64,000 bases of DNA from assembly GCA_000597885.1 (NCBI GenBank), contig CP004371.1, forward strand, positions 868,001 through 932,000. Reading direction: 5' to 3'. The notes under the pieces are model-generated. The model was not told the origin of the DNA and searched no databases. It saw only the letters and a list, made by a program, of their open reading frames with translations. This document shows, piece after piece, positions 1-64,000 of this stretch. This DNA is from Flammeovirgaceae bacterium 311 (GTDB lineage: Bacteria > Bacteroidota > Bacteroidia > Cytophagales > Cyclobacteriaceae). A program made the translations under genes and the position numbers. Position 1 is the stretch's first letter. Every line of letters starts with the position of its first letter.

Positions 1-577
1 AACAGGCATTGGCCACGACAGGGATGAGACCATTGCCGACCTGGTGGCGCACACCAGGCTGAAGACCCCTACAGCAGTGGCTGAATTCCTCATCAATAAC
101 CTAAGAAGCTACGAAGCACAGCTGGATGAGCTAAGCAATACAGTATTTGCCTATGCAGGTAATTACCTGAACCAGCAGCAGCAATGGGTAAACCAGCTGC
201 AAAGCAAACTTCAGACTGGTGCCAGATCGCTACTGGGAAGTCAGCAAAAACAACTGCAGCAAATGGCCGGCAGTATTGGCGCCAACACACGGCACCGCAT
301 CAGGTTTGGCCGGGAGCAGCTCAAAAGCATGGAGAGAATTCTTTATTCTTCTGTTGATAAAGCCATGTGCAGTGAATCGGCTACTTTAGATCAACTGGAG
401 ATTACCCTGCGCCTGCAGGACCCACAGCGGCTGCTCAAACGGGGTTACACCATCAGCTACCTGGAGGGTATTCCACTCCACAAAGCAAATGCGCCTAAAC
501 CCGGCCAGCTGCTGATTACCCATACCCAAAATAATATCATAACCAGTAAGGTAGAAGATACTACCCCCAATACATAA
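1..577 (+). CDS. xseA: Exodeoxyribonuclease VII large subunit, C-terminal part
   Basis: This is the C-terminal 191 residues of the large subunit of exonuclease VII, the nuclease that degrades single-stranded DNA into short oligonucleotides. The reading frame is open from base 2 and begins inside the conserved GIGHDRDETIADLVA segment, which in this family is followed by the TPTAVAEFL motif. The rest is the helical, Gln-rich coiled-coil region, ending in the short beta segment LLKRGYTISYLEG seen in XseA C-termini. The 5' end lies outside the window, so the GTG at 44 is not a true start. The xseB gene follows after 4 bp, the usual partner arrangement. Confidence 0.95.
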   Translation, partial: TGIGHDRDETIADLVAHTRLKTPTAVAEFLINNLRSYEAQLDELSNTVFAYAGNYLNQQQQWVNQLQSKLQTGARSLLGSQQKQLQQMAGSIGANTRHRIRFGREQLKSMERILYSSVDKAMCSESATLDQLEITLRLQDPQRLLKRGYTISYLEGIPLHKANAPKPGQLLITHTQNNIITSKVEDTTPNT

Positions 578-581
578 GAAA

Positions 582-767
582 ATGACCTACAAAGACGCCA
601 TCAAGAAGCTGGAGGAAATCGTAAACAAGATAGAAAATGAAGATCCTGATGTAGATGAAATCTCCGGACTGGTGAAGGAAGCTTATGAACTGCTGACATT
701 TTGTAAAACGCGCCTGAAAACAACAGAAGAAGAAGTGCAGGAAGCTTTTGAAAAACTCAGGGAATAA
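582..767 (+). CDS. xseB: Exodeoxyribonuclease VII small subunit
   Basis: This 61-residue protein is the small subunit that binds the helical part of XseA in the cytoplasmic exonuclease VII complex. It shows the family pattern of a short three-helix protein, with KKLEEIVNKIE near the N-terminus and a C-terminal acidic helix ending EEVQEAFEKLRE. Its length is slightly shorter than the usual 70-80 residues. The ATG lies 4 bp after the xseA stop, so the two are probably translationally coupled. Confidence 0.93.
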   Translation: MTYKDAIKKLEEIVNKIENEDPDVDEISGLVKEAYELLTFCKTRLKTTEEEVQEAFEKLRE

Positions 768-785
768 TTTATTTATTAGTGTAGC

Positions 786-1349
786 TCAATACTCTACCCT
801 GCTCATTCTGCGACCGTAGATCATAGCAGTGCTAATACCTACCAGAGCCCCGTAAATGTGCGATTCATAGGATACATTAGGCTCTGTTGGCAACAACCCA
901 TAGAACATACTTCCATACAAAACAATGGTTACCGTTGAAATCACCAGTGAGCGGAAGTCTTTTCGGAAAAAACCGAAGAAGATCAGGAAAAAGGCAAGGC
1001 CATATATAACGCCGCTGGCACCAATATGGAGGCTGTGGCGGCCAAAAAGCCAGACCAGTATGCCTGTAATAAAATAACAGTAAAAAAAGATCTTGTTGGC
1101 AATGCGGGGATAAAAAAAGAAAAGGGTGGTACCCAGGAACAGGAAAGGCACTGTGTTGGAGGCAATGTGCCACCAGGAGCCGTGCAATAAAGGTGAGGTA
1201 ACAATTCCAATCAGCCCAAATGCATCTCTTGGCAGAATTCCCAGAAAGCTAAAATCGATACCCCAGCTTACTTCAAAAAAGAAAACGCCCCACATCAGCA
1301 TTGTGAGGCGCGCAGGTACTAAAACACTGTCGCTGATTCTCTCCAGCAT
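786..1349 (-). CDS. Rhomboid family intramembrane serine protease (paralog 1)
   Basis: This 187-residue polytopic membrane protein carries the rhomboid catalytic dyad: Ser112 in the GASG motif and His164 in YESHIYGALVG. The HGSWWHIASN segment at residues 56-65 matches the second-helix H-x3-N signature that forms the oxyanion site. About six hydrophobic segments are visible, the normal rhomboid core without extra domains. It is the last gene of a minus-strand series (2408 to 786), 6 bp after the TerB-like gene. A second rhomboid with the same FLGILPR and GASG segments lies at 3212-4141. The substrate is unknown. Confidence 0.88.
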   Translation of the reverse strand: MLERISDSVLVPARLTMLMWGVFFFEVSWGIDFSFLGILPRDAFGLIGIVTSPLLHGSWWHIASNTVPFLFLGTTLFFFYPRIANKIFFYCYFITGILVWLFGRHSLHIGASGVIYGLAFFLIFFGFFRKDFRSLVISTVTIVLYGSMFYGLLPTEPNVSYESHIYGALVGISTAMIYGRRMSRVEY

Positions 1350-1355
1350 AATTTG

Positions 1356-1832
1356 TTAAACCCGAAACGTACGCGGATCATCTATCATCGGCAAAGTTAT
1401 CACTTTTGACTCATTGTACCCAACAGAAAGATATCCTAATACACCACCATTGGCCTCTGCCACTTGTTTGGCCAGCTCCTGCAAACTGGCATAGTACTGC
1501 TCCGCCAGGGGCTTTTCTAATTTGTAAAGAATTGGATTTAGCTGCTGAAGCCTTTCAGAGATTATTCTGTAACGTTCATTGACGTCTTTTGGCAAATCCC
1601 GTCTTAAAAGTGCTATATCAGACTGATACCTTTGGCCTACTTCCTCATAAAAGCCGTCCAGATCAGGTCTGGAATGAAATTTCTTCCACCAGGTAACATC
1701 CAGGCCTCTCTCTACTTCTTTTTCGTTATAATCGCCATCAGAACCGGCTACCATAACAGTAACCAGGGCTGGCGCCTGTAACATTATTTCCCGTTCACGG
1801 GCTGAAAGCATGTCGAATGTATGATTCATCAT
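1356..1832 (-). CDS. Conserved hypothetical protein, TerB-like N-terminal segment
   Basis: I do not recognise a specific function. The N-terminal part (LSAREREIMLQAPALVTVMVAGSDGD followed by acidic residues) resembles the helical TerB/DjlA-type fold, in which an acidic loop follows a VAGSDGD-like turn. The C-terminal half is helical and charged. An upstream GTG at 1853 is in frame, but the paired ATGs at 1832 and 1829 are more likely starts, giving about 158 residues. No signal peptide or membrane helix is present, so it is probably cytosolic. It lies between a DinB-like gene and rhomboid paralog 1 on the same strand. Confidence 0.6.
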   Translation of the reverse strand: MMNHTFDMLSAREREIMLQAPALVTVMVAGSDGDYNEKEVERGLDVTWWKKFHSRPDLDGFYEEVGQRYQSDIALLRRDLPKDVNERYRIISERLQQLNPILYKLEKPLAEQYYASLQELAKQVAEANGGVLGYLSVGYNESKVITLPMIDDPRTFRV

Positions 1833-1886
1833 ACCTAATAAATCAATAACCACCAGGCATTGTTTTACAAATTAGTGATGGATCAC

Positions 1887-2408
1887 TTACTGTAAAAGGC
1901 GTTTTACCTGTTTGTGGTGGTGGTCCATGTGATTTGTCAAAAATGCCAGCATTTGCTGCAGGGTAAGGGTGCCTGCAACCGGGTGCCTGAACATAGGTTT
2001 TTCTAATACTGCCGCTGGTGCTTCTTCCAGGTAAGCATGCAGCCGGCTCCTCACATCGTGCCATTGCTGCAGCAGCGCTTCTGGTGTGGTATTGTTCGTG
2101 GTTTTTAACTCTTCAAGCGGCGGTGCTTTAAACTTCAGCGGACTCCTGAGGGCTAAATTCAGAAGCAGTGCTCTTATACTTTGTGGCAGGTAGCTTCTAG
2201 AGGTAAGCGGGGTGTAATTCTTTTTCAGCAGGTATTTAAGACTCACAGCCTCTACTCCTGCCATATGTTCCATTACCTGTAAAAGGCTCCACTGATCCGG
2301 AGCAGGTTGTTGCTTAAGCTTGGCTGCCGGCACCGAACTCAGTAAATGCCAGTAGTATTTGCTCTGGCTTTGCAACTTTTGCCATTCTCTATCTAATGCA
2401 GGCTTCAT
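1887..2408 (-). CDS. DinB/YfiT-like four-helix metal-binding protein
   Basis: The product (about 173 residues from ATG 2408) looks like a DinB_2 superfamily four-helix bundle. It has the typical WSLLQVMEHMAG segment, in which the His is usually the first metal ligand, and a C-terminal NHMDHHHKQVKRLL segment supplying the other His ligands. Such proteins are cytosolic, and some act as metal-dependent thiol transferases or hydrolases, but most are uncharacterised. The longer frame starting at 2474 would run into the terminator of the ompH-like gene, so I prefer ATG 2408. Confidence 0.75.
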   Translation of the reverse strand: MKPALDREWQKLQSQSKYYWHLLSSVPAAKLKQQPAPDQWSLLQVMEHMAGVEAVSLKYLLKKNYTPLTSRSYLPQSIRALLLNLALRSPLKFKAPPLEELKTTNNTTPEALLQQWHDVRSRLHAYLEEAPAAVLEKPMFRHPVAGTLTLQQMLAFLTNHMDHHHKQVKRLLQ

Positions 2409-2480
2409 GCTGTTTATGGGCTTAGAAGTATACCCAAAGCAAGATAAGCTTTTGTGCCATAGAGGCAAATGCATGTATAA

Positions 2481-2507
2481 AAGAAAAGGCCCGGTTCTTA
2501 CCGGGCC
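2481..2507 (-). terminator. Rho-independent terminator of the ompH-like gene
   Basis: On the minus strand a GGCCCGG/CCGGGCC hairpin with a short loop is followed by a T-rich run (TTTTCTT). It lies 9 bp past the stop codon of the OmpH-like gene and before the DinB-like gene. Confidence 0.85.
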
Positions 2508-2515
2508 TCATGCTA

Positions 2516-3154
2516 TTAATTTTTTGGGGTTGTGCCTGTGTTGGTTGCTGCCGTATTTCCTTTTGTTTGCTTGTAGCGTTCGTTCAGGCCGGCAATAACA
2601 TCCTGTGTAATATTCAAACTATCGCTTGCATAAATTACACCGCTTCCTTTTTGGTAAGTAAGCACCACATCCAGGTTGTTTTGCTCACCATACACCTTTA
2701 CATAATCTCTTACTTCAGCATACAGGGAATCTTGGTATTTAGCCTGCTCCTGCATAAGGCGTTGCGACAGGCTTTGCTGATACTGCATCAGGTTGTTCTG
2801 CTTGCGCATCAGTTCTTCTTCACGTGCTTTTGCCTGTCCCATGGTCATGTTCTGGGCAGTCTGCTGAAAAGTCTGAATTTCAGATTCCAGGCCACGAGCT
2901 CTGTTTGTGTACTCACTGGTGTACTTCTGCTCTACCAGCTGCAATTCTTTTTCAATATCTTTAAAGAACTCATAATTGTTAAGCAGCGAATCAGAATTGA
3001 TATAAGCAATAACAGTTTTGGCTCGCGGGGCTCCTGCCTGAACTGTACTGCCACCTACCGATGCTACCTCCCTGGCTCCGGCAAAATGCAGATAAAACAA
3101 AACGGCTACTGCTACCAGCAATACCACATTGAGAATCAAAGAAAGATTTTTCAC
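2516..3154 (-). CDS. OmpH/Skp family periplasmic chaperone-like protein
   Basis: This 212-residue protein has an N-terminal hydrophobic segment (residues 4-25), then a beta strand with the family-typical IAYINSDSLLNNYEFFKDIEKE segment. A long Gln-rich coiled coil (about residues 70-150) follows, then the VVLTYQKGSGVIYASDSLNIT strand region. This is the OmpH/Skp layout: a trimeric jellyfish-like chaperone that holds unfolded outer-membrane proteins in the periplasm. The start is GTG at 3154. The N-terminus may act as a membrane anchor, because no clear signal-peptidase site follows. Its own promoter and a palindrome lie just upstream. Confidence 0.85.
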   Translation of the reverse strand: MKNLSLILNVVLLVAVAVLFYLHFAGAREVASVGGSTVQAGAPRAKTVIAYINSDSLLNNYEFFKDIEKELQLVEQKYTSEYTNRARGLESEIQTFQQTAQNMTMGQAKAREEELMRKQNNLMQYQQSLSQRLMQEQAKYQDSLYAEVRDYVKVYGEQNNLDVVLTYQKGSGVIYASDSLNITQDVIAGLNERYKQTKGNTAATNTGTTPKN

Positions 3155-3161
3155 TCTACTA

Positions 3162-3188
3162 CACGTTTATATTTAACGTGCAAATATA
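3162..3188 (-). promoter_or_regulatory. Promoter -7 box and overlapping palindrome for the ompH-like gene
   Basis: Read on the minus strand, TATATTTG (3188-3181) matches the Bacteroidetes TAnnTTTG box. Directly after it comes a perfect inverted repeat, CACGTT-N7-AACGTG (3180-3162), which would cover the transcription start. It could be a repressor operator or a 5'-leader hairpin. No good -33 TTG was seen. Confidence 0.5.
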
Positions 3189-3211
3189 CTATTTTCCCTC
3201 AATTTTGAAAG

Positions 3212-4141
3212 CTATGCAGCCGCAGTACTAACAGGTTCTTCAGTTTCTTCCTTATAAGTTTTTTTAGGAGGCGCACTGTAGAAAACAAATCGCTTGTCTG
3301 TCATGTGACTGGCACATAACCTGTATGGAGCAACTTTCTGTGTGCCCACATCATTCACATGCTCATTGTTGTCTCTGCTGTAGTGGTAGCGAAGGGTAAT
3401 TAACTGCTGCTCTCTGCTGCCTGCAGCCTCTTTTTCTGATTCTATTACTATGCTTTCCGTATCAATAATCTGCTCTGCATCAAACATATCTACAGATTCC
3501 TGCATCTGCTGATAAGAGCTTATCCTGCCTGAAGCGATCTCTACACCTGCCAGCTCTGTGGCATACTCTTTTTGCCCGGTAAAGAGCTTGGCATCACGAT
3601 AAAAGAAAGCGGCAAACGCACCTGCCAGTGCTCCTAAAAGATGTGATTCCCAGCTGATACGCTCATTGATTGGAAACAAGCCCTGAACCATGCCGCCATA
3701 CAAAAATATCACAATCAGGGAGATGGATAGCGAGCGTATGTCACGCCTGAAAAGGCCGCTGAAGAACAAAAAAGACACCAGACCATAAACAAGGCCGCTT
3801 GCACCAATATGGTAGGCATCACGGGCAGCCATCCATACCCAGAAGCCCGACATAAAGTAGATCCAGACGAAAACCTCCAGGGCAATGCGGTCATAAAAAT
3901 AAAAAACGCTGATACCCAGTAGTAACAGCGGAAAGGTATTTGACAGCAAGTGCAGCACATCTCCATGCACAAGCGGAGCTGTTACAATTCCCATGGTGCC
4001 CGAAAGCGTTCGTGGCAATATTCCCAGAAAGCCAAAGTCCATTGCTACAGCCCACTCCAGGGCTTTAACCAACCAAAGCATTAAGGTAAAGGTGAATACA
4101 AAAAATATACTATTCCGAAGTTTATGAGCTTCCAGGGTCAT
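3212..4141 (-). CDS. Rhomboid family intramembrane serine protease (paralog 2) with C-terminal extension
   Basis: The product (309 residues from ATG 4141; the longer TTG start at 4150 is less likely) has the rhomboid core in its first 195 residues: HGDVLHLLSN, the catalytic GASG serine motif and the WESHLLGALAG histidine motif. Unlike paralog 1 it carries about 110 extra C-terminal residues. These are hydrophilic, rich in Glu and Ser, predicted cytosolic or periplasmic, and contain no motif I recognise. The shared FLGILPR and GASG segments indicate an old local duplication. No gene lies within 250 bp upstream. Confidence 0.88.
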   Translation of the reverse strand: MTLEAHKLRNSIFFVFTFTLMLWLVKALEWAVAMDFGFLGILPRTLSGTMGIVTAPLVHGDVLHLLSNTFPLLLLGISVFYFYDRIALEVFVWIYFMSGFWVWMAARDAYHIGASGLVYGLVSFLFFSGLFRRDIRSLSISLIVIFLYGGMVQGLFPINERISWESHLLGALAGAFAAFFYRDAKLFTGQKEYATELAGVEIASGRISSYQQMQESVDMFDAEQIIDTESIVIESEKEAAGSREQQLITLRYHYSRDNNEHVNDVGTQKVAPYRLCASHMTDKRFVFYSAPPKKTYKEETEEPVSTAAA

Positions 4142-4403
4142 TATATTCAAATTAAGAGATGAAAAAAATTCAGGGTCAGCCCAGTAGCTTTTGTGCCCTT
4201 ATATGCTTCAATACGGCTTAAAGACAGTAAAAGATTAGTTTTACTCCTCAATTTTCCTCATTTTCTTCTGAAAAGACTTTGTTTTAAGAAAAGCGTTATA
4301 TCTGCAGACCCTCCTGCCTGAAGAAGGATCAACAATTTCTTATAACAGTTAAATTCTATAATTAGCATATAGCAGGCTATTGCCTGGGCTAGAAGCAGTT
4401 GTA

Positions 4404-5306
4404 TCAGAAATAAATATGCTGGGCCAGCCTGAATGTATTGGCATGCGCCTCTACAATATTTGTAATTTTCGGAGAATAGCCTCCTCCCATGCTGCACATA
4501 AGTGGTACACGGTGCTGCCGGCACAACTGCAGCACCCGCTCATCGCGCTGCCGGCAGCCCTGCAGGCTTAAGCCAAGCCTGCCCAGTTTATCTGTGTTCA
4601 GTACATCTACCCCCGACTGGTAGAAAACAAACTCTGGCTCAAAGGTATCGAACAGCTGCGGCAAATGTTGGTCCAGCAGGTACAGATAAGCTGCATCCTG
4701 CAAGCCATCGGGCAAAGGCACATCCAGGTCTGACTCTTCCTTATGCAAAGGGTAATTTTTAGCACCATGCATGCTAAAGGTAAAAACCCTGGGCTCATGC
4801 CTGAAGATCTGTGCCGTACCATTCCCCTGATGTACGTCCAGGTCTACAACGAGGATCTTTTTGCACAGCTTATACTGCAGGAGGTAATTAGCCGCAATTG
4901 CAATGTCGTTGAGCAGGCAAAAACCTTCTCCCCTGTTGGTAAAGGCATGATGAGTGCCTCCGGCTATATTCATCGCAATGCCGTACTGAAACGCAAACAG
5001 CGCTGCCTGTAGCGTACCGTTCATAATGGTAAGCTCCCGCTCCACCAGCTGCTCCGAAAGCGGAAAGCCGGTTTTCCGCACTTCCGAACGGTTTAACGTA
5101 AGGTTCTTCAGCTTTTGAAAGTACCCCTCCTCATGGATAGTGACTATGTAGCGGGAGGTGAGCAACCCCGGCTCAAAAAAATTCTCCTCCCTGACTGTAC
5201 CCTCATATAATAACTGCTGGGGCAGAAGCTCATATTTCAGCATGGGAAACCGGTGGCTAGCCGGCAAGGGATGGGCATAGTTAGCAGCCCAGGCTATCTT
5301 CAGCAT
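4404..5306 (-). CDS. Histone deacetylase superfamily (AcuC-like) amidohydrolase
   Basis: This 300-residue protein belongs to the zinc-dependent arginase/deacetylase fold that removes acetyl groups from lysine or small amines. Conserved elements are GGTHHAF (His119-His120, the charge-relay pair), DLDVHQGNG (zinc ligands Asp157 and His159), SGVD (third ligand Asp234) and MGGGYSP (transition-state Tyr277). All active-site residues are present, so it should be active. The natural substrate is unknown; bacterial members act on acetyl-CoA synthetase, acetylpolyamines or unknown acetyl-lysines. Its ATG overlaps the TAA of the preceding gene (TAATG), implying coupled translation. Confidence 0.88.
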   Translation of the reverse strand: MLKIAWAANYAHPLPASHRFPMLKYELLPQQLLYEGTVREENFFEPGLLTSRYIVTIHEEGYFQKLKNLTLNRSEVRKTGFPLSEQLVERELTIMNGTLQAALFAFQYGIAMNIAGGTHHAFTNRGEGFCLLNDIAIAANYLLQYKLCKKILVVDLDVHQGNGTAQIFRHEPRVFTFSMHGAKNYPLHKEESDLDVPLPDGLQDAAYLYLLDQHLPQLFDTFEPEFVFYQSGVDVLNTDKLGRLGLSLQGCRQRDERVLQLCRQHRVPLMCSMGGGYSPKITNIVEAHANTFRLAQHIYF

Positions 5307-5866
5307 TAACTGTTAGACTCTTCTTCCTCTTCAAAGGTGTACATGGTCTCATCCAGTTCCAGGCTGTCGCTGTTATATTTTTCTACAAAGTCAGTGATCA
5401 CATCATGGTTTATTTCCTCAACATGCAGGCCGGCATCCAACCCAACGCCAAAGTCTACATTTGGATCCAGGTACAGGTGTTCCTGCACTTTTACCGCCTC
5501 TTCTTCCTCCAGGTCCATCATTACCTCTGCCAGGTACAGGCCAATCTCCTCCATTTCATCATTGAGGGCCTTCATGTTCCCGTTTTCGTCTTCCTCATAA
5601 CGGATTGATTTATAGTTAGGAAAACGCTGCGCAGCTTTATGTTCGGCCAGCTCGAAAAGTTCGCTGTGGTAGTGTATTCTTAAGGTGTAGAGCACTGCAT
5701 CATAAACTACTGCTGCCCCCTCATACTCACCTATAAAATAAAAATTAACATATTCCTCCCCATTGTCTTCAGATTCTACCACAAGGTAATTCTGCTTTTT
5801 CGCGGCCATTCTTTTACGGTAATCTTCAATTACTCCCGGATCGAAACCTTTGTTTTTGTGTGACAT
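5306..5866 (-). CDS. Conserved hypothetical acidic protein
   Basis: The function is not recognised. The 186-residue product is strongly acidic, with long Glu/Asp runs in the second half (residues 95-125 and the C-terminus). It has no signal peptide or membrane helix, so it is probably cytosolic. The N-terminal third alternates beta-like hydrophobic stretches (NYLVVES, VNFYFIGEYEGAAVVYDAVLYTLRIHYHS). It overlaps the deacetylase gene by one base, suggesting the two are made together. The start is the only ATG near the beginning of the frame. Confidence 0.65.
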   Translation of the reverse strand: MSHKNKGFDPGVIEDYRKRMAAKKQNYLVVESEDNGEEYVNFYFIGEYEGAAVVYDAVLYTLRIHYHSELFELAEHKAAQRFPNYKSIRYEEDENGNMKALNDEMEEIGLYLAEVMMDLEEEEAVKVQEHLYLDPNVDFGVGLDAGLHVEEINHDVITDFVEKYNSDSLELDETMYTFEEEEESNS

Positions 5867-5983
5867 AAAAATAAAAAAGAGCTTTATAAAAAAAAGAACC
5901 TCAGTTTAAGGGTTATATTTTAAACATCAACTGAAAAATACTCAGTTAATCTACTTAATGAATGTAATTAAATCAGTGCATGC

Positions 5984-6613
5984 ATGCAACTAAATTTATC
6001 AGAAATACTGCGCCGGCAGGAGGGCGAACAACTGGATTACAAGCAACGGGTTACCAGCTTTGAAAAAATAGCAAAAACCATATGTGCTTTTGCCAATACA
6101 AAAGGTGGCATGCTGCTGATTGGAATCAAGGATGATCACACAGTTACAGGAGTAGACCCTGAAGAAGAAAAATATATGCTGGAGCAGGCTGCAAGCAATT
6201 ATTGCGAACCTGCAGTGCCCCTGCATTACGAAGAAATGGAGGACGAGGAGGGCCGGACTGTACTGGCCGTACAGATTGAGGAGAGCAGGCAAAAGCCTCA
6301 TAGCTGCCGGAATAACGCCGGCTTATGGCAGGTATATGTGCGGCAAAAAGATAAAAGTTTACCGGCTGGCAAACATATGATCCGCCACCTTTCCAGTGGC
6401 ACTCATGAACAAACGTTACAGCCGGAGCTGGCACTCACCAAACACGAAAAGAGTATACTGCAATTTGTGCACGTCAACGAAAAGATCACGCTGCAAAAGC
6501 TTATGATCCTGCTGAATTTCTCCAGGCGCAGAGCCCAGCGACTGCTGCAGGAGATGGTGGAGAAAGGACTGCTCCGCCTGTTTGAGCATGAAAAAGAAGA
6601 TTACTACGCCTGA
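5984..6613 (+). CDS. AlbA_2 (Schlafen-type) domain DNA-binding protein with C-terminal winged helix
   Basis: This 209-residue protein begins with EGEQLDYKQ and continues with AKTICAFANTKGGMLLIGIKDDHTVTGVD. This is the hallmark of the AlbA_2/divergent AAA_4 domain (residues about 10-125) found in many putative transcription regulators. The C-terminal part (residues about 145-209) looks like a winged helix, with KITLQKLMILLNFSRRRAQRLLQEMVEKGLL. It probably binds DNA or RNA. It stands alone, divergent from the acidic-protein/deacetylase pair, with a 117-bp AT-rich gap between them. Confidence 0.78.
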   Translation: MQLNLSEILRRQEGEQLDYKQRVTSFEKIAKTICAFANTKGGMLLIGIKDDHTVTGVDPEEEKYMLEQAASNYCEPAVPLHYEEMEDEEGRTVLAVQIEESRQKPHSCRNNAGLWQVYVRQKDKSLPAGKHMIRHLSSGTHEQTLQPELALTKHEKSILQFVHVNEKITLQKLMILLNFSRRRAQRLLQEMVEKGLLRLFEHEKEDYYA

Positions 6614-6711
6614 TAACTGGCGCCGGCACTGAGCCTGTACCAACATCTCCATCAAACTCATTTAACTTACTATATACTAACAGTTTATAGTTGCTTACCT
6701 GAAGCATTAGT

Positions 6712-7047
6712 TTACACCAAAGCCCTGTCCAATACCCAGGTAAGCAGCGACAGCAGTATGCTGAAGATCAGCGCCTGTAAAAAACCTGCCACCTCAAATC
6801 CTGGTACGAGTGCATCTACCAGCAACACCATCAGGGCATTGATTACCAGCAGGAACAGTCCCAGGGTTAAAATGGTAATGGGAATGGTTAAAATTACCAG
6901 GATTGGGCGTAATAAAGCATTGAGCAGTGCTAACACCGCCGCAACAAGTAAAGCGGTAAGAAAACTACTTACTGCCACACCCGGCAGAAAATAAGAGAGC
7001 AGCAATACAAGGCCACCAATAATTAATATTCTAAGAATAGTATTCAT
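6712..7047 (-). CDS. Phage holin family (DUF360-like) small membrane protein
   Basis: The 111-residue product from ATG 7047 is almost entirely hydrophobic, with about four membrane helices. It contains the family signature ALLNALLRPILVILTIPITILTLGLFLLVINALMVLL read in two pieces. Proteins of this type (Phage_holin_4_2 family) occur throughout bacteria as chromosomal inner-membrane proteins, and the holin name reflects homology rather than proven lysis. A longer frame starting at 7179 adds 44 residues that do not resemble the family. The gene is monocistronic, convergent with the AlbA_2 gene. Confidence 0.8.
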   Translation of the reverse strand: MNTILRILIIGGLVLLLSYFLPGVAVSSFLTALLVAAVLALLNALLRPILVILTIPITILTLGLFLLVINALMVLLVDALVPGFEVAGFLQALIFSILLSLLTWVLDRALV

Positions 7048-7346
7048 ACTTGTCTTATCTTCAATTCTTCCTTTTTTGTTTAGTTCTGCCGTTAGTTTTA
7101 AGTTATAAAGTTTAACAGCCTGAATATCTGCTGCTACCGCTCTTATGAAACAAGGGATTGTTGCAGCAACAAGCCCCACTTTAGCCCCAGCCAGTTAATT
7201 CGCAGCAGATGTTTAGAACAAACAGTACCTTAATCAGGTATGGTAGCAGTAGCAGTACCCAGCCGCAGTGACAGCCGTGCGGCTAAGAAATTTAAACATT
7301 GTAATTCTAACGACGCAGGAAGCTTTCATTTAGAACCCCTCATCCT
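7048..7346. other. Intergenic stretch without a gene
   Basis: About 300 bp separate the holin-like gene from ypdA. I see only the upstream, unlikely extension of the holin frame and a short GCCG/CGGC hairpin near 7272-7283. No RNA gene or convincing operator was found here. Confidence 0.5.
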
Positions 7347-7354
7347 TACTTTTG
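7347..7354 (+). promoter_or_regulatory. -7 box of ypdA, near-leaderless
   Basis: TACTTTTG matches the Bacteroidetes consensus TAnnTTTG exactly. Its last base is only 6 bp before the ATG at 7361, so transcription would start at or next to the start codon. The -33 region lacks a clear TTG. Confidence 0.5.
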
Positions 7355-7360
7355 CAGCAT

Positions 7361-8341
7361 ATGAATGATATACAATACGATCTGATTATCATTGGCGCGG
7401 GCCCCTGTGGCCTAGCCTGTGGTATAGAAGCCGCACAAAAGGGGAATAATTACCTGATCCTGGAAAAAGGCAATATCACAGAGTCCGTAAGGCGATACCC
7501 CATTAATATGCAGTTTTTCAGTACTTCTGAAAACATTGAAGTAGGCGGACTGCCCCTGATCTCACAGGATATCAGGCCCACACGTACCGAAGCTTTAAAG
7601 TATTACCGCCGGGTTGCTTTACATTATAAATTAAACACACAGACGTTTACCACTGTAAATAAGATAGTTAAAGAAGGTACCTCCAAAGGCTTCAGGCTTG
7701 TAACCAGCAAAGGGGATTTCAGGTGCCGCTATGTGATCATTGCCACCGGTTACTATGATCTGCCCCGAATGCTCAATATACCCGGCGAAGAGCTGCCTCA
7801 TGTAACGCACTATTATGATGAGGCATACCGCTACTCAGGCACCAAAACGGTTGTGGTGGGTGGCGCCAATTCTGCAGTAGAAATTGCCCTGGATCTGTAC
7901 CGGAACCATGCAGACGTTACCCTGGTACATCAGTTTGGCGAGCTCGATAAAACAGCCAAATACTGGATACGGCCTGATCTGGACAACCGCATTAAAAAGC
8001 AGGAAGTAAAGGCCTGCTTCAATTCTATCGTAGAAGAAATCAAATCCGGTTCCATCAGGATCCGACATTTGCCTTCCGATACTGTTCAGCGGCTGGAGGC
8101 AGACTTTGTTTTTTTAATGACCGGCTACCGGCCAGATGTTGATTTCATTACCAGTGCTGGCATTAAGGTGCATGGCGATGCAGCCATCCCACAGTTAAAT
8201 CCCCAAACCTTCGAGACCAATGTAGAGGGTATTTACATGGCTGGCTCTGTTGTAGGCGGAGAGGAAACTGCCAAAATTTTCATAGAGAATGGAAAACTGC
8301 ATGCTAAACCCATCATTGAAGATATCAGGCACAAGCTGTAA
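7361..8341 (+). CDS. ypdA: YpdA family NAD(P)H-dependent thiol-disulfide oxidoreductase
   Basis: This 326-residue flavoprotein has the FAD dinucleotide-binding motif GAGPCGLACG near the N-terminus, an NAD(P)H-binding VVVGGANSAVEIAL segment in the middle, and the C-terminal GIYMAGSVVGGEE motif. These are the features of YpdA, which reduces bacillithiol disulfide in Firmicutes and is common in Bacteroidetes. There is no CxxC redox pair, as expected for YpdA rather than thioredoxin reductase. A TTG at 7352 is in frame but overlaps the -7 box, so ATG 7361 is preferred. Bacillithiol synthesis genes are not in the window. Confidence 0.87.
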   Translation: MNDIQYDLIIIGAGPCGLACGIEAAQKGNNYLILEKGNITESVRRYPINMQFFSTSENIEVGGLPLISQDIRPTRTEALKYYRRVALHYKLNTQTFTTVNKIVKEGTSKGFRLVTSKGDFRCRYVIIATGYYDLPRMLNIPGEELPHVTHYYDEAYRYSGTKTVVVGGANSAVEIALDLYRNHADVTLVHQFGELDKTAKYWIRPDLDNRIKKQEVKACFNSIVEEIKSGSIRIRHLPSDTVQRLEADFVFLMTGYRPDVDFITSAGIKVHGDAAIPQLNPQTFETNVEGIYMAGSVVGGEETAKIFIENGKLHAKPIIEDIRHKL

Positions 8342-8351
8342 AAACAGCGCT

Positions 8352-8365
8352 CGCAAACGTTTTCA
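8352..8365. promoter_or_regulatory. LacI-like operator candidate upstream of the fadL-like gene
   Basis: CGCAAACGTTTTCA contains the AAACGTTT core and matches the pckA operators (TTCAAACGTTTGCA) at 11 of 14 positions. It lies just after ypdA and about 220 bp before the fadL-like start. The rest of the 240-bp gap is AT-rich with no other clear site. Confidence 0.35.
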
Positions 8366-8582
8366 TAATTTTTTGTTGTAAATATTATGAAGTTTTATTA
8401 AAAATTTTTCAGTAAAAATCTTAATGTATTACATATATTTTAAAAAAGGAATAGATAAAATAACATCTCTATATACGCTGCATGCAGAGTAAAAATCAGG
8501 GTCTTTAACCATTTCTTCAAGTACTCAAGTGTTCTGTGTATATTTCAGAAATTTATCTTATTTGATAACCTTTAGACAAAGC

Positions 8583-9839
8583 ATGAAAAGAGGACTTTTG
8601 ACATTGCTTGCTGCAGCTCTTGTGAGCGGTAGTGCCTGGGCCAGTGGGTATCAGGTATTACTTCAAAGTAACCGCTCTACTGCCATGGGCAACATTGGTG
8701 TTGGTTTGCGCCCCGACCCATCATCCATTAATTTCAATCCAGGCGCCCTGGCGATGATGCGCCAGAATGGTATCCAGATAGGAGCAAATCTTATTTATGC
8801 CAATATCGCCTACAGGCCTGCAGATAATCCCGATGAAATTTACAGAACAGATAATCCTACAGGTACCCCTTTTCACGCTTTTGCTGCCTTTGGACCGGCA
8901 GATAGCAAGCTTAAATTTGGCCTGGGGGTATACACTCCCTACGGAAGTACTGTTAACTGGGGCAACGAATGGATAGGAAGAACTAGCCTTACCCAGCTTT
9001 CTCTATCTGCCATTTTTATTCAGCCTACCATTAGCTACAAGATCAGTGATAAAGTATCTATCGGAGCAGGTTTTATCTACTCTATAGGAAGTGTGAATTT
9101 ACAGCGCGACCTGGAGCCCCTAAGCTACGAACCCAGACAATATATACACGCTGAACTTGATGGCAGAGCCAGTGGCATTGGCTATAACGTAGGTATCTTC
9201 TTTGCTCCTACTGATAAACTAACGGTTGGTGTTAATTACCGCAGCCGGGTAAATATGGAAGTAAGTGATGGAGAAGCTACTTTTTCTAACCGCCCTGCAT
9301 TTATTGTAAATGCTGGCCTGGTTCCGGAAAGCACTTCTTTTACGGCAGAACTGCCGCTGCCATCTTACCTTACCATTGGTGCTGCTTACCAGGTAACAGA
9401 TAAACTTATGTTTGGACTGGACGTTAGCCGTGCCGGCTGGAGTGCATATGAAAGACTGCGTTTTAACTATGGTGAGCCTGTTGGTGGGCAAAGCTTTACA
9501 GAAGCTCCCAGAAATTATGAAGATGCCTGGACTTTCAAGTTTGGCGGAGAGTATAGCGTGGCAGAAACTTTCAAGCTACGTGCAGGTGCTTACTATGATC
9601 AGACCCCGGTACAGGAAGGTTACCTGACTGCCGAAACTCCAGATGCCAATACCGTTGGCCTGACAGCCGGATTTGGTCTTGCCCTTAGCGATCGCTTCAA
9701 TATTGATGGTTCATTCCTGTATATCAATAAAGAACAAAGAACAAATGTAGATCTTCAGGACCCTGCCATCGACAATCCTGTTGGAACCTACAAATCAATT
9801 GCTGTGATCCCGGGTCTGTCTTTAACCTATAAATTCTAA
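8583..9839 (+). CDS. OmpP1/FadL family outer-membrane transporter
   Basis: From ATG 8583 the product is 418 residues with a signal peptide (MKRGLLTLLAAALVSGSAWA) cleaved before SGYQVLLQSNRSTAMGNIGVG. That segment corresponds to the FadL N-terminal hatch signature. The rest alternates amphipathic beta strands and ends in LTYKF, a typical outer-membrane barrel C-terminus. FadL proteins bring long-chain fatty acids or other hydrophobic compounds across the outer membrane. The gene sits 11 bp upstream of an SGNH lipoprotein, and the two form an operon closed by a hairpin at 11564-11591. Confidence 0.88.
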   Translation: MKRGLLTLLAAALVSGSAWASGYQVLLQSNRSTAMGNIGVGLRPDPSSINFNPGALAMMRQNGIQIGANLIYANIAYRPADNPDEIYRTDNPTGTPFHAFAAFGPADSKLKFGLGVYTPYGSTVNWGNEWIGRTSLTQLSLSAIFIQPTISYKISDKVSIGAGFIYSIGSVNLQRDLEPLSYEPRQYIHAELDGRASGIGYNVGIFFAPTDKLTVGVNYRSRVNMEVSDGEATFSNRPAFIVNAGLVPESTSFTAELPLPSYLTIGAAYQVTDKLMFGLDVSRAGWSAYERLRFNYGEPVGGQSFTEAPRNYEDAWTFKFGGEYSVAETFKLRAGAYYDQTPVQEGYLTAETPDANTVGLTAGFGLALSDRFNIDGSFLYINKEQRTNVDLQDPAIDNPVGTYKSIAVIPGLSLTYKF

Positions 9840-9850
9840 GATATCCAACC

Positions 9851-11557
9851 ATGAAATATATAAACTTTAAATACCCTCTGCTGGCTCTTCTTGCTTCTAT
9901 GGCCATAACAGCCTGTGAGCCAGATGTTGAGCTCGACCAGGTTTCTCCCGAAGAAGCCAGTGGCCAGGCCGACTTTTCAGTATATGTAGCTTTAGGGAAT
10001 TCACTAACCGCCGGTTATGCAGATGCCGCCCTCAACAGACAGGGTCAGATCTGGTCTTACCCGGCAATCATGGCTGAAAGAATACAGACCATACAGCCTG
10101 AACTGACTTTCAACCAGCCATTACTTCCGGAAGGGGTAGCAAACGGAACCCGCTATATTCAAAGCTTTAATGCAGCCGGTACACCTGTTATTGTTCCTGT
10201 AAGCAACGGATTATCTGCACAACAAATATATGCACCTATTAGTGGTACATTCCAGAATCTTGGTGTACCAGGTGCAAAGGTGGGCCATTTAATTATGCCT
10301 GGCTATGGCAGCTCACAGGGAAATCCATACTTTGCCAGGTTTGCTACTTCGCAGGCAGCAACAGTGGTAGGAATGGCTGCTGATCAGGATCCTACCTTCT
10401 TTACCCTCTGGATAGGCAATAATGATGTTTTAGGTTATGCACTGGCAGGTGGCGAAGCAGACGAAATCACTTCTCCAGCTGACTTTGAAGCAAGATACCG
10501 TGCCATCATCAATCAGCTGAAAGATGCTAATCCTAACATCGAAGGTGCCCTGGCCAACATACCAGATATAGGCGGTACTCCTATGTTCAGCCAGTTTCCC
10601 TGGAATGGCCTTGGTCCTCTTTCACAGGAACAGGCATCATTACTGAATGCCGGGTTCGAAGCCCAGCTTAGAAACCAGGTGATCAGAGGAGTGATTACAG
10701 AAGGTGCAAGACGGCAGATTATTGCTGCAGTGGCTCCGCAGGTTGTGTATCAGCAGGCACGGGCCACCATGACTGAAGAAGAGGCACAGGAATTTATGCA
10801 ATCGCCAGCAGGCCAGGCCGCTATCAACAGTTTGATCACGTCGCTAACCAATGATGAAGAACCGGAAGCTGTAAATAATCTAGTGGTGCAAAACCTGAAC
10901 TCAGAGCCTGTACAGGCTCAGATAGAGCAAAATTACCAGGGTGCCTTACAGGCTGATGCTGCAGGCCAGCTGGCTCAGGCACTTGGTGAAGAGGGTGTTG
11001 CTGCAGTTAATGCAAACCAGGAGGCACAGTTAACCCAGCTTCGCTCAGCTGGCTTCTTCCCCAACTTTACCGAAGGCATGAATCCTTTCCTTGTTGAGGA
11101 TGAAAACAGCCCCTCTACATTTAGAGTTGCCCGTGAAACCGATAGAATCTTGCTTTCAGGTGTGTCTAACCCTGCAATTTTCAATCCTCTGGAGGGTAGA
11201 GCTATTTTACCGGGAGCCTATGTATTAGATGCAACAGAAATGGCCGAGATAGAATCAGCCATAGAAGCCTACAATAATATTATCAGAACCGTTGCAAATG
11301 AAAATACCTTTGCACTGGTCGATATGAACACATTCTTTGATCGCGTAGTTAGCGGTGGCATCTCTGAAGGAGGCAATACCTTTACAAACGCCTTTGTTTC
11401 CGGTAATGCATTCAGCCTGGATGGTGTACACCTTACCCCTAAAGGCTATGCTTTGGTTGCACGTAAATTCATTGATGACATCAATGCATACTACGGCTCC
11501 AGCATTCCAAAGCCAAACCTGGACAGGTACCCGGCAGTGACATTCCCTGGTAACTAA
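9851..11557 (+). CDS. SGNH/GDSL hydrolase lipoprotein
   Basis: This 568-residue protein has a lipobox (AITAC, lipidated Cys22). The SGNH blocks are GNSLTAG (nucleophile Ser51), the Gly of block II in NLGVPGAKV, GNND (189-192) and DGVHLTPKGY (Asp524, His527), so it should be an active esterase or lipase. It is longer than typical members because about 330 residues separate GNND from the DxxH block. This insert includes an Ala/Gln-rich helical stretch around residues 310-400. Together with the FadL-like gene just upstream it suggests hydrolysis of an ester lipid at the outer membrane followed by uptake. Confidence 0.88.
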   Translation: MKYINFKYPLLALLASMAITACEPDVELDQVSPEEASGQADFSVYVALGNSLTAGYADAALNRQGQIWSYPAIMAERIQTIQPELTFNQPLLPEGVANGTRYIQSFNAAGTPVIVPVSNGLSAQQIYAPISGTFQNLGVPGAKVGHLIMPGYGSSQGNPYFARFATSQAATVVGMAADQDPTFFTLWIGNNDVLGYALAGGEADEITSPADFEARYRAIINQLKDANPNIEGALANIPDIGGTPMFSQFPWNGLGPLSQEQASLLNAGFEAQLRNQVIRGVITEGARRQIIAAVAPQVVYQQARATMTEEEAQEFMQSPAGQAAINSLITSLTNDEEPEAVNNLVVQNLNSEPVQAQIEQNYQGALQADAAGQLAQALGEEGVAAVNANQEAQLTQLRSAGFFPNFTEGMNPFLVEDENSPSTFRVARETDRILLSGVSNPAIFNPLEGRAILPGAYVLDATEMAEIESAIEAYNNIIRTVANENTFALVDMNTFFDRVVSGGISEGGNTFTNAFVSGNAFSLDGVHLTPKGYALVARKFIDDINAYYGSSIPKPNLDRYPAVTFPGN

Positions 11558-11563
11558 TAAACT

Positions 11564-11591
11564 CAAAAGCCGGCTAACTACCGGCTTTTTT
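11564..11591 (+). terminator. Terminator of the fadL-SGNH operon
   Basis: AGCCGG and CCGGCT arms with a 7-nt loop are followed by six Ts. The hairpin lies 7 bp after the SGNH stop codon. Confidence 0.88.
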
Positions 11592-11633
11592 GACTTGATA
11601 TTCAATGTTTAAACTTTAATTATTTATTTTTTG

Positions 11634-11665
11634 TTGTAGATTAAATGAATTATGTTTTACATTTG
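11634..11665 (+). promoter_or_regulatory. Promoter of the yceI-like gene
   Basis: A TTG (11634-11636) is followed after 21 bp by TACATTTG (11658-11665), an exact TAnnTTTG box. The predicted leader to the ATG at 11701 is about 28 nt. Confidence 0.55.
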
Positions 11666-11700
11666 CACAGTCAGTTTGACATTTTAATAATACCACTACT

Positions 11701-12438
11701 ATGAAATTGAACAAATCCTTTTACGCCCTCCTGATGGCAGGTGCACTTTTTGCAGCCTGCGACAGCAAGCCAGCCGGCGATGTTGCCGAGGTTGGTGAAG
11801 CACAGGAAGTTTCTGACATTCAAAGTGAAGCCACCTTTGCTGTTGATAAAAGCGCCAGCAAAGTTGCCTGGATCGGTCTTAAACCAGGTGGCCGCCACTA
11901 CGGTACATTCGGCATCCAGGATGGAGCACTTGAAATTCAAAATGGTGAAGTTGCCGGTGGTAATCTTGTGATAGACCTGAATGACATAGACGTTAAGGAC
12001 CTGGAAGGTGAATACAGGGACAAACTTACCGGTCACCTGAAGTCTCCCGACTTCTTTGATGTTGCCAATTCTCCTACTGGTAATTTTGTTATCACTTCTG
12101 TAACCAAGCTCGATGGTACTGCCTCTGATGCTGCTCTTAATGAAGAGTCAAGAAAAGAAGTGGATAATGCTGCCGATCAGTTTGTACCAGAGGTAACCAA
12201 CCCAACGCACCGCGTAACTGGTAATCTTACCCTGCGTGACACTACCCTTAGCGTTACCTTCCCCGCACAAATTCAAATGACAGACAACGGCCTGCAGGCC
12301 AAGGCACGTTTTGTAATTGACCGCACCAACTGGGGTATTACTTTCCGCGACGATACCAGCCCTGTTAACCGTGCAAAAGACGAAGTTATTTATAACAATG
12401 TAGCTGTTGGCTTTGATTTGAATGCCAAGAGACAATAA
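11701..12438 (+). CDS. YceI family lipoprotein
   Basis: This 245-residue protein has a signal peptide and lipobox (LFAAC, Cys20). Its YceI-like beta-barrel domain begins at about residue 45 (FAVDKSASKVAWIGLKPGGRHYGTF). The conserved HLKSPDFFDVANSPTGNFVITSV and NRTNWGI-like segments are visible (here DRTNWGITF). YceI domains are lipocalin-like and bind isoprenoids or other long lipids in the periplasm. It has its own promoter and a terminator, so it is a single-gene transcript. It may share lipid-related biology with the FadL-SGNH pair upstream, but this is inference. Confidence 0.88.
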   Translation: MKLNKSFYALLMAGALFAACDSKPAGDVAEVGEAQEVSDIQSEATFAVDKSASKVAWIGLKPGGRHYGTFGIQDGALEIQNGEVAGGNLVIDLNDIDVKDLEGEYRDKLTGHLKSPDFFDVANSPTGNFVITSVTKLDGTASDAALNEESRKEVDNAADQFVPEVTNPTHRVTGNLTLRDTTLSVTFPAQIQMTDNGLQAKARFVIDRTNWGITFRDDTSPVNRAKDEVIYNNVAVGFDLNAKRQ

Positions 12439-12458
12439 ATTTTAATTACGATTAGCTT

Positions 12459-12492
12459 AAAGGGAAATTCCATCTGGGATTTCCCTTTTTTT
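12459..12492 (+). terminator. Terminator of the yceI-like gene
   Basis: GGGAAAT and ATTTCCC arms (extended by AAA/TTT) with a 10-nt loop are followed by eight Ts. The T run ends exactly where the pabB -7 box begins. Confidence 0.85.
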
Positions 12493-12499
12493 ATCTTTG
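12492..12499 (+). promoter_or_regulatory. -7 box of pabB, near-leaderless
   Basis: TATCTTTG matches TAnnTTTG and ends 8 bp before the ATG at 12508. Initiation would therefore fall at or next to the start codon. The upstream promoter half overlaps the yceI terminator hairpin. Confidence 0.5.
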
Positions 12500-12507
12500 C
12501 ACCCGAG

Positions 12508-13806
12508 ATGCGCCAGCAAAAGCAGTATGCAATTCCTCCTGATCAGATTCAGCACTTTGCTGAACTAGCTTTGCAATGGGCAATGCAGCAGGAGGAATAT
12601 ATAGCTTATTATAGCTCCTGTGGCATTTCTTATGCCTATGGTTCTTTTCCACAGCTGCTGGCCATTGGCGCCAGCCAGCTGATAGAACCTGACGATGCAC
12701 CTTTCGAAGTACTGCTACAGCAGCACCGGCAGCAACCCGACTGGTACTTTGGTTATTTTGCCTATGAGCTGAAGAATCAGATTCACCGGCTCAAGAGCGA
12801 AAATCCCGGAAGACTCAGCCAGCCTCCCTGCGCTTTTTTCAGGCCTAAACACCTGCTGCATTTCAACCAGGAGGGCGTATTGATAGAATCCGCTGAAAAC
12901 CCCCAGCTTCTTCTAGAGGCCATCTTTGCTACCACCTTAGCACACCTGCGCCCGGCAAAGAATGCCAGCCTGCAGGCAGGGATGCATAAAGAAGAATATC
13001 TGCAGAAGGTAAATAAAATACAGGAGCACATCCAGGAAGGTGACTGCTACGAACTAAACATGTGCATGGAGTTTCGGGCAGATGATTACAGCGAGGATCC
13101 CCTCCTGCTCTTCCGATTATTAACCAGCGCCTCTCCTGCCCCTTTTACCTGCTTTCAGCGCTTTAAGGATCAGTACCTGATTTCAGCTTCGCCTGAGAGA
13201 TTTTTAAAAAAAGAAAAGAGCCTACTCATCTCCCAGCCCATCAAAGGCACCATCAGGCGTGGCCTTTCCAGTGCGGAAGACAGCCAGCTCAGACAGCAGC
13301 TGGCCGACAGTGAAAAAGATCGTGCAGAAAATCTGATGATCGTAGACCTGGTACGCAATGACCTTGCCCGTTCCTGCTCCTGGGGTTCGGTTGCTGTTCC
13401 GGAACTGTTCGGCATTTACTCCTTTCGGCAGGTACACCAAATGATTTCTACTGTTACCGGTACGTTAAGGCCTAGTGTACCCTTCACAGAGGCCATCAGA
13501 GCAGCTTTTCCCATGGGCAGCATGACCGGTGCACCCAAACACATTGTAATGGAGCTGATAGACCTCTACGAAAACGTACAGCGTGGTTTATATAGTGGCG
13601 CCGCTGGTTTTATTAGCCCTGCCGAAGACTTTGATTTCAATGTGGTGATCCGCAGCATGCTCTATGATGCCAGCAAGAAACGCCTTAGTTTCAGTGTAGG
13701 TGGTGCTATCACCTGGGATTCAGTCCCGGAAGAGGAATATAACGAATGTCTGCTGAAGGCCAGGGCCATGCTGGAAATCCTGGGAGCAAAAACAGGCCAG
13801 GAATAA
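12508..13806 (+). CDS. pabB: Aminodeoxychorismate synthase component I
   Basis: This 432-residue chorismate-binding enzyme makes 4-amino-4-deoxychorismate for folate. The chorismate-binding domain occupies residues about 155-425 and contains PIKGT (244-248), where Lys246 marks PabB; anthranilate synthase has PIAGT. Further family blocks are [20 protein letters not shown] and GGAITWDS. The N-terminal third is a weakly conserved PabB/TrpE-like domain. The glutaminase PabA and lyase PabC are not adjacent. No SD sequence is visible, consistent with the -7 box directly upstream of the ATG. Confidence 0.88.
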
Positions 13807-13833
13807 GAATTCATTTGGAATTATACTGACAAA

Positions 13834-13865
13834 TTGTCACAACATTCGGGAATTTAGTATATTTG
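13834..13865 (+). promoter_or_regulatory. Promoter of miaB
   Basis: TTG (13834-13836) is followed after 21 bp by TATATTTG (13858-13865), an exact TAnnTTTG box. The leader to ATG 13898 would be about 26 nt. Confidence 0.6.
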
Positions 13866-13897
13866 CAATCCTGTTTAAAGCTGGATTGAAAGAGTAT

Positions 13898-15358
13898 ATG
13901 AAGAACCTGATTCAGGAGATAGATCTGCTGCCACAAGAGCAGCCTGTAGAAGAAAGCTGCGGCGTAAAAGTATCGGTAGACCAAAATACCGGCAAGGCCC
14001 GCAAGCTTTATATTGAAAGCTATGGCTGTCAGATGAATTTCTCTGATAGTGAGATTGTGTCGTCCATCATGCAAAAGGAAGGTTTTGACACCACCAGCCA
14101 TGCCGAAGAAGCTGATATCATCTTTTTAAACACCTGCTCTATCCGTGAAAAGGCAGAGCAAACGGTCCGCAACCGCCTAACACACTTCAATGGCCTTAAG
14201 AAGCATAAGCCTGAAATGATGGTAGGTATTTTAGGCTGTATGGCCGAACGCCTGAAAGAAAAGCTGCTGGAAGAAGAAAAGATTGTAGACCTGGTAGTGG
14301 GCCCAGATGCCTACCGTGACCTGCCAAAGCTGATCAGCACAGCAGACGAAGGACAGAAAGCTGTGAATGTGTTCCTCTCCCGTGAGGAAACCTATGCCGA
14401 TATCAGCCCGGTGCGCCTTAACTCCAATGGGGTAACTGCCTTTATCTCCATTATGCGGGGTTGTGACAACATGTGCTCCTTCTGTGTGGTGCCCTTTACC
14501 CGCGGCCGCGAACGCAGCCGGGATCCTCATTCTGTTGTGGCAGAGGCACGCCAGTTATTCGAACAGGGCTTCCGTGAAGTTACCCTGCTGGGACAGAATG
14601 TAGACAGCTACAAATGGTCACCTGAAGAAAATAACAAAGCAAAGCTGGAAAAATCAGGGGTGGCAGAGGTTGTTAACTTTGCCCATTTGCTGCAAATGGT
14701 AGCCGCAATCAGCCCGGAACTAAGGGTACGTTTCTCTACCTCTCATCCAAAAGATATTACGGATGAGGTACTGCATACCATGTCCCGCTACGAAAATATC
14801 TGCAAATACATTCACCTGCCTGCCCAGAGCGGTAACAGCAGAGTACTGCAGCTCATGAACCGCACCTACGACCGTGAGTGGTACCTGGAACGCGTAGCAG
14901 CGATCCGCAGCATTCTGGGCGAGGAATGTGGCATCAGCTCTGACTTTATTGCCGGCTTCTGCACCGAAACTGAAGATGAGCATCAGGATACCCTTAGCCT
15001 GCTCGATCTGGTGAAATATGACTTCAGCTATATGTTCTTCTACAGTGAAAGGCCTGGTACGCTGGCCGCCAAGAAGTTTGAGGACGATATACCGCTGGAA
15101 GTAAAAAAGCGCCGCCTCAGCGAAATTATTCAGAAACAGCAGCAGAATGCACTGGAGCGCAACAAGCTCGATGTTGGCAAAGTACATAAAGTACTGATAG
15201 AAGGATTCTCGCGCAAATCAGACCAGCAGCTACAGGGGCGTAACACTGCCAACAAAGTAATCATCTTCGACAAGGGTAATCTGCAGAAAGGCCAATATGT
15301 AAATGTGCTGGTAACCGGCTGCACAGGTGCTACCCTTTTTGGAGAAGTAGTAGATTAA
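13898..15358 (+). CDS. miaB: tRNA-2-methylthio-N6-dimethylallyladenosine synthase
   Basis: This 486-residue radical-SAM enzyme methylthiolates i6A37 of tRNAs reading UNN codons. It has the UPF0004 domain starting [12 protein letters not shown] with its three cluster Cys, and the radical-SAM motif CDNMCSFC with the nearby GRERSRDP signature. The C-terminal TRAM domain ends [15 protein letters not shown]. The in-frame TTG at 13886 is less likely than ATG 13898. In related genomes miaB is followed by a sigma-54 activator, lptE and secG, as here. About 185 bp with no recognisable element separate it from the next gene. Confidence 0.95.
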
Positions 15359-15542
15359 TGTGACGATTCGCCCGGGGCCGTAGCCGCTGCGACTGTTGTA
15401 CTAATTATTGGATGTGCTAATTGTAAAACCAGTACCCTAAGATGGTTTCAAACTGGTAGGTTACCTCCGCAAAGAACCTAAATCAGTAATTTATATAAAT
15501 AGCACACTGATCACTCATTCACCCATTCACTCATTTTTCCAG

Positions 15543-16814
15543 GTGACAGAACAGGAATTACAGACAATAAAACTAAGATTTGGTATTGTGGGAAATTCCC
15601 CTTTGCTGAATCATGCCATAAAAGTGGCTTCTCAGGTAGCACCAACTGATATGACGGTGCTGATTACCGGTGAGAGTGGTGTGGGTAAAGAATCTTTTTC
15701 TAAGATCATTCACCATCTTAGTGCTCGCAAACACGGTCAGTTTATTGCGATCAACTGTGGCGCCATTCCGGAAGGAACTATTGATTCAGAGCTCTTCGGG
15801 CATGAAAAAGGCTCTTTTACAGGTGCAGCAGAAGCCCGTAAAGGGTATTTTGAAGTTACCAACGGCGGCACTATTTTCCTTGACGAAATTGGTGAGATGC
15901 CACTGGGCACACAGGCCAGGCTGCTAAGGGTACTGGAGAATGGAGAATTCATCAGGGTGGGGTCTTCCAAAGTACAGAAAACCGATGTGCGCGTGGTAAC
16001 TGCCACCAACGTAAACCTGATCGAGGCTGTAGAAAAGCGCAAGTTCAGGGAAGACCTGTACTACCGCCTAAGTACGGTACCCATTTTTGTGCCACCCCTG
16101 CGGGAGCGTGGCGATGATGTGGAGCTGCTTTTCATGAAATTTGCTTCTGATTTTGCAGAGCGTTACCGGGTACGTCCCATCAAGCTGGAGCCGGAAGCAG
16201 TAAGGGTACTGCTTGGCTACCGTTTTCCGGGAAATATCAGGCAATTAAAAAACCTGGTGGAGCAAATCAGTGTGCTGGAAATTAACCGCGATATTGATGC
16301 CGATACCTTAAGAAGGTACCTGCCACAGGAAGGCAGCCTTGTACCCGCGCTGGTACCCCGCTCTCAGCAAAATAAAGATGATAATTTCACGGAAAGGGAC
16401 CTCCTCTACAAGGTGCTTTTTGAAATGAGACGAGACCTGACCGATCTCAAGAAGCTGGTGCATGAGGTGCTGCAAAACGAAAGCTACGGCAGCCAGATCC
16501 TACACGACCACAGCAACCTATTCGACGGTATGGATAATGAAGAAGATTTCGAAGAGCAGGAGGCACAAGTAAGCTTGCGTCTGGAACGTACGGCTGCACG
16601 ACCGGAAACTCCTGCCTACGAGTTGGACAGTGTAGAAGACATTACGCATGAAATTGAAGAAGACGAATCACTTTCCCTGGAGAAAAAAGAAAAGGAAATG
16701 ATCGTTAAAGCGTTACGTAAGAACAACAACAAAAGAAAGTGGGCCGCACGGGATCTGGGTATTTCCGAACGCACATTATACAGAAAAATCAAACAGTATG
16801 AAATTGAAGAATAA
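15543..16814 (+). CDS. Sigma-54-interacting transcriptional activator without a receiver domain
   Basis: This 423-residue bacterial enhancer-binding protein starts almost directly with the AAA+ domain. Walker A is GESGVGKE (43-50), the sigma-54 contact loop is GSFTGA (90-95, an accepted variant of GAFTGA), and Walker B is TIFLDE (110-115). A Fis-type helix-turn-helix ends the protein (NNKRKWAARDLGISERTLYRKIKQ). No receiver, GAF or PAS domain precedes the AAA+ module. Instead an unusual, acidic, roughly 110-residue segment (about 275-385) links the AAA+ domain and the HTH. The start is GTG. It overlaps lptE by 17 bp. The -24/-12 promoter before groES, 3 kb downstream, is a candidate target. 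Confidence 0.9.
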   Translation: MTEQELQTIKLRFGIVGNSPLLNHAIKVASQVAPTDMTVLITGESGVGKESFSKIIHHLSARKHGQFIAINCGAIPEGTIDSELFGHEKGSFTGAAEARKGYFEVTNGGTIFLDEIGEMPLGTQARLLRVLENGEFIRVGSSKVQKTDVRVVTATNVNLIEAVEKRKFREDLYYRLSTVPIFVPPLRERGDDVELLFMKFASDFAERYRVRPIKLEPEAVRVLLGYRFPGNIRQLKNLVEQISVLEINRDIDADTLRRYLPQEGSLVPALVPRSQQNKDDNFTERDLLYKVLFEMRRDLTDLKKLVHEVLQNESYGSQILHDHSNLFDGMDNEEDFEEQEAQVSLRLERTAARPETPAYELDSVEDITHEIEEDESLSLEKKEKEMIVKALRKNNNKRKWAARDLGISERTLYRKIKQYEIEE

Positions 16815-17337
16815 CATGCGTACGCTCGTGCTCCTGCTGGCCATGGTAGTGGGGCTGCAGTCGTGTGGCTTCTATTCCTTTACAGGCTCCAGCCTCCCGC
16901 CTACCATCACTACTATCTCCATTCAGCAAATTTATAACGAAGCTGGTGGCGGTCCTCCCACTCTATCGCAGAGCTTTACTGAAAACATCAGGGATTTTTA
17001 CCAGCGCAACACTAACCTAAACCTGGTAAATGCCGAAGGCGATCTGCAGCTGGAAGGAACGATTGTTGGCTGGGACCTGGCACCTGTGGCCCCTACAGCC
17101 TCACAGAATCAGGATCAGTTTGGCGACCTTGCTGGCCAGCAGCGCTTAACCATTGCCGTTCGTATAAACTTTGTAAATATACAGGACGATACCAAAAGCT
17201 TTGAACGCACATTCTCATACTGGGCTGATTATGACCCACAGCAAACTGACCTGCAGTCTGAAGAGCCCCGCTTGATCGACGAAATTTCTGAAAGGATCAT
17301 TTTCGATGTATTTAATGCAACGGTAGCAAACTGGTAA
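16798..17337 (+). CDS. lptE: LptE family LPS-assembly lipoprotein
   Basis: This 179-residue lipoprotein (GLQSC lipobox, Cys23) begins its mature part with GFYSFTGSSLPPTITTISIQQIYNEA. This is the LptE/RlpB-like pattern seen in Bacteroidetes, where LptE plugs the LptD barrel that inserts lipopolysaccharide into the outer leaflet. The ATG at 16798 overlaps the activator gene by 17 bp; ATG 16816 would give a shorter but still intact signal peptide. LptD is not in the window. The position between the sigma-54 activator and secG matches the conserved neighbourhood. Confidence 0.82.
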   Translation: MKLKNNMRTLVLLLAMVVGLQSCGFYSFTGSSLPPTITTISIQQIYNEAGGGPPTLSQSFTENIRDFYQRNTNLNLVNAEGDLQLEGTIVGWDLAPVAPTASQNQDQFGDLAGQQRLTIAVRINFVNIQDDTKSFERTFSYWADYDPQQTDLQSEEPRLIDEISERIIFDVFNATVANW

Positions 17338-17369
17338 TTTTTTCATAACTTCATCAAAAAAGAAGAGGG

Positions 17370-18314
17370 TTGAACCGGCAAAAATTAACTGAACTCATTC
17401 AATATCCTGAGCGGATCAATACCAGGGATATCTCTATGCTTACTGAAATGGCAGAACAGTATCCCTATGCGACTGCTATTCAGATACTACTGGCGAAAAG
17501 TAAACAGCAGCAGCCCGATGCCCGTCAGTCACTGGCAACTGCTGCGCTGTATTCTCCAAACCGGGGGGTATTACGGCAGGTCATGGAAAATACTTTGCCT
17601 CCCCTAAGCTCTTCTTCTCCGGCAATCAGCCCTGCCGCTGCTACTACTGATTTACAGGAGGATCCCCCTGCTCTGCCGGCAGATACTACCAGCCAGGATC
17701 CACAGCAAAGTGTTCCGGCTGAACAAGCGGATAACAGGGATAAGGAACCTGATGAAATGCCTGCTGAAGAAATTAGTGCAGCAGACAGAGCCGTGCAGGA
17801 TAAGGCAGATGTATTTGAGGAGCTCCAGAAAAATCTCAGGCGATTGCGCGAAGAACGCAGCAGGTGGCATACCAATCCCAAACCGCACTCCACTACTCAA
17901 AGCCCGGGCGGCGAGGGCACAAAAGGCGATCAAAATCCACAGGCTGTTGCAGGCACTGCTATCAATCATGTTCCAACTACCCTGCAACAAATCATTGAAG
18001 ATCACCAGGAGCAGCCACTGGAAAACCCACGTATACAGGCTCAGCGCAGCCTGATCGATTCTTTCCTGGAAAATGGAGGTAATTTGCAGCGAAGGCAGCA
18101 GCTACAGGGTCCGCCCAGCGAAGAAATAACTGACCTGACACAGAACACCAGCTACACCCCGCAGGATCTGGCAACGGAAACCCTGGCAAAAATTATGGAA
18201 AGACAGGGCAAAATCGACAAGGCCCTGGATATTTACCAGAAATTATCATTGAAATATCCGCAGAAAAGCGCTTACTTTGCAAACTGTATTGAACGTCTTA
18301 AAAAGGATTCTTAG
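17370..18314 (+). CDS. Conserved hypothetical protein with C-terminal TPR-like repeat
   Basis: The function is not known. The 314-residue product has a helical N-terminal part (residues 1-75, LTEMAEQYPYATAIQILLAKSKQQ). A long low-complexity middle is rich in Pro, Ala, Ser, Gln and Glu (about 75-245). A C-terminal TPR-like unit follows (LAKIMERQGKIDKALDIYQKLSLKYPQKSAYFANCIERLKK). No signal peptide is seen. The start is TTG at 17370; an ATG lies 22 codons later. It lies 32 bp after lptE and its TAG directly abuts the ATG of secG, so it is part of that operon. Confidence 0.72.
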   Translation: MNRQKLTELIQYPERINTRDISMLTEMAEQYPYATAIQILLAKSKQQQPDARQSLATAALYSPNRGVLRQVMENTLPPLSSSSPAISPAAATTDLQEDPPALPADTTSQDPQQSVPAEQADNRDKEPDEMPAEEISAADRAVQDKADVFEELQKNLRRLREERSRWHTNPKPHSTTQSPGGEGTKGDQNPQAVAGTAINHVPTTLQQIIEDHQEQPLENPRIQAQRSLIDSFLENGGNLQRRQQLQGPPSEEITDLTQNTSYTPQDLATETLAKIMERQGKIDKALDIYQKLSLKYPQKSAYFANCIERLKKDS

Positions 18315-18680
18315 ATGACTCTTGTAATTAGTCTGATCGTTATCATCTGCCTCCTGTTAGTACTGGTAGTATTAGCACAAAATAGTAAGGGTGGCGGACT
18401 TTCCTCTCAGTTTGGAGGCGGTGGTGCTTCTCAGATGATTGGTGTTAAACGCACCGGCGATCTGCTTGAGAAAGTAACCTGGGGCCTGGCAATTGCGCTG
18501 CTGGCACTTAGCCTGGTTACAAACATATTACTAGCCGATAACCAACCTGAAGGCCCTGTTAGCCCTAACATTCAGCGTGCTCAGGAAACCATTATACCTC
18601 CTGTGGGCGGTGGATTAGAAGGCTTGGGTGGCGAGCAAGGCGAAACAGCAGCTCCTGCTGCCGGCGATACAGCTCAGTAA
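18315..18680 (+). CDS. secG: Preprotein translocase subunit SecG
   Basis: This 121-residue inner-membrane protein has two hydrophobic helices (residues 2-22 and about 53-75) flanking the loop NSKGGGLSSQFGGGGASQMIGVKRTGD, the conserved SecG loop. SecG assists SecYEG-mediated protein export. The C-terminal tail (residues 80-121) is Gly/Ala/Pro-rich and longer than in Proteobacteria, as is common in this phylum. The ATG directly follows the stop codon of the preceding gene. A strong terminator follows. Confidence 0.93.
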   Translation: MTLVISLIVIICLLLVLVVLAQNSKGGGLSSQFGGGGASQMIGVKRTGDLLEKVTWGLAIALLALSLVTNILLADNQPEGPVSPNIQRAQETIIPPVGGGLEGLGGEQGETAAPAAGDTAQ

Positions 18681-18704
18681 GAAGAAATACTAACTTAAAA
18701 TATT

Positions 18705-18730
18705 AAGCCTCTGGAAATCCAGAGGCTTTT
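18705..18730 (+). terminator. Terminator after secG
   Basis: AAGCCTCTGG and CCAGAGGCTT arms around a 4-nt loop are followed by Ts. This ends the miaB/activator/lptE/secG transcription unit before the groESL promoter. Confidence 0.9.
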
Positions 18731-18842
18731 CTTGTTCTTATCCTTCCAAAAGCTTAATAAGCTATAATTCGGCTCCCTTCATTGAGCTACAATCAACAGA
18801 TAATCCGCAGAAGGCAGTTCATCTTTATCCGCTAAAACTTTA

Positions 18843-19562
18843 TCAGGCTGCCTGTGTCAGTACTTTGCGTACCAGCTGCCTCTTTGCCACCGGCAACAGG
18901 GTTTCCTCAAGCGGGTAATCGTGTTCAGAGAAAAACGAGAATGTAGCCGGGTTGGGCAAATCTCTGTATTTACGAACCAGGTCCAGCTTAATACGCTCGC
19001 AAGTATTCATGATCGTGATGGGCTGATGTTCCAGGTACTCCAGGTGAATACCTCCATAGCGCTCTCCCTCCTGCTGAAACACCTGTACCTGGTAACGGTA
19101 TATCAGCATTTCTACTTTTATGCGTTCCTGCACCAGCAGGTAACCTTCCCGGGCATAGAGTGGGAAGATGCCAACAGGTTGCAGCGAAACCTTCGATTCA
19201 ACATGTTCATATATGTTTTTTCCTACTTCAAGGGCAGATTTTATGCGTGGTATTGAGAATTCAAGGATGGCATTAAGCTCCTGCATCAGTTCATCATCGG
19301 CCTCCAACCGCTCGTAGATCAGCTGCAGGCGCTTTAAATCTGTTCCTGTTAGTTTTTTAGGCATGGCCTCCTGCAGTTTCGATTTATTTTCCTGCAGCTT
19401 TCTCAGGCTTTGGTAATGCTCTACAAGCTCTGCTAAAATTGGATAAAGTGCCTGTCTGTCGAACGACTGCTGCACTTCCTGCAGGTAAGCCAGCAGCAGG
19501 TATTTTTTGTACTCAAAATCAATCAGTCCTTGTGTTAACCAATCATCGGGTAGTCCTTTCAT
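18843..19562 (-). CDS. Conserved hypothetical protein
   Basis: I do not recognise this 239-residue protein. It is predicted mostly helical in the first 120 residues (LLLAYLQEVQQSFDRQALYPILAELVEHYQSLRKLQENK). A beta-rich second half with aromatic residues follows (GYLLVQERIKVEMLIYRYQVQVFQ). There is no signal peptide or membrane helix, so it is probably cytosolic. It is transcribed against secG and groES, and its start region borders the groESL regulatory region, so the two could share control sequences. Confidence 0.7.
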   Translation of the reverse strand: MKGLPDDWLTQGLIDFEYKKYLLLAYLQEVQQSFDRQALYPILAELVEHYQSLRKLQENKSKLQEAMPKKLTGTDLKRLQLIYERLEADDELMQELNAILEFSIPRIKSALEVGKNIYEHVESKVSLQPVGIFPLYAREGYLLVQERIKVEMLIYRYQVQVFQQEGERYGGIHLEYLEHQPITIMNTCERIKLDLVRKYRDLPNPATFSFFSEHDYPLEETLLPVAKRQLVRKVLTQAA

Positions 19563-19602
19563 AGCCTAATCGTTTTCTTAAGGAAAATAATTGATAAAAG
19601 AA

Positions 19603-19735
19603 TGTCAGAAACCAGCTCATGTTTCTGCCATAACAGTGGCAGTAAAATTCCGATTGTGGTTTCATTTACATAAAATACGAAAAAATGTCAGTAAGTTATA
19701 CACTGCCTATCTGTCAGCACTATTGGTTATGTCAG
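19603..19735 (+). repeat. Four TGTCAG repeats upstream of groES
   Basis: TGTCAG occurs four times in the same orientation in 133 bp: 19603-19608, 19686-19691, 19712-19717 and 19730-19735. The copies lie about 95-225 bp before the predicted sigma-54 transcription start, the distance range of enhancer sites for sigma-54 activators. The surrounding region is otherwise non-coding (19563-19874), and no CIRCE element was seen. Confidence 0.45.
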
Positions 19736-19801
19736 ATTTTATAGCGCTGTAGCCCTGAAAAAATGGCCTAAACAAGAGTGTATTGGCCGGAGTGGATCGA
19801 T

Positions 19802-19817
19802 TGGCACGGGAAATGCA
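19802..19817 (+). promoter_or_regulatory. Sigma-54-type -24/-12 promoter of groESL
   Basis: TGGCACGGGAAATGCA matches the sigma-54 consensus (TGGCACG, 4 bp, TTGCA) at all but one position. It keeps the exact 10-bp spacing between the invariant GG (-24) and GC (-12). The predicted start is near 19828, giving a leader of about 47 nt to the groES ATG at 19875. No TAnnTTTG box is present in the gap. Confidence 0.65.
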
Positions 19818-19874
19818 ATAAGCTTTGCAGCACAACTAATGTGATTTTTAAACCCTAATTAAATTCTATAAACG

Positions 19875-20153
19875 ATGTCAAACCTGAACATTAAACCACT
19901 TGCTGACAGAGTGCTGGTAGAACCTGCTGCAGCTGAAGAAAAAACTGCATCCGGCATCATTATTCCTGACACAGCCAAGGAAAAGCCGCAGCGCGGCCAG
20001 ATTGTTGCTGTTGGTAATGGAAAAAAAGATGAGCCATTGACAGTAAAAGTAGGCGATCAGGTACTGTACGGAAAATATTCCGGCACTGAAATCACCATTG
20101 GTGGTAAAGATTACCTGATCATGCGCGAATCTGACATTTATGCAGTTCTGTAA
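19875..20153 (+). CDS. groES: Co-chaperonin GroES
   Basis: This 92-residue protein is the heptameric lid of the GroEL chaperonin. It shows the family features [12 protein letters not shown] at the N-terminus, a mobile loop around [21 protein letters not shown], and [28 protein letters not shown] at the C-terminus. The length is standard. It is 39 bp upstream of groEL in the universal groESL operon, and a sigma-54-type promoter precedes it. Confidence 0.97.
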
Positions 20154-20192
20154 TCCAATACCCCTTAACTAACTTTTAAATTTTTAAGCATT

Positions 20193-21833
20193 ATGTCCAA
20201 GAAAATTAATTTTGATATCGAAGCCCGCGACAAATTGAAAAGAGGGGTTGATGCCCTTGCCAACGCGGTTAAAGTAACTTTAGGCCCTAAAGGCCGCAAC
20301 GTGATCATCGACAAAAAATTCGGTGCCCCTACCGTAACCAAAGACGGTGTTTCTGTTGCTAAAGAAATTGAGCTGAAAGACCCTATTGAAAACATGGGTG
20401 CACAGCTGGTAAAAGAAGTTGCTTCTAAAACTGCCGACGATGCTGGTGACGGTACCACTACTGCCACTGTTCTTGCTCAGGCCATTTACACCCACGGCCT
20501 CAAGAACGTAACTGCCGGTGCCAACCCAATGGACCTGAAACGCGGTATCGACAAAGCCGTGGAAGCAGTTGTTAATCACCTGAAACAGCAAAGCAAAACC
20601 ATCAGCAGCTCTAACGAGATTGCACAGGTTGGTACCATTTCTGCCAACAACGATCGTGAAATTGGCCAGATGATTGCCGATGCCATGGATAAAGTAGGCA
20701 AAGACGGTGTAATTACTGTAGAAGAAGCAAAGGGTACCGAAACCGAAGTGAAAACTGTAGAAGGTATGCAGTTTGACCGCGGTTACCTGTCGCCTTACTT
20801 TGTTACCAATGCAGATAAAATGATTGCCGATCTGGACAATCCTTTTATCCTGATCTACGACAAGAAGATCAGCAGCATGAAAGAACTGCTTCCAATTCTG
20901 GAGCAGGTGGTACAAACAGGCAAACCTCTGCTGATCATCTCTGAAGATGTAGACGGCGAAGCGCTGGCCACCCTGGTAGTAAATAAAATCCGCGGTGCCC
21001 TGAAAATCGCAGCTGTGAAAGCCCCTGGTTTTGGTGATCGTCGTAAGGCAATGCTGGAAGACATTGCCATCCTGACAGGTGGTACTGTGATTTCTGAAGA
21101 GCGTGGTTACAAACTGGAGAATGCTACCCTGGAATACCTGGGTACTGCCGAAAAAATCACAATCGACAAAGACAATACAACCATTGTGAATGGTGCTGGT
21201 AGCCCGGACGATATCAAAGCCCGCGTAAACCAGATCAAATCACAAATGGATACTACTACTTCTGATTACGACCGCGAAAAACTGCAGGAACGTCTTGCCA
21301 AGTTAAGCGGTGGTGTAGCCATCCTTTATATTGGTGCTGCTACCGAAGTAGAAATGAAAGAGAAGAAAGACCGCGTAGATGATGCTCTGCATGCAACTCG
21401 CGCTGCTGTACAGGAAGGTGTTGTTGCCGGTGGTGGTATTGCCTTTATCCGTGCCGTAGAAGCGCTGGAAAACCTGCAGGTAGATAATGAAGATCAGTCT
21501 ACCGGTGTGAATATTGTACGCCTGTCGCTTGAGGCTCCGCTGCGTACTATCGTTAGCAATTCAGGCAGAGAAGGTAGCGTAGTAATTCAGAAAGTACGCG
21601 AAGGACAAGGCGACTTTGGTTACAATGCCCGCGAAGATAAATATGAGAACATGTTTGCTGCCGGTGTAATTGATCCAACCAAGGTTACCCGTCTTGCCCT
21701 TGAAAATGCTGCTTCTATCGCTTCCCTGCTGCTTACTACCGAGTGTGTGGTTGCAGACGATCCGGAAGATGAAAAAGGTGGCGGTGCCGGAATGCCAGGC
21801 GGTATGCCGGGCGGCATGGGCGGCATGATGTAA
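20193..21833 (+). CDS. groEL: Chaperonin GroEL (Hsp60)
   Basis: This 546-residue ATP-dependent chaperonin has the nucleotide-binding segments [17 protein letters not shown] and [16 protein letters not shown]. The apical domain [40 protein letters not shown] and the Gly-Met-rich C-terminal tail ([14 protein letters not shown]) are also present. It folds cytosolic proteins together with GroES. Only one copy is in the window. A terminator at 21861-21887 ends the operon. Confidence 0.98.
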
Positions 21834-21860
21834 TCATCACCCACTGTATATATAAAAGAA

Positions 21861-21887
21861 AAGCCCCGGTTCTGCCGGGGCTTTTTT
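21861..21887 (+). terminator. Terminator of groESL
   Basis: AAGCCCCGG and CCGGGGCTT arms with a 5-nt loop are followed by a run of Ts, 27 bp after the groEL stop. Confidence 0.93.
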
Positions 21888-22021
21888 AATTTTATGTCAG
21901 CAAATCAGGAATTATTCCCTTATGCTGCTCATAATATTTCTTTTGACAATTCTGAATATCAGCAAATTATGGAATCAGGAGCCGCGCATCCCCTTCAAGG
22001 GCGAAAGGTGCCGTGAAGATG

Positions 22022-22414
22022 TTAATCACTATCCTCTTCCTGGAGGCAGATCATTTGGATGGGCAGGCGCAGTATTTCACGGAAGTCTTCTCCGGAATGC
22101 TGCATATCTTCATCTTCCTCATCGTAATACCACTTTACATATACATTTGCTCCCTGCAAATGAATTTTTTCAAGTTTCCGGAATAGGTCAATCAGGCATT
22201 TAGAAGAGCTCGTATTAAAATACTCCATCTTCATCACCATGGTAGACTGTGGCTTCGGGCAACTTGCATAATCATCGAGCCACTGTAACAGTGGCCGGTA
22301 AAACTCTATGGAATTTTCTGGAATAGAACGGCCGCTGATTTCCAGCACACCATTCAGCGCGTTAAATTCAATCTGAGGAGTTTTGGGAGTACCTTCCAGG
22401 TAGAAGTTATCCAT
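22022..22414 (-). CDS. SiaC family regulatory phosphoprotein (DUF1987)
   Basis: This 130-residue cytosolic protein matches the SiaC/DUF1987 family: FYLEGTPKTPQIEFN at the start, then the GVLEISGRSIPENSIEFY segment, then YFNTSSSKCLIDLFRKLEK. In Pseudomonas the corresponding Thr/Ser region is phosphorylated by the kinase SiaB and dephosphorylated by the phosphatase SiaA, controlling c-di-GMP signalling and aggregation. No SiaA, SiaB or diguanylate cyclase gene is adjacent, so partners must lie elsewhere. The gene is single and convergent with groEL. Confidence 0.82.
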   Translation of the reverse strand: MDNFYLEGTPKTPQIEFNALNGVLEISGRSIPENSIEFYRPLLQWLDDYASCPKPQSTMVMKMEYFNTSSSKCLIDLFRKLEKIHLQGANVYVKWYYDEEDEDMQHSGEDFREILRLPIQMICLQEEDSD

Positions 22415-22561
22415 AAGTAAAAAACCTTAAGGTCTTTAGTCTTTTTCTGTTACTCGTTTAAGAGTAATCGAAAAGATAATGCTTTTAAAAACAACTAACA
22501 AAACAAAATTTACTCAATTGTAATTTTCGTGGCAGAGGCAAAGTAAAACCTTCCAGGGTAC

Positions 22562-22592
22562 AAAAAAAGCCACAACATCAGCTGTGGCTTTT
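22562..22592 (-). terminator. Terminator of the POT transporter gene
   Basis: On the minus strand AAAAGCCACA and TGTGGCTTTT arms are followed by a T run, about 20 bp after the transporter stop. Confidence 0.88.
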
Positions 22593-22611
22593 GAACTATA
22601 TTAAGTTTCTG

Positions 22612-24051
22612 TTAAGATGCCTCTGCTTGTAATAATTGTCCGGTTTGTGCATCTTTTTCATCTTCATGCCTGTGTTCGGTGCCATGTGTGAGCTTATTGA
22701 TGCGTTTGGCCAGCACCATCAGCAGTGAACCAAGCACAATGGTTACGATGGCAATACCTGCAAAAATCTCCAGCTCGCCCTGCCGTTGTGCCCATATGCC
22801 AATAAGTCCTGCCAGGAAGTTACCCATACCGGTAACGGCAAAATACAGACCCATCATAGAGGCTACAATGCGCTGTGGTGCTACTTTGGTGATGAAGGAG
22901 AGCGAAACAGGTGATAGGGCAAGTTCTCCCAGGGTATGAAAAAGATAAGCCAGCACAAGCCAGGAAAGCGCTGAAGTGCCATCTTCAGAATTATTACGTT
23001 CCAGCGCAGCCATTACCATGTAAATAAAGCCTATGCCCAGCACTGCCGTGCCTAAGCCCATCTTAAAGATCGAGGAAAGGTTGATATTTCTTCTCGAAAG
23101 CGAGACCCAGATCCATGCAACGATAGGTGCTGTGGTGATGATAAAGAAAGAATTCAGACCCTGCAGCCACGAAGCAGGAACCTCCCAGCCAAAAACATAA
23201 CGGTCTGTATAATCCTTTGCGTAGAGATTCATCAAACCGCTTGCCTGCTCAAATGAGGCCCAGAAGATCAGTACAATAATAAAGGATAAGCATATGGCCA
23301 GGATACGGTCTTTTTCCTTTTTAGTAAATCCTTTTTTAGCCGGGGTAGCAGACTTCTGATCTTTGGTAAAAATCTTGTCTTCCGGCTTCACCATGTCCGA
23401 TACATGTGCTAAATGCTTTTGGCCGGTAATAAACACCAGCTGCCCCAGCAACATACCAAAACCAGCCAGCGAAAATCCGTAATGCCAGCCGATACGCTCA
23501 CCTACATAGCCTACAATAATAGAAGCCAGCAGCGCCCCTACGTTAATGCCCATGTAGAATATAGTGAAGCCGGCATCGCGCCTGGCATCACCCTGCTGAT
23601 AGAGTCCTCCTACCAGTGTGGAGATGTTTGGCTTAAGTAAACCTGTACCAAATACTATAAGTGTAAGGGCTATGTAAAAAGTAATTTCATAGGGCACAGC
23701 CATCAGAAAGTGACCTGCCACAAGAGTAAAACCACCATACATAACAGCTTTCCGCTGTCCGAAGACTTTGTCGGCCAGGATACCCCCTGGTATAGACATA
23801 ATGTATACCATGGCGGTGTATATAGACAACAGGAGCAATGCGCTTTCATTATCCCATCCATAACCACCACTATCAAGAGTTTTATCTGTTAAAAAAAGGA
23901 CTAAGATGCCTCTTAGGCCATAATAGCTGAAGCGTTCCCACATCTCGGTGAAGAACAAAATCATCAATCCCTTCGGATGTCCGAACAGCGTACCCTGCTC
24001 AGCTGCAAAGCTTGGGGCCTGACCTCCGGAAATTTTTTGCTTCTCTGACAT
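22612..24051 (-). CDS. POT/PTR2 family proton-dependent oligopeptide transporter
   Basis: This 479-residue MFS-type inner-membrane protein has about 12-14 helices and the POT signature EMWERFSYYGLRGILVLFL in the first helix (ExxERF proton/peptide coupling motif). A second family segment is FTIFYMGINVGALLASIIVGY. It imports di- and tripeptides with protons. The C-terminal tail is short and charged. A single gene with its own terminator, it is divergent from pckA across a 250-bp gap that holds the pckA operators. Confidence 0.9.
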   Translation of the reverse strand: MSEKQKISGGQAPSFAAEQGTLFGHPKGLMILFFTEMWERFSYYGLRGILVLFLTDKTLDSGGYGWDNESALLLLSIYTAMVYIMSIPGGILADKVFGQRKAVMYGGFTLVAGHFLMAVPYEITFYIALTLIVFGTGLLKPNISTLVGGLYQQGDARRDAGFTIFYMGINVGALLASIIVGYVGERIGWHYGFSLAGFGMLLGQLVFITGQKHLAHVSDMVKPEDKIFTKDQKSATPAKKGFTKKEKDRILAICLSFIIVLIFWASFEQASGLMNLYAKDYTDRYVFGWEVPASWLQGLNSFFIITTAPIVAWIWVSLSRRNINLSSIFKMGLGTAVLGIGFIYMVMAALERNNSEDGTSALSWLVLAYLFHTLGELALSPVSLSFITKVAPQRIVASMMGLYFAVTGMGNFLAGLIGIWAQRQGELEIFAGIAIVTIVLGSLLMVLAKRINKLTHGTEHRHEDEKDAQTGQLLQAEAS

Positions 24052-24186
24052 ATTGCTTTTCGTGAGTTATATAAAATTAAATTTTGCACTTCAATTAAAT
24101 GTACATCAGACCTATGGCTAAAGCAAGCATTTGCCAATGATGCATCACTGCCCTGCCACCTCCCAGCTTAAACCTGACAGGCAAAA

Positions 24187-24263
24187 AAAACGTTTTTAAT
24201 ATAGAACATCAAATTTCTATTTTATTTTCTTCAAACGTTTGCATAGATTTGTTCAAACGTTTG
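24187..24263. promoter_or_regulatory. pckA control region: three AAACGTTT palindromes and a -7 box
   Basis: Two identical sites TTCAAACGTTTGCA (palindromic cores 24232-24241 and 24254-24263) have centres 22 bp apart. A third AAAACGTTTT palindrome lies at 24187-24196, 45 bp further upstream. The -7 box TAGATTTG (24244-24251) sits exactly between the two full sites. The sites resemble LacI/GalR-family operators with a central CG. A repressor dimer on either full site would cover the promoter. Confidence 0.65.
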
Positions 24264-24299
24264 CAGTATTTTTTTAAGTCTCTTAACTGATTGTCAAAC

Positions 24300-25931
24300 A
24301 TGCAAGAATTTGGTCTGAAACCTACCCGCAACGGCATCTCCGAAATGGGTATCAATTCCTCTAAAAACGTGTACTGGAACCTAAGCCCTGCCGAGCTGGT
24401 AGAGCAGGCTTTGGCCAATGATGAAGGCCGGCTCACAGACACTGGTGCCCTTATGTGTGATACCGGTGAATTTACCGGCCGGTCTCCAAAAGACCGTTTT
24501 ATTGTTAAAGATTCCAAAACCAAAGATACCGTTTGGTGGGGAGATGTAAACATACCTTTTTCTGAAGAAAAATTTGATGCTCTTTATCAGAAAGTGGTGA
24601 ATTACCTGCAGGATAAGCAGCTTTATGTGCGAGATGCCTACGCAGGAGCACTGGCTGATTACAGACTGAAGCTGCGTGTTGTCAATACTAAGGCATGGCA
24701 TAATTTATTCTGCTATAATATGTTCCTGCGCCCGGACAGGGAAGAATTGAAGAACTTCGATCCTACCTTCACCATTATCTGCGCCCCTGAATTCAGGGCC
24801 GATCCGGAAGTGGATGGTACCCGCCAGCACAATTTTGCTATCCTCAACCTCAGCAAAAAGATCATTTTGATCGGTGGCACTGCCTATGCCGGTGAAATGA
24901 AGAAGGGCATCTTCTCTGTTTTAAATTACCTGCTGCCTCACCAGGAACAAGTGTTATCCATGCACTGCTCTGCCAATATTGGCCGGGAAGGCGATACTGC
25001 CATTTTCTTTGGCCTTAGCGGCACGGGGAAAACCACGCTTTCTGCCGATCCCGACCGCAAGCTGATTGGCGATGATGAGCATGGCTGGACTGATACCGCC
25101 GTTTTTAATTTTGAAGGTGGTTGTTATGCCAAAACCATAGATATAACACGTGATAATGAACCCGAAATCTGGGATGCGATCAGATGGGGTTCAATCGTTG
25201 AAAATACCCGCTTTATAAATGGTACACGCACGGTAGATTACTCCAATACCAGCGTAACGCAAAACACCAGAACAGCCTATCCCATTTACCATATAGAAAA
25301 TGCTGCCGAACCATCTGTAGGTGGTATACCAAAGAACATCTTCTTCCTGACCTGCGATGCTCACGGAGTGCTCCCTCCCATCAGTAAACTGGATAAAGGC
25401 CAGGCCATGTATCATTTCATAAGCGGTTACACAGCTAAGGTAGCAGGTACGGAAGCTGGTATTACCGAACCTCAGACTGTATTCTCTGCCTGCTTTGGTG
25501 CTCCGTTCCTACCCCTGCACCCAACAGTATATGCCGAAATGCTTGGCAAAAAAATGGACGAGCATCGTGTAAATGTATGGCTGGTAAACACCGGCTGGAG
25601 TGGCGGAGGTTATGGGGTAGGCAGCCGCATCAAACTTAAATTTACCAGGGCTATGATAACGGCCGCCCTTATGGGTGCCCTTGATGAAGTTTCATACGAG
25701 CAGCATCCGTTGTTTGGACTGTCGATGCCCCTTTCCTGCCCTGGCGTACCTTCGGAGATCTTAAGCCCGCGCAATACATGGAAAGATCAGGAGGCATATG
25801 ATAAGCAGGCAAAAAAGCTTGCAACAGCCTTCAACAGGAATTTTGATAAATATGCTGAAAATGCCAATGAAGAAATTCTGGCAGGAGCCCCTGTAGGCGT
25901 ATCTCATCCAGAAAGAGTAGGAGTTTCTTAA
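24300..25931 (+). CDS. pckA: Phosphoenolpyruvate carboxykinase (ATP)
   Basis: This 543-residue cytosolic enzyme converts oxaloacetate plus ATP to phosphoenolpyruvate, the entry step of gluconeogenesis. Signatures are the phosphate-binding loop GLSGTGKTTLSA, the preceding kinase-specific MHCSANIGREGDTAIFFG, and the later NTGWSGGGYGVGSRIKL block. The length is typical of the ATP type. The in-frame TTG at 24291 is less likely than ATG 24300. The promoter carries two LacI-like palindromes, which fits carbon-source control. A very stable terminator follows. Confidence 0.96.
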   Translation: MQEFGLKPTRNGISEMGINSSKNVYWNLSPAELVEQALANDEGRLTDTGALMCDTGEFTGRSPKDRFIVKDSKTKDTVWWGDVNIPFSEEKFDALYQKVVNYLQDKQLYVRDAYAGALADYRLKLRVVNTKAWHNLFCYNMFLRPDREELKNFDPTFTIICAPEFRADPEVDGTRQHNFAILNLSKKIILIGGTAYAGEMKKGIFSVLNYLLPHQEQVLSMHCSANIGREGDTAIFFGLSGTGKTTLSADPDRKLIGDDEHGWTDTAVFNFEGGCYAKTIDITRDNEPEIWDAIRWGSIVENTRFINGTRTVDYSNTSVTQNTRTAYPIYHIENAAEPSVGGIPKNIFFLTCDAHGVLPPISKLDKGQAMYHFISGYTAKVAGTEAGITEPQTVFSACFGAPFLPLHPTVYAEMLGKKMDEHRVNVWLVNTGWSGGGYGVGSRIKLKFTRAMITAALMGALDEVSYEQHPLFGLSMPLSCPGVPSEILSPRNTWKDQEAYDKQAKKLATAFNRNFDKYAENANEEILAGAPVGVSHPERVGVS

Positions 25932-25951
25932 GCTAGCTTATAATATCAAGA

Positions 25952-25985
25952 AAAAAGCCTTTCCAAATGTTTGGAAAGGCTTTTT
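25952..25985 (+). terminator. Terminator of pckA
   Basis: A near-perfect hairpin, AGCCTTTCCAAA pairing with TTTGGAAAGGCT, is flanked by A and T runs. It could act in both directions. Confidence 0.92.
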
Positions 25986-26039
25986 GGTTATAGAACTATA
26001 TAGAGGAGTTCAGCTACACTAAAAAGAAGCCCAGTGTCT

Positions 26040-26450
26040 TTATAACTGCAGGCGCAACAGGCGCATCTGCAGGTTTCCATTTTGCAATATCATCTCTTCG
26101 GGCCTTAACAGTTCTACTTTGTAATTGTCGCTGGTGGCATCATCATACATAATCTTAAGCTGGTTATTCTGTATGCGCCAGGAGCCTGTGTTATGAATAA
26201 CCTTATCTTCAAATTCCACAAAACCTCCGCTGCTCAAAAACTGAAAAACCACTGCACCGTATTCATCTGTCAGGTCTTTATCAGTAGCCAGATCCCTGGC
26301 TTCGGCTACCACCCACTGGTACCTAAGCACATCGTAGGAAACATTATTTACCAGGTTACTTGCCCGAGCCTTGTTCTCATCCAGTAAAGAAACAAAACCA
26401 AAGAACAGGGATGCTAGCAGCAAAAGGTATAAAATGTTGTTTCTGGCCAT
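26040..26450 (-). CDS. Secreted or anchored small protein, lipocalin-like
   Basis: The 136-residue product has an N-terminal hydrophobic segment (residues 5-22) that may be a signal anchor. The rest alternates beta strands (YQWVVAEARDL, AVVFQFLSSGGFVEFEDKVIHNTGSWRIQNNQLKIMY). The W-x-(V) opening, the FQFLSSGGF segment and the GSWRI...LKI pattern resemble lipocalin-like domains common in Bacteroidetes, where they bind small hydrophobic molecules, but this is weak evidence. There is no lipobox. It stands alone between pckA and the DUF4382 gene. Confidence 0.6.
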   Translation of the reverse strand: MARNNILYLLLLASLFFGFVSLLDENKARASNLVNNVSYDVLRYQWVVAEARDLATDKDLTDEYGAVVFQFLSSGGFVEFEDKVIHNTGSWRIQNNQLKIMYDDATSDNYKVELLRPEEMILQNGNLQMRLLRLQL

Positions 26451-26598
26451 ACGCTAAATCAGTTTAAGATTTAATCTTTTAGTGAATAAATTCAGGATGA
26501 GAACCAGACGCTTTGCAGGGAAGACGATAAGATTAGTAAAAGGGTTGAAAGGCACCGGTAAAAATTTATACCAGTACCTCTCGCTTCACCATCAACCC

Positions 26599-27489
26599 TT
26601 AAAAGGTTAGAACTATTTCACTGTTCTGAAGACTGCTCACTTCAACATCATCCAAATTTGCCACCACGTTCAGGAAATTACCTTCTGCATCCTGTGCTGA
26701 GATGATAATATCGTATTTGCCTGGTGCCAGAAATGCCAGGTTAAAACTTCCGTCGGCGTGCACGCGGGTACTGCTTACTGCACCTGGAAACTGAATCTGC
26801 CCCTCTTCTGGTAGTTTTGCTTCTTCTTCTGTATAGGTTTCGTTGGCATAGGCGTAGGCAACATACTGCTCTCCCTCTCTGATATTTTGCAATGTTCCCT
26901 CAATACTTCCCGCCTGATCGTTCACCACCAACCTGATCACAGGCTTCAGGATCCATTTGCCAGACTCACCAGACTGTACAACTGATTTGCGTACATCGAA
27001 ATCTGCAGTGATGAAAACTGTTCCATTCATGGGTACTGCAAAAGATCCTTTCGCCTTGTAGCCACTCTGGGTACCACTGGGTACATAGAGAGGCGCTGTG
27101 GTGCCGTCGATAAAGGCTATGTAGGTTTTAAGATCAGTTTCTCTGTCTGCCTTACCGCCATTAGAGGCAGCATCTAGTACAAAGCGCAGCTCGCTGTACT
27201 CCCCTGCTTCTACAATAAAATCACCAAGCAGCTCTGTTTTTCCTTCGGTAAGCTCCAGCAGATTAATGGTTTTAGGTCCCTGAAAACTTTTAAATTCATG
27301 CCATTTACCATTGTGCCGGTATTCTACATGATCAACGGTAATGTACACACCGGCAATATTACCGGCATCTGTGGGTGCATCCGTAATACGAAGGCTTAAA
27401 GTACCTGTTCCGTTAACATCCTGGTCAGGATTACAGGCGGTAAAAGCAAGTGTTGATACACACATGCTGTAGAGGAATAGTCTTTTCAT
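26599..27489 (-). CDS. DUF4382 domain lipoprotein
   Basis: From ATG 27489 (or the adjacent 27492) the product is about 296 residues with a lipobox (AFTAC, Cys19). The DUF4382 domain follows (LSLRITDAPTDAGNIAGVYITVDHVE, then TINLLELTEGKTELLGDFIVEAGEYSELRFVLD). A C-terminal carboxypeptidase-regulatory-like beta domain follows at about residues 200-296 (GTLQNIREGEQYVAYAYAN to ADGSFNLAFLAPGKYDIIISA). The function of the family is unknown; its members are cell-surface or periplasmic lipoproteins. It lies directly downstream of the candidate dual-membrane anti-sigma gene, behind a promoter-like motif shared with the sigma operon. Confidence 0.82.
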   Translation of the reverse strand: MKRLFLYSMCVSTLAFTACNPDQDVNGTGTLSLRITDAPTDAGNIAGVYITVDHVEYRHNGKWHEFKSFQGPKTINLLELTEGKTELLGDFIVEAGEYSELRFVLDAASNGGKADRETDLKTYIAFIDGTTAPLYVPSGTQSGYKAKGSFAVPMNGTVFITADFDVRKSVVQSGESGKWILKPVIRLVVNDQAGSIEGTLQNIREGEQYVAYAYANETYTEEEAKLPEEGQIQFPGAVSSTRVHADGSFNLAFLAPGKYDIIISAQDAEGNFLNVVANLDDVEVSSLQNSEIVLTF

Positions 27490-27519
27490 CATACATTTCA
27501 GATTTAACACTGAGCATAA

Positions 27520-27548
27520 GACGAAAAACCCCTTCCATTTAGTTGGAA
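27520..27548 (-). promoter_or_regulatory. Candidate ECF promoter P2 before the DUF4382 gene
   Basis: Read on the minus strand, TTCCAAC (27548-27542) is followed after 18 bp by CGTCTT, whose CGTC occupies 27523-27520. The same two blocks with a 17-bp spacer precede the sigma operon. The -35-like block lies partly in the first arm of the terminator hairpin, so part of the match could be coincidental. The start codon is about 30 bp downstream. Confidence 0.45.
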
Positions 27549-27554
27549 GGGGTT
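27524..27554 (-). terminator. Terminator of the sigma/anti-sigma operon
   Basis: On the minus strand AACCCCTTCCA and TGGAAGGGGTT arms are followed by five Ts. It lies 8 bp past the stop codon of the anti-sigma-like gene. Confidence 0.85.
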
Positions 27555-27561
27555 AAGTATT

Positions 27562-29283
27562 CTATAATTCGTACTTAAATCCAATGACAAAATCCAAATA
27601 GGTGCTGTGGGTTTGCCGGAACTTTGCGGGGATTTCCGGGCTGCCTGCATAAATATTCATGATATCCAGCTGGCCCCGGATCCCGTAATTCAGCCACAAT
27701 CTCCTGCTAAGAGGAAAATTGTATTCATAACCCATAATTAAAGCTGCAGCAGTTTTTTTATACTCATCACTGATGCTGGATTCACCGGCCGGACCCTTCA
27801 TACTTGCCCCGTGTAGCCAGCCACCAGATACACCTGCCAGAAAACGGGTGTGCGGGCGCCGTAATAGGGCTCTGCCTCTTGGATTATAAGCTGCTAAAAC
27901 GCTAAGGTTGCTGTAGATTAACTTTGTATCAGTTGTTCCATACATTCCATCCTGATATTCATCGTAGCGCTGACCGGCTTCACTATAAAGCGTAAGGTCG
28001 GTTAGTAGTGCCAGTTTTGGGCTTAGCCCTTTTTCGGCCTGCAGGAAAAAGCTTTTCCGATAAGCTGGCAAAGAAGTAGTGAGGGAGCTTTTATCCATGG
28101 CACTGAGAGTCTTCTGGTTCATCAGCCAGGACATTCTGCCGGAAAGGCCTGCTCCTGCCCGCCAGCCACCGGCAAACTTTTGCTTATCAGCCACCGGCAC
28201 AACAGTTTCTTCTGTTTCTACAGCAGCAACATTGGCATCTACCAAACCTTCCTCTAAAATAAGCTCGGCGGGGATGCCAGTTAAGGTTTCATACAGCTGA
28301 TGCTGCTTTGTTGTGATCAGTGTACCTTCTTCTGAGCCAGATGCAGGTGCCACTGCATGGGCTAAACCATTTTTTGCAGAATTGTTGCCAGTATATGCAT
28401 TTTCGGCTGCTCTGCCTGAACCATTCTCTGCTGTTGTTGCAGTAGCAGCCCCTGTAGCTCCACCCCGATTAAGCTCATTACTGCCTGTGTTCCGGGCTGC
28501 TGCTCCTGATGGATACCTGCCAGCCATTGTTGCTGGTTTGCTTTTTGATTTTGGTACAGCATTGGCTGTAGCAGCATCAGCAGCATTGCTTTTGCCGGCA
28601 ATGTTCTCTGCCAGAATACCGTCTGTAACTGTTTTTGCAGAAGCCTCTGCTGCTTTACCACCAGCCTTGTTCTTTCCAGGAGCCGCAGCTGTTATGCCTC
28701 CATTTCTGTGGTCTGTGGGCGCCGGTGCTGTTATACGCCCTGCCCCCTGCTCTACAGCAGAAGCATCTGCTCCAGCACCACCGGCTTCATTCTCTGAATT
28801 AAAAGCATCGGCAGTTGCACCACCTGCTCCATTATCTATTCCAGAAGCCTCTAAACCTGCACTGTTTTGGCCAGTGCGCTCTCCTGTTGGCAACGTATTT
28901 TCTATTGATTTCCCAGAAGCATTTGTATAAGGTGCATCGGCGGGAGCACTTGCACTGGTCTGCTGCTGTTCTGCTAACTGAGGAACCTTGTCGGTATGCT
29001 GTAACTGTAGAAACAGCGGTATCATAACAACAACGGCAGCCATTGCTCCTGTTACTGCTTTCCCTGCTTTCTCCCACCAGAGCAGCTGATCATGTCGCTG
29101 CAGGCGGTTATCGATCGATGTCCACAGATTATCCAGTTCAAGGTCCTGTTCAATGCCAGACCATGAATTTTCCAGGTCCAGGCTTTCGGAAATATGCTGC
29201 CAGGCCGCCTCGGGAGGCTGTTGAGAGTTATCCTCAATTTTAGCTTTTAGCCAATCGTTTATATTGTCGTCAGGCTTTTCCAC
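27562..29283 (-). CDS. Candidate dual-membrane-spanning anti-sigma factor with outer-membrane barrel
   Basis: The 573-residue product has four parts. Residues 1-72 are a charged, Trp-containing cytosolic segment with repeated W-x2-I patterns (AAWQHISESL, NLWTSIDNRL). Residues about 74-94 form one membrane helix. Residues about 105-335 are a low-complexity Ala/Gly/Asn-rich linker. Residues about 365-573 alternate amphipathic beta strands and end FVIGFKYEL, like an outer-membrane barrel. This matches the dual-membrane anti-sigma (Dma) architecture I recall from Bacteroides thetaiotaomicron. It begins with GTG directly after the TAA of the ECF sigma gene, in the same frame. I infer that it binds that sigma factor and senses the outer membrane. 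Confidence 0.7.
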   Translation of the reverse strand: MEKPDDNINDWLKAKIEDNSQQPPEAAWQHISESLDLENSWSGIEQDLELDNLWTSIDNRLQRHDQLLWWEKAGKAVTGAMAAVVVMIPLFLQLQHTDKVPQLAEQQQTSASAPADAPYTNASGKSIENTLPTGERTGQNSAGLEASGIDNGAGGATADAFNSENEAGGAGADASAVEQGAGRITAPAPTDHRNGGITAAAPGKNKAGGKAAEASAKTVTDGILAENIAGKSNAADAATANAVPKSKSKPATMAGRYPSGAAARNTGSNELNRGGATGAATATTAENGSGRAAENAYTGNNSAKNGLAHAVAPASGSEEGTLITTKQHQLYETLTGIPAELILEEGLVDANVAAVETEETVVPVADKQKFAGGWRAGAGLSGRMSWLMNQKTLSAMDKSSLTTSLPAYRKSFFLQAEKGLSPKLALLTDLTLYSEAGQRYDEYQDGMYGTTDTKLIYSNLSVLAAYNPRGRALLRRPHTRFLAGVSGGWLHGASMKGPAGESSISDEYKKTAAALIMGYEYNFPLSRRLWLNYGIRGQLDIMNIYAGSPEIPAKFRQTHSTYLDFVIGFKYEL

Positions 29284-29832
29284 TTATCCTGCCATTCCGG
29301 TTAAATATCCCTGTAATATACTTTTCGCCCTGCTGTACTGCGATTTTGATGTTCCCTCGCTGATGGAGAGGCGGTCTGCTATTTCTTTATGTGTATATCC
29401 CTCTATGGCATAGAGGTTAAAAATAATACGGGCTCCTTCAGGCAACTTGCGCAAAAAGTAAAGAATTTCCTCAACGTTAATGGCTTTGTTAATACTGTCG
29501 TCGGATAAGCGCTCGCTGTGTGCTTCTTCCAGCTCTATAAAATTATTGAGCTTGCGACTCTGCCTGAAATAATCAATGGCAGTATTTGTAACTACGCGTC
29601 TTATCCAACCTTCCAGTGAATTACCTTTTTCAAAGGTACTGATCTTCAAAAACACCTTTACAAAGCTGTCCTGGAGGATGTCCTGGGCCATATCTTTGTC
29701 CCGGGCATAGCCCTGACAAATGGCATACATTTTACGGGAGTATTTCCGGTAAAGCTGTTCCTGGTACTTGCGGTCCTTTTCTAAACATCCTTTCAGAAGT
29801 TCTTCGTCGGAAAGTGTCTGAAGATACTCCAT
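29284..29832 (-). CDS. ECF-type RNA polymerase sigma factor
   Basis: This 182-residue sigma-70 family protein has region 2 at about residues 25-95 (DMAQDILQDSFVKVFLKI, then LEGWIRRVVTNTAIDYFRQ). Region 4 is at about 127-175 (LPEGARIIFNLYAIEGYTHKEIADRLSISEGTSKSQYSRAK). There is no region 3, as expected for group 4 (ECF) factors. It lies 3 bp after a lipoprotein gene and directly before the anti-sigma-like gene, so all three are co-transcribed. A candidate autoregulated promoter lies upstream of the operon. Confidence 0.93.
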   Translation of the reverse strand: MEYLQTLSDEELLKGCLEKDRKYQEQLYRKYSRKMYAICQGYARDKDMAQDILQDSFVKVFLKISTFEKGNSLEGWIRRVVTNTAIDYFRQSRKLNNFIELEEAHSERLSDDSINKAINVEEILYFLRKLPEGARIIFNLYAIEGYTHKEIADRLSISEGTSKSQYSRAKSILQGYLTGMAG

Positions 29833-29835
29833 AGG

Positions 29836-30567
29836 TTATTCAAAAAACAGGTTTGCCGATCGTTCAATGCGGTTTGCCAGCAGATTATAAATGTGGTCGT
29901 TTTGTTTCTTTGAAATCACCAGTGTAGGCACGCCATTTACCAGACTGGGTTTGGCACTTTGCAGCATCCTGGGGTTGATCAGGTCCATCCATTGCTGTGC
30001 ATCAAATTTAAGCCTGGCCTGGCGGGTACCATTATCCTTTACTACCACCTGCTGGTTGCCAGCAACTGTTTTCGCCGTATACCTGAACTCATCTACAGAT
30101 GTATACACAAACAGAAAGGGCACTTTCACACCATGCACATTTTTATAATCGCCCCATATTTCCACTCCGCCCACCACTGCGGCACGGTTTTTAATATCGC
30201 CACCCAAATTTGCCTCTCTACCTGCCGGAAGACCCATTTTTATTTCGATACGGCTGTAGATGCCCTGCGGCATTTCAAACTGCATCACCCTACCTGCTTT
30301 GTCTTTACTAAAGCTTACTTTTAGAGAATCGGGAAAATCTTTTGTGAAAAAGTAATTTTCGCCACTCTCCCGGTAACCATCAAAGACCACCTCTTTTAGC
30401 AGCAGACTGGCGCCGGTTACCTGCAGCGGGAGTTCATTCTGCTGATCGTTATTAACATCCAGCTCCATCAGCAGCTCGGCTGTTACAGGACTAGTAAGTT
30501 CATCCTTGCCACAGGATAGCAGGGAGATGAGAACGAACAAACACAAATAAAATCTTTTCTTAATCAT
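29836..30567 (-). CDS. Lipoprotein of unknown function, first gene of the sigma operon
   Basis: This 243-residue protein has a clear lipobox (SLLSC, Cys19). The rest is beta-rich, with a short SLLLKEVVFDGYRESGENYFF segment and later VEIWGDYKNVHGVKVPFLFVY. The order of elements (an ITGASLLLKEV-like strand, then KVSFSKDKAGRVMQFEMPQGIYSRIEIKMGL) loosely recalls DUF4382 and related lipoproteins, but I cannot assign a family. Being first in the ECF operon suggests a role in sensing or responding to the envelope state. It is separated from the sigma gene by 3 bp. Confidence 0.72.
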   Translation of the reverse strand: MIKKRFYLCLFVLISLLSCGKDELTSPVTAELLMELDVNNDQQNELPLQVTGASLLLKEVVFDGYRESGENYFFTKDFPDSLKVSFSKDKAGRVMQFEMPQGIYSRIEIKMGLPAGREANLGGDIKNRAAVVGGVEIWGDYKNVHGVKVPFLFVYTSVDEFRYTAKTVAGNQQVVVKDNGTRQARLKFDAQQWMDLINPRMLQSAKPSLVNGVPTLVISKKQNDHIYNLLANRIERSANLFFE

Positions 30568-30590
30568 GGAGAGTTTAAGCCTTCTTTGTT

Positions 30591-30622
30591 CAAAGACGAA
30601 TATGAAGCTAATCTCGTTGGAA
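30591..30622 (-). promoter_or_regulatory. Candidate ECF promoter P1 before the sigma operon
   Basis: Read on the minus strand, TTCCAAC (30622-30616) is followed after 17 bp by CGTCTTTG (30598-30591). AAC and CGTC at this spacing are the typical -35 and -10 cores of ECF promoters. The start would be about 20 bp before the ATG at 30567. The same blocks occur as P2 at 27520-27548. Confidence 0.5.
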
Positions 30623-30663
30623 CATTATCGCTAGTATATGTATGAAAATATTAGTTTTAAGAC

Positions 30664-31380
30664 ATGAAAGTACCACAAGCACTCCCCGATAAAGCACTTG
30701 CATGGCAGCAGGCACTTCCTAAATTACAAAAACTTGCAAAACCACCCGTGCAACTAGGGCCCGACCAGCACCTGCTCTGGATTGATCTCTCTGCCGGGAA
30801 CACTTTTCTGGCTCAGCTGGATGTGGCTGATACGGCTGCTACGGATGCATACATTCAGCAGGAGCTAAAGCAAAAAAATGCGGCTGGAGCCATTGGTGGT
30901 TACCTGGAAAACAGGCTGCTTTACCTGCGCAGCAATGTTTTTGCAGCAGATGAACATCGTACACTGCATATTGGTATGGATATCTGGCTACCGGCGGGAG
31001 TGCCCCTTTTTGCAGTACTGCCCGGCAGTGTGCACAGTTATGCTGATAATGACAACTTTGGTGATTATGGCCCTACCATAATCCTGGAGCACCAGTTGGA
31101 GGATATACAGTTTTACACCCTCTACGGCCACCTCAGCCGCACTTCTCTAGCTTCTTTATACGAGGGTAAAACCTTTGCTGCCGGGGAGCCTATTGCTACG
31201 CTTGGTACAGAAGCAGAAAACGGAAACTGGCCGCCACACCTGCATTTTCAGATTATACTGGATATGCAGGGGCGCAGGGGCGATTTCCCTGGAGTGGCAG
31301 CACCTTCTCAAAAGGAGTACTACCAGCAGCTCTGCCCCAACCCAAATGATTTGTTAAAATTTCGTACGGAAGATCATTAA
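30664..31380 (+). CDS. M23 family peptidase, cytosolic or non-classically exported
   Basis: This 238-residue protein carries a LytM/M23 fold: HIGMD (H-x3-D zinc ligands) and HLHFQ (H-x-H), joined by the strand-rich GVPLFAVLPGSVHSYADNDNFGDYGPTIILEHQ segment. Such domains cut peptidoglycan peptide bridges. It has no signal peptide or membrane helix, which is unusual for a wall hydrolase. It may be a metalloprotein with another role, or part of the family often joined to aminotransferases in Bacteroidetes. Its stop overlaps the stop of the nucleoside transporter on the other strand (TTAA). Confidence 0.8.
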   Translation: MKVPQALPDKALAWQQALPKLQKLAKPPVQLGPDQHLLWIDLSAGNTFLAQLDVADTAATDAYIQQELKQKNAAGAIGGYLENRLLYLRSNVFAADEHRTLHIGMDIWLPAGVPLFAVLPGSVHSYADNDNFGDYGPTIILEHQLEDIQFYTLYGHLSRTSLASLYEGKTFAAGEPIATLGTEAENGNWPPHLHFQIILDMQGRRGDFPGVAAPSQKEYYQQLCPNPNDLLKFRTEDH

Positions 31381-32681
31381 ACCATCAGGGCGCCTGCTAT
31401 AGTTGCCGTCATCATACAGGCAATGGTGGCGGCCAGCAGTGCCCGCATGCCCAGGCGGCTAAGTTCGCCCTGCTGATTAGGCGCCATGCCACCAATACCA
31501 CCAATCTGAATGGCAATGGAGCTGAAATTAGAAAAGCCACAAAGGGCATAGGTAGCAATGATGATGGATTTTGGGCTTAAACCTGCGCCAGCTTTTATAT
31601 CTGCCAGGCTGCTGTAAGCTACAAATTCGTTGATAACTGTTTTCTGGCCCAGTAAACTGCCTACCAGTAGCGTCTCTGACCATTCTACACCCATTATCCA
31701 TGTAAATACTCTGAATACCTGCCCCAGCAGATATTCAAGTGTTAAACCACTAAAAGCACCATTGGTGCTTTCCCTGATGGCCTCATTGATTGTAAGCCCT
31801 CCCAGCGGAATCTGGCCCAGTACACCTGCAAAGAAGCCATTCAAGGCATAAATCACTGCAATAAAGGCAAGCAGCATACCTCCCACATTGAGGGCAAGCT
31901 TCAGGCCTTCTGCAGCACCACGAGAGAGCGCATCAATCAGGTTTACCCCCAGGCTTTCAGAGTTAACTTTTAATTCACGGTCTATTTGTTCGGGGTGCTG
32001 CTCCGGAACTATAATTTTAGAGATTACAATGGCTGCCGGTGCATTCATAATAGAGGCGCTTAGCAGATAGGTGGCAAAACGGGTTCTTTCTGCAATGTCA
32101 TCGCCGCCCAGAAAGGCCACATAGCCAGCCAGTACTCCACCGGCAATGGTAGCCATACCGCCCGTCATGAGGCACATAAGTTCGGAGCGGGTCATGCGGG
32201 GCACAAATGGGCGCACCAGCAGCGGCGCTTCTGTTTGCCCCAGGAATATATTACCCGCTGCCGAAAGGCTTTCTGCCCCGCTTAAACGCATGGTGCGGGC
32301 CATGATCCAGGCTATACCAAAAACAATTTTCTGAAGGATGCCCAGGTAATACAAACCTGCTGTAACAGTAGAGAAGAAAATAATAGTGGGCAATACCTTG
32401 AAGGCAAAAATAAAGCCCCAGTTACCGGAGGCATCTACGAGGTTTCCGAATATAAAGCGGGCACCATCATCACTAAATCCCAGAAAGATTACAAAGGCTT
32501 CGCTTAACTTACCAAAGGCCCTGGCAACAACATCAACCTGGGTAATAAGAACGCCAAAGGTAATCTGAAGCAACAGGCCTATGCCTACCAAACGCCAGTC
32601 TATGGCACTTTTTTTACTGGAAAACAGATAGGCAAACCCTACCAATGCAATAATTCCTAATAAGGCTCTTATTATATCCAC
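31377..32681 (-). CDS. CNT/NupC family concentrative nucleoside transporter
   Basis: This 434-residue inner-membrane protein has three N-terminal helices, then the CNT core with the signature SAAGNIFLGQTEAPLLVRPF. The gate-like GGMATIAGGVLAGYVAFLG and the GQKTVINEFVAYSSL segments follow. These transporters import nucleosides with Na+ or H+. The length is normal. A -7 box (TATTTTTG) lies about 20 bp upstream of the ATG. It is convergent with the M23 gene. Confidence 0.92.
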   Translation of the reverse strand: MDIIRALLGIIALVGFAYLFSSKKSAIDWRLVGIGLLLQITFGVLITQVDVVARAFGKLSEAFVIFLGFSDDGARFIFGNLVDASGNWGFIFAFKVLPTIIFFSTVTAGLYYLGILQKIVFGIAWIMARTMRLSGAESLSAAGNIFLGQTEAPLLVRPFVPRMTRSELMCLMTGGMATIAGGVLAGYVAFLGGDDIAERTRFATYLLSASIMNAPAAIVISKIIVPEQHPEQIDRELKVNSESLGVNLIDALSRGAAEGLKLALNVGGMLLAFIAVIYALNGFFAGVLGQIPLGGLTINEAIRESTNGAFSGLTLEYLLGQVFRVFTWIMGVEWSETLLVGSLLGQKTVINEFVAYSSLADIKAGAGLSPKSIIIATYALCGFSNFSSIAIQIGGIGGMAPNQQGELSRLGMRALLAATIACMMTATIAGALMV

Positions 32682-32701
32682 TATTGAAAATTTGACGCTG
32701 C

Positions 32702-32709
32702 CAAAAATA
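32702..32709 (-). promoter_or_regulatory. -7 box of the nucleoside transporter gene
   Basis: The minus strand reads TATTTTTG, matching TAnnTTTG, 20 bp before the ATG at 32681. No TTG -33 element was found at the expected place. Confidence 0.4.
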
Positions 32710-32775
32710 GAGGAATTAGGAAAGAAAAAAAATTCTTGGTAGCCAGGCAGCCCTTTAAAATCCCCTGATTAATAA

Positions 32776-32808
32776 AGAAAAAACCTTATCCAGCTAAGGA
32801 TAAGGTTT
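32776..32808 (-). terminator. Terminator of the bifunctional nuclease gene
   Basis: AAACCTTATCC and GGATAAGGTTT arms around a 6-nt loop are followed by a T run on the minus strand. It lies 20 bp after the stop codon at 32829. Confidence 0.9.
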
Positions 32809-32828
32809 AAGTACAGGAAAAAAACCGT

Positions 32829-33446
32829 TTAATTTCGGCGGTTCATTTCATCGCGAATTTTTGCGGCACGCTCGTAATCTTCTTTTTGCAGTGCCTCTTC
32901 CAGCATTTTGCTTAGCTTATCGCTTGAGAGATCTTTGAGCTGTTCCGTAAAGGGTTTGCTGCTGCCTTTTTTTGCACTTTCGCGTTTGCTGCTGCTGGTG
33001 CGTGTGGTTTTATCATCTTCCTCCTCTTCAGGATCTTCAGATAGCACAATACCAGCCTCAGACATAACACTCTCAAAAGTATAGATAGGCACATTAAAGC
33101 GCAGCCCAATGGCTATGGCATCAGATGGACGTGCATCTACCTCGATATGCTTGGAGCCGTTGCTGCATACAATCTTGGCAAAGAAAACACCTTCCTTCAG
33201 GTCGGATATCACAATTTCCTCTACCTCAAAATCAAAGCTCTGGGCAAAAGATTTAAAAAGGTCGTGCGTCATAGGCCTGTTAGGAATAATTTTCTCGATC
33301 TCTATGGCAATTGCCTGAGCCTCGAACATTCCTATGATGATGGGTAATCTGCGCTTACCATGCGCTTCTCCCAAAACCAGCGCAAATGATCCCGACTGGG
33401 ATTGGCTGGATGACAGACCTAGTATTTCTAATTTAATCTTCTCCAC
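32829..33446 (-). CDS. Bifunctional nuclease (BFN) family protein with C-terminal UVR motif
   Basis: This 205-residue protein has a BFN domain (residues 1-135, including GEAHGKRRLPIIIGMFEAQAIAIEIE and ARPSDAIAIGLRFNVPIYTFESVM). The domain is described in plants as an RNase/DNase and is widespread in bacteria. A Lys/Ser-rich linker follows. The C-terminal LEEALQKEDYERAAKIRDEMNR is a UvrB/UvrC (UVR) motif. This BFN-UVR pairing is typical of Bacteroidetes. It is 8 bp after etfA on the same strand, so it probably belongs to the etf transcript. The natural substrate is uncertain. Confidence 0.88.
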   Translation of the reverse strand: MEKIKLEILGLSSSQSQSGSFALVLGEAHGKRRLPIIIGMFEAQAIAIEIEKIIPNRPMTHDLFKSFAQSFDFEVEEIVISDLKEGVFFAKIVCSNGSKHIEVDARPSDAIAIGLRFNVPIYTFESVMSEAGIVLSEDPEEEEDDKTTRTSSSKRESAKKGSSKPFTEQLKDLSSDKLSKMLEEALQKEDYERAAKIRDEMNRRN

Positions 33447-33453
33447 TGTTTGC

Positions 33454-34410
33454 TTATTTAGCAGCCCTTATAGCTTCGGTTAGCTTCGGCACAACCTCAA
33501 AGGCATCGCCAACAATTCCGTAATCGGCAGCTTTGAAGAAAGGCGCCTCGGGATCTTTATTTACTACTACAATTACTTTACTTGAGTTAACACCGGCCAG
33601 GTGCTGTATGGCACCTGAAATACCTACTGCCAGGTAAAGGGTCGGGCTTACTTTCACACCTGTCTGACCAACGTGTTCGTGGTGCGGGCGCCATCCCATA
33701 TCTGACACAGGCTTGCTGCAGCCGGTAGCGGCACCCAATTCCCCAGCAAGCTCTTCCAGCATGCCCCAGTTTTCAGGACCTTTCATCCCCCTGCCGCCAG
33801 ATACTACAATATCTGCTTCAGGAAGTAAGATATCACCCTCCTGCTTTTCGGTTTTGGTGATGTTCACTGCAAAATCACTATCGCTCAGGTTTGGTGTAAA
33901 AGCTTCTACCTCTGCAGATCCGCCAGTTTCCTGCAAGTCTACCACATTTTTTTTGATGGCAATAACTTTTACATCACCTTTCATCTCTTCAGTTGCAAAA
34001 GCTTTACCAGTATAGATGCTGCGGGTTACTTTAAACCCGGCGCTGGTATCTGGTAAATCTGTTACATTAGAAACAAATGAGGCGTTTGCTTTAATGGCAA
34101 CACGCGCAGCTACAGGATCGCCAAGTGCTGATTTTGCCAACACCAGAATATTGGCGCCGCTATGCTGCAGGGCCTGTGCCAGGGAGCTGGCGTAGGCTTG
34201 TATGTTGCCTTTATTCAGGCGTTCTTCGTTTACATGCAGCACTTTAGAGGCTCCGTAGCTACCTGCTTTTTGTAGCTCGGTAGCATCAATCTGGCCCAGG
34301 TAAATGGCAGTTACATCACCCTGCCCTATGGCAGCAGCATAGGCTACTGCCTCAAAAGAAGATTTTTTTATAGCGCCATCTGCGCTTTCTATAAATACTA
34401 ATACAGACAT
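33454..34410 (-). CDS. etfA: Electron transfer flavoprotein subunit alpha
   Basis: This 318-residue subunit binds FAD and passes electrons from acyl-CoA and other dehydrogenases to the ETF-quinone oxidoreductase. The FAD domain signature VVSGGRGMKGPENWGMLEELAGELGA and the block RPHHEHVGQTGVKVSPTLYLAVGISGAIQHLAGVNSSK are clear. The N-terminal SVLVFIESADGAIKKSSFEAV is typical of alpha subunits. It lies 52 bp after etfB and 8 bp before the bifunctional nuclease gene. Confidence 0.95.
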   Translation of the reverse strand: MSVLVFIESADGAIKKSSFEAVAYAAAIGQGDVTAIYLGQIDATELQKAGSYGASKVLHVNEERLNKGNIQAYASSLAQALQHSGANILVLAKSALGDPVAARVAIKANASFVSNVTDLPDTSAGFKVTRSIYTGKAFATEEMKGDVKVIAIKKNVVDLQETGGSAEVEAFTPNLSDSDFAVNITKTEKQEGDILLPEADIVVSGGRGMKGPENWGMLEELAGELGAATGCSKPVSDMGWRPHHEHVGQTGVKVSPTLYLAVGISGAIQHLAGVNSSKVIVVVNKDPEAPFFKAADYGIVGDAFEVVPKLTEAIRAAK

Positions 34411-34462
34411 GTCAAAAAGGATTATTCCGGAAAAATAGAATCAAAAATAGGCAACCTGTACC

Positions 34463-35200
34463 TTACAGTACCTTGGCTTCTGTTTTCAGCAGCCGAACCA
34501 ACTCTCCAACATTTTCTTTATCGATCATTTTCACTGCCCCTTTTGGTGGCGGTGTGTCGTAACGCTCTAGTTCGGTTTTTGTCTCCGTAGATACGGGTTC
34601 ACGCACATCCAGTTTTTTAGTACGGGCCGTCATGATACCGCGCATGTTTGGAATTTTCCATTCTGCAATGGGCTCCTGGCATCCTGCTACAAAGGGAAGG
34701 CTTAATTCCAGGTATTCTTTTCCGCCTTCAATTTCGCGTGCAAGGGTAGCATTGGATCCTTGTATGTCCAGTTTCATTACCGGTGACACAGAAGGGATGC
34801 CAAGCATTTCACCCACCATGCCATGTACCATGCCACCATTGAAATCGATTGACTCACGGCCCATTAGTATCAGGTCGTACCCATTTTCTTTGGCAACAGC
34901 GGCAATTTGCTGGGCCACAAAAAATGAATCATGCGGATGGGAATTTATACGAATGGCGTCGTCGGCACCTATGGCCAGTGCTTTGCGGATCGTAGGTTCA
35001 GTATCGGCCTCACCCACATTAAGCACAGTTACAGAGCCTCCAGATTGTTCCTTCAGCTCAACGGCACGGGCAAGTGCATAATCATCATATGGACCAATGA
35101 TATATTGTACGCCGGCAGTGCTGAACTTTGTATTATTATCTGAAAAAGAGATTTTGGATGTGGTATCCGGAACGTGCGTTATGCAAACCAGAATCTTCAT
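34463..35200 (-). CDS. etfB: Electron transfer flavoprotein subunit beta
   Basis: This 245-residue partner of EtfA binds AMP and recognises the dehydrogenases. Signatures are MKILVCITHVPDTTSKI at the N-terminus, DDYALARAVELKEQSGGSVTVLNVG and the MGRESIDFNGGMVHGMVGEMLGIP block. The C-terminal recognition-loop region (IPNMRGIMTARTKKLDV) is intact. Length and order (etfB then etfA) are standard. Both are probably linked to fatty-acid beta-oxidation, which fits the FadL transporter elsewhere in the window, though the link is inference. Confidence 0.95.
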   Translation of the reverse strand: MKILVCITHVPDTTSKISFSDNNTKFSTAGVQYIIGPYDDYALARAVELKEQSGGSVTVLNVGEADTEPTIRKALAIGADDAIRINSHPHDSFFVAQQIAAVAKENGYDLILMGRESIDFNGGMVHGMVGEMLGIPSVSPVMKLDIQGSNATLAREIEGGKEYLELSLPFVAGCQEPIAEWKIPNMRGIMTARTKKLDVREPVSTETKTELERYDTPPPKGAVKMIDKENVGELVRLLKTEAKVL

Positions 35201-35237
35201 AAAAAATAGAAAAAGTTTATAGAAAAGAAAGATAACG

Positions 35238-35245
35238 TAATTTTG
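35238..35245 (+). promoter_or_regulatory. -7 box of the small TPR gene
   Basis: TAATTTTG matches TAnnTTTG, 42 bp before the start at 35288. It lies in the 87-bp gap divergent to etfB. No TTG is at the expected distance. Confidence 0.35.
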
Positions 35246-35287
35246 ACCCCAAATTAAGCTATTTAGTTAAAAAAAGAAAAAGAGTAT

Positions 35288-35617
35288 ATGCAGGAGCAAC
35301 GAATAGCCCAGCTGCAGCAGATGCTGCAAGATAACCCACAAGACCCTTTTCTGCTTTATGCCCTGGCATTGGAATACCGAAACCAGGATTTACAGCAAGC
35401 CCAAACTTATTTCAATACCTTGTTGCAGCAACATCCGGACTATCTCCCAACCTACTATCATGCAGCCGCATTATACGCAGAAACCGGCCTGACAGATCGG
35501 GCTAAACAGATCTATGAACTAGGCATAAACCTGGCCCTGCAACAAAACGATGCGCATACTTTGCGGGAGCTGCGCAATGCCTATCAAAACCTTCTGCTGG
35601 ATTTGGACGAGCTATAA
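35288..35617 (+). CDS. Small tetratricopeptide repeat protein
   Basis: The 109-residue protein consists of about two to three TPR units: DPFLLYALALEYRNQDLQQAQTYFNTLLQQHP, then DYLPTYYHAAALYAETGLTDRAKQIYELGINLA. A final helix follows. It is soluble, with no signal peptide, and presumably mediates protein-protein contacts; the partner is unknown. It is divergent from etfB and ends in front of a gap of 112 bp containing no clear element. Confidence 0.85.
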   Translation: MQEQRIAQLQQMLQDNPQDPFLLYALALEYRNQDLQQAQTYFNTLLQQHPDYLPTYYHAAALYAETGLTDRAKQIYELGINLALQQNDAHTLRELRNAYQNLLLDLDEL

Positions 35618-35729
35618 GTTTAACTACAGCCAGGGGTTATGAGTTTTAACTTTTCAATAAATTGCTGGCAAGCATCAAATATCTATTATCTGATATTAAT
35701 TAACGGCAGCACCCGACGGGTCACATCTT

Positions 35730-36962
35730 TTAATTTTTTCTACGCTTCTGGCCCTGCTGTATGCCTGTGGTATAGGAAATTCTATTGATCATTCCGTTAG
35801 AATCGTCGCATAAAAACAAAGACCCGTCCGGATGTTGTGCAACACTTACCGGCCTTCCAATATGGGCCCGCCCCTCTTCAATCAGAAATCCTGTCAGGAA
35901 ATCTTCGAAAGCTGTTGGCTGGCCATTCGCGTCATATTTAACCCTGGCTAATTTATAACCTACAGGATTGCTGCGGTTCCAGGAGCCCCTGAATACTACA
36001 AAGGCATTGTTCCTGTATTCTGCAGGGAACTGGGTGCCGGTATAAAATAACATGCCCATGCCCGAACTGTGTGCATCGTGGGTAAGTACGGGAAACTTGC
36101 TTTCCGCAGCCTTTTCGCTGTGCGATTTATCATCCGGTGAGCGGTGTGGCACCGATTTGCCATCTTCATATACATAAGGCCAGCCGTAATCCTCACCCTC
36201 CTCAATCAGGTTAAGTTCTTCGCGCTGCGCTTCATCACCGAGCCAGTCTATACCATGGTCCATGCCCCAAAGCTGGCGGCTCTGTGGGTGCCAGTCAAAG
36301 CCAAACGTATTACGTAATCCTTTGGCATATACTTTTCTGTTAGTGCCATCGGCATTGGCCTGTAGCAGCGTTGCATGTTCCGGATTGGTTTCTTCGCAGG
36401 CATTGCAGGTGCTTCCTATAGAAATATACAGTTTACCATCGGGTCCAAAACGGAGGGTGCGGTTGGGGTGCTGGCCGCCATCGGGCAGTTCTTCTCCAAT
36501 TTTTTGCAGCTCCCCCAGCATACCATCCTGCTTTATATCAGTTACATACAGCTGTTTTACAGTAGCCAGGTATACTTTACCTTCGTGAATGGTAATACCG
36601 TGCATATCTTCCTGTTTGGCAACCGTCTGCTTTACATCTGCCTTACCATCTCCATTAGTATCCTTCAACATCAGTACATCTCCCTGTTCCCGGCGGGTAA
36701 CATACAGGGTGCCATCTGTATTAATGGCCATCATCCTGGTATTTCCCAGGTCTTCTGCAAACTTCTGTATCCTGAAACCGGCAGGAACTTTAAGCTGAGC
36801 AACACGCTCATCTGTGGCTTTCCTTTTAACCGGCTTAAACACATGCCCCTCAATAGTGGCTGTTACAGGCTCTTCCCCCTCGTTATCCTGGGCATGGGAT
36901 GGCGCTATCAGCAAGAATGGACTTAATATTGCAATGCAAAAATTATTGAGAGACTTATTCAT
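35730..36962 (-). CDS. Sorbosone dehydrogenase family, PQQ-type beta-propeller oxidoreductase
   Basis: This 410-residue protein has a signal peptide (cleavage likely after SHAQ). It carries the six-bladed propeller repeats of soluble glucose/sorbosone dehydrogenases: NGDGKADV, GQHPNRTLRFGPDGKLYISIGSTCNACEETN, GLRNTFGFDWHP and GWPYVY. A Cys pair (CNAC) could form a disulfide. Family members use PQQ and act in the periplasm, but many Bacteroidetes copies are uncharacterised. About 258 bp without features separate it from the next gene. Confidence 0.82.
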   Translation of the reverse strand: MNKSLNNFCIAILSPFLLIAPSHAQDNEGEEPVTATIEGHVFKPVKRKATDERVAQLKVPAGFRIQKFAEDLGNTRMMAINTDGTLYVTRREQGDVLMLKDTNGDGKADVKQTVAKQEDMHGITIHEGKVYLATVKQLYVTDIKQDGMLGELQKIGEELPDGGQHPNRTLRFGPDGKLYISIGSTCNACEETNPEHATLLQANADGTNRKVYAKGLRNTFGFDWHPQSRQLWGMDHGIDWLGDEAQREELNLIEEGEDYGWPYVYEDGKSVPHRSPDDKSHSEKAAESKFPVLTHDAHSSGMGMLFYTGTQFPAEYRNNAFVVFRGSWNRSNPVGYKLARVKYDANGQPTAFEDFLTGFLIEEGRAHIGRPVSVAQHPDGSLFLCDDSNGMINRISYTTGIQQGQKRRKN

Positions 36963-37220
36963 TTATATGAAAAAAAAGGTTAAAAAATTCTGGTTTGATA
37001 ATTTTAATAGGAATGACGTCAGATTGTTTTGAATAGCGTCAGTTTTGAAACCTTCTGCCCTGTTCATATCTATTAAATTCAACTTTTGCCAGGTCATCAG
37101 CGTTGCCACTACCTAAAATCTCTAGTGCTTCCCCAAACCTGAATAAATGCCATTGCAGGTCAGCATTGCCCGAACCTTAAGAAGGGGCGGTACCAGGCAA
37201 CTGCAACAGCACTGTCACAG

Positions 37221-38213
37221 TTAATCCATCACAACACAAAGCTTTCCAAACTGGCTGCCTTCTTCCATCATATCAAAAGCCTGGACGATGTCGCTGAAGG
37301 CAAGAGGTTTTTCCATAATAGGTTTCATCTGTTGTTTTTCAATGAATGCTACCATTGCTGCAAACTCCTGATCGTTACCCATGGTAGAGCCCTGCAGCCG
37401 TAGCTGATTCCAGAAAATCTTACGCAGGTTTAAATTTTCTGGAATGCCTGTGGTTGCACCATAAAATACGATGCTTCCGCCGGGTGCTGCCACATTCAGG
37501 AGGTTGTTCAGGGCATTACCACCGGCAGAATCGATGATGAGCTCAAAACCACCTGCTTCCGCTTTAGCTTCATTGGTCCAGTTTTCGTGCCGGTAATTGA
37601 ATCCGCCCGCTGCTCCCCGCTCCTGCATCTGCTGTAATTTTTCTTCGGAGCTGCTGGTTATCCAAACCCTGGCACCTGCTGCCATTGCAAACTGATAAGC
37701 CCATTGGGCCACCCCACCACCAATACCATTGATGAGTACCTTCATATTTTCCTCTATACCCCCATGGGTAAAAAGGGCTCTGTAGGCGGTAAGCCCTCCT
37801 AAAGGAACTGCAGCAGCCTCTGCCCAGCTCATGTGTTCTGGTTTTGGGTGCAGCCTGTCCAGCGGCACAACAATGTATTCGGCAAAGGTACCATCTACAG
37901 GCATGCCTAATATCTTATAATCAGCAGCCTGTGCGGCCGGATCAGGTCCCCAGTTCAGGCTTGGATTGATGATTACCTCCCTGCCTACCCATTCCTGATT
38001 TTCTGCTCCTGCTGCTTCTACTATACCTGCCCCGTCAGAACCCAGGGTGACGCCTTCCCTGATGCCAGCATATTTTCCAATTCTGATCCACTGATCGCGG
38101 TGGTTGAGGGCTGCTGCTTTCATACGCACAAGCGCCTCTCCGGCCTGTGGAGTTGGCTTTGGTTTTTCTATGATTTCTATAGTATTTGGTTTGGTGAGTA
38201 CCAGGGCTCTCAT
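37221..38213 (-). CDS. Zinc-independent MDR family alcohol dehydrogenase / quinone oxidoreductase
   Basis: From ATG 38213 the product is 330 residues with the GroES-like N-terminal domain (AALNHRDQWIRIGKYAG, GSDGAGIVEAAG) and the NAD(P)H Rossmann domain (NGIGGGVAQWAYQFAMAAGARVWITSSSEEKL). The catalytic zinc ligands of classical alcohol dehydrogenases are absent, and Asn-His is in their place. This makes it a zeta-crystallin-like NADPH oxidoreductase of uncertain substrate. A frame extension to a TTG at 38222 is unlikely. Confidence 0.85.
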   Translation of the reverse strand: MRALVLTKPNTIEIIEKPKPTPQAGEALVRMKAAALNHRDQWIRIGKYAGIREGVTLGSDGAGIVEAAGAENQEWVGREVIINPSLNWGPDPAAQAADYKILGMPVDGTFAEYIVVPLDRLHPKPEHMSWAEAAAVPLGGLTAYRALFTHGGIEENMKVLINGIGGGVAQWAYQFAMAAGARVWITSSSEEKLQQMQERGAAGGFNYRHENWTNEAKAEAGGFELIIDSAGGNALNNLLNVAAPGGSIVFYGATTGIPENLNLRKIFWNQLRLQGSTMGNDQEFAAMVAFIEKQQMKPIMEKPLAFSDIVQAFDMMEEGSQFGKLCVVMD

Positions 38214-38630
38214 ACTTAACAATATAGCTTTTGAAAATAATTACATTCTGTGCAATGATAAACTGTGTGCCTGACAAGCTTGCCATCTATCCCCTAATGA
38301 TCAAGAATTTTGCACCAAAAAAGTTTTCTACTAAGCAGCTTCAAAAAAGCGGGCATCTATAATAAAGTATCTTTATTTTTTATATATACCTCATTTACAG
38401 CCCAGAATAGCATCATAACCATTATTTTTACTTTTTTGGTAACAACTCCAAACCTGTCAATCTATTCTGTGTTCATAATTTCAGAACCGCACGCACCATG
38501 AAATCATTGTAAGATGCTACCCCTTGTATCTGCTGCGGAACCTATCAGGAGTTTTTGGCTACGCAAAGCCGGAGCTTCCACATTTTAATAATATAGAATT
38601 CTTAATTTTTTAACCATCAATAATCCTGAT
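38214..38630. other. 417-bp intergenic region before the catalase gene
   Basis: This region is AT-rich. I see only a weak inverted repeat AATAAAG-TAT-CTTTATT (38361-38377) followed by Ts. No clear promoter consensus or small gene is visible; the 63-codon frame at 38310-38501 looks accidental. Confidence 0.4.
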
Positions 38631-40868
38631 ATGGAAGACGATAAGAAAAAGGGTCAGAACATGATGCAAAGAGACCCATCTGCTAAGTTTGATGAAAACT
38701 CTAAAGACAAGCAGTTAGATGAATTCAGGGAAGACTCCAGTGAGCAGTTTTTAACTACGGATACCGGAGTACGGGTAAACCATGTAGATGATTCCCTGAA
38801 GGCTGGTGAGCGTGGAGGCACACTCATGGAAGATTTTATCTTTCGGGAGCGCATAACCCACCTGGACCATGAATCTATTCCTGAGCGGGTGGTACACGCA
38901 CGTGGCTCGGGCGCTCATGGCTACTTTCAGCCATACGAATCCATGGCAGAGTATACCAAAGCCAAATTTCTTTCCGATCCTAATACAAAAACCCCAGTAT
39001 TTGTAAGATTTTCCACTGTGATAGGCTCCCGCGGATCGGCCGATACGGTGCGTGATGTGCGCGGCTTTGCCACTAAATTTTATACCGAAGATGGTAATTA
39101 TGACCTGGTAGGTAACAATATGGCTCCTTTCTTTATTCAGGATGGCATTAAATTCATTGACCTGGTGCATGCCCTAAAGCCTATGCCAGACAATGAGATG
39201 CCACAAGCCTCGGCTGCACACGATACCTTCTGGGATTTTGCCTCCTTAATGCCTGAATCAGCGCATATGCTTATGTGGGTACTCTCCGACCGCGCTATTC
39301 CACGCAGCTTCCGCATGATGGAAGGTTTTGGAGTTCATACCTTCCGCTGGATCAATGCTGCCGGCAAAAGCAGGTTTGTCAAGCTTCACTGGCGGCCGCT
39401 GCTGGGTGTGCATTCACTGATGTGGGACGAAGCCCAGAAACTGGCCGGAAAAGATCCGGACTGGCTGCGCCGCGACCTGTGGGAGGCGATAGAAATGGGC
39501 GATTATCCTGAGTTTGAACTTTGCGTGCAAATTGTGGAAGAGGAAGACGAGCATAAGTTTGATTTTGACCTCCTGGATGCCACAAAGATTATACCCGAAG
39601 AGCTGGTACCACTGAAGAAAGTAGGCAAGATGGTGCTGAACCGTAATCCGGACAATTTCTTCTCGGAAACAGAGCAGGTGGCCTTTCACCCTGGCAATGT
39701 GGTAAGTGGTATTGATTTCACCAACGATCCGCTGCTACAGGGCAGGCTCTTCTCCTATATAGACACCCAGATCAACCGCTTCCATAGCAAGAATTTCAAC
39801 GAAGTTCCGATTAACCGTGCCGTATGCCCTGTACATAATTTCCATGGGGCTGGTTTCATGAAGCAAACCATTGGCAAAGGCAAAGTTAACTATTCGCCAA
39901 GCTCCCTGGAAGGCGATAAATTCAAAACCGCCTCTGAAGAAGAAGGTGGTTACGTGCACTACCAGGAGAGAATAGATGGTCGCAAAGTGCGCCAGCGCAG
40001 CGAAAGCTTTAAAGACCATTTTTCACAGGCCACCCTGTTTTGGAACAGCATGTCGAAACCAGAGCAAAAGCACATTATAAAAGCCCTGCATTTTGAATTA
40101 GGCAAGGTAGAGTCTAAAATGGTGCGGGAGCGAATGGTGCATGAGATCCTCAACAACATCAGCCATGAACTGGCCACCAAGGTAGCCATGGGCATTGGCA
40201 TAAATCCGCCATCAGGCCCGGTAGCCAGCAAAGTGAAAGATACTGCCGGCAATGTAAAAGATAAGGTAGCAAATGCCGTTACTCCGGGAGCACGCGTGGA
40301 AGACTCTGCATTCTTAAGCCAGGAGCGTAGCCCCAACCAGAAAACAGATTCTATCAAGAGCCGCAAAATAGGTATCCTGCTCGATAACGGTTTCAATTAT
40401 CAGGAATTTATGCAGGTTAAGCAGGCACTTACTGAAAAAGGGGCCCATGCTAAAGTTATCTCCATGTATAAAGGCATGCTAAAGAGCGCCGATGGACAGG
40501 AGGTAGAGGTAGATAAGAGCCATATTACCACCGGCTCCATTATGTACGATGCCATTTATATCCCCGGCGGACAGAAGAGCATTGAAGCCATGAAAAAACA
40601 AGGTGATGCGCTGCACATAATTAATGAAGCCTTCAAACACTGCAAACCTATAGCAGCCACCAGCGAGGGTGTTGACCTGCTGATGGCCTCTGATATCAAA
40701 GGAGTAAAACTTGCAGAAATGGATTCTTCCGGAGAGCTGGTAGATGATACGGGTGTAGTCACCATCCGTAATACTTCTGACCTAAATGGTTTAAACCAGG
40801 CTTTCATCAAAGCAATATCCCAGCACCGCCACTGGATGCGGGAGGAGAAAATGGAAGTTCCTGCGTAA
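38631..40868 (+). CDS. katE: Large-subunit catalase (HPII type)
   Basis: This 745-residue catalase destroys hydrogen peroxide. The haem pocket residues are the distal His89 in [12 protein letters not shown], the Asn in [12 protein letters not shown] (about 163) and the proximal Tyr in [12 protein letters not shown] (about 376). After the catalase core a linker leads to a C-terminal DJ-1/flavodoxin-like domain (about 570-735, [23 protein letters not shown]), diagnostic of clade 2 large-subunit catalases. Compared with E. coli HPII the N-terminal extension is shorter. It is single and ended by a hairpin. Confidence 0.95.
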
Positions 40869-40890
40869 TATTTACTGTACATGATACCAG

Positions 40891-40923
40891 GGAGGGGAAT
40901 TTAGGTTCCTCTCCTTTTTTTTT
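40891..40923 (+). terminator. Terminator of katE
   Basis: GGAGGGGAA and TTCCTCTCC arms (one G-U pair) are followed by nine Ts. Confidence 0.85.
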
Positions 40924-40994
40924 AAAGCAGATATATCGTATGGGTGTCGGGTAGGATGTCTGCCTACAGCATGGGGCCAGCTATGAACGTATGA

Positions 40995-42176
40995 TTACTT
41001 TTGCAAAATACTCCTCACCCGCTCTGCTTCTTCAGGCGTATTTACATTTAGAAGTGCCTCAGCTTTAGGAGGTTCCAGCAGCTGAATATGGGTGTTAATA
41101 AGCACCTTCCTGGGGCAGGTATAGCCCTGTGCCATAAAAGCCAGCAGGACCGGATAGCTTTTGGGTTCCCAGATGGTGATCAGGGGCTCCGGAAAATTAT
41201 CATGCGGACTTTTGAAGGTGGTAGCCAGTGCAGCGGTATTCCTGTTGTCTGTCAGGTACTGCAGTGTTGGCGCATCCAGCAGTGGCAGGTCGCATGCAAC
41301 TACCAGCCAGGCGCTGTCAGGCTGTGCCTGAAAAGCTGAAAGGATAGCTCCATAGGGTCCTAAACCTGGAAAAGTATCGGGCAGTGTGTTGTGACTGTTA
41401 TTAATTCCCTGCTGCTGTTCCGGTCGGCAGGAAATATAAACGCTGCTACAAAAGCCTTTCAGCAGGTCTGCCATATAGTAGCGCTGCTCCTGTCCATGCC
41501 AGCCAATGGCTCCTTTGTCATGCCCCATCCGCTGGCTCCTGCCGCCAGCCAGTACCATGCCATTCAGTTTTGGCTTTGCCTGCTGCAATCTTTCACTGAA
41601 AAAACGGACAATCTTTTCAGTTTCTCCGACATGTAAAAGAGGAAGCTGCTGCCAGTGGGGTATTGCCTCCTGCACAAAACTGAAAACCTCCTGCTCTCCT
41701 TCGGCCAGTATAAACAGCTCTACATTTGTTAACTGTTCCAGCCTCTTCTGCAGGGAAGCTTTCTTTCGTGAGTCGATCATCACCACCTGGGCTTTAGCCT
41801 GCTGGTGGTTGCCATTCACCAGCACCAGGTCCATTTCAGAAAACAGCTGCCTGAACTGGAACTGGTTGAGGTCCTGCTGAAGATTGAACTGGTGAAAGTC
41901 AATGGCATTAGTATATTCTGCTGCTGCACCCATAGCCAGTCTGCCGGGTAATGCTGCTTCCTGATCTACATGCCGGGCATCTCCATGCCGGGCATCTCCA
42001 TGCTGGGCATCTACATAAGCACATTTATGATATGCTGAAAGTGACTTAATCAATCTATCTGCCAATGTTTTGATATCACCGCAGGGAGCACCAACGATGG
42101 CCCATTCGTTTCTGCTAAAGTTGCCATAGGCAGGCCTTGTAATGGCGCTGTGTTTTTTATGCTCTTTTGAAGTCAC
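40995..42176 (-). CDS. MobA-type nucleotidyltransferase fused to a degenerate N-terminal MobB-like domain
   Basis: The 393-residue product has a MobA-like domain at about residues 204-393 (GMVLAGGRSQRMGHDKGA, VACDLPLL, and the C-terminal VNTPEEAERV). This domain transfers GMP to molybdopterin, a late step of the molybdenum cofactor pathway. The N-terminal 200 residues are placed like MobB, the P-loop accessory protein. However, the Walker A is disrupted (GAPCGDIKT at 29-37 instead of GxxxxGKT), so nucleotide binding is doubtful. Residues about 56-70 come from three 15-bp DNA repeats. It overlaps moaC by 20 bp. MobA is likely functional; the MobB part is probably vestigial or changed. Confidence 0.75.
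   Translation of the reverse strand: MTSKEHKKHSAITRPAYGNFSRNEWAIVGAPCGDIKTLADRLIKSLSAYHKCAYVDAQHGDARHGDARHVDQEAALPGRLAMGAAAEYTNAIDFHQFNLQQDLNQFQFRQLFSEMDLVLVNGNHQQAKAQVVMIDSRKKASLQKRLEQLTNVELFILAEGEQEVFSFVQEAIPHWQQLPLLHVGETEKIVRFFSERLQQAKPKLNGMVLAGGRSQRMGHDKGAIGWHGQEQRYYMADLLKGFCSSVYISCRPEQQQGINNSHNTLPDTFPGLGPYGAILSAFQAQPDSAWLVVACDLPLLDAPTLQYLTDNRNTAALATTFKSPHDNFPEPLITIWEPKSYPVLLAFMAQGYTCPRKVLINTHIQLLEPPKAEALLNVNTPEEAERVRSILQK
41969..42013 (-). repeat. Three 15-bp tandem repeats in the mobA-like gene
   Basis: The unit CATGCCGGGCATCTC occurs three times in a row (the third with two changes). It encodes the repeated Asp-Ala-Arg-His-Gly peptide in the N-terminal domain. It is in frame, so length changes would not break the protein. 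Confidence 0.85.
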
Positions 42177-42633
42177 GCTTGCCTCCTGTTTTTTCCATCA
42201 GCCTGGTTTCTCTTATTACAATATCATGGCTCATGGCTTTGCACATATCATAAATAGTTAAGGCAGCAACAGAAGCTCCTACCAGTGCTTCCATTTCAAT
42301 ACCAGTTTTAGCTGTAATGCTTGCGGTGCAGTCTATCACCACCTCCTGATGCTCATTTACCTGTATGTTGATCTGGCAGTTGTCCATGCCCAGCGGATGG
42401 CAGAGCGGAATAAGCTCTCCTGTTTTTTTGGCCGCCATAATGCCTGCAATAATGGCAGTTTGAAACACAGCTCCTTTTTTGGTTTGAATTTCTCCTGCTG
42501 TTAGCTTTTCCAGTACCGCTGCTGGCAACACTACAATGCTTCTGGCAGTGGCTGTACGGAGAGTAGGCTGCTTTTCCCCAACATTCACCATGGTTGCGCG
42601 CCCTTTATCGTCCAGATGAGTAAATTCATTCAT
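42157..42633 (-). CDS. moaC: Cyclic pyranopterin monophosphate synthase MoaC
   Basis: This 158-residue enzyme makes cyclic pyranopterin monophosphate from the MoaA product in molybdopterin synthesis. The block LIPLCHPLGMDNCQINI contains the catalytic His/Cys region. TASITAKTGIEMEALVGASVAALTIYDMCKAM follows with the conserved TGxEMEAL signature. The length is standard. It is 59 bp after moeA and overlaps the mobA-like gene, so it is one operon. MoaA, MoaD and MoaE are not in the window. Confidence 0.95.
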   Translation of the reverse strand: MNEFTHLDDKGRATMVNVGEKQPTLRTATARSIVVLPAAVLEKLTAGEIQTKKGAVFQTAIIAGIMAAKKTGELIPLCHPLGMDNCQINIQVNEHQEVVIDCTASITAKTGIEMEALVGASVAALTIYDMCKAMSHDIVIRETRLMEKTGGKRDFKRA

Positions 42634-42692
42634 GCTTAAAATTCTCTGTATTGATCGAAAAATACTGCTTCTACTAAGCTACAGCTTTTACA

Positions 42693-43898
42693 CTAAAAAA
42701 GCCCGGGCACGAAAGGCCACACCCTGTACACATCTCCTGCACTAAAGGTAGACTGATGAGCCGGTAATTCCATAAAAGCATCGGCCTGCAGCAGGCTGGA
42801 GAAATCGCCGGAACCATTCCCTGCTACGGCTGTTGCAACTATGGTTCCTTTGTTGCTTGAATTCAACTGCACTTGCAGGAAATACTGTAAGTCTGGTGTA
42901 AAGCTGACTGGCTCCTCCAGCATAGCATAAAGTGGCCTGGCTTTGATACATGATGCAGCCTGGAGCCAGGGTAACACATAACGATGCAGGCACATAAAGG
43001 TAGATACCGGATTTCCGGGCAGGGCAAATACCACTGCTCCTGCCGCATGGGTACCAAACCAGAAAGGTTTCCCCGGACGCTGCTTTACTTTATGAAAATG
43101 CTTGTTCACTGACAGATCTTCCAGGGTCTGGGGTATGTAATCAAATTTACCCATAGAGATTCCGCCGCTCAGAATAATCACCTGATAGGCCTGTAGGCAA
43201 CGCTGAAGCTGCTGGTGTATAACAGAGGGATTATCAGGTATATGGAGCAGGTCTGCCTGAAAGGCATGCTGTTGCAGTGCAGCCCTGATGGTATGGTTGT
43301 TAGACTGCCGGATCTGGTAGGGTGTGGGTGTTTCATGCACCCTTACCAGCTCATCGCCGGTAGAGATCACTACTATTTCCGGACGCTTCTTTACCACCAG
43401 ACTGCTGGCTCCCACAGAAGCAGCAAGGCTTATAAGTGCCGGGGTAATTTTTTGGTTGGCAGCTGCGAGTGTTGCCCCACTTGCTTTATCACTCCCCTGC
43501 ACATGAATATTCTGCCCCCTAAGCACATTTTCTACCTGTATAACCGCCCTACCATTGCTGATAAGCACATCCTCGTAGCGGATCACTGTATCAGTTGTAG
43601 GAGGCAGTGCGGCACCCGTCATAATTTCGATACACTGCTCCTCTTCCGTTATTTCCCGGGGCGTATCACCAGCTGCCTGGGTAGCCATGATGGTAAAGGA
43701 GCGAATACCCTTTTCAAACACATTGTAGCGAATGGCAATGCCATCCATACTTACCCTGTTGTAAGGGGGTAAATCTCTGTCTGCTAGTAAATCTTCAGCC
43801 AACACCCTGCCCAGTGCATCGCCGAAAGTGATACGCTCCTTTCCAAAATCTTTCAGATGTGAAAAAATAATCCGATCTGCTTCCTCAACAGCGATCAT
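42693..43898 (-). CDS. moeA: Molybdopterin molybdenumtransferase MoeA
   Basis: This 401-residue enzyme inserts molybdate into adenylated molybdopterin. It has all MoeA parts: N-terminal DRDLPPYNRVSMDGIAIRY, the GDTPREITEEEQCIEIMTGAALPPTTDTVIRYED block and the MPT-binding core. The core includes VISTGDELV, then LSGGISMGKFDYI and RPGKPFWFGTHAAGAVVFALPGNPVSTFM. It is first in the moeA-moaC-mobA operon, which probably serves a molybdoenzyme elsewhere. Confidence 0.95.
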   Translation of the reverse strand: MIAVEEADRIIFSHLKDFGKERITFGDALGRVLAEDLLADRDLPPYNRVSMDGIAIRYNVFEKGIRSFTIMATQAAGDTPREITEEEQCIEIMTGAALPPTTDTVIRYEDVLISNGRAVIQVENVLRGQNIHVQGSDKASGATLAAANQKITPALISLAASVGASSLVVKKRPEIVVISTGDELVRVHETPTPYQIRQSNNHTIRAALQQHAFQADLLHIPDNPSVIHQQLQRCLQAYQVIILSGGISMGKFDYIPQTLEDLSVNKHFHKVKQRPGKPFWFGTHAAGAVVFALPGNPVSTFMCLHRYVLPWLQAASCIKARPLYAMLEEPVSFTPDLQYFLQVQLNSSNKGTIVATAVAGNGSGDFSSLLQADAFMELPAHQSTFSAGDVYRVWPFVPGLF

Positions 43899-43953
43899 GC
43901 TTTCGGTATTTAGTATGTGACTGGACTACCGGAAAAGGCTTTGCTTTTATCTC

Positions 43954-45558
43954 TTAAAATGGTGCACCATCATCTTCAGGGAAATCGGTATAGCCAAAGC
44001 CGGGTTTACCGGGTTTTGGCGACAGATCATCATCATTTGCCTTGCTGCCCAGGGTAATGGAATTTACATTGCCGCCACTCATGGTTTTTACAGGTGTAAA
44101 GTTACCTGATGGTGCATAGTTGCTGTTGCTGATGCTTGGGCCGTCGAGGTCGGTAAAACGTGTGTATTTACCGATAAACTTCAACTGAACCGTATCCAGC
44201 GAACCATTCCGGTGCTTGGCAATAATTACCTCGCCCACACCAGCTAGCGGCTCACCATTTTCACCCTGCAGAATACCATAATACTCCGGACGGTAGAGGA
44301 ACATTACCATGTCGGCATCCTGCTCGATAGAGCCTGATTCCCTAAGGTCGGAGAGTTGCGGGCGCTTATCGCCACCGCGGGTTTCTACAGCACGGCTTAG
44401 CTGCGAAAGTGCAATTACCGGGCAGTTCAATTCTTTGGCCAGCTGTTTCAGAGCACGGGAGATCGAAGCAATTTCCTGCTCCCTGTTGCCTTTTCCACCA
44501 CCTTTGCTGGTATCGCCACTCATCAGCTGCAGGTAGTCAATGATGATCATCTGGATATCGTGCTGCGCTTTCAGGCGTCGGCATTTTGCCCTAAGCTCCA
44601 GTACCGAGAGAGCCGGTGTATCATCTATAAAAATAGGAGCTTTGTTCAGGCGGGTGGTTTTATGCACCAGCTGCTCCCACTCATAATCGGCCAGGTTGCC
44701 TTTTTTAATCTTTTCACTCTCCAACTCTGCTTCTGCCGAAATCATCCTGTTTACCAGCTGTACAGCCGACATCTCCAGGGAGAAAATGGCAACGGGTTTA
44801 TTGAAATCCACGGCTGCATTCCGCAGGGCCGATACTACGAATGCAGTTTTACCCATAGCCGGGCGGGCTGCAATAATAATAAGGTCACTGGGCTGCCAGC
44901 CTGAGGTTACGCGGTCAAGAGCACTGAAACCACTCGGTACACCGGTCAAACCATCTTTATGATCCTTACGGGCTTCCAGCTCCCGCATGGCATCACGCAT
45001 AATAGTTTTCATGTCGGCATAATTCTTCCGGATGTTTGCTTCAGAAACCTCAAACAGCGCAGATTCTGTTTTGTCCAGCAGGTCAAACACATCGGCAGTA
45101 TCCTCATAGGCTTCGCGTTGAATTTCACCTGCAATGGTAATAAGTTTACGCTTGATGGCCATTTCGGCCACAATACGGGCATGGTACTCTATGTTTGCAG
45201 CGGAGTTAACCCGGGTGGTTAAGTTGGTAATATAAAATGCACCACCTACCTTATCGAGTGTGCCGTTTTTACGTAGCTGGTTGCTCACGGTGAGCAAATC
45301 TACAGGCTCTGATGCGTTGAACAGATCGATGATAGCCTCATAAATCAGCTTGTGCTGCTCTCTGTAAAAATTATCTGTTTTAAGAATATCAATTACCGTG
45401 GTAATTGCCTCTTTCTCCAGCATAAGGGCACCCAGTACCGCTTCCTCCAGATCTATCGCCTGGGGAGGCATCTTGCCCATTAATGATCCCGGCTCACTGG
45501 GAGCCAGGACCTTAGTCCTTACAGGAACGTTCTTCGCAGTGCCTTGTCCATTCTCCAT
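43954..45558 (-). CDS. dnaB: Replicative DNA helicase DnaB
   Basis: From ATG 45558 the product is 534 residues. The N-terminal helical domain starts at PPQAIDLEEAVLGALMLEKEAIT. The RecA-like motor domain contains Walker A (AARPAMGKTAF), Walker B (MIIIDYLQLM) and LSQLSRAVETRGGDKRPQLSDLRESGSIEQDAD. It unwinds DNA ahead of the replisome. The frame continues upstream to 45609, but ATG 45558 is preferred because a -7 box lies between. No intein is present. The C-terminal tail (Gly/Pro/Asp-rich) is longer than in E. coli. Confidence 0.96.
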   Translation of the reverse strand: MENGQGTAKNVPVRTKVLAPSEPGSLMGKMPPQAIDLEEAVLGALMLEKEAITTVIDILKTDNFYREQHKLIYEAIIDLFNASEPVDLLTVSNQLRKNGTLDKVGGAFYITNLTTRVNSAANIEYHARIVAEMAIKRKLITIAGEIQREAYEDTADVFDLLDKTESALFEVSEANIRKNYADMKTIMRDAMRELEARKDHKDGLTGVPSGFSALDRVTSGWQPSDLIIIAARPAMGKTAFVVSALRNAAVDFNKPVAIFSLEMSAVQLVNRMISAEAELESEKIKKGNLADYEWEQLVHKTTRLNKAPIFIDDTPALSVLELRAKCRRLKAQHDIQMIIIDYLQLMSGDTSKGGGKGNREQEIASISRALKQLAKELNCPVIALSQLSRAVETRGGDKRPQLSDLRESGSIEQDADMVMFLYRPEYYGILQGENGEPLAGVGEVIIAKHRNGSLDTVQLKFIGKYTRFTDLDGPSISNSNYAPSGNFTPVKTMSGGNVNSITLGSKANDDDLSPKPGKPGFGYTDFPEDDGAPF

Positions 45559-45562
45559 AAAA

Positions 45563-45570
45563 CAAAGGTA
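45563..45570 (-). promoter_or_regulatory. -7 box of dnaB, near-leaderless
   Basis: The minus strand reads TACCTTTG, matching TAnnTTTG, and ends 4 bp before the ATG at 45558. Transcription would start within or next to the start codon. It is divergent from the mpl-like promoter in the same 107-bp gap. Confidence 0.5.
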
Positions 45571-45616
45571 GCTTAATGCCGGGCAAACTTGTCCACATAT
45601 TATGAACAATCATTAG

Positions 45617-45647
45617 TTGGCATGCTGTTTAAAATATTATAAATTTG
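45617..45647 (+). promoter_or_regulatory. Promoter of the mpl-like gene
   Basis: TTG (45617-45619), a 20-bp spacer and TAAATTTG (45640-45647) match the Bacteroidetes consensus (TTG, about 19 bp, TAnnTTTG) very well. The leader to ATG 45666 is about 12 nt. Confidence 0.65.
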
Positions 45648-45665
45648 ACTACCCCTAAAAGGCAT

Positions 45666-47039
45666 ATGAACGAAAATTTACATAAAAAATATCACTTTAT
45701 TGCTATTGGTGGTAGCGTTATGCACCACCTGGCAATTGCCCTGCACCGCAGCGGCCACCAGGTTAGCGGATCTGACGATGGTTTCTATGAACCCTCACAA
45801 AGTAATCTTCAGCGGTTTGGGCTGCTGCCGGAGCAAACCGGCTGGTTTCCGGAAAAAATTACACCTCAGCTGGATGCCATAGTACTGGGTATGCATGCCC
45901 GTGCCGATAACCCGGAGTTGCTGCGTGCCCAGGAATTAGGTCTCCCCATTTACTCTTTCCCTGAATTTTTCTACAACTTTAGCCGCGATAAGCAAAGGGT
46001 GGTTATTGCCGGCAGCCATGGCAAAACCACCATTACCTCCATGATTCTGCATGTACTGCGGGAAAACGGGCGCAAGTTCGATTACATGGTAGGTGCCGAA
46101 ATAGAAGGTTTCGATGGCATGGTGAAGCTGTCAGATGCCCCTGTAATCATCATGGAAGGTGATGAATACCTTACCAGTCCTTTAGACAAGACCCCTAAGT
46201 TTTTACATTACCACCACCACATTGCTCTCATCAGCGGTATTGCCTGGGACCATGCCAATGTATTTCCCACAGAAGAGTTTTATGTAAAGCAGTTTGAGCT
46301 GCTGGCCGATAGCACACCAAAAGGCGGTTCGCTTGTTTATTGTGATGAAGATCCTATTGGCTCCATTATTGGTAACAAGCAGCGGGAGGACGTAAACCAG
46401 CTGCCCTACGTGACCCACCTTCACGAAATAAACGATGAACAGGTTTTCCTGAAAACAGCAACAGGTAAGGTACCGGTGCAGGTCTTCGGCACACACAACA
46501 TGCAAAACATCAGCGGTGCCATGCAGGTCTGTAAACGTATAGGCATTACCGACGAAGAGTTTTACCGGGCCATCAGTACCTTTAAAGGAGCGGCCAAACG
46601 GCTGCAGCTGCTGGCGCAAAAAGGTAATACCTATGTTTACCGCGATTTCGCACACGCCCCTTCCAAGGTAGAGGCTACTGTGCGTGCCGTGCAGGAGCGT
46701 TTTCCCAAGCACACGATCGTGGCCTGTCTGGAATTGCACACCTTTAGCAGTTTAAGCAGGAATTTTTTGCCAAAATACCAGCATACGCTGGGGAATGCCA
46801 ATTTAACGGCTGTTTACTTTAACCCTGAGGTGGTAGCAGGCAAGCGGCTGGAGAGCTTCAGCGAACAGGATGTAACAGCAGCTTTCAGTCAGCCAAACCT
46901 GCAGGTATTTACAGAATCCAGGCTGGTTGAAGCATGGGTTCGGCAGCAAAATCCGGAAAACACAGTATTTCTACTTATGACCTCTGCCAATTTTGGCGGA
47001 ATAGACCTACAGCAACTGGCTAATACATTGGTGCGTTAA
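45666..47039 (+). CDS. mpl: Mpl-like Mur ligase (UDP-MurNAc tripeptide recycling ligase)
   Basis: This 457-residue ATP-dependent ligase has the Mur domain order. The N-terminal UDP-binding Rossmann fold (FIAIGGSVMHHLAIALHRSGHQVSGSD) is followed by a central ATPase domain with GSHGKTT (116-122) and MVGAEIEGFDGMV. The C-terminal domain contains DFAHAPSKVEATVRAVQERFP. The HHLAIAL and GAEI motifs match Mpl, which reattaches recycled murein tripeptide to UDP-MurNAc, rather than MurC. An in-frame TTG at 45645 lies in the -7 box, so ATG 45666 is used. Confidence 0.85.
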   Translation: MNENLHKKYHFIAIGGSVMHHLAIALHRSGHQVSGSDDGFYEPSQSNLQRFGLLPEQTGWFPEKITPQLDAIVLGMHARADNPELLRAQELGLPIYSFPEFFYNFSRDKQRVVIAGSHGKTTITSMILHVLRENGRKFDYMVGAEIEGFDGMVKLSDAPVIIMEGDEYLTSPLDKTPKFLHYHHHIALISGIAWDHANVFPTEEFYVKQFELLADSTPKGGSLVYCDEDPIGSIIGNKQREDVNQLPYVTHLHEINDEQVFLKTATGKVPVQVFGTHNMQNISGAMQVCKRIGITDEEFYRAISTFKGAAKRLQLLAQKGNTYVYRDFAHAPSKVEATVRAVQERFPKHTIVACLELHTFSSLSRNFLPKYQHTLGNANLTAVYFNPEVVAGKRLESFSEQDVTAAFSQPNLQVFTESRLVEAWVRQQNPENTVFLLMTSANFGGIDLQQLANTLVR

Positions 47040-47073
47040 ACACCTGTGTATTAGCCTCTGCAATAATATATTT

Positions 47074-47880
47074 ATGAATTTACACCTGCGCAACCCTTTA
47101 GCCATTTTTGATGTAGAAGCCACCGGTGCCAATGTATGTCGCGACCGAATCGTTGAACTTTTTATTTTAAAGATTCACCCCGACGGCAGAAAGGAAGAGC
47201 ACAATTACCGGATTAACCCTGGTATTCCCATTCCGCCTGAAGTGAGTATGCTGCATGGTATTTACTATGAAGATGTAAAAGACTGCCCTACTTTCAATGA
47301 TCTTGCCCAAACTATTAAAAGGGTACTAAATGATTGCGATCTGGCTGGGTTCAATCATATAAAGTTCGATATACCCATGCTGGTCGAGGAGTTTTTGCGG
47401 GCCGGGGTAGAATTTGATGTAAGCAAAAAAAAGCTGATTGATGCGCAGATTATTTTTCATCTGATGGAAAAGCGCACCCTTACCGCTGCCTATAAGTATT
47501 ATTGCGATAAAGACCTTGTAAACGCCCACAGTGCCCAGGCTGACACCATTGCTACTTATGAAGTTTTGATGGCACAGTTGGAGCGTTACGATGGCCAGGA
47601 GGCCGAAGACAGCAATGGTCAGAAACTGGGCGTGGTTAAAAGCAACAGCATGGATAGCCTGCACAAACTGTTTAACAGTAAGATGGTAGACCTTGCCGGC
47701 CGCTTTGTGTACAACCAGGATGGTGTTGAAGTAATGAACTTTGGAAAGCACCGATTCCGCCCGGTGCAGGATGTGCTGAAAGAAGAACCTGGTTTTTATG
47801 ACTGGGTAATGCGCGGTGAATTTCCACAAGATACTAAGCGGAAGCTAACCGAAATTAAACTTCGTGCGTTAAAACGATAA
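47074..47880 (+). CDS. DnaQ-like 3'-5' exonuclease
   Basis: This 268-residue protein has the DEDDh exonuclease domain at residues 1-175. DVEATG (motif I Asp/Glu) is near the N-terminus, NHIKFDIPML carries motif II, and HSAQADTIATYEVL carries motif III with its His. The C-terminal part (FGKHRFRPVQDVLKEEPGFYDWVMRGEFP) resembles the short GKYRG-type domain attached to many Bacteroidetes exonucleases. It may proofread or trim DNA or RNA, but the role is not assigned. It lies 34 bp after the mpl-like gene. Confidence 0.85.
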   Translation: MNLHLRNPLAIFDVEATGANVCRDRIVELFILKIHPDGRKEEHNYRINPGIPIPPEVSMLHGIYYEDVKDCPTFNDLAQTIKRVLNDCDLAGFNHIKFDIPMLVEEFLRAGVEFDVSKKKLIDAQIIFHLMEKRTLTAAYKYYCDKDLVNAHSAQADTIATYEVLMAQLERYDGQEAEDSNGQKLGVVKSNSMDSLHKLFNSKMVDLAGRFVYNQDGVEVMNFGKHRFRPVQDVLKEEPGFYDWVMRGEFPQDTKRKLTEIKLRALKR

Positions 47881-47886
47881 AAGCTT

Positions 47887-47900
47887 TTCAAACGATTACA
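47887..47900. promoter_or_regulatory. LacI-like operator candidate upstream of the trehalose gene
   Basis: TTCAAACGATTACA matches the pckA operators (TTCAAACGTTTGCA) at 12 of 14 positions. It lies 90 bp before the trehalose synthase start. It is also the left half of an AAACG-N7-CGTTT inverted repeat (47890-47906). Confidence 0.4.
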
Positions 47901-47989
47901 ACGTTTCAGAGTTTGTGTTTATATTACTGAGGGACTTTATGTTTCTGCTCTGATAGAAACAGCTTTTAACGGAAGACAACATTTTTAGC

Positions 47990-50197
47990 ATGTCAAAAAC
48001 GATTATAGTATCAAACCGATTGCCTGTTAAAATCCAGAAAACCGATCAGGGCCTGGAGTATCAGACCAGTGAAGGCGGACTGGCAACAGGTTTGGGATCT
48101 ATTTATAAGGAGGGCAACAATCTGTGGATTGGCTGGCCCGGCCTGTACGTCGACTCTAAGGAAACTGAAGGTGAGATTACAACCCATCTTCAAAACAACA
48201 ATATGAGCCCGGTTTTCCTGACTGAACAGGAAATAAGAGATTATTACGAAGGCTTCAGCAATGAAACCCTCTGGCCTACTTTTCATTATTTTAATAATTA
48301 TGCAGTACATGAAAATGAGCTGTGGGAAGCTTATTTTAAAGTTAATCTGAAGTTTTGCGAAGAAGTGGTACGCCTGGCCGAACCTGGTGATACCCTCTGG
48401 ATACATGATTATCAGTTGCTCCTGCTCCCCCAGCTAATCCGTGAGCGGCTGCCAGAAAGCAGCATCGGCTTTTTCCTGCACATTCCCTTTCCTTCTTACG
48501 AGGTATTCAGGCTCCTGCCCTGGCGCCGACAGCTTTTAAAAGGATTGCTTGGGGCAGACCTGATCGGCTTCCACACTTACGACGACATGCGTCACTTCCT
48601 GAGCAGCGTGAACCGCATTGTGATGCTCACCCATACCAACGGTCAGGTTGACGTAAATAACAGAAGAGTACTGGTGGATGCATTCCCCATGGGCATAGAT
48701 TACCAAAGCTATGCCTCCTGCGCTGCCGCACCGGATACTATCAAAAAAGAAGTAAGGTTCAGAACTGCTCTTGGTGAAGTGAAAGTGGCCCTTAGCATAG
48801 ACCGGCTGGATTACTCCAAGGGTATTCCCAACAGGCTTCATGCATTCGAGACCTTCCTGGAACGTTACCCGGAATGGCGAGGCAAGGTTTCGCTGGTCAT
48901 GGTGGTAGTGCCCAGCCGCGACCGGGTAGGCCGCTACAAAGACCTGAAAGAAGATATAGATGAACGCGTAGGCCGTATTAACGGACAGTATGGCCGCCTA
49001 AACTGGACGCCCATACACTATTTCTACCGATCATTTCCGCTCAATTCCATTTCTGCTTTTTACCGCATTGCCGATGTGGCACTGGTGACCCCCATGCGAG
49101 ACGGCATGAACCTGGTGGCCAAAGAGTATGTAGCCAGCAAGCTGGATCAGCATGGTGTACTGGTGTTAAGTGAAATGGCAGGTGCCAGCCGTGAGCTGCT
49201 CGACAGCCTGCAGATCAACCCCAATGATATCAATGGCATGGTAGATTCTATCCATGCTGCGCTGGTAATGCCTAAGTCGGAACAGGAGCGGCGCATGAGC
49301 AACATGCAGGCATCTATCCGCAAGTACGACATCCATAACTGGGTACGCGTATTTATGGACCGCCTTAACTTTATCAAGGAAAAGCAGGAAACCATGTCTA
49401 CCCAGCAACTGGATGAACACGGCATGGAAGAAATCCTTGATAAGTATCAAAAAGCAAAGCGCCGCCTGATCATTGCCGATTACGATGGAACCCTCATGCC
49501 TTTTGAGGATAACCCGCTGATGGCAAAACCGGATGATGACCTGGAGCAGTTACTACAGGAGCTTGTGGAGAATGAGCAAAACAATATGATTGTTATCAGC
49601 AGCCGCAATGCCAGTACCCTGTACAAATGGCTGGGGAAATTGCCTATTTACCTGGTGGCCGAGCATGGTATTTATATCCGCAAACATGATAGTGAGTTTG
49701 AGAAAATTGAGCGGGTAGACAACAGCTGGAAAAAAGAAATCAGACCCATACTGGAAGATTACGTTGGCCGTACGCCGGGTGCCTTCCTGGAAGAAAAAGA
49801 TTACTCACTCGTTTGGCATTACCGCAGGGTACAATCAGGTTTGGGAGAGCTGCGGATGCGTGAATTAACCAGTCACCTGAAATATCTTGCCTCTACCTTA
49901 AACCTGCAGGTTTTAGATGGTGAGAATATTGTAGAGATCAAAAACCTGGAGGTAAACAAAGGCAAAGCAGCACAGCACCTGCTGGAGAGACTGCCACCTG
50001 CAGACTTTATCCTTTGCTTTGGTAACGACTGGACTGATGAAGACACTTTCAGAACCATGCCTGAACATGCCTTTACACTGCGTGTCGGCAATGGGCCTTC
50101 TTCTGCCATGTACCGCATTGGCTCCTGGCAGGATGTACGAAAGCTCCTGAAGAGACTTAACTTTAGTAACAAGCTTGTAAAAGAAGCTGGTTCATAA
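47990..50197 (+). CDS. Bifunctional trehalose-6-phosphate synthase/phosphatase
   Basis: The 735-residue fusion makes trehalose in two steps. Residues about 1-475 are a GT20 synthase (N-terminal IIVSNRLPV, WIHDYQLLLLPQLIRERLP, DRLDYSKGIPNRLHAFE). This domain forms trehalose-6-phosphate from UDP-glucose and glucose-6-phosphate. Residues about 490-735 are a HAD-type phosphatase with DYDGTLMPF (near 497), VISSRN and a C-terminal FGNDWTDEDTF block, giving free trehalose. All catalytic motifs are visible. The gene ends in a strong hairpin. A LacI-like site lies upstream. Confidence 0.95.
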   Translation: MSKTIIVSNRLPVKIQKTDQGLEYQTSEGGLATGLGSIYKEGNNLWIGWPGLYVDSKETEGEITTHLQNNNMSPVFLTEQEIRDYYEGFSNETLWPTFHYFNNYAVHENELWEAYFKVNLKFCEEVVRLAEPGDTLWIHDYQLLLLPQLIRERLPESSIGFFLHIPFPSYEVFRLLPWRRQLLKGLLGADLIGFHTYDDMRHFLSSVNRIVMLTHTNGQVDVNNRRVLVDAFPMGIDYQSYASCAAAPDTIKKEVRFRTALGEVKVALSIDRLDYSKGIPNRLHAFETFLERYPEWRGKVSLVMVVVPSRDRVGRYKDLKEDIDERVGRINGQYGRLNWTPIHYFYRSFPLNSISAFYRIADVALVTPMRDGMNLVAKEYVASKLDQHGVLVLSEMAGASRELLDSLQINPNDINGMVDSIHAALVMPKSEQERRMSNMQASIRKYDIHNWVRVFMDRLNFIKEKQETMSTQQLDEHGMEEILDKYQKAKRRLIIADYDGTLMPFEDNPLMAKPDDDLEQLLQELVENEQNNMIVISSRNASTLYKWLGKLPIYLVAEHGIYIRKHDSEFEKIERVDNSWKKEIRPILEDYVGRTPGAFLEEKDYSLVWHYRRVQSGLGELRMRELTSHLKYLASTLNLQVLDGENIVEIKNLEVNKGKAAQHLLERLPPADFILCFGNDWTDEDTFRTMPEHAFTLRVGNGPSSAMYRIGSWQDVRKLLKRLNFSNKLVKEAGS

Positions 50198-50204
50198 CCA
50201 ACAT

Positions 50205-50321
50205 TTACAAAAGCCGGTTTTTAACCGGCTTTTTTTCTGTGCCACTCAGGCGTAAGTACAGATCTTTGCTGATCAGCAGCTTGTACAAAGCAAACAGCAA
50301 AATAAAGAGCAGGCAAAGCAT
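50205..50321 (-). CDS. Possible small membrane peptide (38 aa)
   Basis: A 38-codon frame starts at ATG 50321 with a hydrophobic N-terminal half (MLCLLFILLFALYKLLI) and a basic C-terminal half. The last codons overlap the trehalose-gene terminator hairpin. A related 17-codon frame (MICMNFQLLFILFYAVI, 50389-50442) lies about 110 bp away and shares the AATAAAGAGCAG 12-mer on the plus strand (50301-50312 and 50410-50421). The two could be small hydrophobic peptides of the type-I-toxin kind. No promoter was seen, and chance is quite possible. Confidence 0.22.
   Translation of the reverse strand: MLCLLFILLFALYKLLISKDLYLRLSGTEKKPVKNRLL
50209..50237 (+). terminator. Terminator of the trehalose gene
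   Basis: AGCCGGTT and AACCGGCT arms with a 3-nt loop are followed by seven Ts. Confidence 0.92.
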
Positions 50322-50453
50322 AGCATTAGTCTGTTAAAGCAAGGAGCAGAAATAGGCCCGCTCCTGTTAATTTTATAAGCAGAAATAATCAGATCACTGC
50401 ATAAAATAGAATAAAGAGCAGCTGAAAATTCATGCAGATCATGCTGTAAAACT
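50238..50453. other. Intergenic stretch with a short direct repeat
   Basis: Apart from the two possible hydrophobic micro-frames and the AATAAAGAGCAG direct repeat, I see nothing in this roughly 215-bp gap between convergent genes. Confidence 0.4.
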
Positions 50454-50483
50454 AAAAAATCCGCCCCCTGGAGAGAAGCGGAT
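50454..50483 (-). terminator. Terminator of the M48 protease gene
   Basis: On the minus strand ATCCGC and GCGGAT arms are followed by a T run, 22 bp after the stop codon. The loop is 13 nt, so it is a moderate hairpin. Confidence 0.65.
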
Positions 50484-50504
50484 GTAATTAAAAGGTTCTT
50501 AAAA

Positions 50505-51323
50505 TTATTGTCTGCCGGTGGCCTGCTGATAGGCTTTTAGCGCCTCCGGCATCCACTGGTTAAGCTGCTTGATACGTGTTTCGGGGTGTGGGTGAGTGCT
50601 TAGGAACACCGGGGTTCCGCCGCCCCCACTCTTTGCCTGCATACGCTCCCAGAATTGTGGGGCCTGGCGAGGATCGTAACCAGCACGTGCCATAAAGATC
50701 AGGCCTAAACGGTCGGCTTCTGATTCCATATCACGCGCATACGGAAGCAGTACACCTACCTGGGAACCTGCTCCAAAGGCAGCCATGGCAAGCTGCTGGG
50801 TAAGTTGTGGTTTAGACTGCAGGGCTACAGAAAGTGCCTGTCCGCCCAGCTGTGTTGCCAGCTGCTGCGACATACGCTCACTACCATGTTTGGCAATGGC
50901 GTGGGCAACCTCATGGCCCATTACAACGGCAATACCTGTTTCGTTTTGTGTAATAGGCATAATACCTTCATAAAAGGCTACTTTACCACCAGGCATTGCC
51001 CATGCATTTACCTGGTCTTCTGCAATTACGTTAAACTCCCACTGGAAGCCCTGTACATTATCCTGCTGTCCTATTTCCTGCATATACTGCTCAACAGCCT
51101 TTGATATGCGCTGGCCTACCGTACGCACGGAAGTAACATACTGCTGATTATTAGATAATTTACTTTCACTCATTACCTGCTGGTACTGCTGAAAGGACAT
51201 TGGCAAAATTTGACTGTCAGGCACTAGTGAAAGTTGTCGCCGGCCCGTTAGGGGCACTGTGGAACAGCTGCTCACCACTGCCATTAAAACTGCTGTAATC
51301 AGGGTTAGAATTGATCTTTTCAT
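50505..51323 (-). CDS. M48 family zinc metalloprotease lipoprotein
   Basis: From ATG 51323 the product is 272 residues with a signal peptide and lipobox (VVSSC), followed by TVPLTGRRQLSLVPDSQILP, typical of LoiP/YggG-like M48 proteins. The zinc motif HEVAHAIAKHGSERMS (HExxH) and the downstream ARDMESEADRLGLIFMARAGYDP segment (third Glu ligand) are intact. The C-terminal WERM and STHPHPETRIKQL signatures follow. It probably degrades damaged envelope proteins in the periplasm. The frame continues upstream to 51482, but those 53 residues are not a signal peptide. Confidence 0.9.
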   Translation of the reverse strand: MKRSILTLITAVLMAVVSSCSTVPLTGRRQLSLVPDSQILPMSFQQYQQVMSESKLSNNQQYVTSVRTVGQRISKAVEQYMQEIGQQDNVQGFQWEFNVIAEDQVNAWAMPGGKVAFYEGIMPITQNETGIAVVMGHEVAHAIAKHGSERMSQQLATQLGGQALSVALQSKPQLTQQLAMAAFGAGSQVGVLLPYARDMESEADRLGLIFMARAGYDPRQAPQFWERMQAKSGGGGTPVFLSTHPHPETRIKQLNQWMPEALKAYQQATGRQ

Positions 51324-51456
51324 GTTCTGTCTAAATATATGTTCTACAAATAAAGCAAATGCCTTTTGAAAATGTTTAGCGGCCTTCACCACGGTAGGTA
51401 CAGCCTTTTTTATGATATTTGTACCATATTCTACGTATAGATCAAAAAACCTGCCA

Positions 51457-52065
51457 ATGAAGATTTTCGGTATAGGCCGCAACTATGCAGAACATATTAA
51501 GGAGCTGGGCAATGAACGTCCCGAGGAGCCTGTAATATTCATAAAACCAGATACTTCCCTGCTGCGCAACAACCAGCCTTTTTATTATCCTGATTTTTCC
51601 AGCGATGTGCATCATGAGGTGGAGATTGTTTTGCGCATCAGTAAGGAAGGAAAGCATATTGATGAAAAATTTGCTCCCAGGTATTACGATGCAATAGGTA
51701 TCGGAATTGATTTCACTGCCCGGGACCTGCAGCAAAAGGCAAAAGAAAAAGGGCTACCCTGGTCAATAGCAAAAGGCTTTAATGGCTCTGCGCCCGTATC
51801 TGAATTTATTTCAAAAGAGGAGTTTGACCTGCATAACCTGGACTTCAGCCTGCAGGTAAATGGCGAAACCCGCCAGCAGGGCAATACAAGCCTTATGATC
51901 TTTAGTTTTGACTATACAATAGCATACTTAAGCAGGTTTTTTACGTTAAAGAAGGGTGATTTGATATATACCGGAACTCCTAAGGGTGTAGGCCCCGTTA
52001 AACCTGGAGACCGCCTTACGGCTTTTATAGAAAACAAAAACCTCTTAGACTTTGAAGTTAAATAG
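51457..52065 (+). CDS. Fumarylacetoacetate hydrolase family protein (FAHD1-like)
   Basis: From ATG 51457 the 202-residue product starts MKIFGIGRNYAEHIKELGNERPEEPVIFIKPDTSL. This is the FAH-fold signature of acylpyruvases and oxaloacetate decarboxylases such as FAHD1. The metal site follows in HHEVEIVLRI (Glu ligands) and FTARDLQQKAKEKGLPW. It is a cytosolic Mg-dependent hydrolase; the substrate is not fixed by sequence. Its stop codon lies 14 bp inside the following M23 gene, so the two are probably co-translated. Confidence 0.85.
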   Translation: MKIFGIGRNYAEHIKELGNERPEEPVIFIKPDTSLLRNNQPFYYPDFSSDVHHEVEIVLRISKEGKHIDEKFAPRYYDAIGIGIDFTARDLQQKAKEKGLPWSIAKGFNGSAPVSEFISKEEFDLHNLDFSLQVNGETRQQGNTSLMIFSFDYTIAYLSRFFTLKKGDLIYTGTPKGVGPVKPGDRLTAFIENKNLLDFEVK

Positions 52066-53971
52066 CGTAGCACTGCTGCTGGCAGGTTGTCTGTGCCTTT
52101 CCGGTACTCTTCTGGCACAAAATCCCCGATTAAAAGATCAAACAGAAAAAGGATATTATATTTTCCCCGTTCAGCCTGGTAAACAAAATTTTCTTTCCGG
52201 TACCATGGGCGAATTACGTCCCGGCCACTTTCATGGCGGTCTGGATATTAAAACCGGCAGTGTAACAGGCTGGCCTATCCATGCAGCTGCAGAGGGTTAT
52301 GTAAACCGTATTAAAGTAAGCACCAGCGGCTATGGCAATGTAATGTATATTGCCCACCCCAATGGCACCACAACTGTATATGCACACCTCGAAGGGTTTG
52401 AAAAAGGCATTGCCAAATGGGTACGTGAGCAGCAGTATAACAATAAAACCTTTGAGATTGAGCTATTTCCGGAGCGGAACCAGTTTTTCTACAAGCAGTC
52501 AGATGTAATTGGTTATGGCGGCAACAGCGGCGGTTCAGGAGGTCCTCACCTGCATTTCGAGATTCGTGATGCCCGGCAGGATGTGATTAACCCACTGGAC
52601 TATGGCTTTGATGAAATCACTGATAATATCCCACCCTACGTTTATAAGCTTGCCCTCACAACTCAAAACAAAGAATCTAGGGTTGGGCATGAATTTGGCA
52701 GGTTTGAGTACAGACCGGTTTTACAGAACAAGGATTACAAGCTCACGGGCGGGCCCATTCCGGTATGGGGCACAATTGGTGTAGAATTGCTCGCTTACGA
52801 TAAATTTAATGGTGCCGATAACATCAACGGCTTTCCTGCAGTAGAAATGCTGGTAAACGGTAAGGAAGTATATGCCCATAACGTTAACCGCTTTGCCTTT
52901 GATCTTACCAGGCATATTGAAGTACACACCCACTATGGTGTAAGAAAAAAAACGGGCAGTAAATTTATGCGCCTGTACGTAACAGATGGTAACGAACTGC
53001 CCCTCTATAAAACCGATCAAAACAGTGGCAACCTCATCATCAATCAGCCAGATTCTGTTTATGATGTACTCCTGAAATTAACCGACAGCTACGGCAATAT
53101 ACGAGAAGTTCAGTTTCAGCTAAAGGGAGAAGCGCCAAAGCAAACCCTCACCCAGCTTGATAATAAAGTTGGCACAAACCCTGATCTGTATGAAAATTTA
53201 CTCCTGTTCTCTGCCCCGGCACCTAAAGAGGATACCATCCCTGCGGTGATGTACAGCAACAGAAGGCAGTTTGAGCTTAGCCCTGCCTATAGCACTGCTG
53301 CCGCTGCCATGTACCTCTGGGATATGCGCCAGGGCCTCCCCGATTCTTTTATGGTGAACAACACCAAAAAAGAATTTGGTTACAAGGCAATGGTACCCAG
53401 TAAAACTGTATTCAATCTGTACCTGCCGGAGCTGGACCTGTCTTTTCCCAAAAATTCTCTTTTCGATACCTTATATTTACAAACAGGGTATCAGAAAACG
53501 GCAAATGCTGAAATTTTTACGATCAGCGAAGATGTACATCCTTTGTTTAGCCACATTACTGCTACCCTAAAAACACAGCAGGAATATCCGCAAAAGGATA
53601 AAACCCATGTGTACGAAGTAAGAGGAAAGAACAGTTGGAGCTGGGCCGGTGGCGAATGGCAGGGCAATAACATCACTTTCCGTACGCGTACTTTAGGCCA
53701 ATATACTTTGCGTACTGATGTTACCCCACCCGTAATCAGGCCGGTGCGGGCTAATACTAGCAGCCTTGCCTTCCAGATCTCCGACGGACTTTCAGGCATC
53801 AAAAGTTTTGATGTTTATGTTGATGGCGAGTGGGTGCTGATGAACTATGATTACAAAAGGGCGCTGATCTGGTCTGAAAAGCTTGATGAAAACAAGCCCT
53901 TTAAAGGCCCTGTAGAGGTAAGAGTGAAAGACAATGCAGGCAACGAGCATGTATATACCACCAAAATATAA
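52052..53971 (+). CDS. Secreted M23 family metallopeptidase with C-terminal beta domains
   Basis: This 639-residue protein has a signal peptide (cleavage near LLAQ). The M23 peptidase domain is at about residues 45-185: HFHGGLDIKTG (H-x3-D) and the HLHFEIR (H-x-H) zinc motifs with GNSGGSGGP between them. About 450 residues of beta-rich repeats follow, possibly Ig-like. It should cut peptidoglycan in the periplasm. The start is a TTG overlapping the FAH gene by 14 bp; no ATG lies before the signal peptide. A peroxiredoxin gene follows after 6 bp. Confidence 0.88.
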   Translation: MKLNSVALLLAGCLCLSGTLLAQNPRLKDQTEKGYYIFPVQPGKQNFLSGTMGELRPGHFHGGLDIKTGSVTGWPIHAAAEGYVNRIKVSTSGYGNVMYIAHPNGTTTVYAHLEGFEKGIAKWVREQQYNNKTFEIELFPERNQFFYKQSDVIGYGGNSGGSGGPHLHFEIRDARQDVINPLDYGFDEITDNIPPYVYKLALTTQNKESRVGHEFGRFEYRPVLQNKDYKLTGGPIPVWGTIGVELLAYDKFNGADNINGFPAVEMLVNGKEVYAHNVNRFAFDLTRHIEVHTHYGVRKKTGSKFMRLYVTDGNELPLYKTDQNSGNLIINQPDSVYDVLLKLTDSYGNIREVQFQLKGEAPKQTLTQLDNKVGTNPDLYENLLLFSAPAPKEDTIPAVMYSNRRQFELSPAYSTAAAAMYLWDMRQGLPDSFMVNNTKKEFGYKAMVPSKTVFNLYLPELDLSFPKNSLFDTLYLQTGYQKTANAEIFTISEDVHPLFSHITATLKTQQEYPQKDKTHVYEVRGKNSWSWAGGEWQGNNITFRTRTLGQYTLRTDVTPPVIRPVRANTSSLAFQISDGLSGIKSFDVYVDGEWVLMNYDYKRALIWSEKLDENKPFKGPVEVRVKDNAGNEHVYTTKI

Positions 53972-53977
53972 TTTTTT

Positions 53978-54427
53978 ATGAAGCTTGAAAAAGGACAAAA
54001 AGCACCAGAATTTACCGGCAAAGACCAGAATGGAAATACGGTAAACCTGAATGATTACCGCGGCAAAAAAGTGGTGCTGTATTTTTACCCAAAAGACGAT
54101 ACCCCCGGCTGCACTGCACAAGCCTGCGATTTACGCGATAACCACCAGCTGCTGCAAAGCAAAGGTTATGAAGTAATAGGCATCAGCTCAGATAGTGTAG
54201 CTTCGCACCAGAAGTTCAGGAATAAATACGAGCTGCCTTTTACCCTTATTGCCGATGAGGACAAGAGCATTAATGAGCAGTACGGCGTGTGGGTGGAAAA
54301 ATCAATGTATGGCCGTAAATACATGGGCACTGCCCGCACCACCTTTATCATCAATGAAGAAGGCATTATCGAAGACATCATCGAGAAGGTGAATACCAAA
54401 GAACATACCACCCAAATCATTAAGTAA
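53978..54427 (+). CDS. bcp: Thioredoxin-dependent thiol peroxidase (Bcp/PrxQ)
   Basis: This 149-residue peroxiredoxin reduces hydrogen and organic peroxides. The peroxidatic Cys lies in YFYPKDDTPGCTAQACDLRD with the resolving Cys five residues later (C-x4-C), the PrxQ pattern. The N-terminal GQKAPEFTGKDQNG is typical. It is cytosolic and uses thioredoxin. It lies 6 bp after the M23 gene. Confidence 0.94.
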   Translation: MKLEKGQKAPEFTGKDQNGNTVNLNDYRGKKVVLYFYPKDDTPGCTAQACDLRDNHQLLQSKGYEVIGISSDSVASHQKFRNKYELPFTLIADEDKSINEQYGVWVEKSMYGRKYMGTARTTFIINEEGIIEDIIEKVNTKEHTTQIIK

Positions 54428-54444
54428 ATTCTTCTCCCCCGGTT

Positions 54445-54600
54445 ATGGTCAAACAACCCAACTTTGATTTTGCGCACACAAATTTAGGCAGGGTTTTTGA
54501 ATTTATGGTTAACAGCCATAAATGGCATGGTGTGGCACCAAATGACGAGCAGCTGCAAAAAGCTATCATACATCCGGAGGAAGTACATGACGGCTATTGA
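54445..54600 (+). CDS. Possible small protein (51 aa)
   Basis: A 51-codon frame from ATG 54445 ends 14 bp inside the VWA gene. It lacks rare-codon runs and reads like a real soluble peptide (for example GRVFEFMVNSHKWHGVAP), with Trp-His and acidic residues near the C-terminus. I know no family for it. The VWA Shine-Dalgarno site and start lie within its last codons, so translation could be coupled. Confidence 0.4.
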   Translation: MVKQPNFDFAHTNLGRVFEFMVNSHKWHGVAPNDEQLQKAIIHPEEVHDGY

Positions 54601-56017
54601 TCACTTATATTTTACTCTGAAGAAGCCACTCACCTGGCTTCTTCTTTTTTTCAGCCTGTATGGGGCAGGCACTACACCCCTGCGGGCGCAGCAATCTGCC
54701 CAACTGCCCCTTTCTAAAACACGCCTGCTTTTTGTACTCGATGCCTCAGGCAGTATGCTGGCACCCTGGGATGTTGGCACCAGGATGGATGCCGCCAAGA
54801 ACCTGCTTTCTTTCATGGTAGACTCTTTGCGCACAAACCCGCAGGTAGAGCTGGGACTACGTGTATACGGCCACCAGGCACAAAGACAAAACAATGATTG
54901 CCGGGACTCAAAACTGGAGGTTGGTTTTTCTCAAAAAAATCATGATGCCATCATCAAAACCTTAAAGGCTGTGCAGCCAAAAGGTAATACACCTCTTGCT
55001 TATTCTTTAGAAGAAGCTGCCAAAGATTTCCCTGCCGGCAACCAGTACCGCAATATTTTAATCCTGATTACCGATGGCCTGGAAAGCTGCGGAGGCGATC
55101 CCTGTGCCGTATCGCTAGCGCTGCAAAAGAAAAAAGTATTTTTGCAGCCTTTTGTAATTGCCTTAAGCCAGGAGGCGGGTATGGAGCAGCAATTTAACTG
55201 CATGGGCGATTATTACGATGCCTCAAACATAACACGCTTCAGGGCTGCTCTGAATAAAGCCCTTCGGCAAAGTCTTGGAAAAACCTCCCTGCAGGTGCAG
55301 CTCCTCGATGAGCAAAACCGCCCCCGCCAAACCGATTTAAACATGAGCTTTGTAAACAGCGCCACCGGGGAGGTCATGTACAATTTTATTCATTTTCTTG
55401 ATAGCCGTGGCAGACCAGACTCTATTTTTATAGATCCTGTTCCTGCATACTCCATCATTGTAAATACCCTGCCTCCTGTTGTGCAGCACGGCATTGTGCT
55501 GGAAGGTGGTACTCATAACACCATCAGCATAAAAGCCCCCGAAGGAGTACTGCGGCTACAGCAGCAAAACCACTGGGAGTATGCTGGCGGTGTACGGGCA
55601 TTGGTGCGTTTGCCTGACCAGGCACAAACCCTGCATATACAAGCCATGGGTTCTGACCAGAAGTACCTGGCAGGCACCTACGATATAGAAGTACATACCC
55701 TGCCCAAGGTTTATTTCAGGAGTGTTAAAATTGATGGGGGACAAACCCGTACCCTTACCATACCTGCACCGGGTATACTCAATGTACGTTCTGATGTAGC
55801 ATCCTGGAGCAGTTTGTACCTGCTGAAAGAAGGCGGCCTGCAGGAGCTTATTCTGCAGCTCGAGGATAAAAATTCTATAAATTCACTGGCTTTGCAGCCA
55901 GGTGATTATCGCCTGGTATACCGAGCTAAAAATGCACAGGGCAGCAAATTTACACAAATAAAAGAGTTGACCATCTCTTCAGGAAAGACTGTAAACCTGA
56001 ACCTTTTTGGCAGATGA
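54587..56017 (+). CDS. von Willebrand factor A (VWA) domain secreted protein
   Basis: From ATG 54587 (preceded by GGAGG at good spacing) the product is 476 residues. The signal peptide ends around LRAQ. The VWA domain (about residues 40-235) has a complete metal-ion site: DASGSM, a Thr in PKGNTPLAYSL, and Asp in LITDGLESCGGDPC. The C-terminal 230 residues are beta-rich. The Cys pair in GLESCGGDPC could form a disulfide. Proteins of this type bind ligands in the periplasm or on the cell surface; the partner is unknown. The longer frame from 54497 is unlikely. Confidence 0.85.
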   Translation: MTAIDHLYFTLKKPLTWLLLFFSLYGAGTTPLRAQQSAQLPLSKTRLLFVLDASGSMLAPWDVGTRMDAAKNLLSFMVDSLRTNPQVELGLRVYGHQAQRQNNDCRDSKLEVGFSQKNHDAIIKTLKAVQPKGNTPLAYSLEEAAKDFPAGNQYRNILILITDGLESCGGDPCAVSLALQKKKVFLQPFVIALSQEAGMEQQFNCMGDYYDASNITRFRAALNKALRQSLGKTSLQVQLLDEQNRPRQTDLNMSFVNSATGEVMYNFIHFLDSRGRPDSIFIDPVPAYSIIVNTLPPVVQHGIVLEGGTHNTISIKAPEGVLRLQQQNHWEYAGGVRALVRLPDQAQTLHIQAMGSDQKYLAGTYDIEVHTLPKVYFRSVKIDGGQTRTLTIPAPGILNVRSDVASWSSLYLLKEGGLQELILQLEDKNSINSLALQPGDYRLVYRAKNAQGSKFTQIKELTISSGKTVNLNLFGR

Positions 56018-56102
56018 GCCTTAAAATTACCTATACTAATAAACAAGATACCCGCTCTGCTTTGGTGCCGTACTGCTGAGAGTAGCCTGCAATAGGCAAA
56101 AC

Positions 56103-57800
56103 TTACTGCTGGGCCAGCCGCAGTACGGTTTCTACTCTTCTGTTTTTCTGGCGGTTTCCATCTGTGTCATTGGCATTGAGCGGTTCTGTATTTCCCACAC
56201 CAACTACTTCTATGCGGTCTGCTGTGATGCCTCTGCGTTTAAAGTAATTTTCAAGGTTTTCAACCCGCTGAACAGCAACCCGCTGATTTACATCCTGTGC
56301 ACCAATTTCATCGGTGTGTCCATATAGGGTTACGGTGAGGTCATTCCTGTCTCTTAAGATGTTGCCAAGCCTCCTGAGGCGTGGCAAATAATCTGGTGCT
56401 ACATAAACAGCATTAAAATCATACTCCAGGTTTTGCACAATTTTAAACTCTGTTACACCATTTTGCTCTCTTACCAAAAAATTCAGATCCGGAAGCTGTT
56501 GCCTAAGGGTGCGCATCAGTTCATCTGCCTCCGGAGAAAGCTTTACTTCATCAGCAGGCTGAAATCCCGCAAACCTGGCTGACTCGCCTTCAGGAACGGC
56601 AGTACTGCCTGCATTTGAATAAGTGCCCGAAGCAGCAGTAGCCGGGTTGCCTTCGCCAGTTATAGCAGTAGGATTGATAGTGGAGCCTGCTTCTGAAATG
56701 TTGTTTTCTGCAGGAGCAGTTGTTTCAAGGTTCGCTTCTGCAAGTGCTTCTTCCTCCTCCTCAGGCCAGCCTTCGAAAGATACCCCCTGGAAATTTTTAG
56801 TAGCACCCTTTTGGCTTACCCTGTAATTTCCACTAAGCATAATGTTGCTAATGGCTACACTATCCAGCTGTGCCAGCACAGGTCCGTTGATGGCCGTAAA
56901 TTCTTCCGGCAGCCTTATTCTGTAAATATCCCTGTTTGTCTGCCGGGTGGTGTATGAGGTATAGTAGAGATACTTAAAGTCGTCGGTTATGCTGAAAAAG
57001 CTCTCCTCCTGCGAAGTGTTGACGAAAGACCCCAGGCTAACTGGTTTAGACCAGCGCATCCATGAGTCGTCCAGACGAACGCTCATAAAAATATCGCTGC
57101 CCCCGGCACTGTTATGACCATAGGAACAGAAAAAAAGTGAGCGGCCGTCGGAACCCAGGAAAGGAGCAAATTCAGATTGCTTTGTATTTAGTACTGCTCC
57201 CAGATTAACGGGTTCTTTCCAGCCCCCAAAGCCATCGGGAAAGCTGATGTATAAGTCCTGACCACCAAAAGATCTTTCTCCCTCAATAGCAGATATCAGA
57301 ACATTTTGTTTAAATGCATGGTGATAGTCTGCATAGTCATTAAGGTTTACAAAACCCTGAATGGTAACAGGAGTTGGAGTACTCCAGCCTCTGTCTGTTC
57401 TTTTACTGCGTGCTAGCGGGGCTTTTCTGGTTTTTCTATAGGTATTAAAAAAAACACCTTCAGTGCCATCCTCATTTACGGAAGCTATTGCATTATTACG
57501 TCTGTTATTCAGCACTTTGCCAATATTCTGCGGAGTAGACCAGGTATCTGTAGTTTCATCATAGGTGGCAACGTAGATATCCTGATCGTCTTTTACGCCA
57601 CTGTAATTGTCCGGGTATGACCTTCTTACAAAAAACAAAGTTTTTCCATCACCTGAGATCAGAGGCCTGGCCTCCAGGTATTCTGTGTTTATTTCCGGCA
57701 GGGTTTCTCTGGTAAACTGGCTTGTTTCATCGTTTTGGGCTATTGCCAGAAATGAGATACAGGTGAACGCTATTGATGCTAGTGTAAAAGTTTTTATCAT
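56103..57800 (-). CDS. PD40 beta-propeller protein with C-terminal OmpA domain
   Basis: From ATG 57800 the product is 565 residues with a signal peptide. WD40-like PD40 repeats (ARPLISGDGKTLFFVRRSYP, FAPFLGSDGRSLFFCSYG) fill residues about 30-320. A low-complexity Glu/Ala/Ser linker follows. The C-terminal OmpA domain (about 440-565) has LYGHTDEIGAQDVNQRVAVQRVENLENYF and NRQKNRRVE, which binds peptidoglycan. It probably tethers a surface or secretion-associated complex to the wall; similar proteins (PorE-like) occur in gliding and type IX secretion systems, but none is adjacent. Confidence 0.88.
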   Translation of the reverse strand: MIKTFTLASIAFTCISFLAIAQNDETSQFTRETLPEINTEYLEARPLISGDGKTLFFVRRSYPDNYSGVKDDQDIYVATYDETTDTWSTPQNIGKVLNNRRNNAIASVNEDGTEGVFFNTYRKTRKAPLARSKRTDRGWSTPTPVTIQGFVNLNDYADYHHAFKQNVLISAIEGERSFGGQDLYISFPDGFGGWKEPVNLGAVLNTKQSEFAPFLGSDGRSLFFCSYGHNSAGGSDIFMSVRLDDSWMRWSKPVSLGSFVNTSQEESFFSITDDFKYLYYTSYTTRQTNRDIYRIRLPEEFTAINGPVLAQLDSVAISNIMLSGNYRVSQKGATKNFQGVSFEGWPEEEEEALAEANLETTAPAENNISEAGSTINPTAITGEGNPATAASGTYSNAGSTAVPEGESARFAGFQPADEVKLSPEADELMRTLRQQLPDLNFLVREQNGVTEFKIVQNLEYDFNAVYVAPDYLPRLRRLGNILRDRNDLTVTLYGHTDEIGAQDVNQRVAVQRVENLENYFKRRGITADRIEVVGVGNTEPLNANDTDGNRQKNRRVETVLRLAQQ

Positions 57801-57937
57801 AGCCTGACGACTAGTTTGGCTTTTTGTAAATTGATAAAGTGCAACGAAAAAAAACGCTAAAAATAAGTGTATAGAACACTTAGACAATATAAAACTAAAT
57901 AAGCACATTTTAAGAAAAGCCCTTAAAAGTTTGATAT

Positions 57938-57967
57938 TTGAACAGATTTTAAGGCTTTCTATATTTC
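57938..57967 (+). promoter_or_regulatory. Promoter of the class III aminotransferase gene
   Basis: TTG (57938-57940), a 19-bp spacer and TATATTTC (57960-57967) match the Bacteroidetes consensus with one mismatch in the last base. The start codon is 16 bp further. Confidence 0.5.
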
Positions 57968-57982
57968 AATAATATATCAATA

Positions 57983-59164
57983 ATGATAAGTAACAGATTA
58001 TTGTTTCAACAACATCTGGCCCATACATCAGACTTCCCCCTTTTACTGGAAATAGATAAAGCAGAGGGTGTTTTTCTATACGCGCCTGACGGTAAAGACT
58101 ATATAGACCTGATCAGTGGTATCGGCGTAAGCAATGTAGGTCACCGCCATCCAAAAGTCATGAAAGCCATTTATGAGCAGATGGAAAAATACCTGCATAT
58201 AATGGTGTATGGCGAGTTGGTACAGGCCCCTCAGGTAATGCTGGCACAGGCACTGGCCAGCACACTGCCCGATCCGCTGAATGTCTGCTACCTGGTAAAT
58301 TCTGGCAGCGAAGCAGTAGAAGGGGCGCTGAAACTAGCCAAGCGCTACTCCGGCCGTCATGAATTAGTTAGCTGTTATAATGCCTACCATGGCAGTTCAC
58401 AGGGTGCTTTATCGGTTTGCGGCAGCGAAAGTTTTAAAAGGGCTTACCGGCCGCTCCTGCCGGGCATCAGGCATATTGGCTATGGTACGCTGGAAGACCT
58501 TGATGTGATCAGCACCAAAACAGCCGCCGTTATCATAGAAACAGTACAGGGAGAAGCAGGCATCAGACAAGCCACAGCTGAATACTGGACTGCCCTGCAG
58601 GATAGATGCAAACAAACAGGTACGCTGCTGATCCTGGACGAAATACAGACAGGATTTGGCAGAACCGGCACTTTCTGGGCCTTTGAACAGTACCCGGTAG
58701 TGCCCGATATTTTAGTATGTGCAAAAGGAATGGGTGGCGGTATGCCTATTGGTGCCTTTATTGCCTCCACAGAAATAATGGACGTACTGAGAAGAAGCCC
58801 CATACTAGGCCACATAACTACCTTTGGCGGCCACCCGCTAAGTGCTGCGGCTTCTTTAGCCACACTTAATGTTATAAAAGAAGAAGAACTTTACAAAGCT
58901 GCCAATGCAAAAGCCAGTTTGTTCAAACAGGAGCTTCAGCACCCTGCTATCCGCGGGATCAGAAACAGAGGTTTATTGATGGCTGTGGAGTTCGATTCTT
59001 TCGAGGTACTCAAGCCAATTATTGATCGTGCACTGCTGGCCGGCGTACTCACCGACTGGTTTCTATACTGCGATAACAGCATGCGCATAGCCCCGCCATT
59101 GACTATCACAGAAAAAGAAATCCGCCTGGCATGCAGGCGGATTATGTCGGTTATTGAGGGTTAA
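57983..59164 (+). CDS. Class III PLP-dependent aminotransferase
   Basis: This 393-residue fold-type I enzyme has the class III signatures NSGSEAVEGALKLAKRYSGR, LILDEIQTGFGRTGTFWAFEQYPVVPDILVCAKGMGGG (Lys for PLP) and GHITTFGGHPLSAAASLATL. The N-terminal FPLLLEIDKAEGVFLYAPDGKDYIDLISGIGVSNVGHRHP is also typical. It resembles acetylornithine or ornithine aminotransferases, but no arginine genes are adjacent, so the substrate is not fixed. The stop codon overlaps the stop of the small gene on the other strand. Confidence 0.88.
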   Translation: MISNRLLFQQHLAHTSDFPLLLEIDKAEGVFLYAPDGKDYIDLISGIGVSNVGHRHPKVMKAIYEQMEKYLHIMVYGELVQAPQVMLAQALASTLPDPLNVCYLVNSGSEAVEGALKLAKRYSGRHELVSCYNAYHGSSQGALSVCGSESFKRAYRPLLPGIRHIGYGTLEDLDVISTKTAAVIIETVQGEAGIRQATAEYWTALQDRCKQTGTLLILDEIQTGFGRTGTFWAFEQYPVVPDILVCAKGMGGGMPIGAFIASTEIMDVLRRSPILGHITTFGGHPLSAAASLATLNVIKEEELYKAANAKASLFKQELQHPAIRGIRNRGLLMAVEFDSFEVLKPIIDRALLAGVLTDWFLYCDNSMRIAPPLTITEKEIRLACRRIMSVIEG

Positions 59165-59334
59165 CTAAAATTGAGTTGGGTTTTCAGGCTAAACTTAGCA
59201 TCAGTTGCCGGGGCATCTTCTTTAATGCTTAGGCTTCTGATGTTTTTGCTTTTTTCCTGAGCAGCCATAATGAGGAGTTGAGCAGCCTCCAGCCAGCTTG
59301 TATTGCTGGAAGCCCGCAGATCTGTCTTGTTCAT
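59161..59334 (-). CDS. Small conserved-looking protein
   Basis: The 57-residue frame from ATG 59334 (SSNTSWLEAAQLLIMAAQEKSKN, then a Lys/Ser/Thr-rich tail) is predicted one amphipathic helix plus a disordered tail. It shares its TTAA stop with the aminotransferase gene. I do not recognise a function, but its composition looks protein-like. Confidence 0.45.
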   Translation of the reverse strand: MNKTDLRASSNTSWLEAAQLLIMAAQEKSKNIRSLSIKEDAPATDAKFSLKTQLNFS

Positions 59335-59485
59335 ACGGTACAATTAAGAGTGTGTCAGTTTTAATTCCTAACGATAAATTACAAAATATGTTATTAAAAA
59401 ACCAGAATTTGTAGCATTTTTTATTGCTATAGTACAGCAACAACAGCTTTGAAAACCTTCTGCCGCCTTTAATTATTAACATAAT

Positions 59486-60664
59486 ATGGAAAAATGGAAG
59501 GAAGAATTTCAGCACCTGGCTAGTAAAATCGAAAACGCATTTGATAAAAAAAGCTTAGCGCTCAAACAGAAACTACACCTGCTTGATGATATCACCATAC
59601 AGCCTTACATAGGGTACGGCAACAGGGATTACATCCATATAAACGGCAGAGTGTTGGAACATGAAGGACTGAGACTGCCAGAGGCAGACGACACCCTGCT
59701 GGATAACATTAAAACACTTTATTATCGGTACGAAAGCGATGAAATTCCTGATGCTCCGCTGGCTTACAAGCTGGGATCTGTACAGGGTAACCTGACATCT
59801 GATGATGAAGGATACTTTAGTGCAAAGTTGGATAACCCCGATAGGCTGGAAGGCTGGCAGGAGGTAGAATATACCATGCTTAAGCAGTATAAGGAAACAC
59901 AGCCACCGGTGAGGGTAAAAGGAGAAGTACTGCTACAATCTTCTAACAGTACTTTAGGACTAATCTCTGATCTCGATGATACGGTCATTGTCTCTAAGGC
60001 CACTGATTTTTTTGAAAAATCGCGCATCATGCTCCTGAACAGCGAAAGAACAAGAAAGCCTTTTGAGGGTGTTGCCACATTTTACCGGGCCCTTCAAAAA
60101 GGTGCTGCAGGTCATAATTCCAATCCTGTATTTTATGTGTCCAGTTCCTCCTGGAACCTGTATGATATGTTCAAAAATTTTTGTGAGATCAACCAGCTGC
60201 CAAAGGGAGTATTTTTGTTGCGCGATGTGGGTCTTGACCGCAAAAAGCTTTACCGCACCGGCCATAGCATCCATAAACAGCAAAAAATAGCACAGGTGCT
60301 GGAAACTTTCAGAGAGCTCTCCTTTCTGCTTATTGGCGACAGCGGCCAGCATGATCCGGAAATTTACCTGGAAATTGTTAAACAGTATCCGGGCAGAATA
60401 ATGGGCATATATATCAGGGATGTTCATCCGCAGGAAAACAAGCCAAGGGATCTGGAAGTTAAAGCAATTACTGAACAGGTAGCCCGGCTGGGGGTGCCAA
60501 TGCTACTGGTAAAAAACTCTGCACAGGCAGCTCAGCATGCAGCAGAACAGGGATGGATAGCAGAAGGAGCTTTATCAGAAATAATTGCAGAAGCCAGTGA
60601 AGAAGAGCAATCGAAGCATGATGTACGCCACATGCTGGGGTTACATAAGCTGTTTGGGCAGTAG
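59486..60664 (+). CDS. App1-type phosphatidate phosphatase (paralog 1)
   Basis: This 392-residue protein contains the App1/DUF2183 catalytic domain, a HAD-like phosphatase. The nucleophile motif DLDDT lies at about residues 162-166 within ISDLDDTVI, followed by FEGVATFYRALQKG and FYVSSSSWNLYDMF. The later LLIGDSGQHDPEIYLEIVKQYPGRIMGIYIRDV motif is also present. The N-terminal 150 residues (with YRYESDEIP and DDEGYFSAKL) are shared with paralog 2. In yeast App1 hydrolyses phosphatidate to diacylglycerol. It is cytosolic, with no signal peptide. Confidence 0.85.
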   Translation: MEKWKEEFQHLASKIENAFDKKSLALKQKLHLLDDITIQPYIGYGNRDYIHINGRVLEHEGLRLPEADDTLLDNIKTLYYRYESDEIPDAPLAYKLGSVQGNLTSDDEGYFSAKLDNPDRLEGWQEVEYTMLKQYKETQPPVRVKGEVLLQSSNSTLGLISDLDDTVIVSKATDFFEKSRIMLLNSERTRKPFEGVATFYRALQKGAAGHNSNPVFYVSSSSWNLYDMFKNFCEINQLPKGVFLLRDVGLDRKKLYRTGHSIHKQQKIAQVLETFRELSFLLIGDSGQHDPEIYLEIVKQYPGRIMGIYIRDVHPQENKPRDLEVKAITEQVARLGVPMLLVKNSAQAAQHAAEQGWIAEGALSEIIAEASEEEQSKHDVRHMLGLHKLFGQ

Positions 60665-60672
60665 ATGGCAAA

Positions 60673-61011
60673 TTAGTTTTTTTTCAGATAGCGTCGCCAG
60701 TTCCAGATTGGCCTGTTAAGGAGGTAAGCAGTTTGTTTATCATGCGTATAGGCTTCCCGCTCAAAGGAAATATTCCTATAAGCCCTGTACCTGCTTCGGT
60801 ACCTGATCAGGCGAACAAGGTATTCAAGGAGATACCATAGGTAAAAAGGCACGATCAGCATTTCGGCCTGCTGCCGCAGGTGTATACGTTCGTGCACCAC
60901 CAGCCTGCGGCTCAGCTGAGTCTTGTTTCCTATGAGTACGAATGGGAAGAGTGTAATGGCGGAAGCAAACCCAAAAGTAATAAAGCGTACAACTGATGTG
61001 CGTATAAACAT
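60673..61011 (-). CDS. Small membrane protein with HExxH motif (minigluzincin-like)
   Basis: From ATG 61011 the product is 112 residues. A first hydrophobic segment spans about residues 8-28. HERIHLRQQAEM follows (HExxH at 40-44), then a second hydrophobic segment (about 52-70). FEREAYTHD (Glu84/Glu86) lies 40 residues after the HExxH motif and could supply the third zinc ligand. This layout suggests a tiny metalloprotease. It is encoded antiparallel between the two App1 genes, 8 bp from the stop of paralog 1 and 20 bp from the start of paralog 2. The frame continues to a TTG at 61023. Confidence 0.6.
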   Translation of the reverse strand: MFIRTSVVRFITFGFASAITLFPFVLIGNKTQLSRRLVVHERIHLRQQAEMLIVPFYLWYLLEYLVRLIRYRSRYRAYRNISFEREAYTHDKQTAYLLNRPIWNWRRYLKKN

Positions 61012-61031
61012 AGCTTTATACAAAATATAGT

Positions 61032-62150
61032 ATGGTCAATTCAGTGTTAAAAGGGCTGTATCAGCTGGAGCAGAAATTTAATAAAGCCCGCTGGGCATAT
61101 ATACGCAAACATAACCGCCTGGGTCAACTTGTTATACATGCGTACCGTGGCTTCGGCGATACGGAAAAGGCTTATGTAAAAGGCAGACTTCTTGAAAAAA
61201 GAAACATATTACCAGCCCGGCAACAGGATACCACCTGGCAGAATGTAAAGGCCATGTACAAACGCTTTGAAAGCAATGAAGTGCCTGGTGCTCTGATACA
61301 GGCTACCTTTAAAGGCAAGCAGTACGAAGCCTATACCGATGAAGATGGTTATTTTGAATTCCACCTGGAGGTACCGAAAGACCTGGATCAGGAGGAAATA
61401 TGGCATACTGTAGAATATGTACTCCTGGAAGACATAGGCAGGAATGATGGCCCGGTAACGGCGAGCGGATTCATCAAGATTCCAACCGATCAGGCAGAGT
61501 TTGGCATCATCAGCGACGTGGATGATACCATTCTGAAAACAGAGGCAACCAGTCTTTTTCGCATGATGCGACATACTTTTACCCGAAATGCCAGCACAAG
61601 GCTACCCTTCAAAGGTGTAGCAGCCTTTTACCGGGCCCTGCACATGGGCGGCAAAGTAGATAAGTATAAAAACCCGCTCTACTATGTTAGTAGCAGCCCC
61701 TGGAATTTGTACGACATGCTGGAAGAATTCTGGGAACTGAACGAAATTCCGGCAGGTCCCTTTTTACTGCGTGATATAGGCTTTAGCCGAGATAATTTCG
61801 TTAAAACAAGCCACCTGAGCCATAAGCTGGAGCAGATTGAAAAGGTTCTGTCATTTACCGGCGATCTGCCCTTTATTCTTATTGGTGACAGCGGCCAAAA
61901 AGATCCTGAAATATACGAAAGGGCCGTAGCTGATTTTCCCGGCCGTATCAAAGCTATTTATATCCGTGATGTTACACGCAAAAGGCGCGATGCCCAGGTG
62001 GTCCAAATTGGAAAAAAAATCAACGACTCTGGGGTGGAAATGCTCTATGTACAGGATACCGAAATGGCAGCCCGCCACGCTCTGGAAAGTGGTTTTATCC
62101 TGCAGGATTATATGAAAGAAATTATCCGCGAAAAAGCAAAAGATAAGTAA
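61032..62150 (+). CDS. App1-type phosphatidate phosphatase (paralog 2)
   Basis: This 372-residue protein is a paralog of the gene at 59486. It has the same order of elements: an N-terminal YKRFESNEVPGALIQATF / DEDGYFEFHLEV domain, the nucleophile motif DVDDT at 162-166, FKGVAAFYRALHMG, YYVSSSPWNLYDML and ILIGDSGQKDPEIYERAVADFPGRIKAIYIRDV. It should hydrolyse phosphatidate or a related phosphate ester. The start codon is 20 bp from the oppositely oriented HExxH gene, leaving no room for a separate promoter. Confidence 0.85.
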   Translation: MVNSVLKGLYQLEQKFNKARWAYIRKHNRLGQLVIHAYRGFGDTEKAYVKGRLLEKRNILPARQQDTTWQNVKAMYKRFESNEVPGALIQATFKGKQYEAYTDEDGYFEFHLEVPKDLDQEEIWHTVEYVLLEDIGRNDGPVTASGFIKIPTDQAEFGIISDVDDTILKTEATSLFRMMRHTFTRNASTRLPFKGVAAFYRALHMGGKVDKYKNPLYYVSSSPWNLYDMLEEFWELNEIPAGPFLLRDIGFSRDNFVKTSHLSHKLEQIEKVLSFTGDLPFILIGDSGQKDPEIYERAVADFPGRIKAIYIRDVTRKRRDAQVVQIGKKINDSGVEMLYVQDTEMAARHALESGFILQDYMKEIIREKAKDK

Positions 62151-62158
62151 AAGCTGCC

Positions 62159-62938
62159 CTAGGCCAGGTAGATCATCCGGTGGCTCATGCCGCCATCAAT
62201 CACCAGGTTATGGCCGGTGATAAAGCCTGCTTCGCCGGAGCAAAGAAATACTGCCGCACGCCCTATATCTTCGGGCTCGCCTACCCTGCCGACCGGATGT
62301 TGTTCTTTTTCTTCGGTGCTGTGCTCAACCTGCTGCCGGTTCTGCTCTTTTTTCCAGTGCCGCACCTCAATCCAGCCCGGGCTGATGGCATTTACACGCA
62401 CATGCGGACCCAGGCTAACAGCCAGTGCATGGGTGAGGGAAAGAATACCTCCTTTAGAAGCTGCATAGGCCTCGCTTTCCTTTTCTGATTGCATAGCCCG
62501 CGTGGAAGCAATATTAATGATGGCTGCTTTATGGGTTGCTTTTAAGTGTGGCGCAGCAAATTTGGCACATAAAAAAGCACCCCTGAGGTTTACATTCAGC
62601 ACCTCATCCCAAGCTTCTACAGTCAGCTCATCAAAAGGTGTAAATCTACTTAAGCCTGCATTATTGATCAGAAAATCAATTCTTCCAAAATGGTCCATTG
62701 TCTGCTGCACCATTCCCCGCACCTCATCTTCCTTAGCCACATCGCACTTTACATATAAGAGACTTTCTGCAGCGGCCCCTTTTCCCTTCAGCCATTCAAC
62801 AACCTCTTTTCCGGCTTCTTCGTCCCTTTCTGCTACCACCACATTTGCTTCATGATGCGAAAATGCCTGTACAATGGCCTTGCCTATGCCCTGCCCTCCG
62901 CCGGTTACTATTGCGGTTTTACCTTTGAAATGATACAT
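62159..62938 (-). CDS. SDR family oxidoreductase
   Basis: This 259-residue classical short-chain dehydrogenase has the cofactor motif VTGGGQGIGKAIV and NNAG. The catalytic Ser in IINIASTRA and the Tyr-x3-Lys in EAYAASKGG are both present. The C-terminal IDGGMSHRMIYLA is typical. It uses NAD(P)H; the substrate is not predictable. It is convergent with App1 paralog 2. Confidence 0.9.
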   Translation of the reverse strand: MYHFKGKTAIVTGGGQGIGKAIVQAFSHHEANVVVAERDEEAGKEVVEWLKGKGAAAESLLYVKCDVAKEDEVRGMVQQTMDHFGRIDFLINNAGLSRFTPFDELTVEAWDEVLNVNLRGAFLCAKFAAPHLKATHKAAIINIASTRAMQSEKESEAYAASKGGILSLTHALAVSLGPHVRVNAISPGWIEVRHWKKEQNRQQVEHSTEEKEQHPVGRVGEPEDIGRAAVFLCSGEAGFITGHNLVIDGGMSHRMIYLA

Positions 62939-63113
62939 GCTGATTTTTTATAACATTACTTTTTCTTTTGCTGATTGTTTTAAATCAGGTATGGGAACTG
63001 TAAATATTATGCGGGGAGACTGGCAGTCTGGCGGTGCAGCGGATAACTTGTAAGCCGCTCTTGAGTTAGCATAGAAAAACTTACAATCCAGAAAACAGCT
63101 GCATCAGGGGCAG

Positions 63114-63121
63114 TACATTTG
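63114..63121 (+). promoter_or_regulatory. -7 box of the phosphodiesterase gene
   Basis: TACATTTG matches TAnnTTTG, 22 bp before ATG 63144. No TTG is at the expected -33 spacing. Confidence 0.4.
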
Positions 63122-63143
63122 CCCTACTACAAGTACATGTATC

Positions 63144-63650
63144 ATGAAGATTGGCTTAATTTCCGATACCCACAGTTATATCGACGAAAGAATTCTGCAC
63201 CATCTGCAGGGATGCGATGAAATATGGCATGCCGGAGATATCGGAGCACTGGAGGTAACCAACGAACTCAGGACAGTAGCACCACTTCGTGCAGTTTGGG
63301 GAAATATTGATGGGCGTGAAATCAGGCAGGAGTTTCCGGAGCAGCAGTGGTTTGAATGCGAAGGGAAAAAAATATGGATGACCCACATTGGTGGTGCCCC
63401 GCCCCGCTATAATCCGGCTGTAAGGCCTCTGCTAAAGGAGAAAAAACCACATATTTTTATATGCGGCCATTCCCACATATTACGGGTGGTGCAGGATCCT
63501 ACCTTTGATGTGCTGTATCTGAATCCCGGAGCAGCAGGAAAACATGGTTTCCATAAAATGCGTACCATGCTGCGCTTTTCAATTGAGAGTGGTGCTGTAA
63601 AAGATATGCAGGTGATCGAACTTGGCTTAAGGGCCAAACAGGATTTATAA
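63144..63650 (+). CDS. YfcE-like metallophosphoesterase
   Basis: This 168-residue phosphodiesterase has all metal ligands: DTH near the N-terminus (ISDTHSY), GD in WHAGDIG, GNID (VWGNIDG), H in MTHIGG and GHSH (FICGHSHIL). YfcE-type enzymes cleave phosphodiesters such as bis-pNPP and possibly cyclic nucleotides. It is cytosolic and single. A bidirectional hairpin separates it from the convergent small gene. Confidence 0.9.
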   Translation: MKIGLISDTHSYIDERILHHLQGCDEIWHAGDIGALEVTNELRTVAPLRAVWGNIDGREIRQEFPEQQWFECEGKKIWMTHIGGAPPRYNPAVRPLLKEKKPHIFICGHSHILRVVQDPTFDVLYLNPGAAGKHGFHKMRTMLRFSIESGAVKDMQVIELGLRAKQDL

Positions 63651-63651
63651 A

Positions 63652-63678
63652 AAAAGCAAAGCCTTAGGCTTTGCTTTT
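63652..63678 (+). terminator. Bidirectional terminator between convergent genes
   Basis: A perfect 12-bp hairpin AAAAGCAAAGCC / GGCTTTGCTTTT with a 3-nt loop is flanked by A and T runs. It can end both the phosphodiesterase gene and the small basic gene. Confidence 0.9.
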
Positions 63679-63865
63679 ATTCCTGCTCTTTATTTTCAGC
63701 TTGTTTCTTTTTAGGCTCTTCCTGTTTTGTGAAAGTGGCCTTAATTTCTTCAACATCAACCTTCTTGATTGGCGGGCGGCTTGTCAGTTGCTTGATGTTT
63801 GCCACACGCTTCTGTGCACGAAGGCGGTTTTTAAGTTTTTTACGTTTTAATACGGTAATAGCCAT
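63677..63865 (-). CDS. Small basic protein of unknown function
   Basis: From ATG 63865 the product is 62 residues, strongly basic in the first half (VLKRKKLKNRLRAQKRVANIKQ) and Lys/Glu-rich at the end. It could bind RNA, DNA or the ribosome, but this is only a charge-based guess. A good promoter (TTG, 18 bp, TAACTTTG) and a terminator frame it, which supports a real gene. The frame continues upstream to 63904 without ribosome-binding evidence. Confidence 0.65.
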   Translation of the reverse strand: MAITVLKRKKLKNRLRAQKRVANIKQLTSRPPIKKVDVEEIKATFTKQEEPKKKQAENKEQE

Positions 63866-63891
63866 GAGTCCTGCATTAATCAAATGAGGTG

Positions 63892-63920
63892 CAAAGTTAA
63901 TCATTTCTACAGATATGCAA
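63892..63920 (-). promoter_or_regulatory. Promoter of the small basic protein gene
   Basis: On the minus strand TTG (63920-63918), an 18-bp spacer and TAACTTTG (63899-63892) match the consensus TTG / TAnnTTTG closely. The leader to ATG 63865 is about 20 nt. Confidence 0.6.
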
Positions 63921-64000
63921 AAAAAGATTTTACCTTTTAGTACTAATAAAGAGGCAGAATCTGGCTGAAAGCCTAAAACAAAAGGATTATTTTGTAATTT

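Follow-up and report, generated by a model that had tools for sequence, protein, structure and literature searches.

The ECF sigma factor and the 573-residue protein encoded directly behind it in the window (the whole stretch of 64,000 nucleotides analyzed, taken from the single 6.67-Mb contig of the Flammeovirgaceae bacterium 311 genome) probably form a regulatory pair, in which the larger protein is an envelope-spanning anti-sigma factor controlling its sigma factor. By architecture, gene pairing and sigma phylogeny, the 573-residue protein appears to belong with the Dma and Reo anti-sigma factors, its binding to the sigma factor being putative. The genes are read from the minus strand in the order lipoprotein, sigma factor, 573-residue protein, DUF4382 lipoprotein and lipocalin-like protein (Table 1), and both open reading frames of the pair lie at the coordinates given for them by an earlier, sequence-only reading of this DNA. 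The TAA stop codon of the sigma gene abuts the GTG start codon of its partner in the same frame. The DUF4382 frame starts with GTG, with an ATG six codons further in, and a protein similar to the lipocalin-like protein is encoded in the same place in three relatives.

Table 1. Features of the sigma/Dma-like locus, in window positions
Feature	Positions	Strand	Basis
ECF sigma factor, 182 aa, Das/EcfO-like clade	29284..29832	-	Pfam r2/r4 and sigma tree
Dma-like protein (573 aa, whole ORF)	27562..29283	-	ORF list
Dma-like cytosolic N-terminus, residues 1-73, three W-x2-I-x3-L motifs; proposed sigma-binding part	29065..29283	-	Motifs, AlphaFold2 helices
Dma-like inner-membrane helix, residues 74-94	29002..29064	-	Hydropathy; within long AlphaFold2 helix 50-95
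Dma-like periplasmic tether, residues 95-373, disordered, Ala/Gly/Asn-rich	28165..29001	-	pLDDT, length, composition
Dma-like C-terminal predicted 8-stranded outer-membrane barrel, residues 374-573 and stop	27562..28164	-	AlphaFold2, Foldseek PDB
Lipoprotein, 243 aa, directly upstream of sigma gene	29836..30567	-	Homologues in same position
Predicted ECF promoter of lipoprotein-sigma-Dma operon, TTCCAAC-N17-CGTCT	30594..30622	-	Same site in three further species
Promoter-like site TTCCAAC-N18-CGTCT before DUF4382 gene; overlaps terminator-like hairpin	27519..27548	-	Motif conservation
DUF4382 lipoprotein, proposed target gene	26599..27510	-	Pfam DUF4382 2e-33
Promoter-like site TTTCAAC-N17-CGTCT before lipocalin-like gene	26522..26550	-	Motif conservation
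Small lipocalin-like envelope protein, proposed target gene	26040..26450	-	Pfam Lipocalin_4 E 0.0013, below its cut-off

The sigma protein matches Pfam Sigma70_r2 (5e-15) and Sigma70_r4_2 (1.1e-14). For its relatives, the best 80 among 545 confirmed loci were used, which makes them a sample drawn from the nearest; of these, the closest named ones belong to Cesiribacter andamanensis (83%), Cesiribacteraceae bacterium YIM B00369 (72%) and Nafulsella turpanensis (70%); the window sigma clusters with these three at 100/99 in the sigma tree. The clade rows of this midpoint-rooted tree number 85 (76 loci, the window, four Bacteroides-type rows and four more from the window's genome, with the L001, L005 and L021 sigmas left out), and they split at 100/99 from 22 other ECF sigma factors of the window's genome, among which there was a long-branch warning. 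The same clade (100/99) unites the window sigma with Das2 and with NigD-flanked Das1/EcfO-like sigmas, both recognized by their gene neighbors in Bacteroides-type genomes. DUF4943 is present in 3 of 395 genomes, two of which, from one genus, show the published dma2 gene order: a nitronate monooxygenase-like gene (identified by eye), a second small gene, DUF4943, the barrel protein and the sigma factor. The third DUF4943 genome held no sigma/barrel pair of the dma2 type. A further sigma/barrel pair lies beside a divergent NigD gene in the same two genomes and fits Dma1 or EcfO-Reo, an equation of our own.

When the 43 sigma rows of these two Bacteroides-type genomes were scored against the window sigma, five reached 92-120 bits and the other 38 scored 55 or less. 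Four of the five are, in each genome, the Das2 sigma and the NigD-flanked Das1/EcfO-like sigma; the fifth is a further one. The best matches in the dma2-neighborhood genomes are these Das2 and Das1-like sigmas, and the link to Dma proposed in the sequence-only reading holds for architecture, gene pairing and sigma phylogeny. Its description of a different lineage is borne out at about the level of order (Cesiribacteraceae by the named relatives, the Bacteroides-type genomes belonging to the same class); the phylum is that of the known Dma proteins. Within the sigma factor, C16 is kept in all 85 clade members and C39 in 83 of them, compared with 2 and 6, respectively, of the 22 other ECF sigmas of the genome. 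A redox role for these cysteines was considered and set aside, since we infer them to lie too far apart on helices for a disulfide. One Bacteroides-type genome encodes a clade-like sigma of 228 aa (L175:3422-4108) that ends in a hydrophobic helix of its own, which recalls the sigma-fused Dma3 of PMC13088901.

Neither Pfam (searched up to E 1) nor NCBIfam (up to 0.01) has a family that the 573-residue protein matches, including the curated domains of classical anti-sigma factors such as the zinc-finger and FecR types; two of its relatives weakly match an NCBIfam anti-sigma model, far below the cut-off of that model. A single hydrophobic helix, peaking at residues 76-94 with a Kyte-Doolittle mean of 2.12, agrees with the cytosolic N-terminus and one inner-membrane helix (about 74-94) proposed earlier. 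The AlphaFold2 model (26-row alignment, mean pLDDT 63.6, pTM 0.47) likewise places N-terminal helices at 7-18, 25-34, 37-46 and 50-95, and most of residues 102-366 fall below a pLDDT of 50. The linker is Ala/Gly/Asn-rich as had been described, but longer than the roughly 230 residues assigned to it: from helix to barrel it spans 282 residues, compared with 122-186 (median 144) in the 19 relatives measurable by a barrel profile, and its Ala, Gly and Asn make up 41%, compared with at most 30% in those relatives. The tether shows a weak 14-residue periodicity (z 5.7, 500 shuffles), and its DNA holds one short tandem-repeat array only. Since the tether of the paralogue L177 from the same genome measures about 339 residues by hand-set bounds, the length seen in the window is not unique.

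Motifs of the W-x2-I-x3-L type, picked after viewing the alignment, are found in 70 of the 73 relatives with a recognized helix. Three copies, 13 residues apart, are present in the window protein and its three nearest relatives, two in many Bacteroidales relatives and one in each of the four Bacteroides-type proteins. Motifs one and two, together with the barrel, are conserved above the level of the tether. In the N-termini of L056, L058 and L060 the module occurs three or four times at spacings of 32-35 and 13, as if the proposed sigma-binding part had been multiplied.

A barrel within residues 365-573, which the sequence-only reading had set as its own test, is predicted by AlphaFold2, and Foldseek agrees; the chain ends in FKYEL, also as reported there. 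The predicted strands lie between 374 and 572 and were read as eight main ones, with pLDDT values of 89-98 in ten-residue blocks from 371 on, except 471-480 at 64. Foldseek searches of the PDB returned OprG, OmpW, NspA, OmpX, Ail and OmpA at probability 1.00 (TM 0.36-0.64 by target length), and larger barrels such as OmpT and FadL also match.

Judged by their sequences, window-type and Bacteroides-type proteins are only distantly alike. At E 1e-4, BLAST found no link between their C-terminal parts. Comparison of the N-terminus and barrel with Dma-type proteins, as proposed earlier, gave a divided result. For the barrel it was positive by profile comparison (probability 96, E 3.7e-9, covering the barrel only) and negative by the iterated barrel-only profile of the window clade, which reached none of the four Bacteroides-type proteins; the iterated N-terminus-only profile reached one of the four, at E 0.01. 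A full-length iterated profile does reach the Bacteroides-type proteins (E 7e-12 to 3e-22), a result to which the low-complexity tether may contribute. A model of the sigma factor with the N-terminus, built on an alignment of 40 sigma rows and four in-frame read-through pairs, gave a pTM of 0.51; two other MAFFT alignments were discarded, as they placed the anti-sigma rows over the sigma part. Against solved ECF sigma/anti-sigma chains, the model scored TM values of about 0.5 or below with an rmsd of about 14-18 Å, while sigma region 2 alone superposed well on the solved complexes. Residues 48-77 had a pLDDT of 82-90 when modeled with the sigma factor and about 51-73 alone, a weak indication given that the two alignments differ.

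The lipoprotein gene co-transcribed with the sigma and Dma-like genes is a new feature beside the known Dma and Reo systems. When the gene directly upstream was examined, a homologue of this lipoprotein was found before the sigma gene in 19 of 76 loci, and the lipobox cysteine is invariant in 15 aligned members, none of which matches Pfam. A likeness to the DUF4382 protein was too weak to be used (probability 87, across 117 N-terminal residues that include the signal peptide). The lipoprotein profile matches 18 of 395 sampled genomes, the window's genome included. In the short flanks examined in the 17 others, a clade-type sigma was absent from 15 and a weak one was present in two; thus, with no clade sigma clearly beside it in those genomes, the lipoprotein family is wider than the system.

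The pattern TTYCAAC-N17/18-CGTCT is conserved in front of the operon and of the lipocalin-like gene in four species each and in front of the DUF4382 gene in three, the fourth having no DUF4382 gene at the locus. We predict from these sequences that it is an ECF-like promoter of the operon and of two neighboring envelope-protein genes. A stricter motif, TTCCAAC-N14-16-TTCGTCT, was drawn from the operon promoters of three species; it also occurs before the window DUF4382 gene, before the Nafulsella lipocalin-like gene and upstream of the L052 and L062 sigmas. In the 1.5 kb before the sigma gene, it was found with at most one mismatch in 9 of 75 relatives, compared with none on the opposite strand and one for the backward motif, and with at most two mismatches in 22 of 75, compared with 0 and 5, two of the 75 (L049 and L050) having helped to define it. 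The window's genome holds two sites of the strict pattern and one of the backward control. Across four operon-bearing genomes, the wider pattern has 18 sites and its backward control 26, so support for the promoter comes from the placement of sites and not from their number. Eleven of the 18 lie at the locus, the pattern having been drawn from such sites and the control tallied by number alone. G002, a fifth genome searched, gave two matches to the wider pattern, and no motif site at a window-type operon was found there.

Both Das2 upstream regions hold GCGTCTAA, which by eye resembles the -10 part of the motif; the TTYCAAC/CGTCT pattern itself had no match there. NigD was not found among the six neighboring proteins scanned with Pfam. 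TTYCAAC-N17-CGTCT sites also precede genes of large proteins, secreted-looking by eye, in the window's genome, G002 and Nafulsella (L184, L187 and L190). In three genomes of the genus, a TTCCAAC-N18-CGTCT-like stretch follows a set of related genes (370-374 aa) at a distance of 25 bases (L185, L198 and L199). A divergent gene with an M23 peptidase domain (window 30664-31380) adjoins the operon, and three relatives have a gene of similar length in its place, the domain being known for the window copy alone. The locus, which has a partner lipoprotein and for which a promoter and three transcription units are predicted, is a compact, testable model, in which what the barrel senses becomes a question for a reporter assay.

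An open reading frame was found downstream of the sigma gene in 76 of the best 80 of 545 sigma loci, those without one being L071, L091, L103 and L125. When the segments beyond the membrane helix were compared by BLAST at E 1e-4, 40 of these 76 proteins linked to the window protein and 3 to Bacteroides-type proteins; a separate class takes in 23, a small group 4, and the remaining 6 are unlinked. It is by these links that 43 relatives are labeled as barrel proteins, structure having been predicted for the window protein alone. An N-terminal profile built from the separate class matched 25 of 395 Bacteroidota genomes, and the open reading frame was recovered in 23 of them. All 23 directly follow a clade sigma, each with one N-terminal membrane helix, and the sigma/Dma-like pairing is therefore not a matter of chance. 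Assigned by their N-terminus, the 23 comprise one protein with the sorting domain, 19 complete frames of 437-534 residues, two short ones (246 and 254) and one truncated where its stretch ends.

The most likely role of the pair is to report the state of the outer membrane to a small, autoregulated set of envelope genes. The N-terminal helices would keep the sigma factor at the inner membrane, with the barrel in the outer membrane and the disordered tether joining the two across the periplasm. A change in the outer membrane would be sensed by the barrel, probably together with the co-transcribed lipoprotein. The grip on the sigma factor would then end, perhaps once proteases have cut first the tether and afterwards the membrane helix, and the released sigma would transcribe both its own operon and the two neighboring genes (DUF4382 and lipocalin-like) from the TTYCAAC/CGTCT promoters. 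The chain might instead be cut after export, leaving the barrel as an ordinary small outer-membrane protein unlinked from the inner-membrane anti-sigma part. Such a cut would suit a tether that is disordered and variable in length and sequence, and hence accessible to proteases, but we consider it unlikely: all 19 measured relatives keep at least 122 residues from helix to barrel on one chain, and published accounts regard Dma and Reo as spanning the envelope. It is still less probable that the 573-residue protein is an activator or target of the sigma factor with which it shares an operon. Its anti-sigma binding is putative, and a search of solved structures with the Dma-type profile returned nothing below E 0.76; however, the N-terminus stands directly behind a clade sigma in every recovered locus, and deletion of dma2 in Bacteroides thetaiotaomicron raises das2 and the neighboring genes of its own operon, according to PMC13088901.

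A further possibility concerns the signal, and we hold it to be a serious one, if short of an even chance: the barrel would report failed BAM assembly and not an outside ligand, so that a chain whose insertion fails would be degraded, releasing the sigma factor. This is compatible with the envelope-spanning anti-sigma factor that we prefer and would specify what it responds to. By Foldseek, the barrel has the fold of a BAM client, barrels of this kind reaching the outer membrane via the BAM route. Consistent with such a signal, conserved barrel residues showed no significant preference for the outer face (p 0.14, with rows L033 and L091 excluded), although loops L1 and L4 on the outer side rank among the more conserved stretches of the barrel, which would fit a ligand or a partner lipoprotein. 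Two antibacterial toxins induce the Phocaeicola vulgatus sigma/Reo pair, with envelope stress proposed as the signal (PMC13114119 and PMC9308784).

The envelope-spanning anti-sigma factor proposed here shares with Dma1/Dma2-Das1/Das2 of B. thetaiotaomicron an ECF sigma gene directly upstream, a sigma in one clade with Das2, and a layout of N-terminal part, membrane helix, disordered tether and C-terminal barrel. It differs in the upstream lipoprotein of the operon, in having three W motifs and not one, in its longer tether, and in its neighbors, which are DUF4382 and lipocalin-like genes instead of DUF4943 or NigD. RseA, the anti-sigma factor of sigma E in Escherichia coli, is likewise single-pass and reports the state of the outer membrane; its chain stops in the periplasm and its function depends on DegS and RseB, whereas the window anti-sigma chain would itself include an outer-membrane barrel. 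In B. thetaiotaomicron, loss of dma2 raises the output of outer-membrane vesicles, an effect that needs das2, as stated in PMC13088901. EcfO-Reo of Bacteroides fragilis and P. vulgatus is also an envelope-spanning anti-sigma factor beside an ECF sigma, and PMC13114119 describes P. vulgatus Reo as spanning all compartments and its sigma as driving NigD proteins. Known EcfO-Reo targets thus include NigD, whereas the predicted targets in the window are the DUF4382 lipoprotein, the lipocalin-like protein and the upstream lipoprotein.

The separate class of 23 sigma-adjacent proteins (e.g., L087:2227-3222) has a window-like N-terminus and membrane helix. All 14 of the 23 that were scanned carry a type B sorting domain for type IX secretion (CHU_C in Pfam, TIGR04131 in NCBIfam), which replaces the barrel and is mostly preceded by a PKD domain (12 of 14). 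Their sigmas cluster at 99/98 in 22 of 23 rows of the sigma tree. A limited literature search found no description of an anti-sigma factor with a type IX sorting domain. PorA of Porphyromonas gingivalis also carries a type IX secretion signal and acts on an ECF sigma pathway (PMC7712824), but it is a surface protein of the PorXY-SigP pathway and not an inner-membrane protein with its gene next to that of the sigma. If the second class works as it looks, the state of type IX secretion could be read from a sigma factor. Both classes might belong to one phylum-wide modular family, with a shared sigma-binding N-terminus, helix and tether and an exchangeable end piece (a barrel, or PKD and a type IX sorting domain), which would read BAM and type IX export via tethered clients, in the window with a partner lipoprotein. 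We put this forward tentatively, as a reading that is rather doubtful at present; were it true, the cell would read the state of both outer-membrane export routes through one tethered client each.

Envelope-spanning anti-sigma factors are apparently not peculiar to gut Bacteroides, since one genome of another order has five clade sigmas and barrel-type partners lie beside such sigmas in several other families of the phylum. The five sigmas, the co-transcribed lipoprotein, the predicted ECF-like promoter and the tandem W motifs are new here. In the window's genome, 5 of 30 sigma70 region-2 matches fall in the clade, at 135 bits or more compared with 74 or less for the rest. Besides the window, the sigma gene of three paralogous loci (L177, L178 and L179) has behind it the gene of a long protein that links to the barrel group. 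A lipoprotein gene was recognized by eye just upstream in three of the four paralogous loci (these and L180); in Pfam, two of these lipoproteins are Ig-like and one is weakly carboxypeptidase-regulatory-like. At L180:3581-5477, the dma-like gene of the same genome reads in two overlapping frames (268 and 401 aa), which may equally reflect a sequencing slip, a decayed gene or a recoding site.
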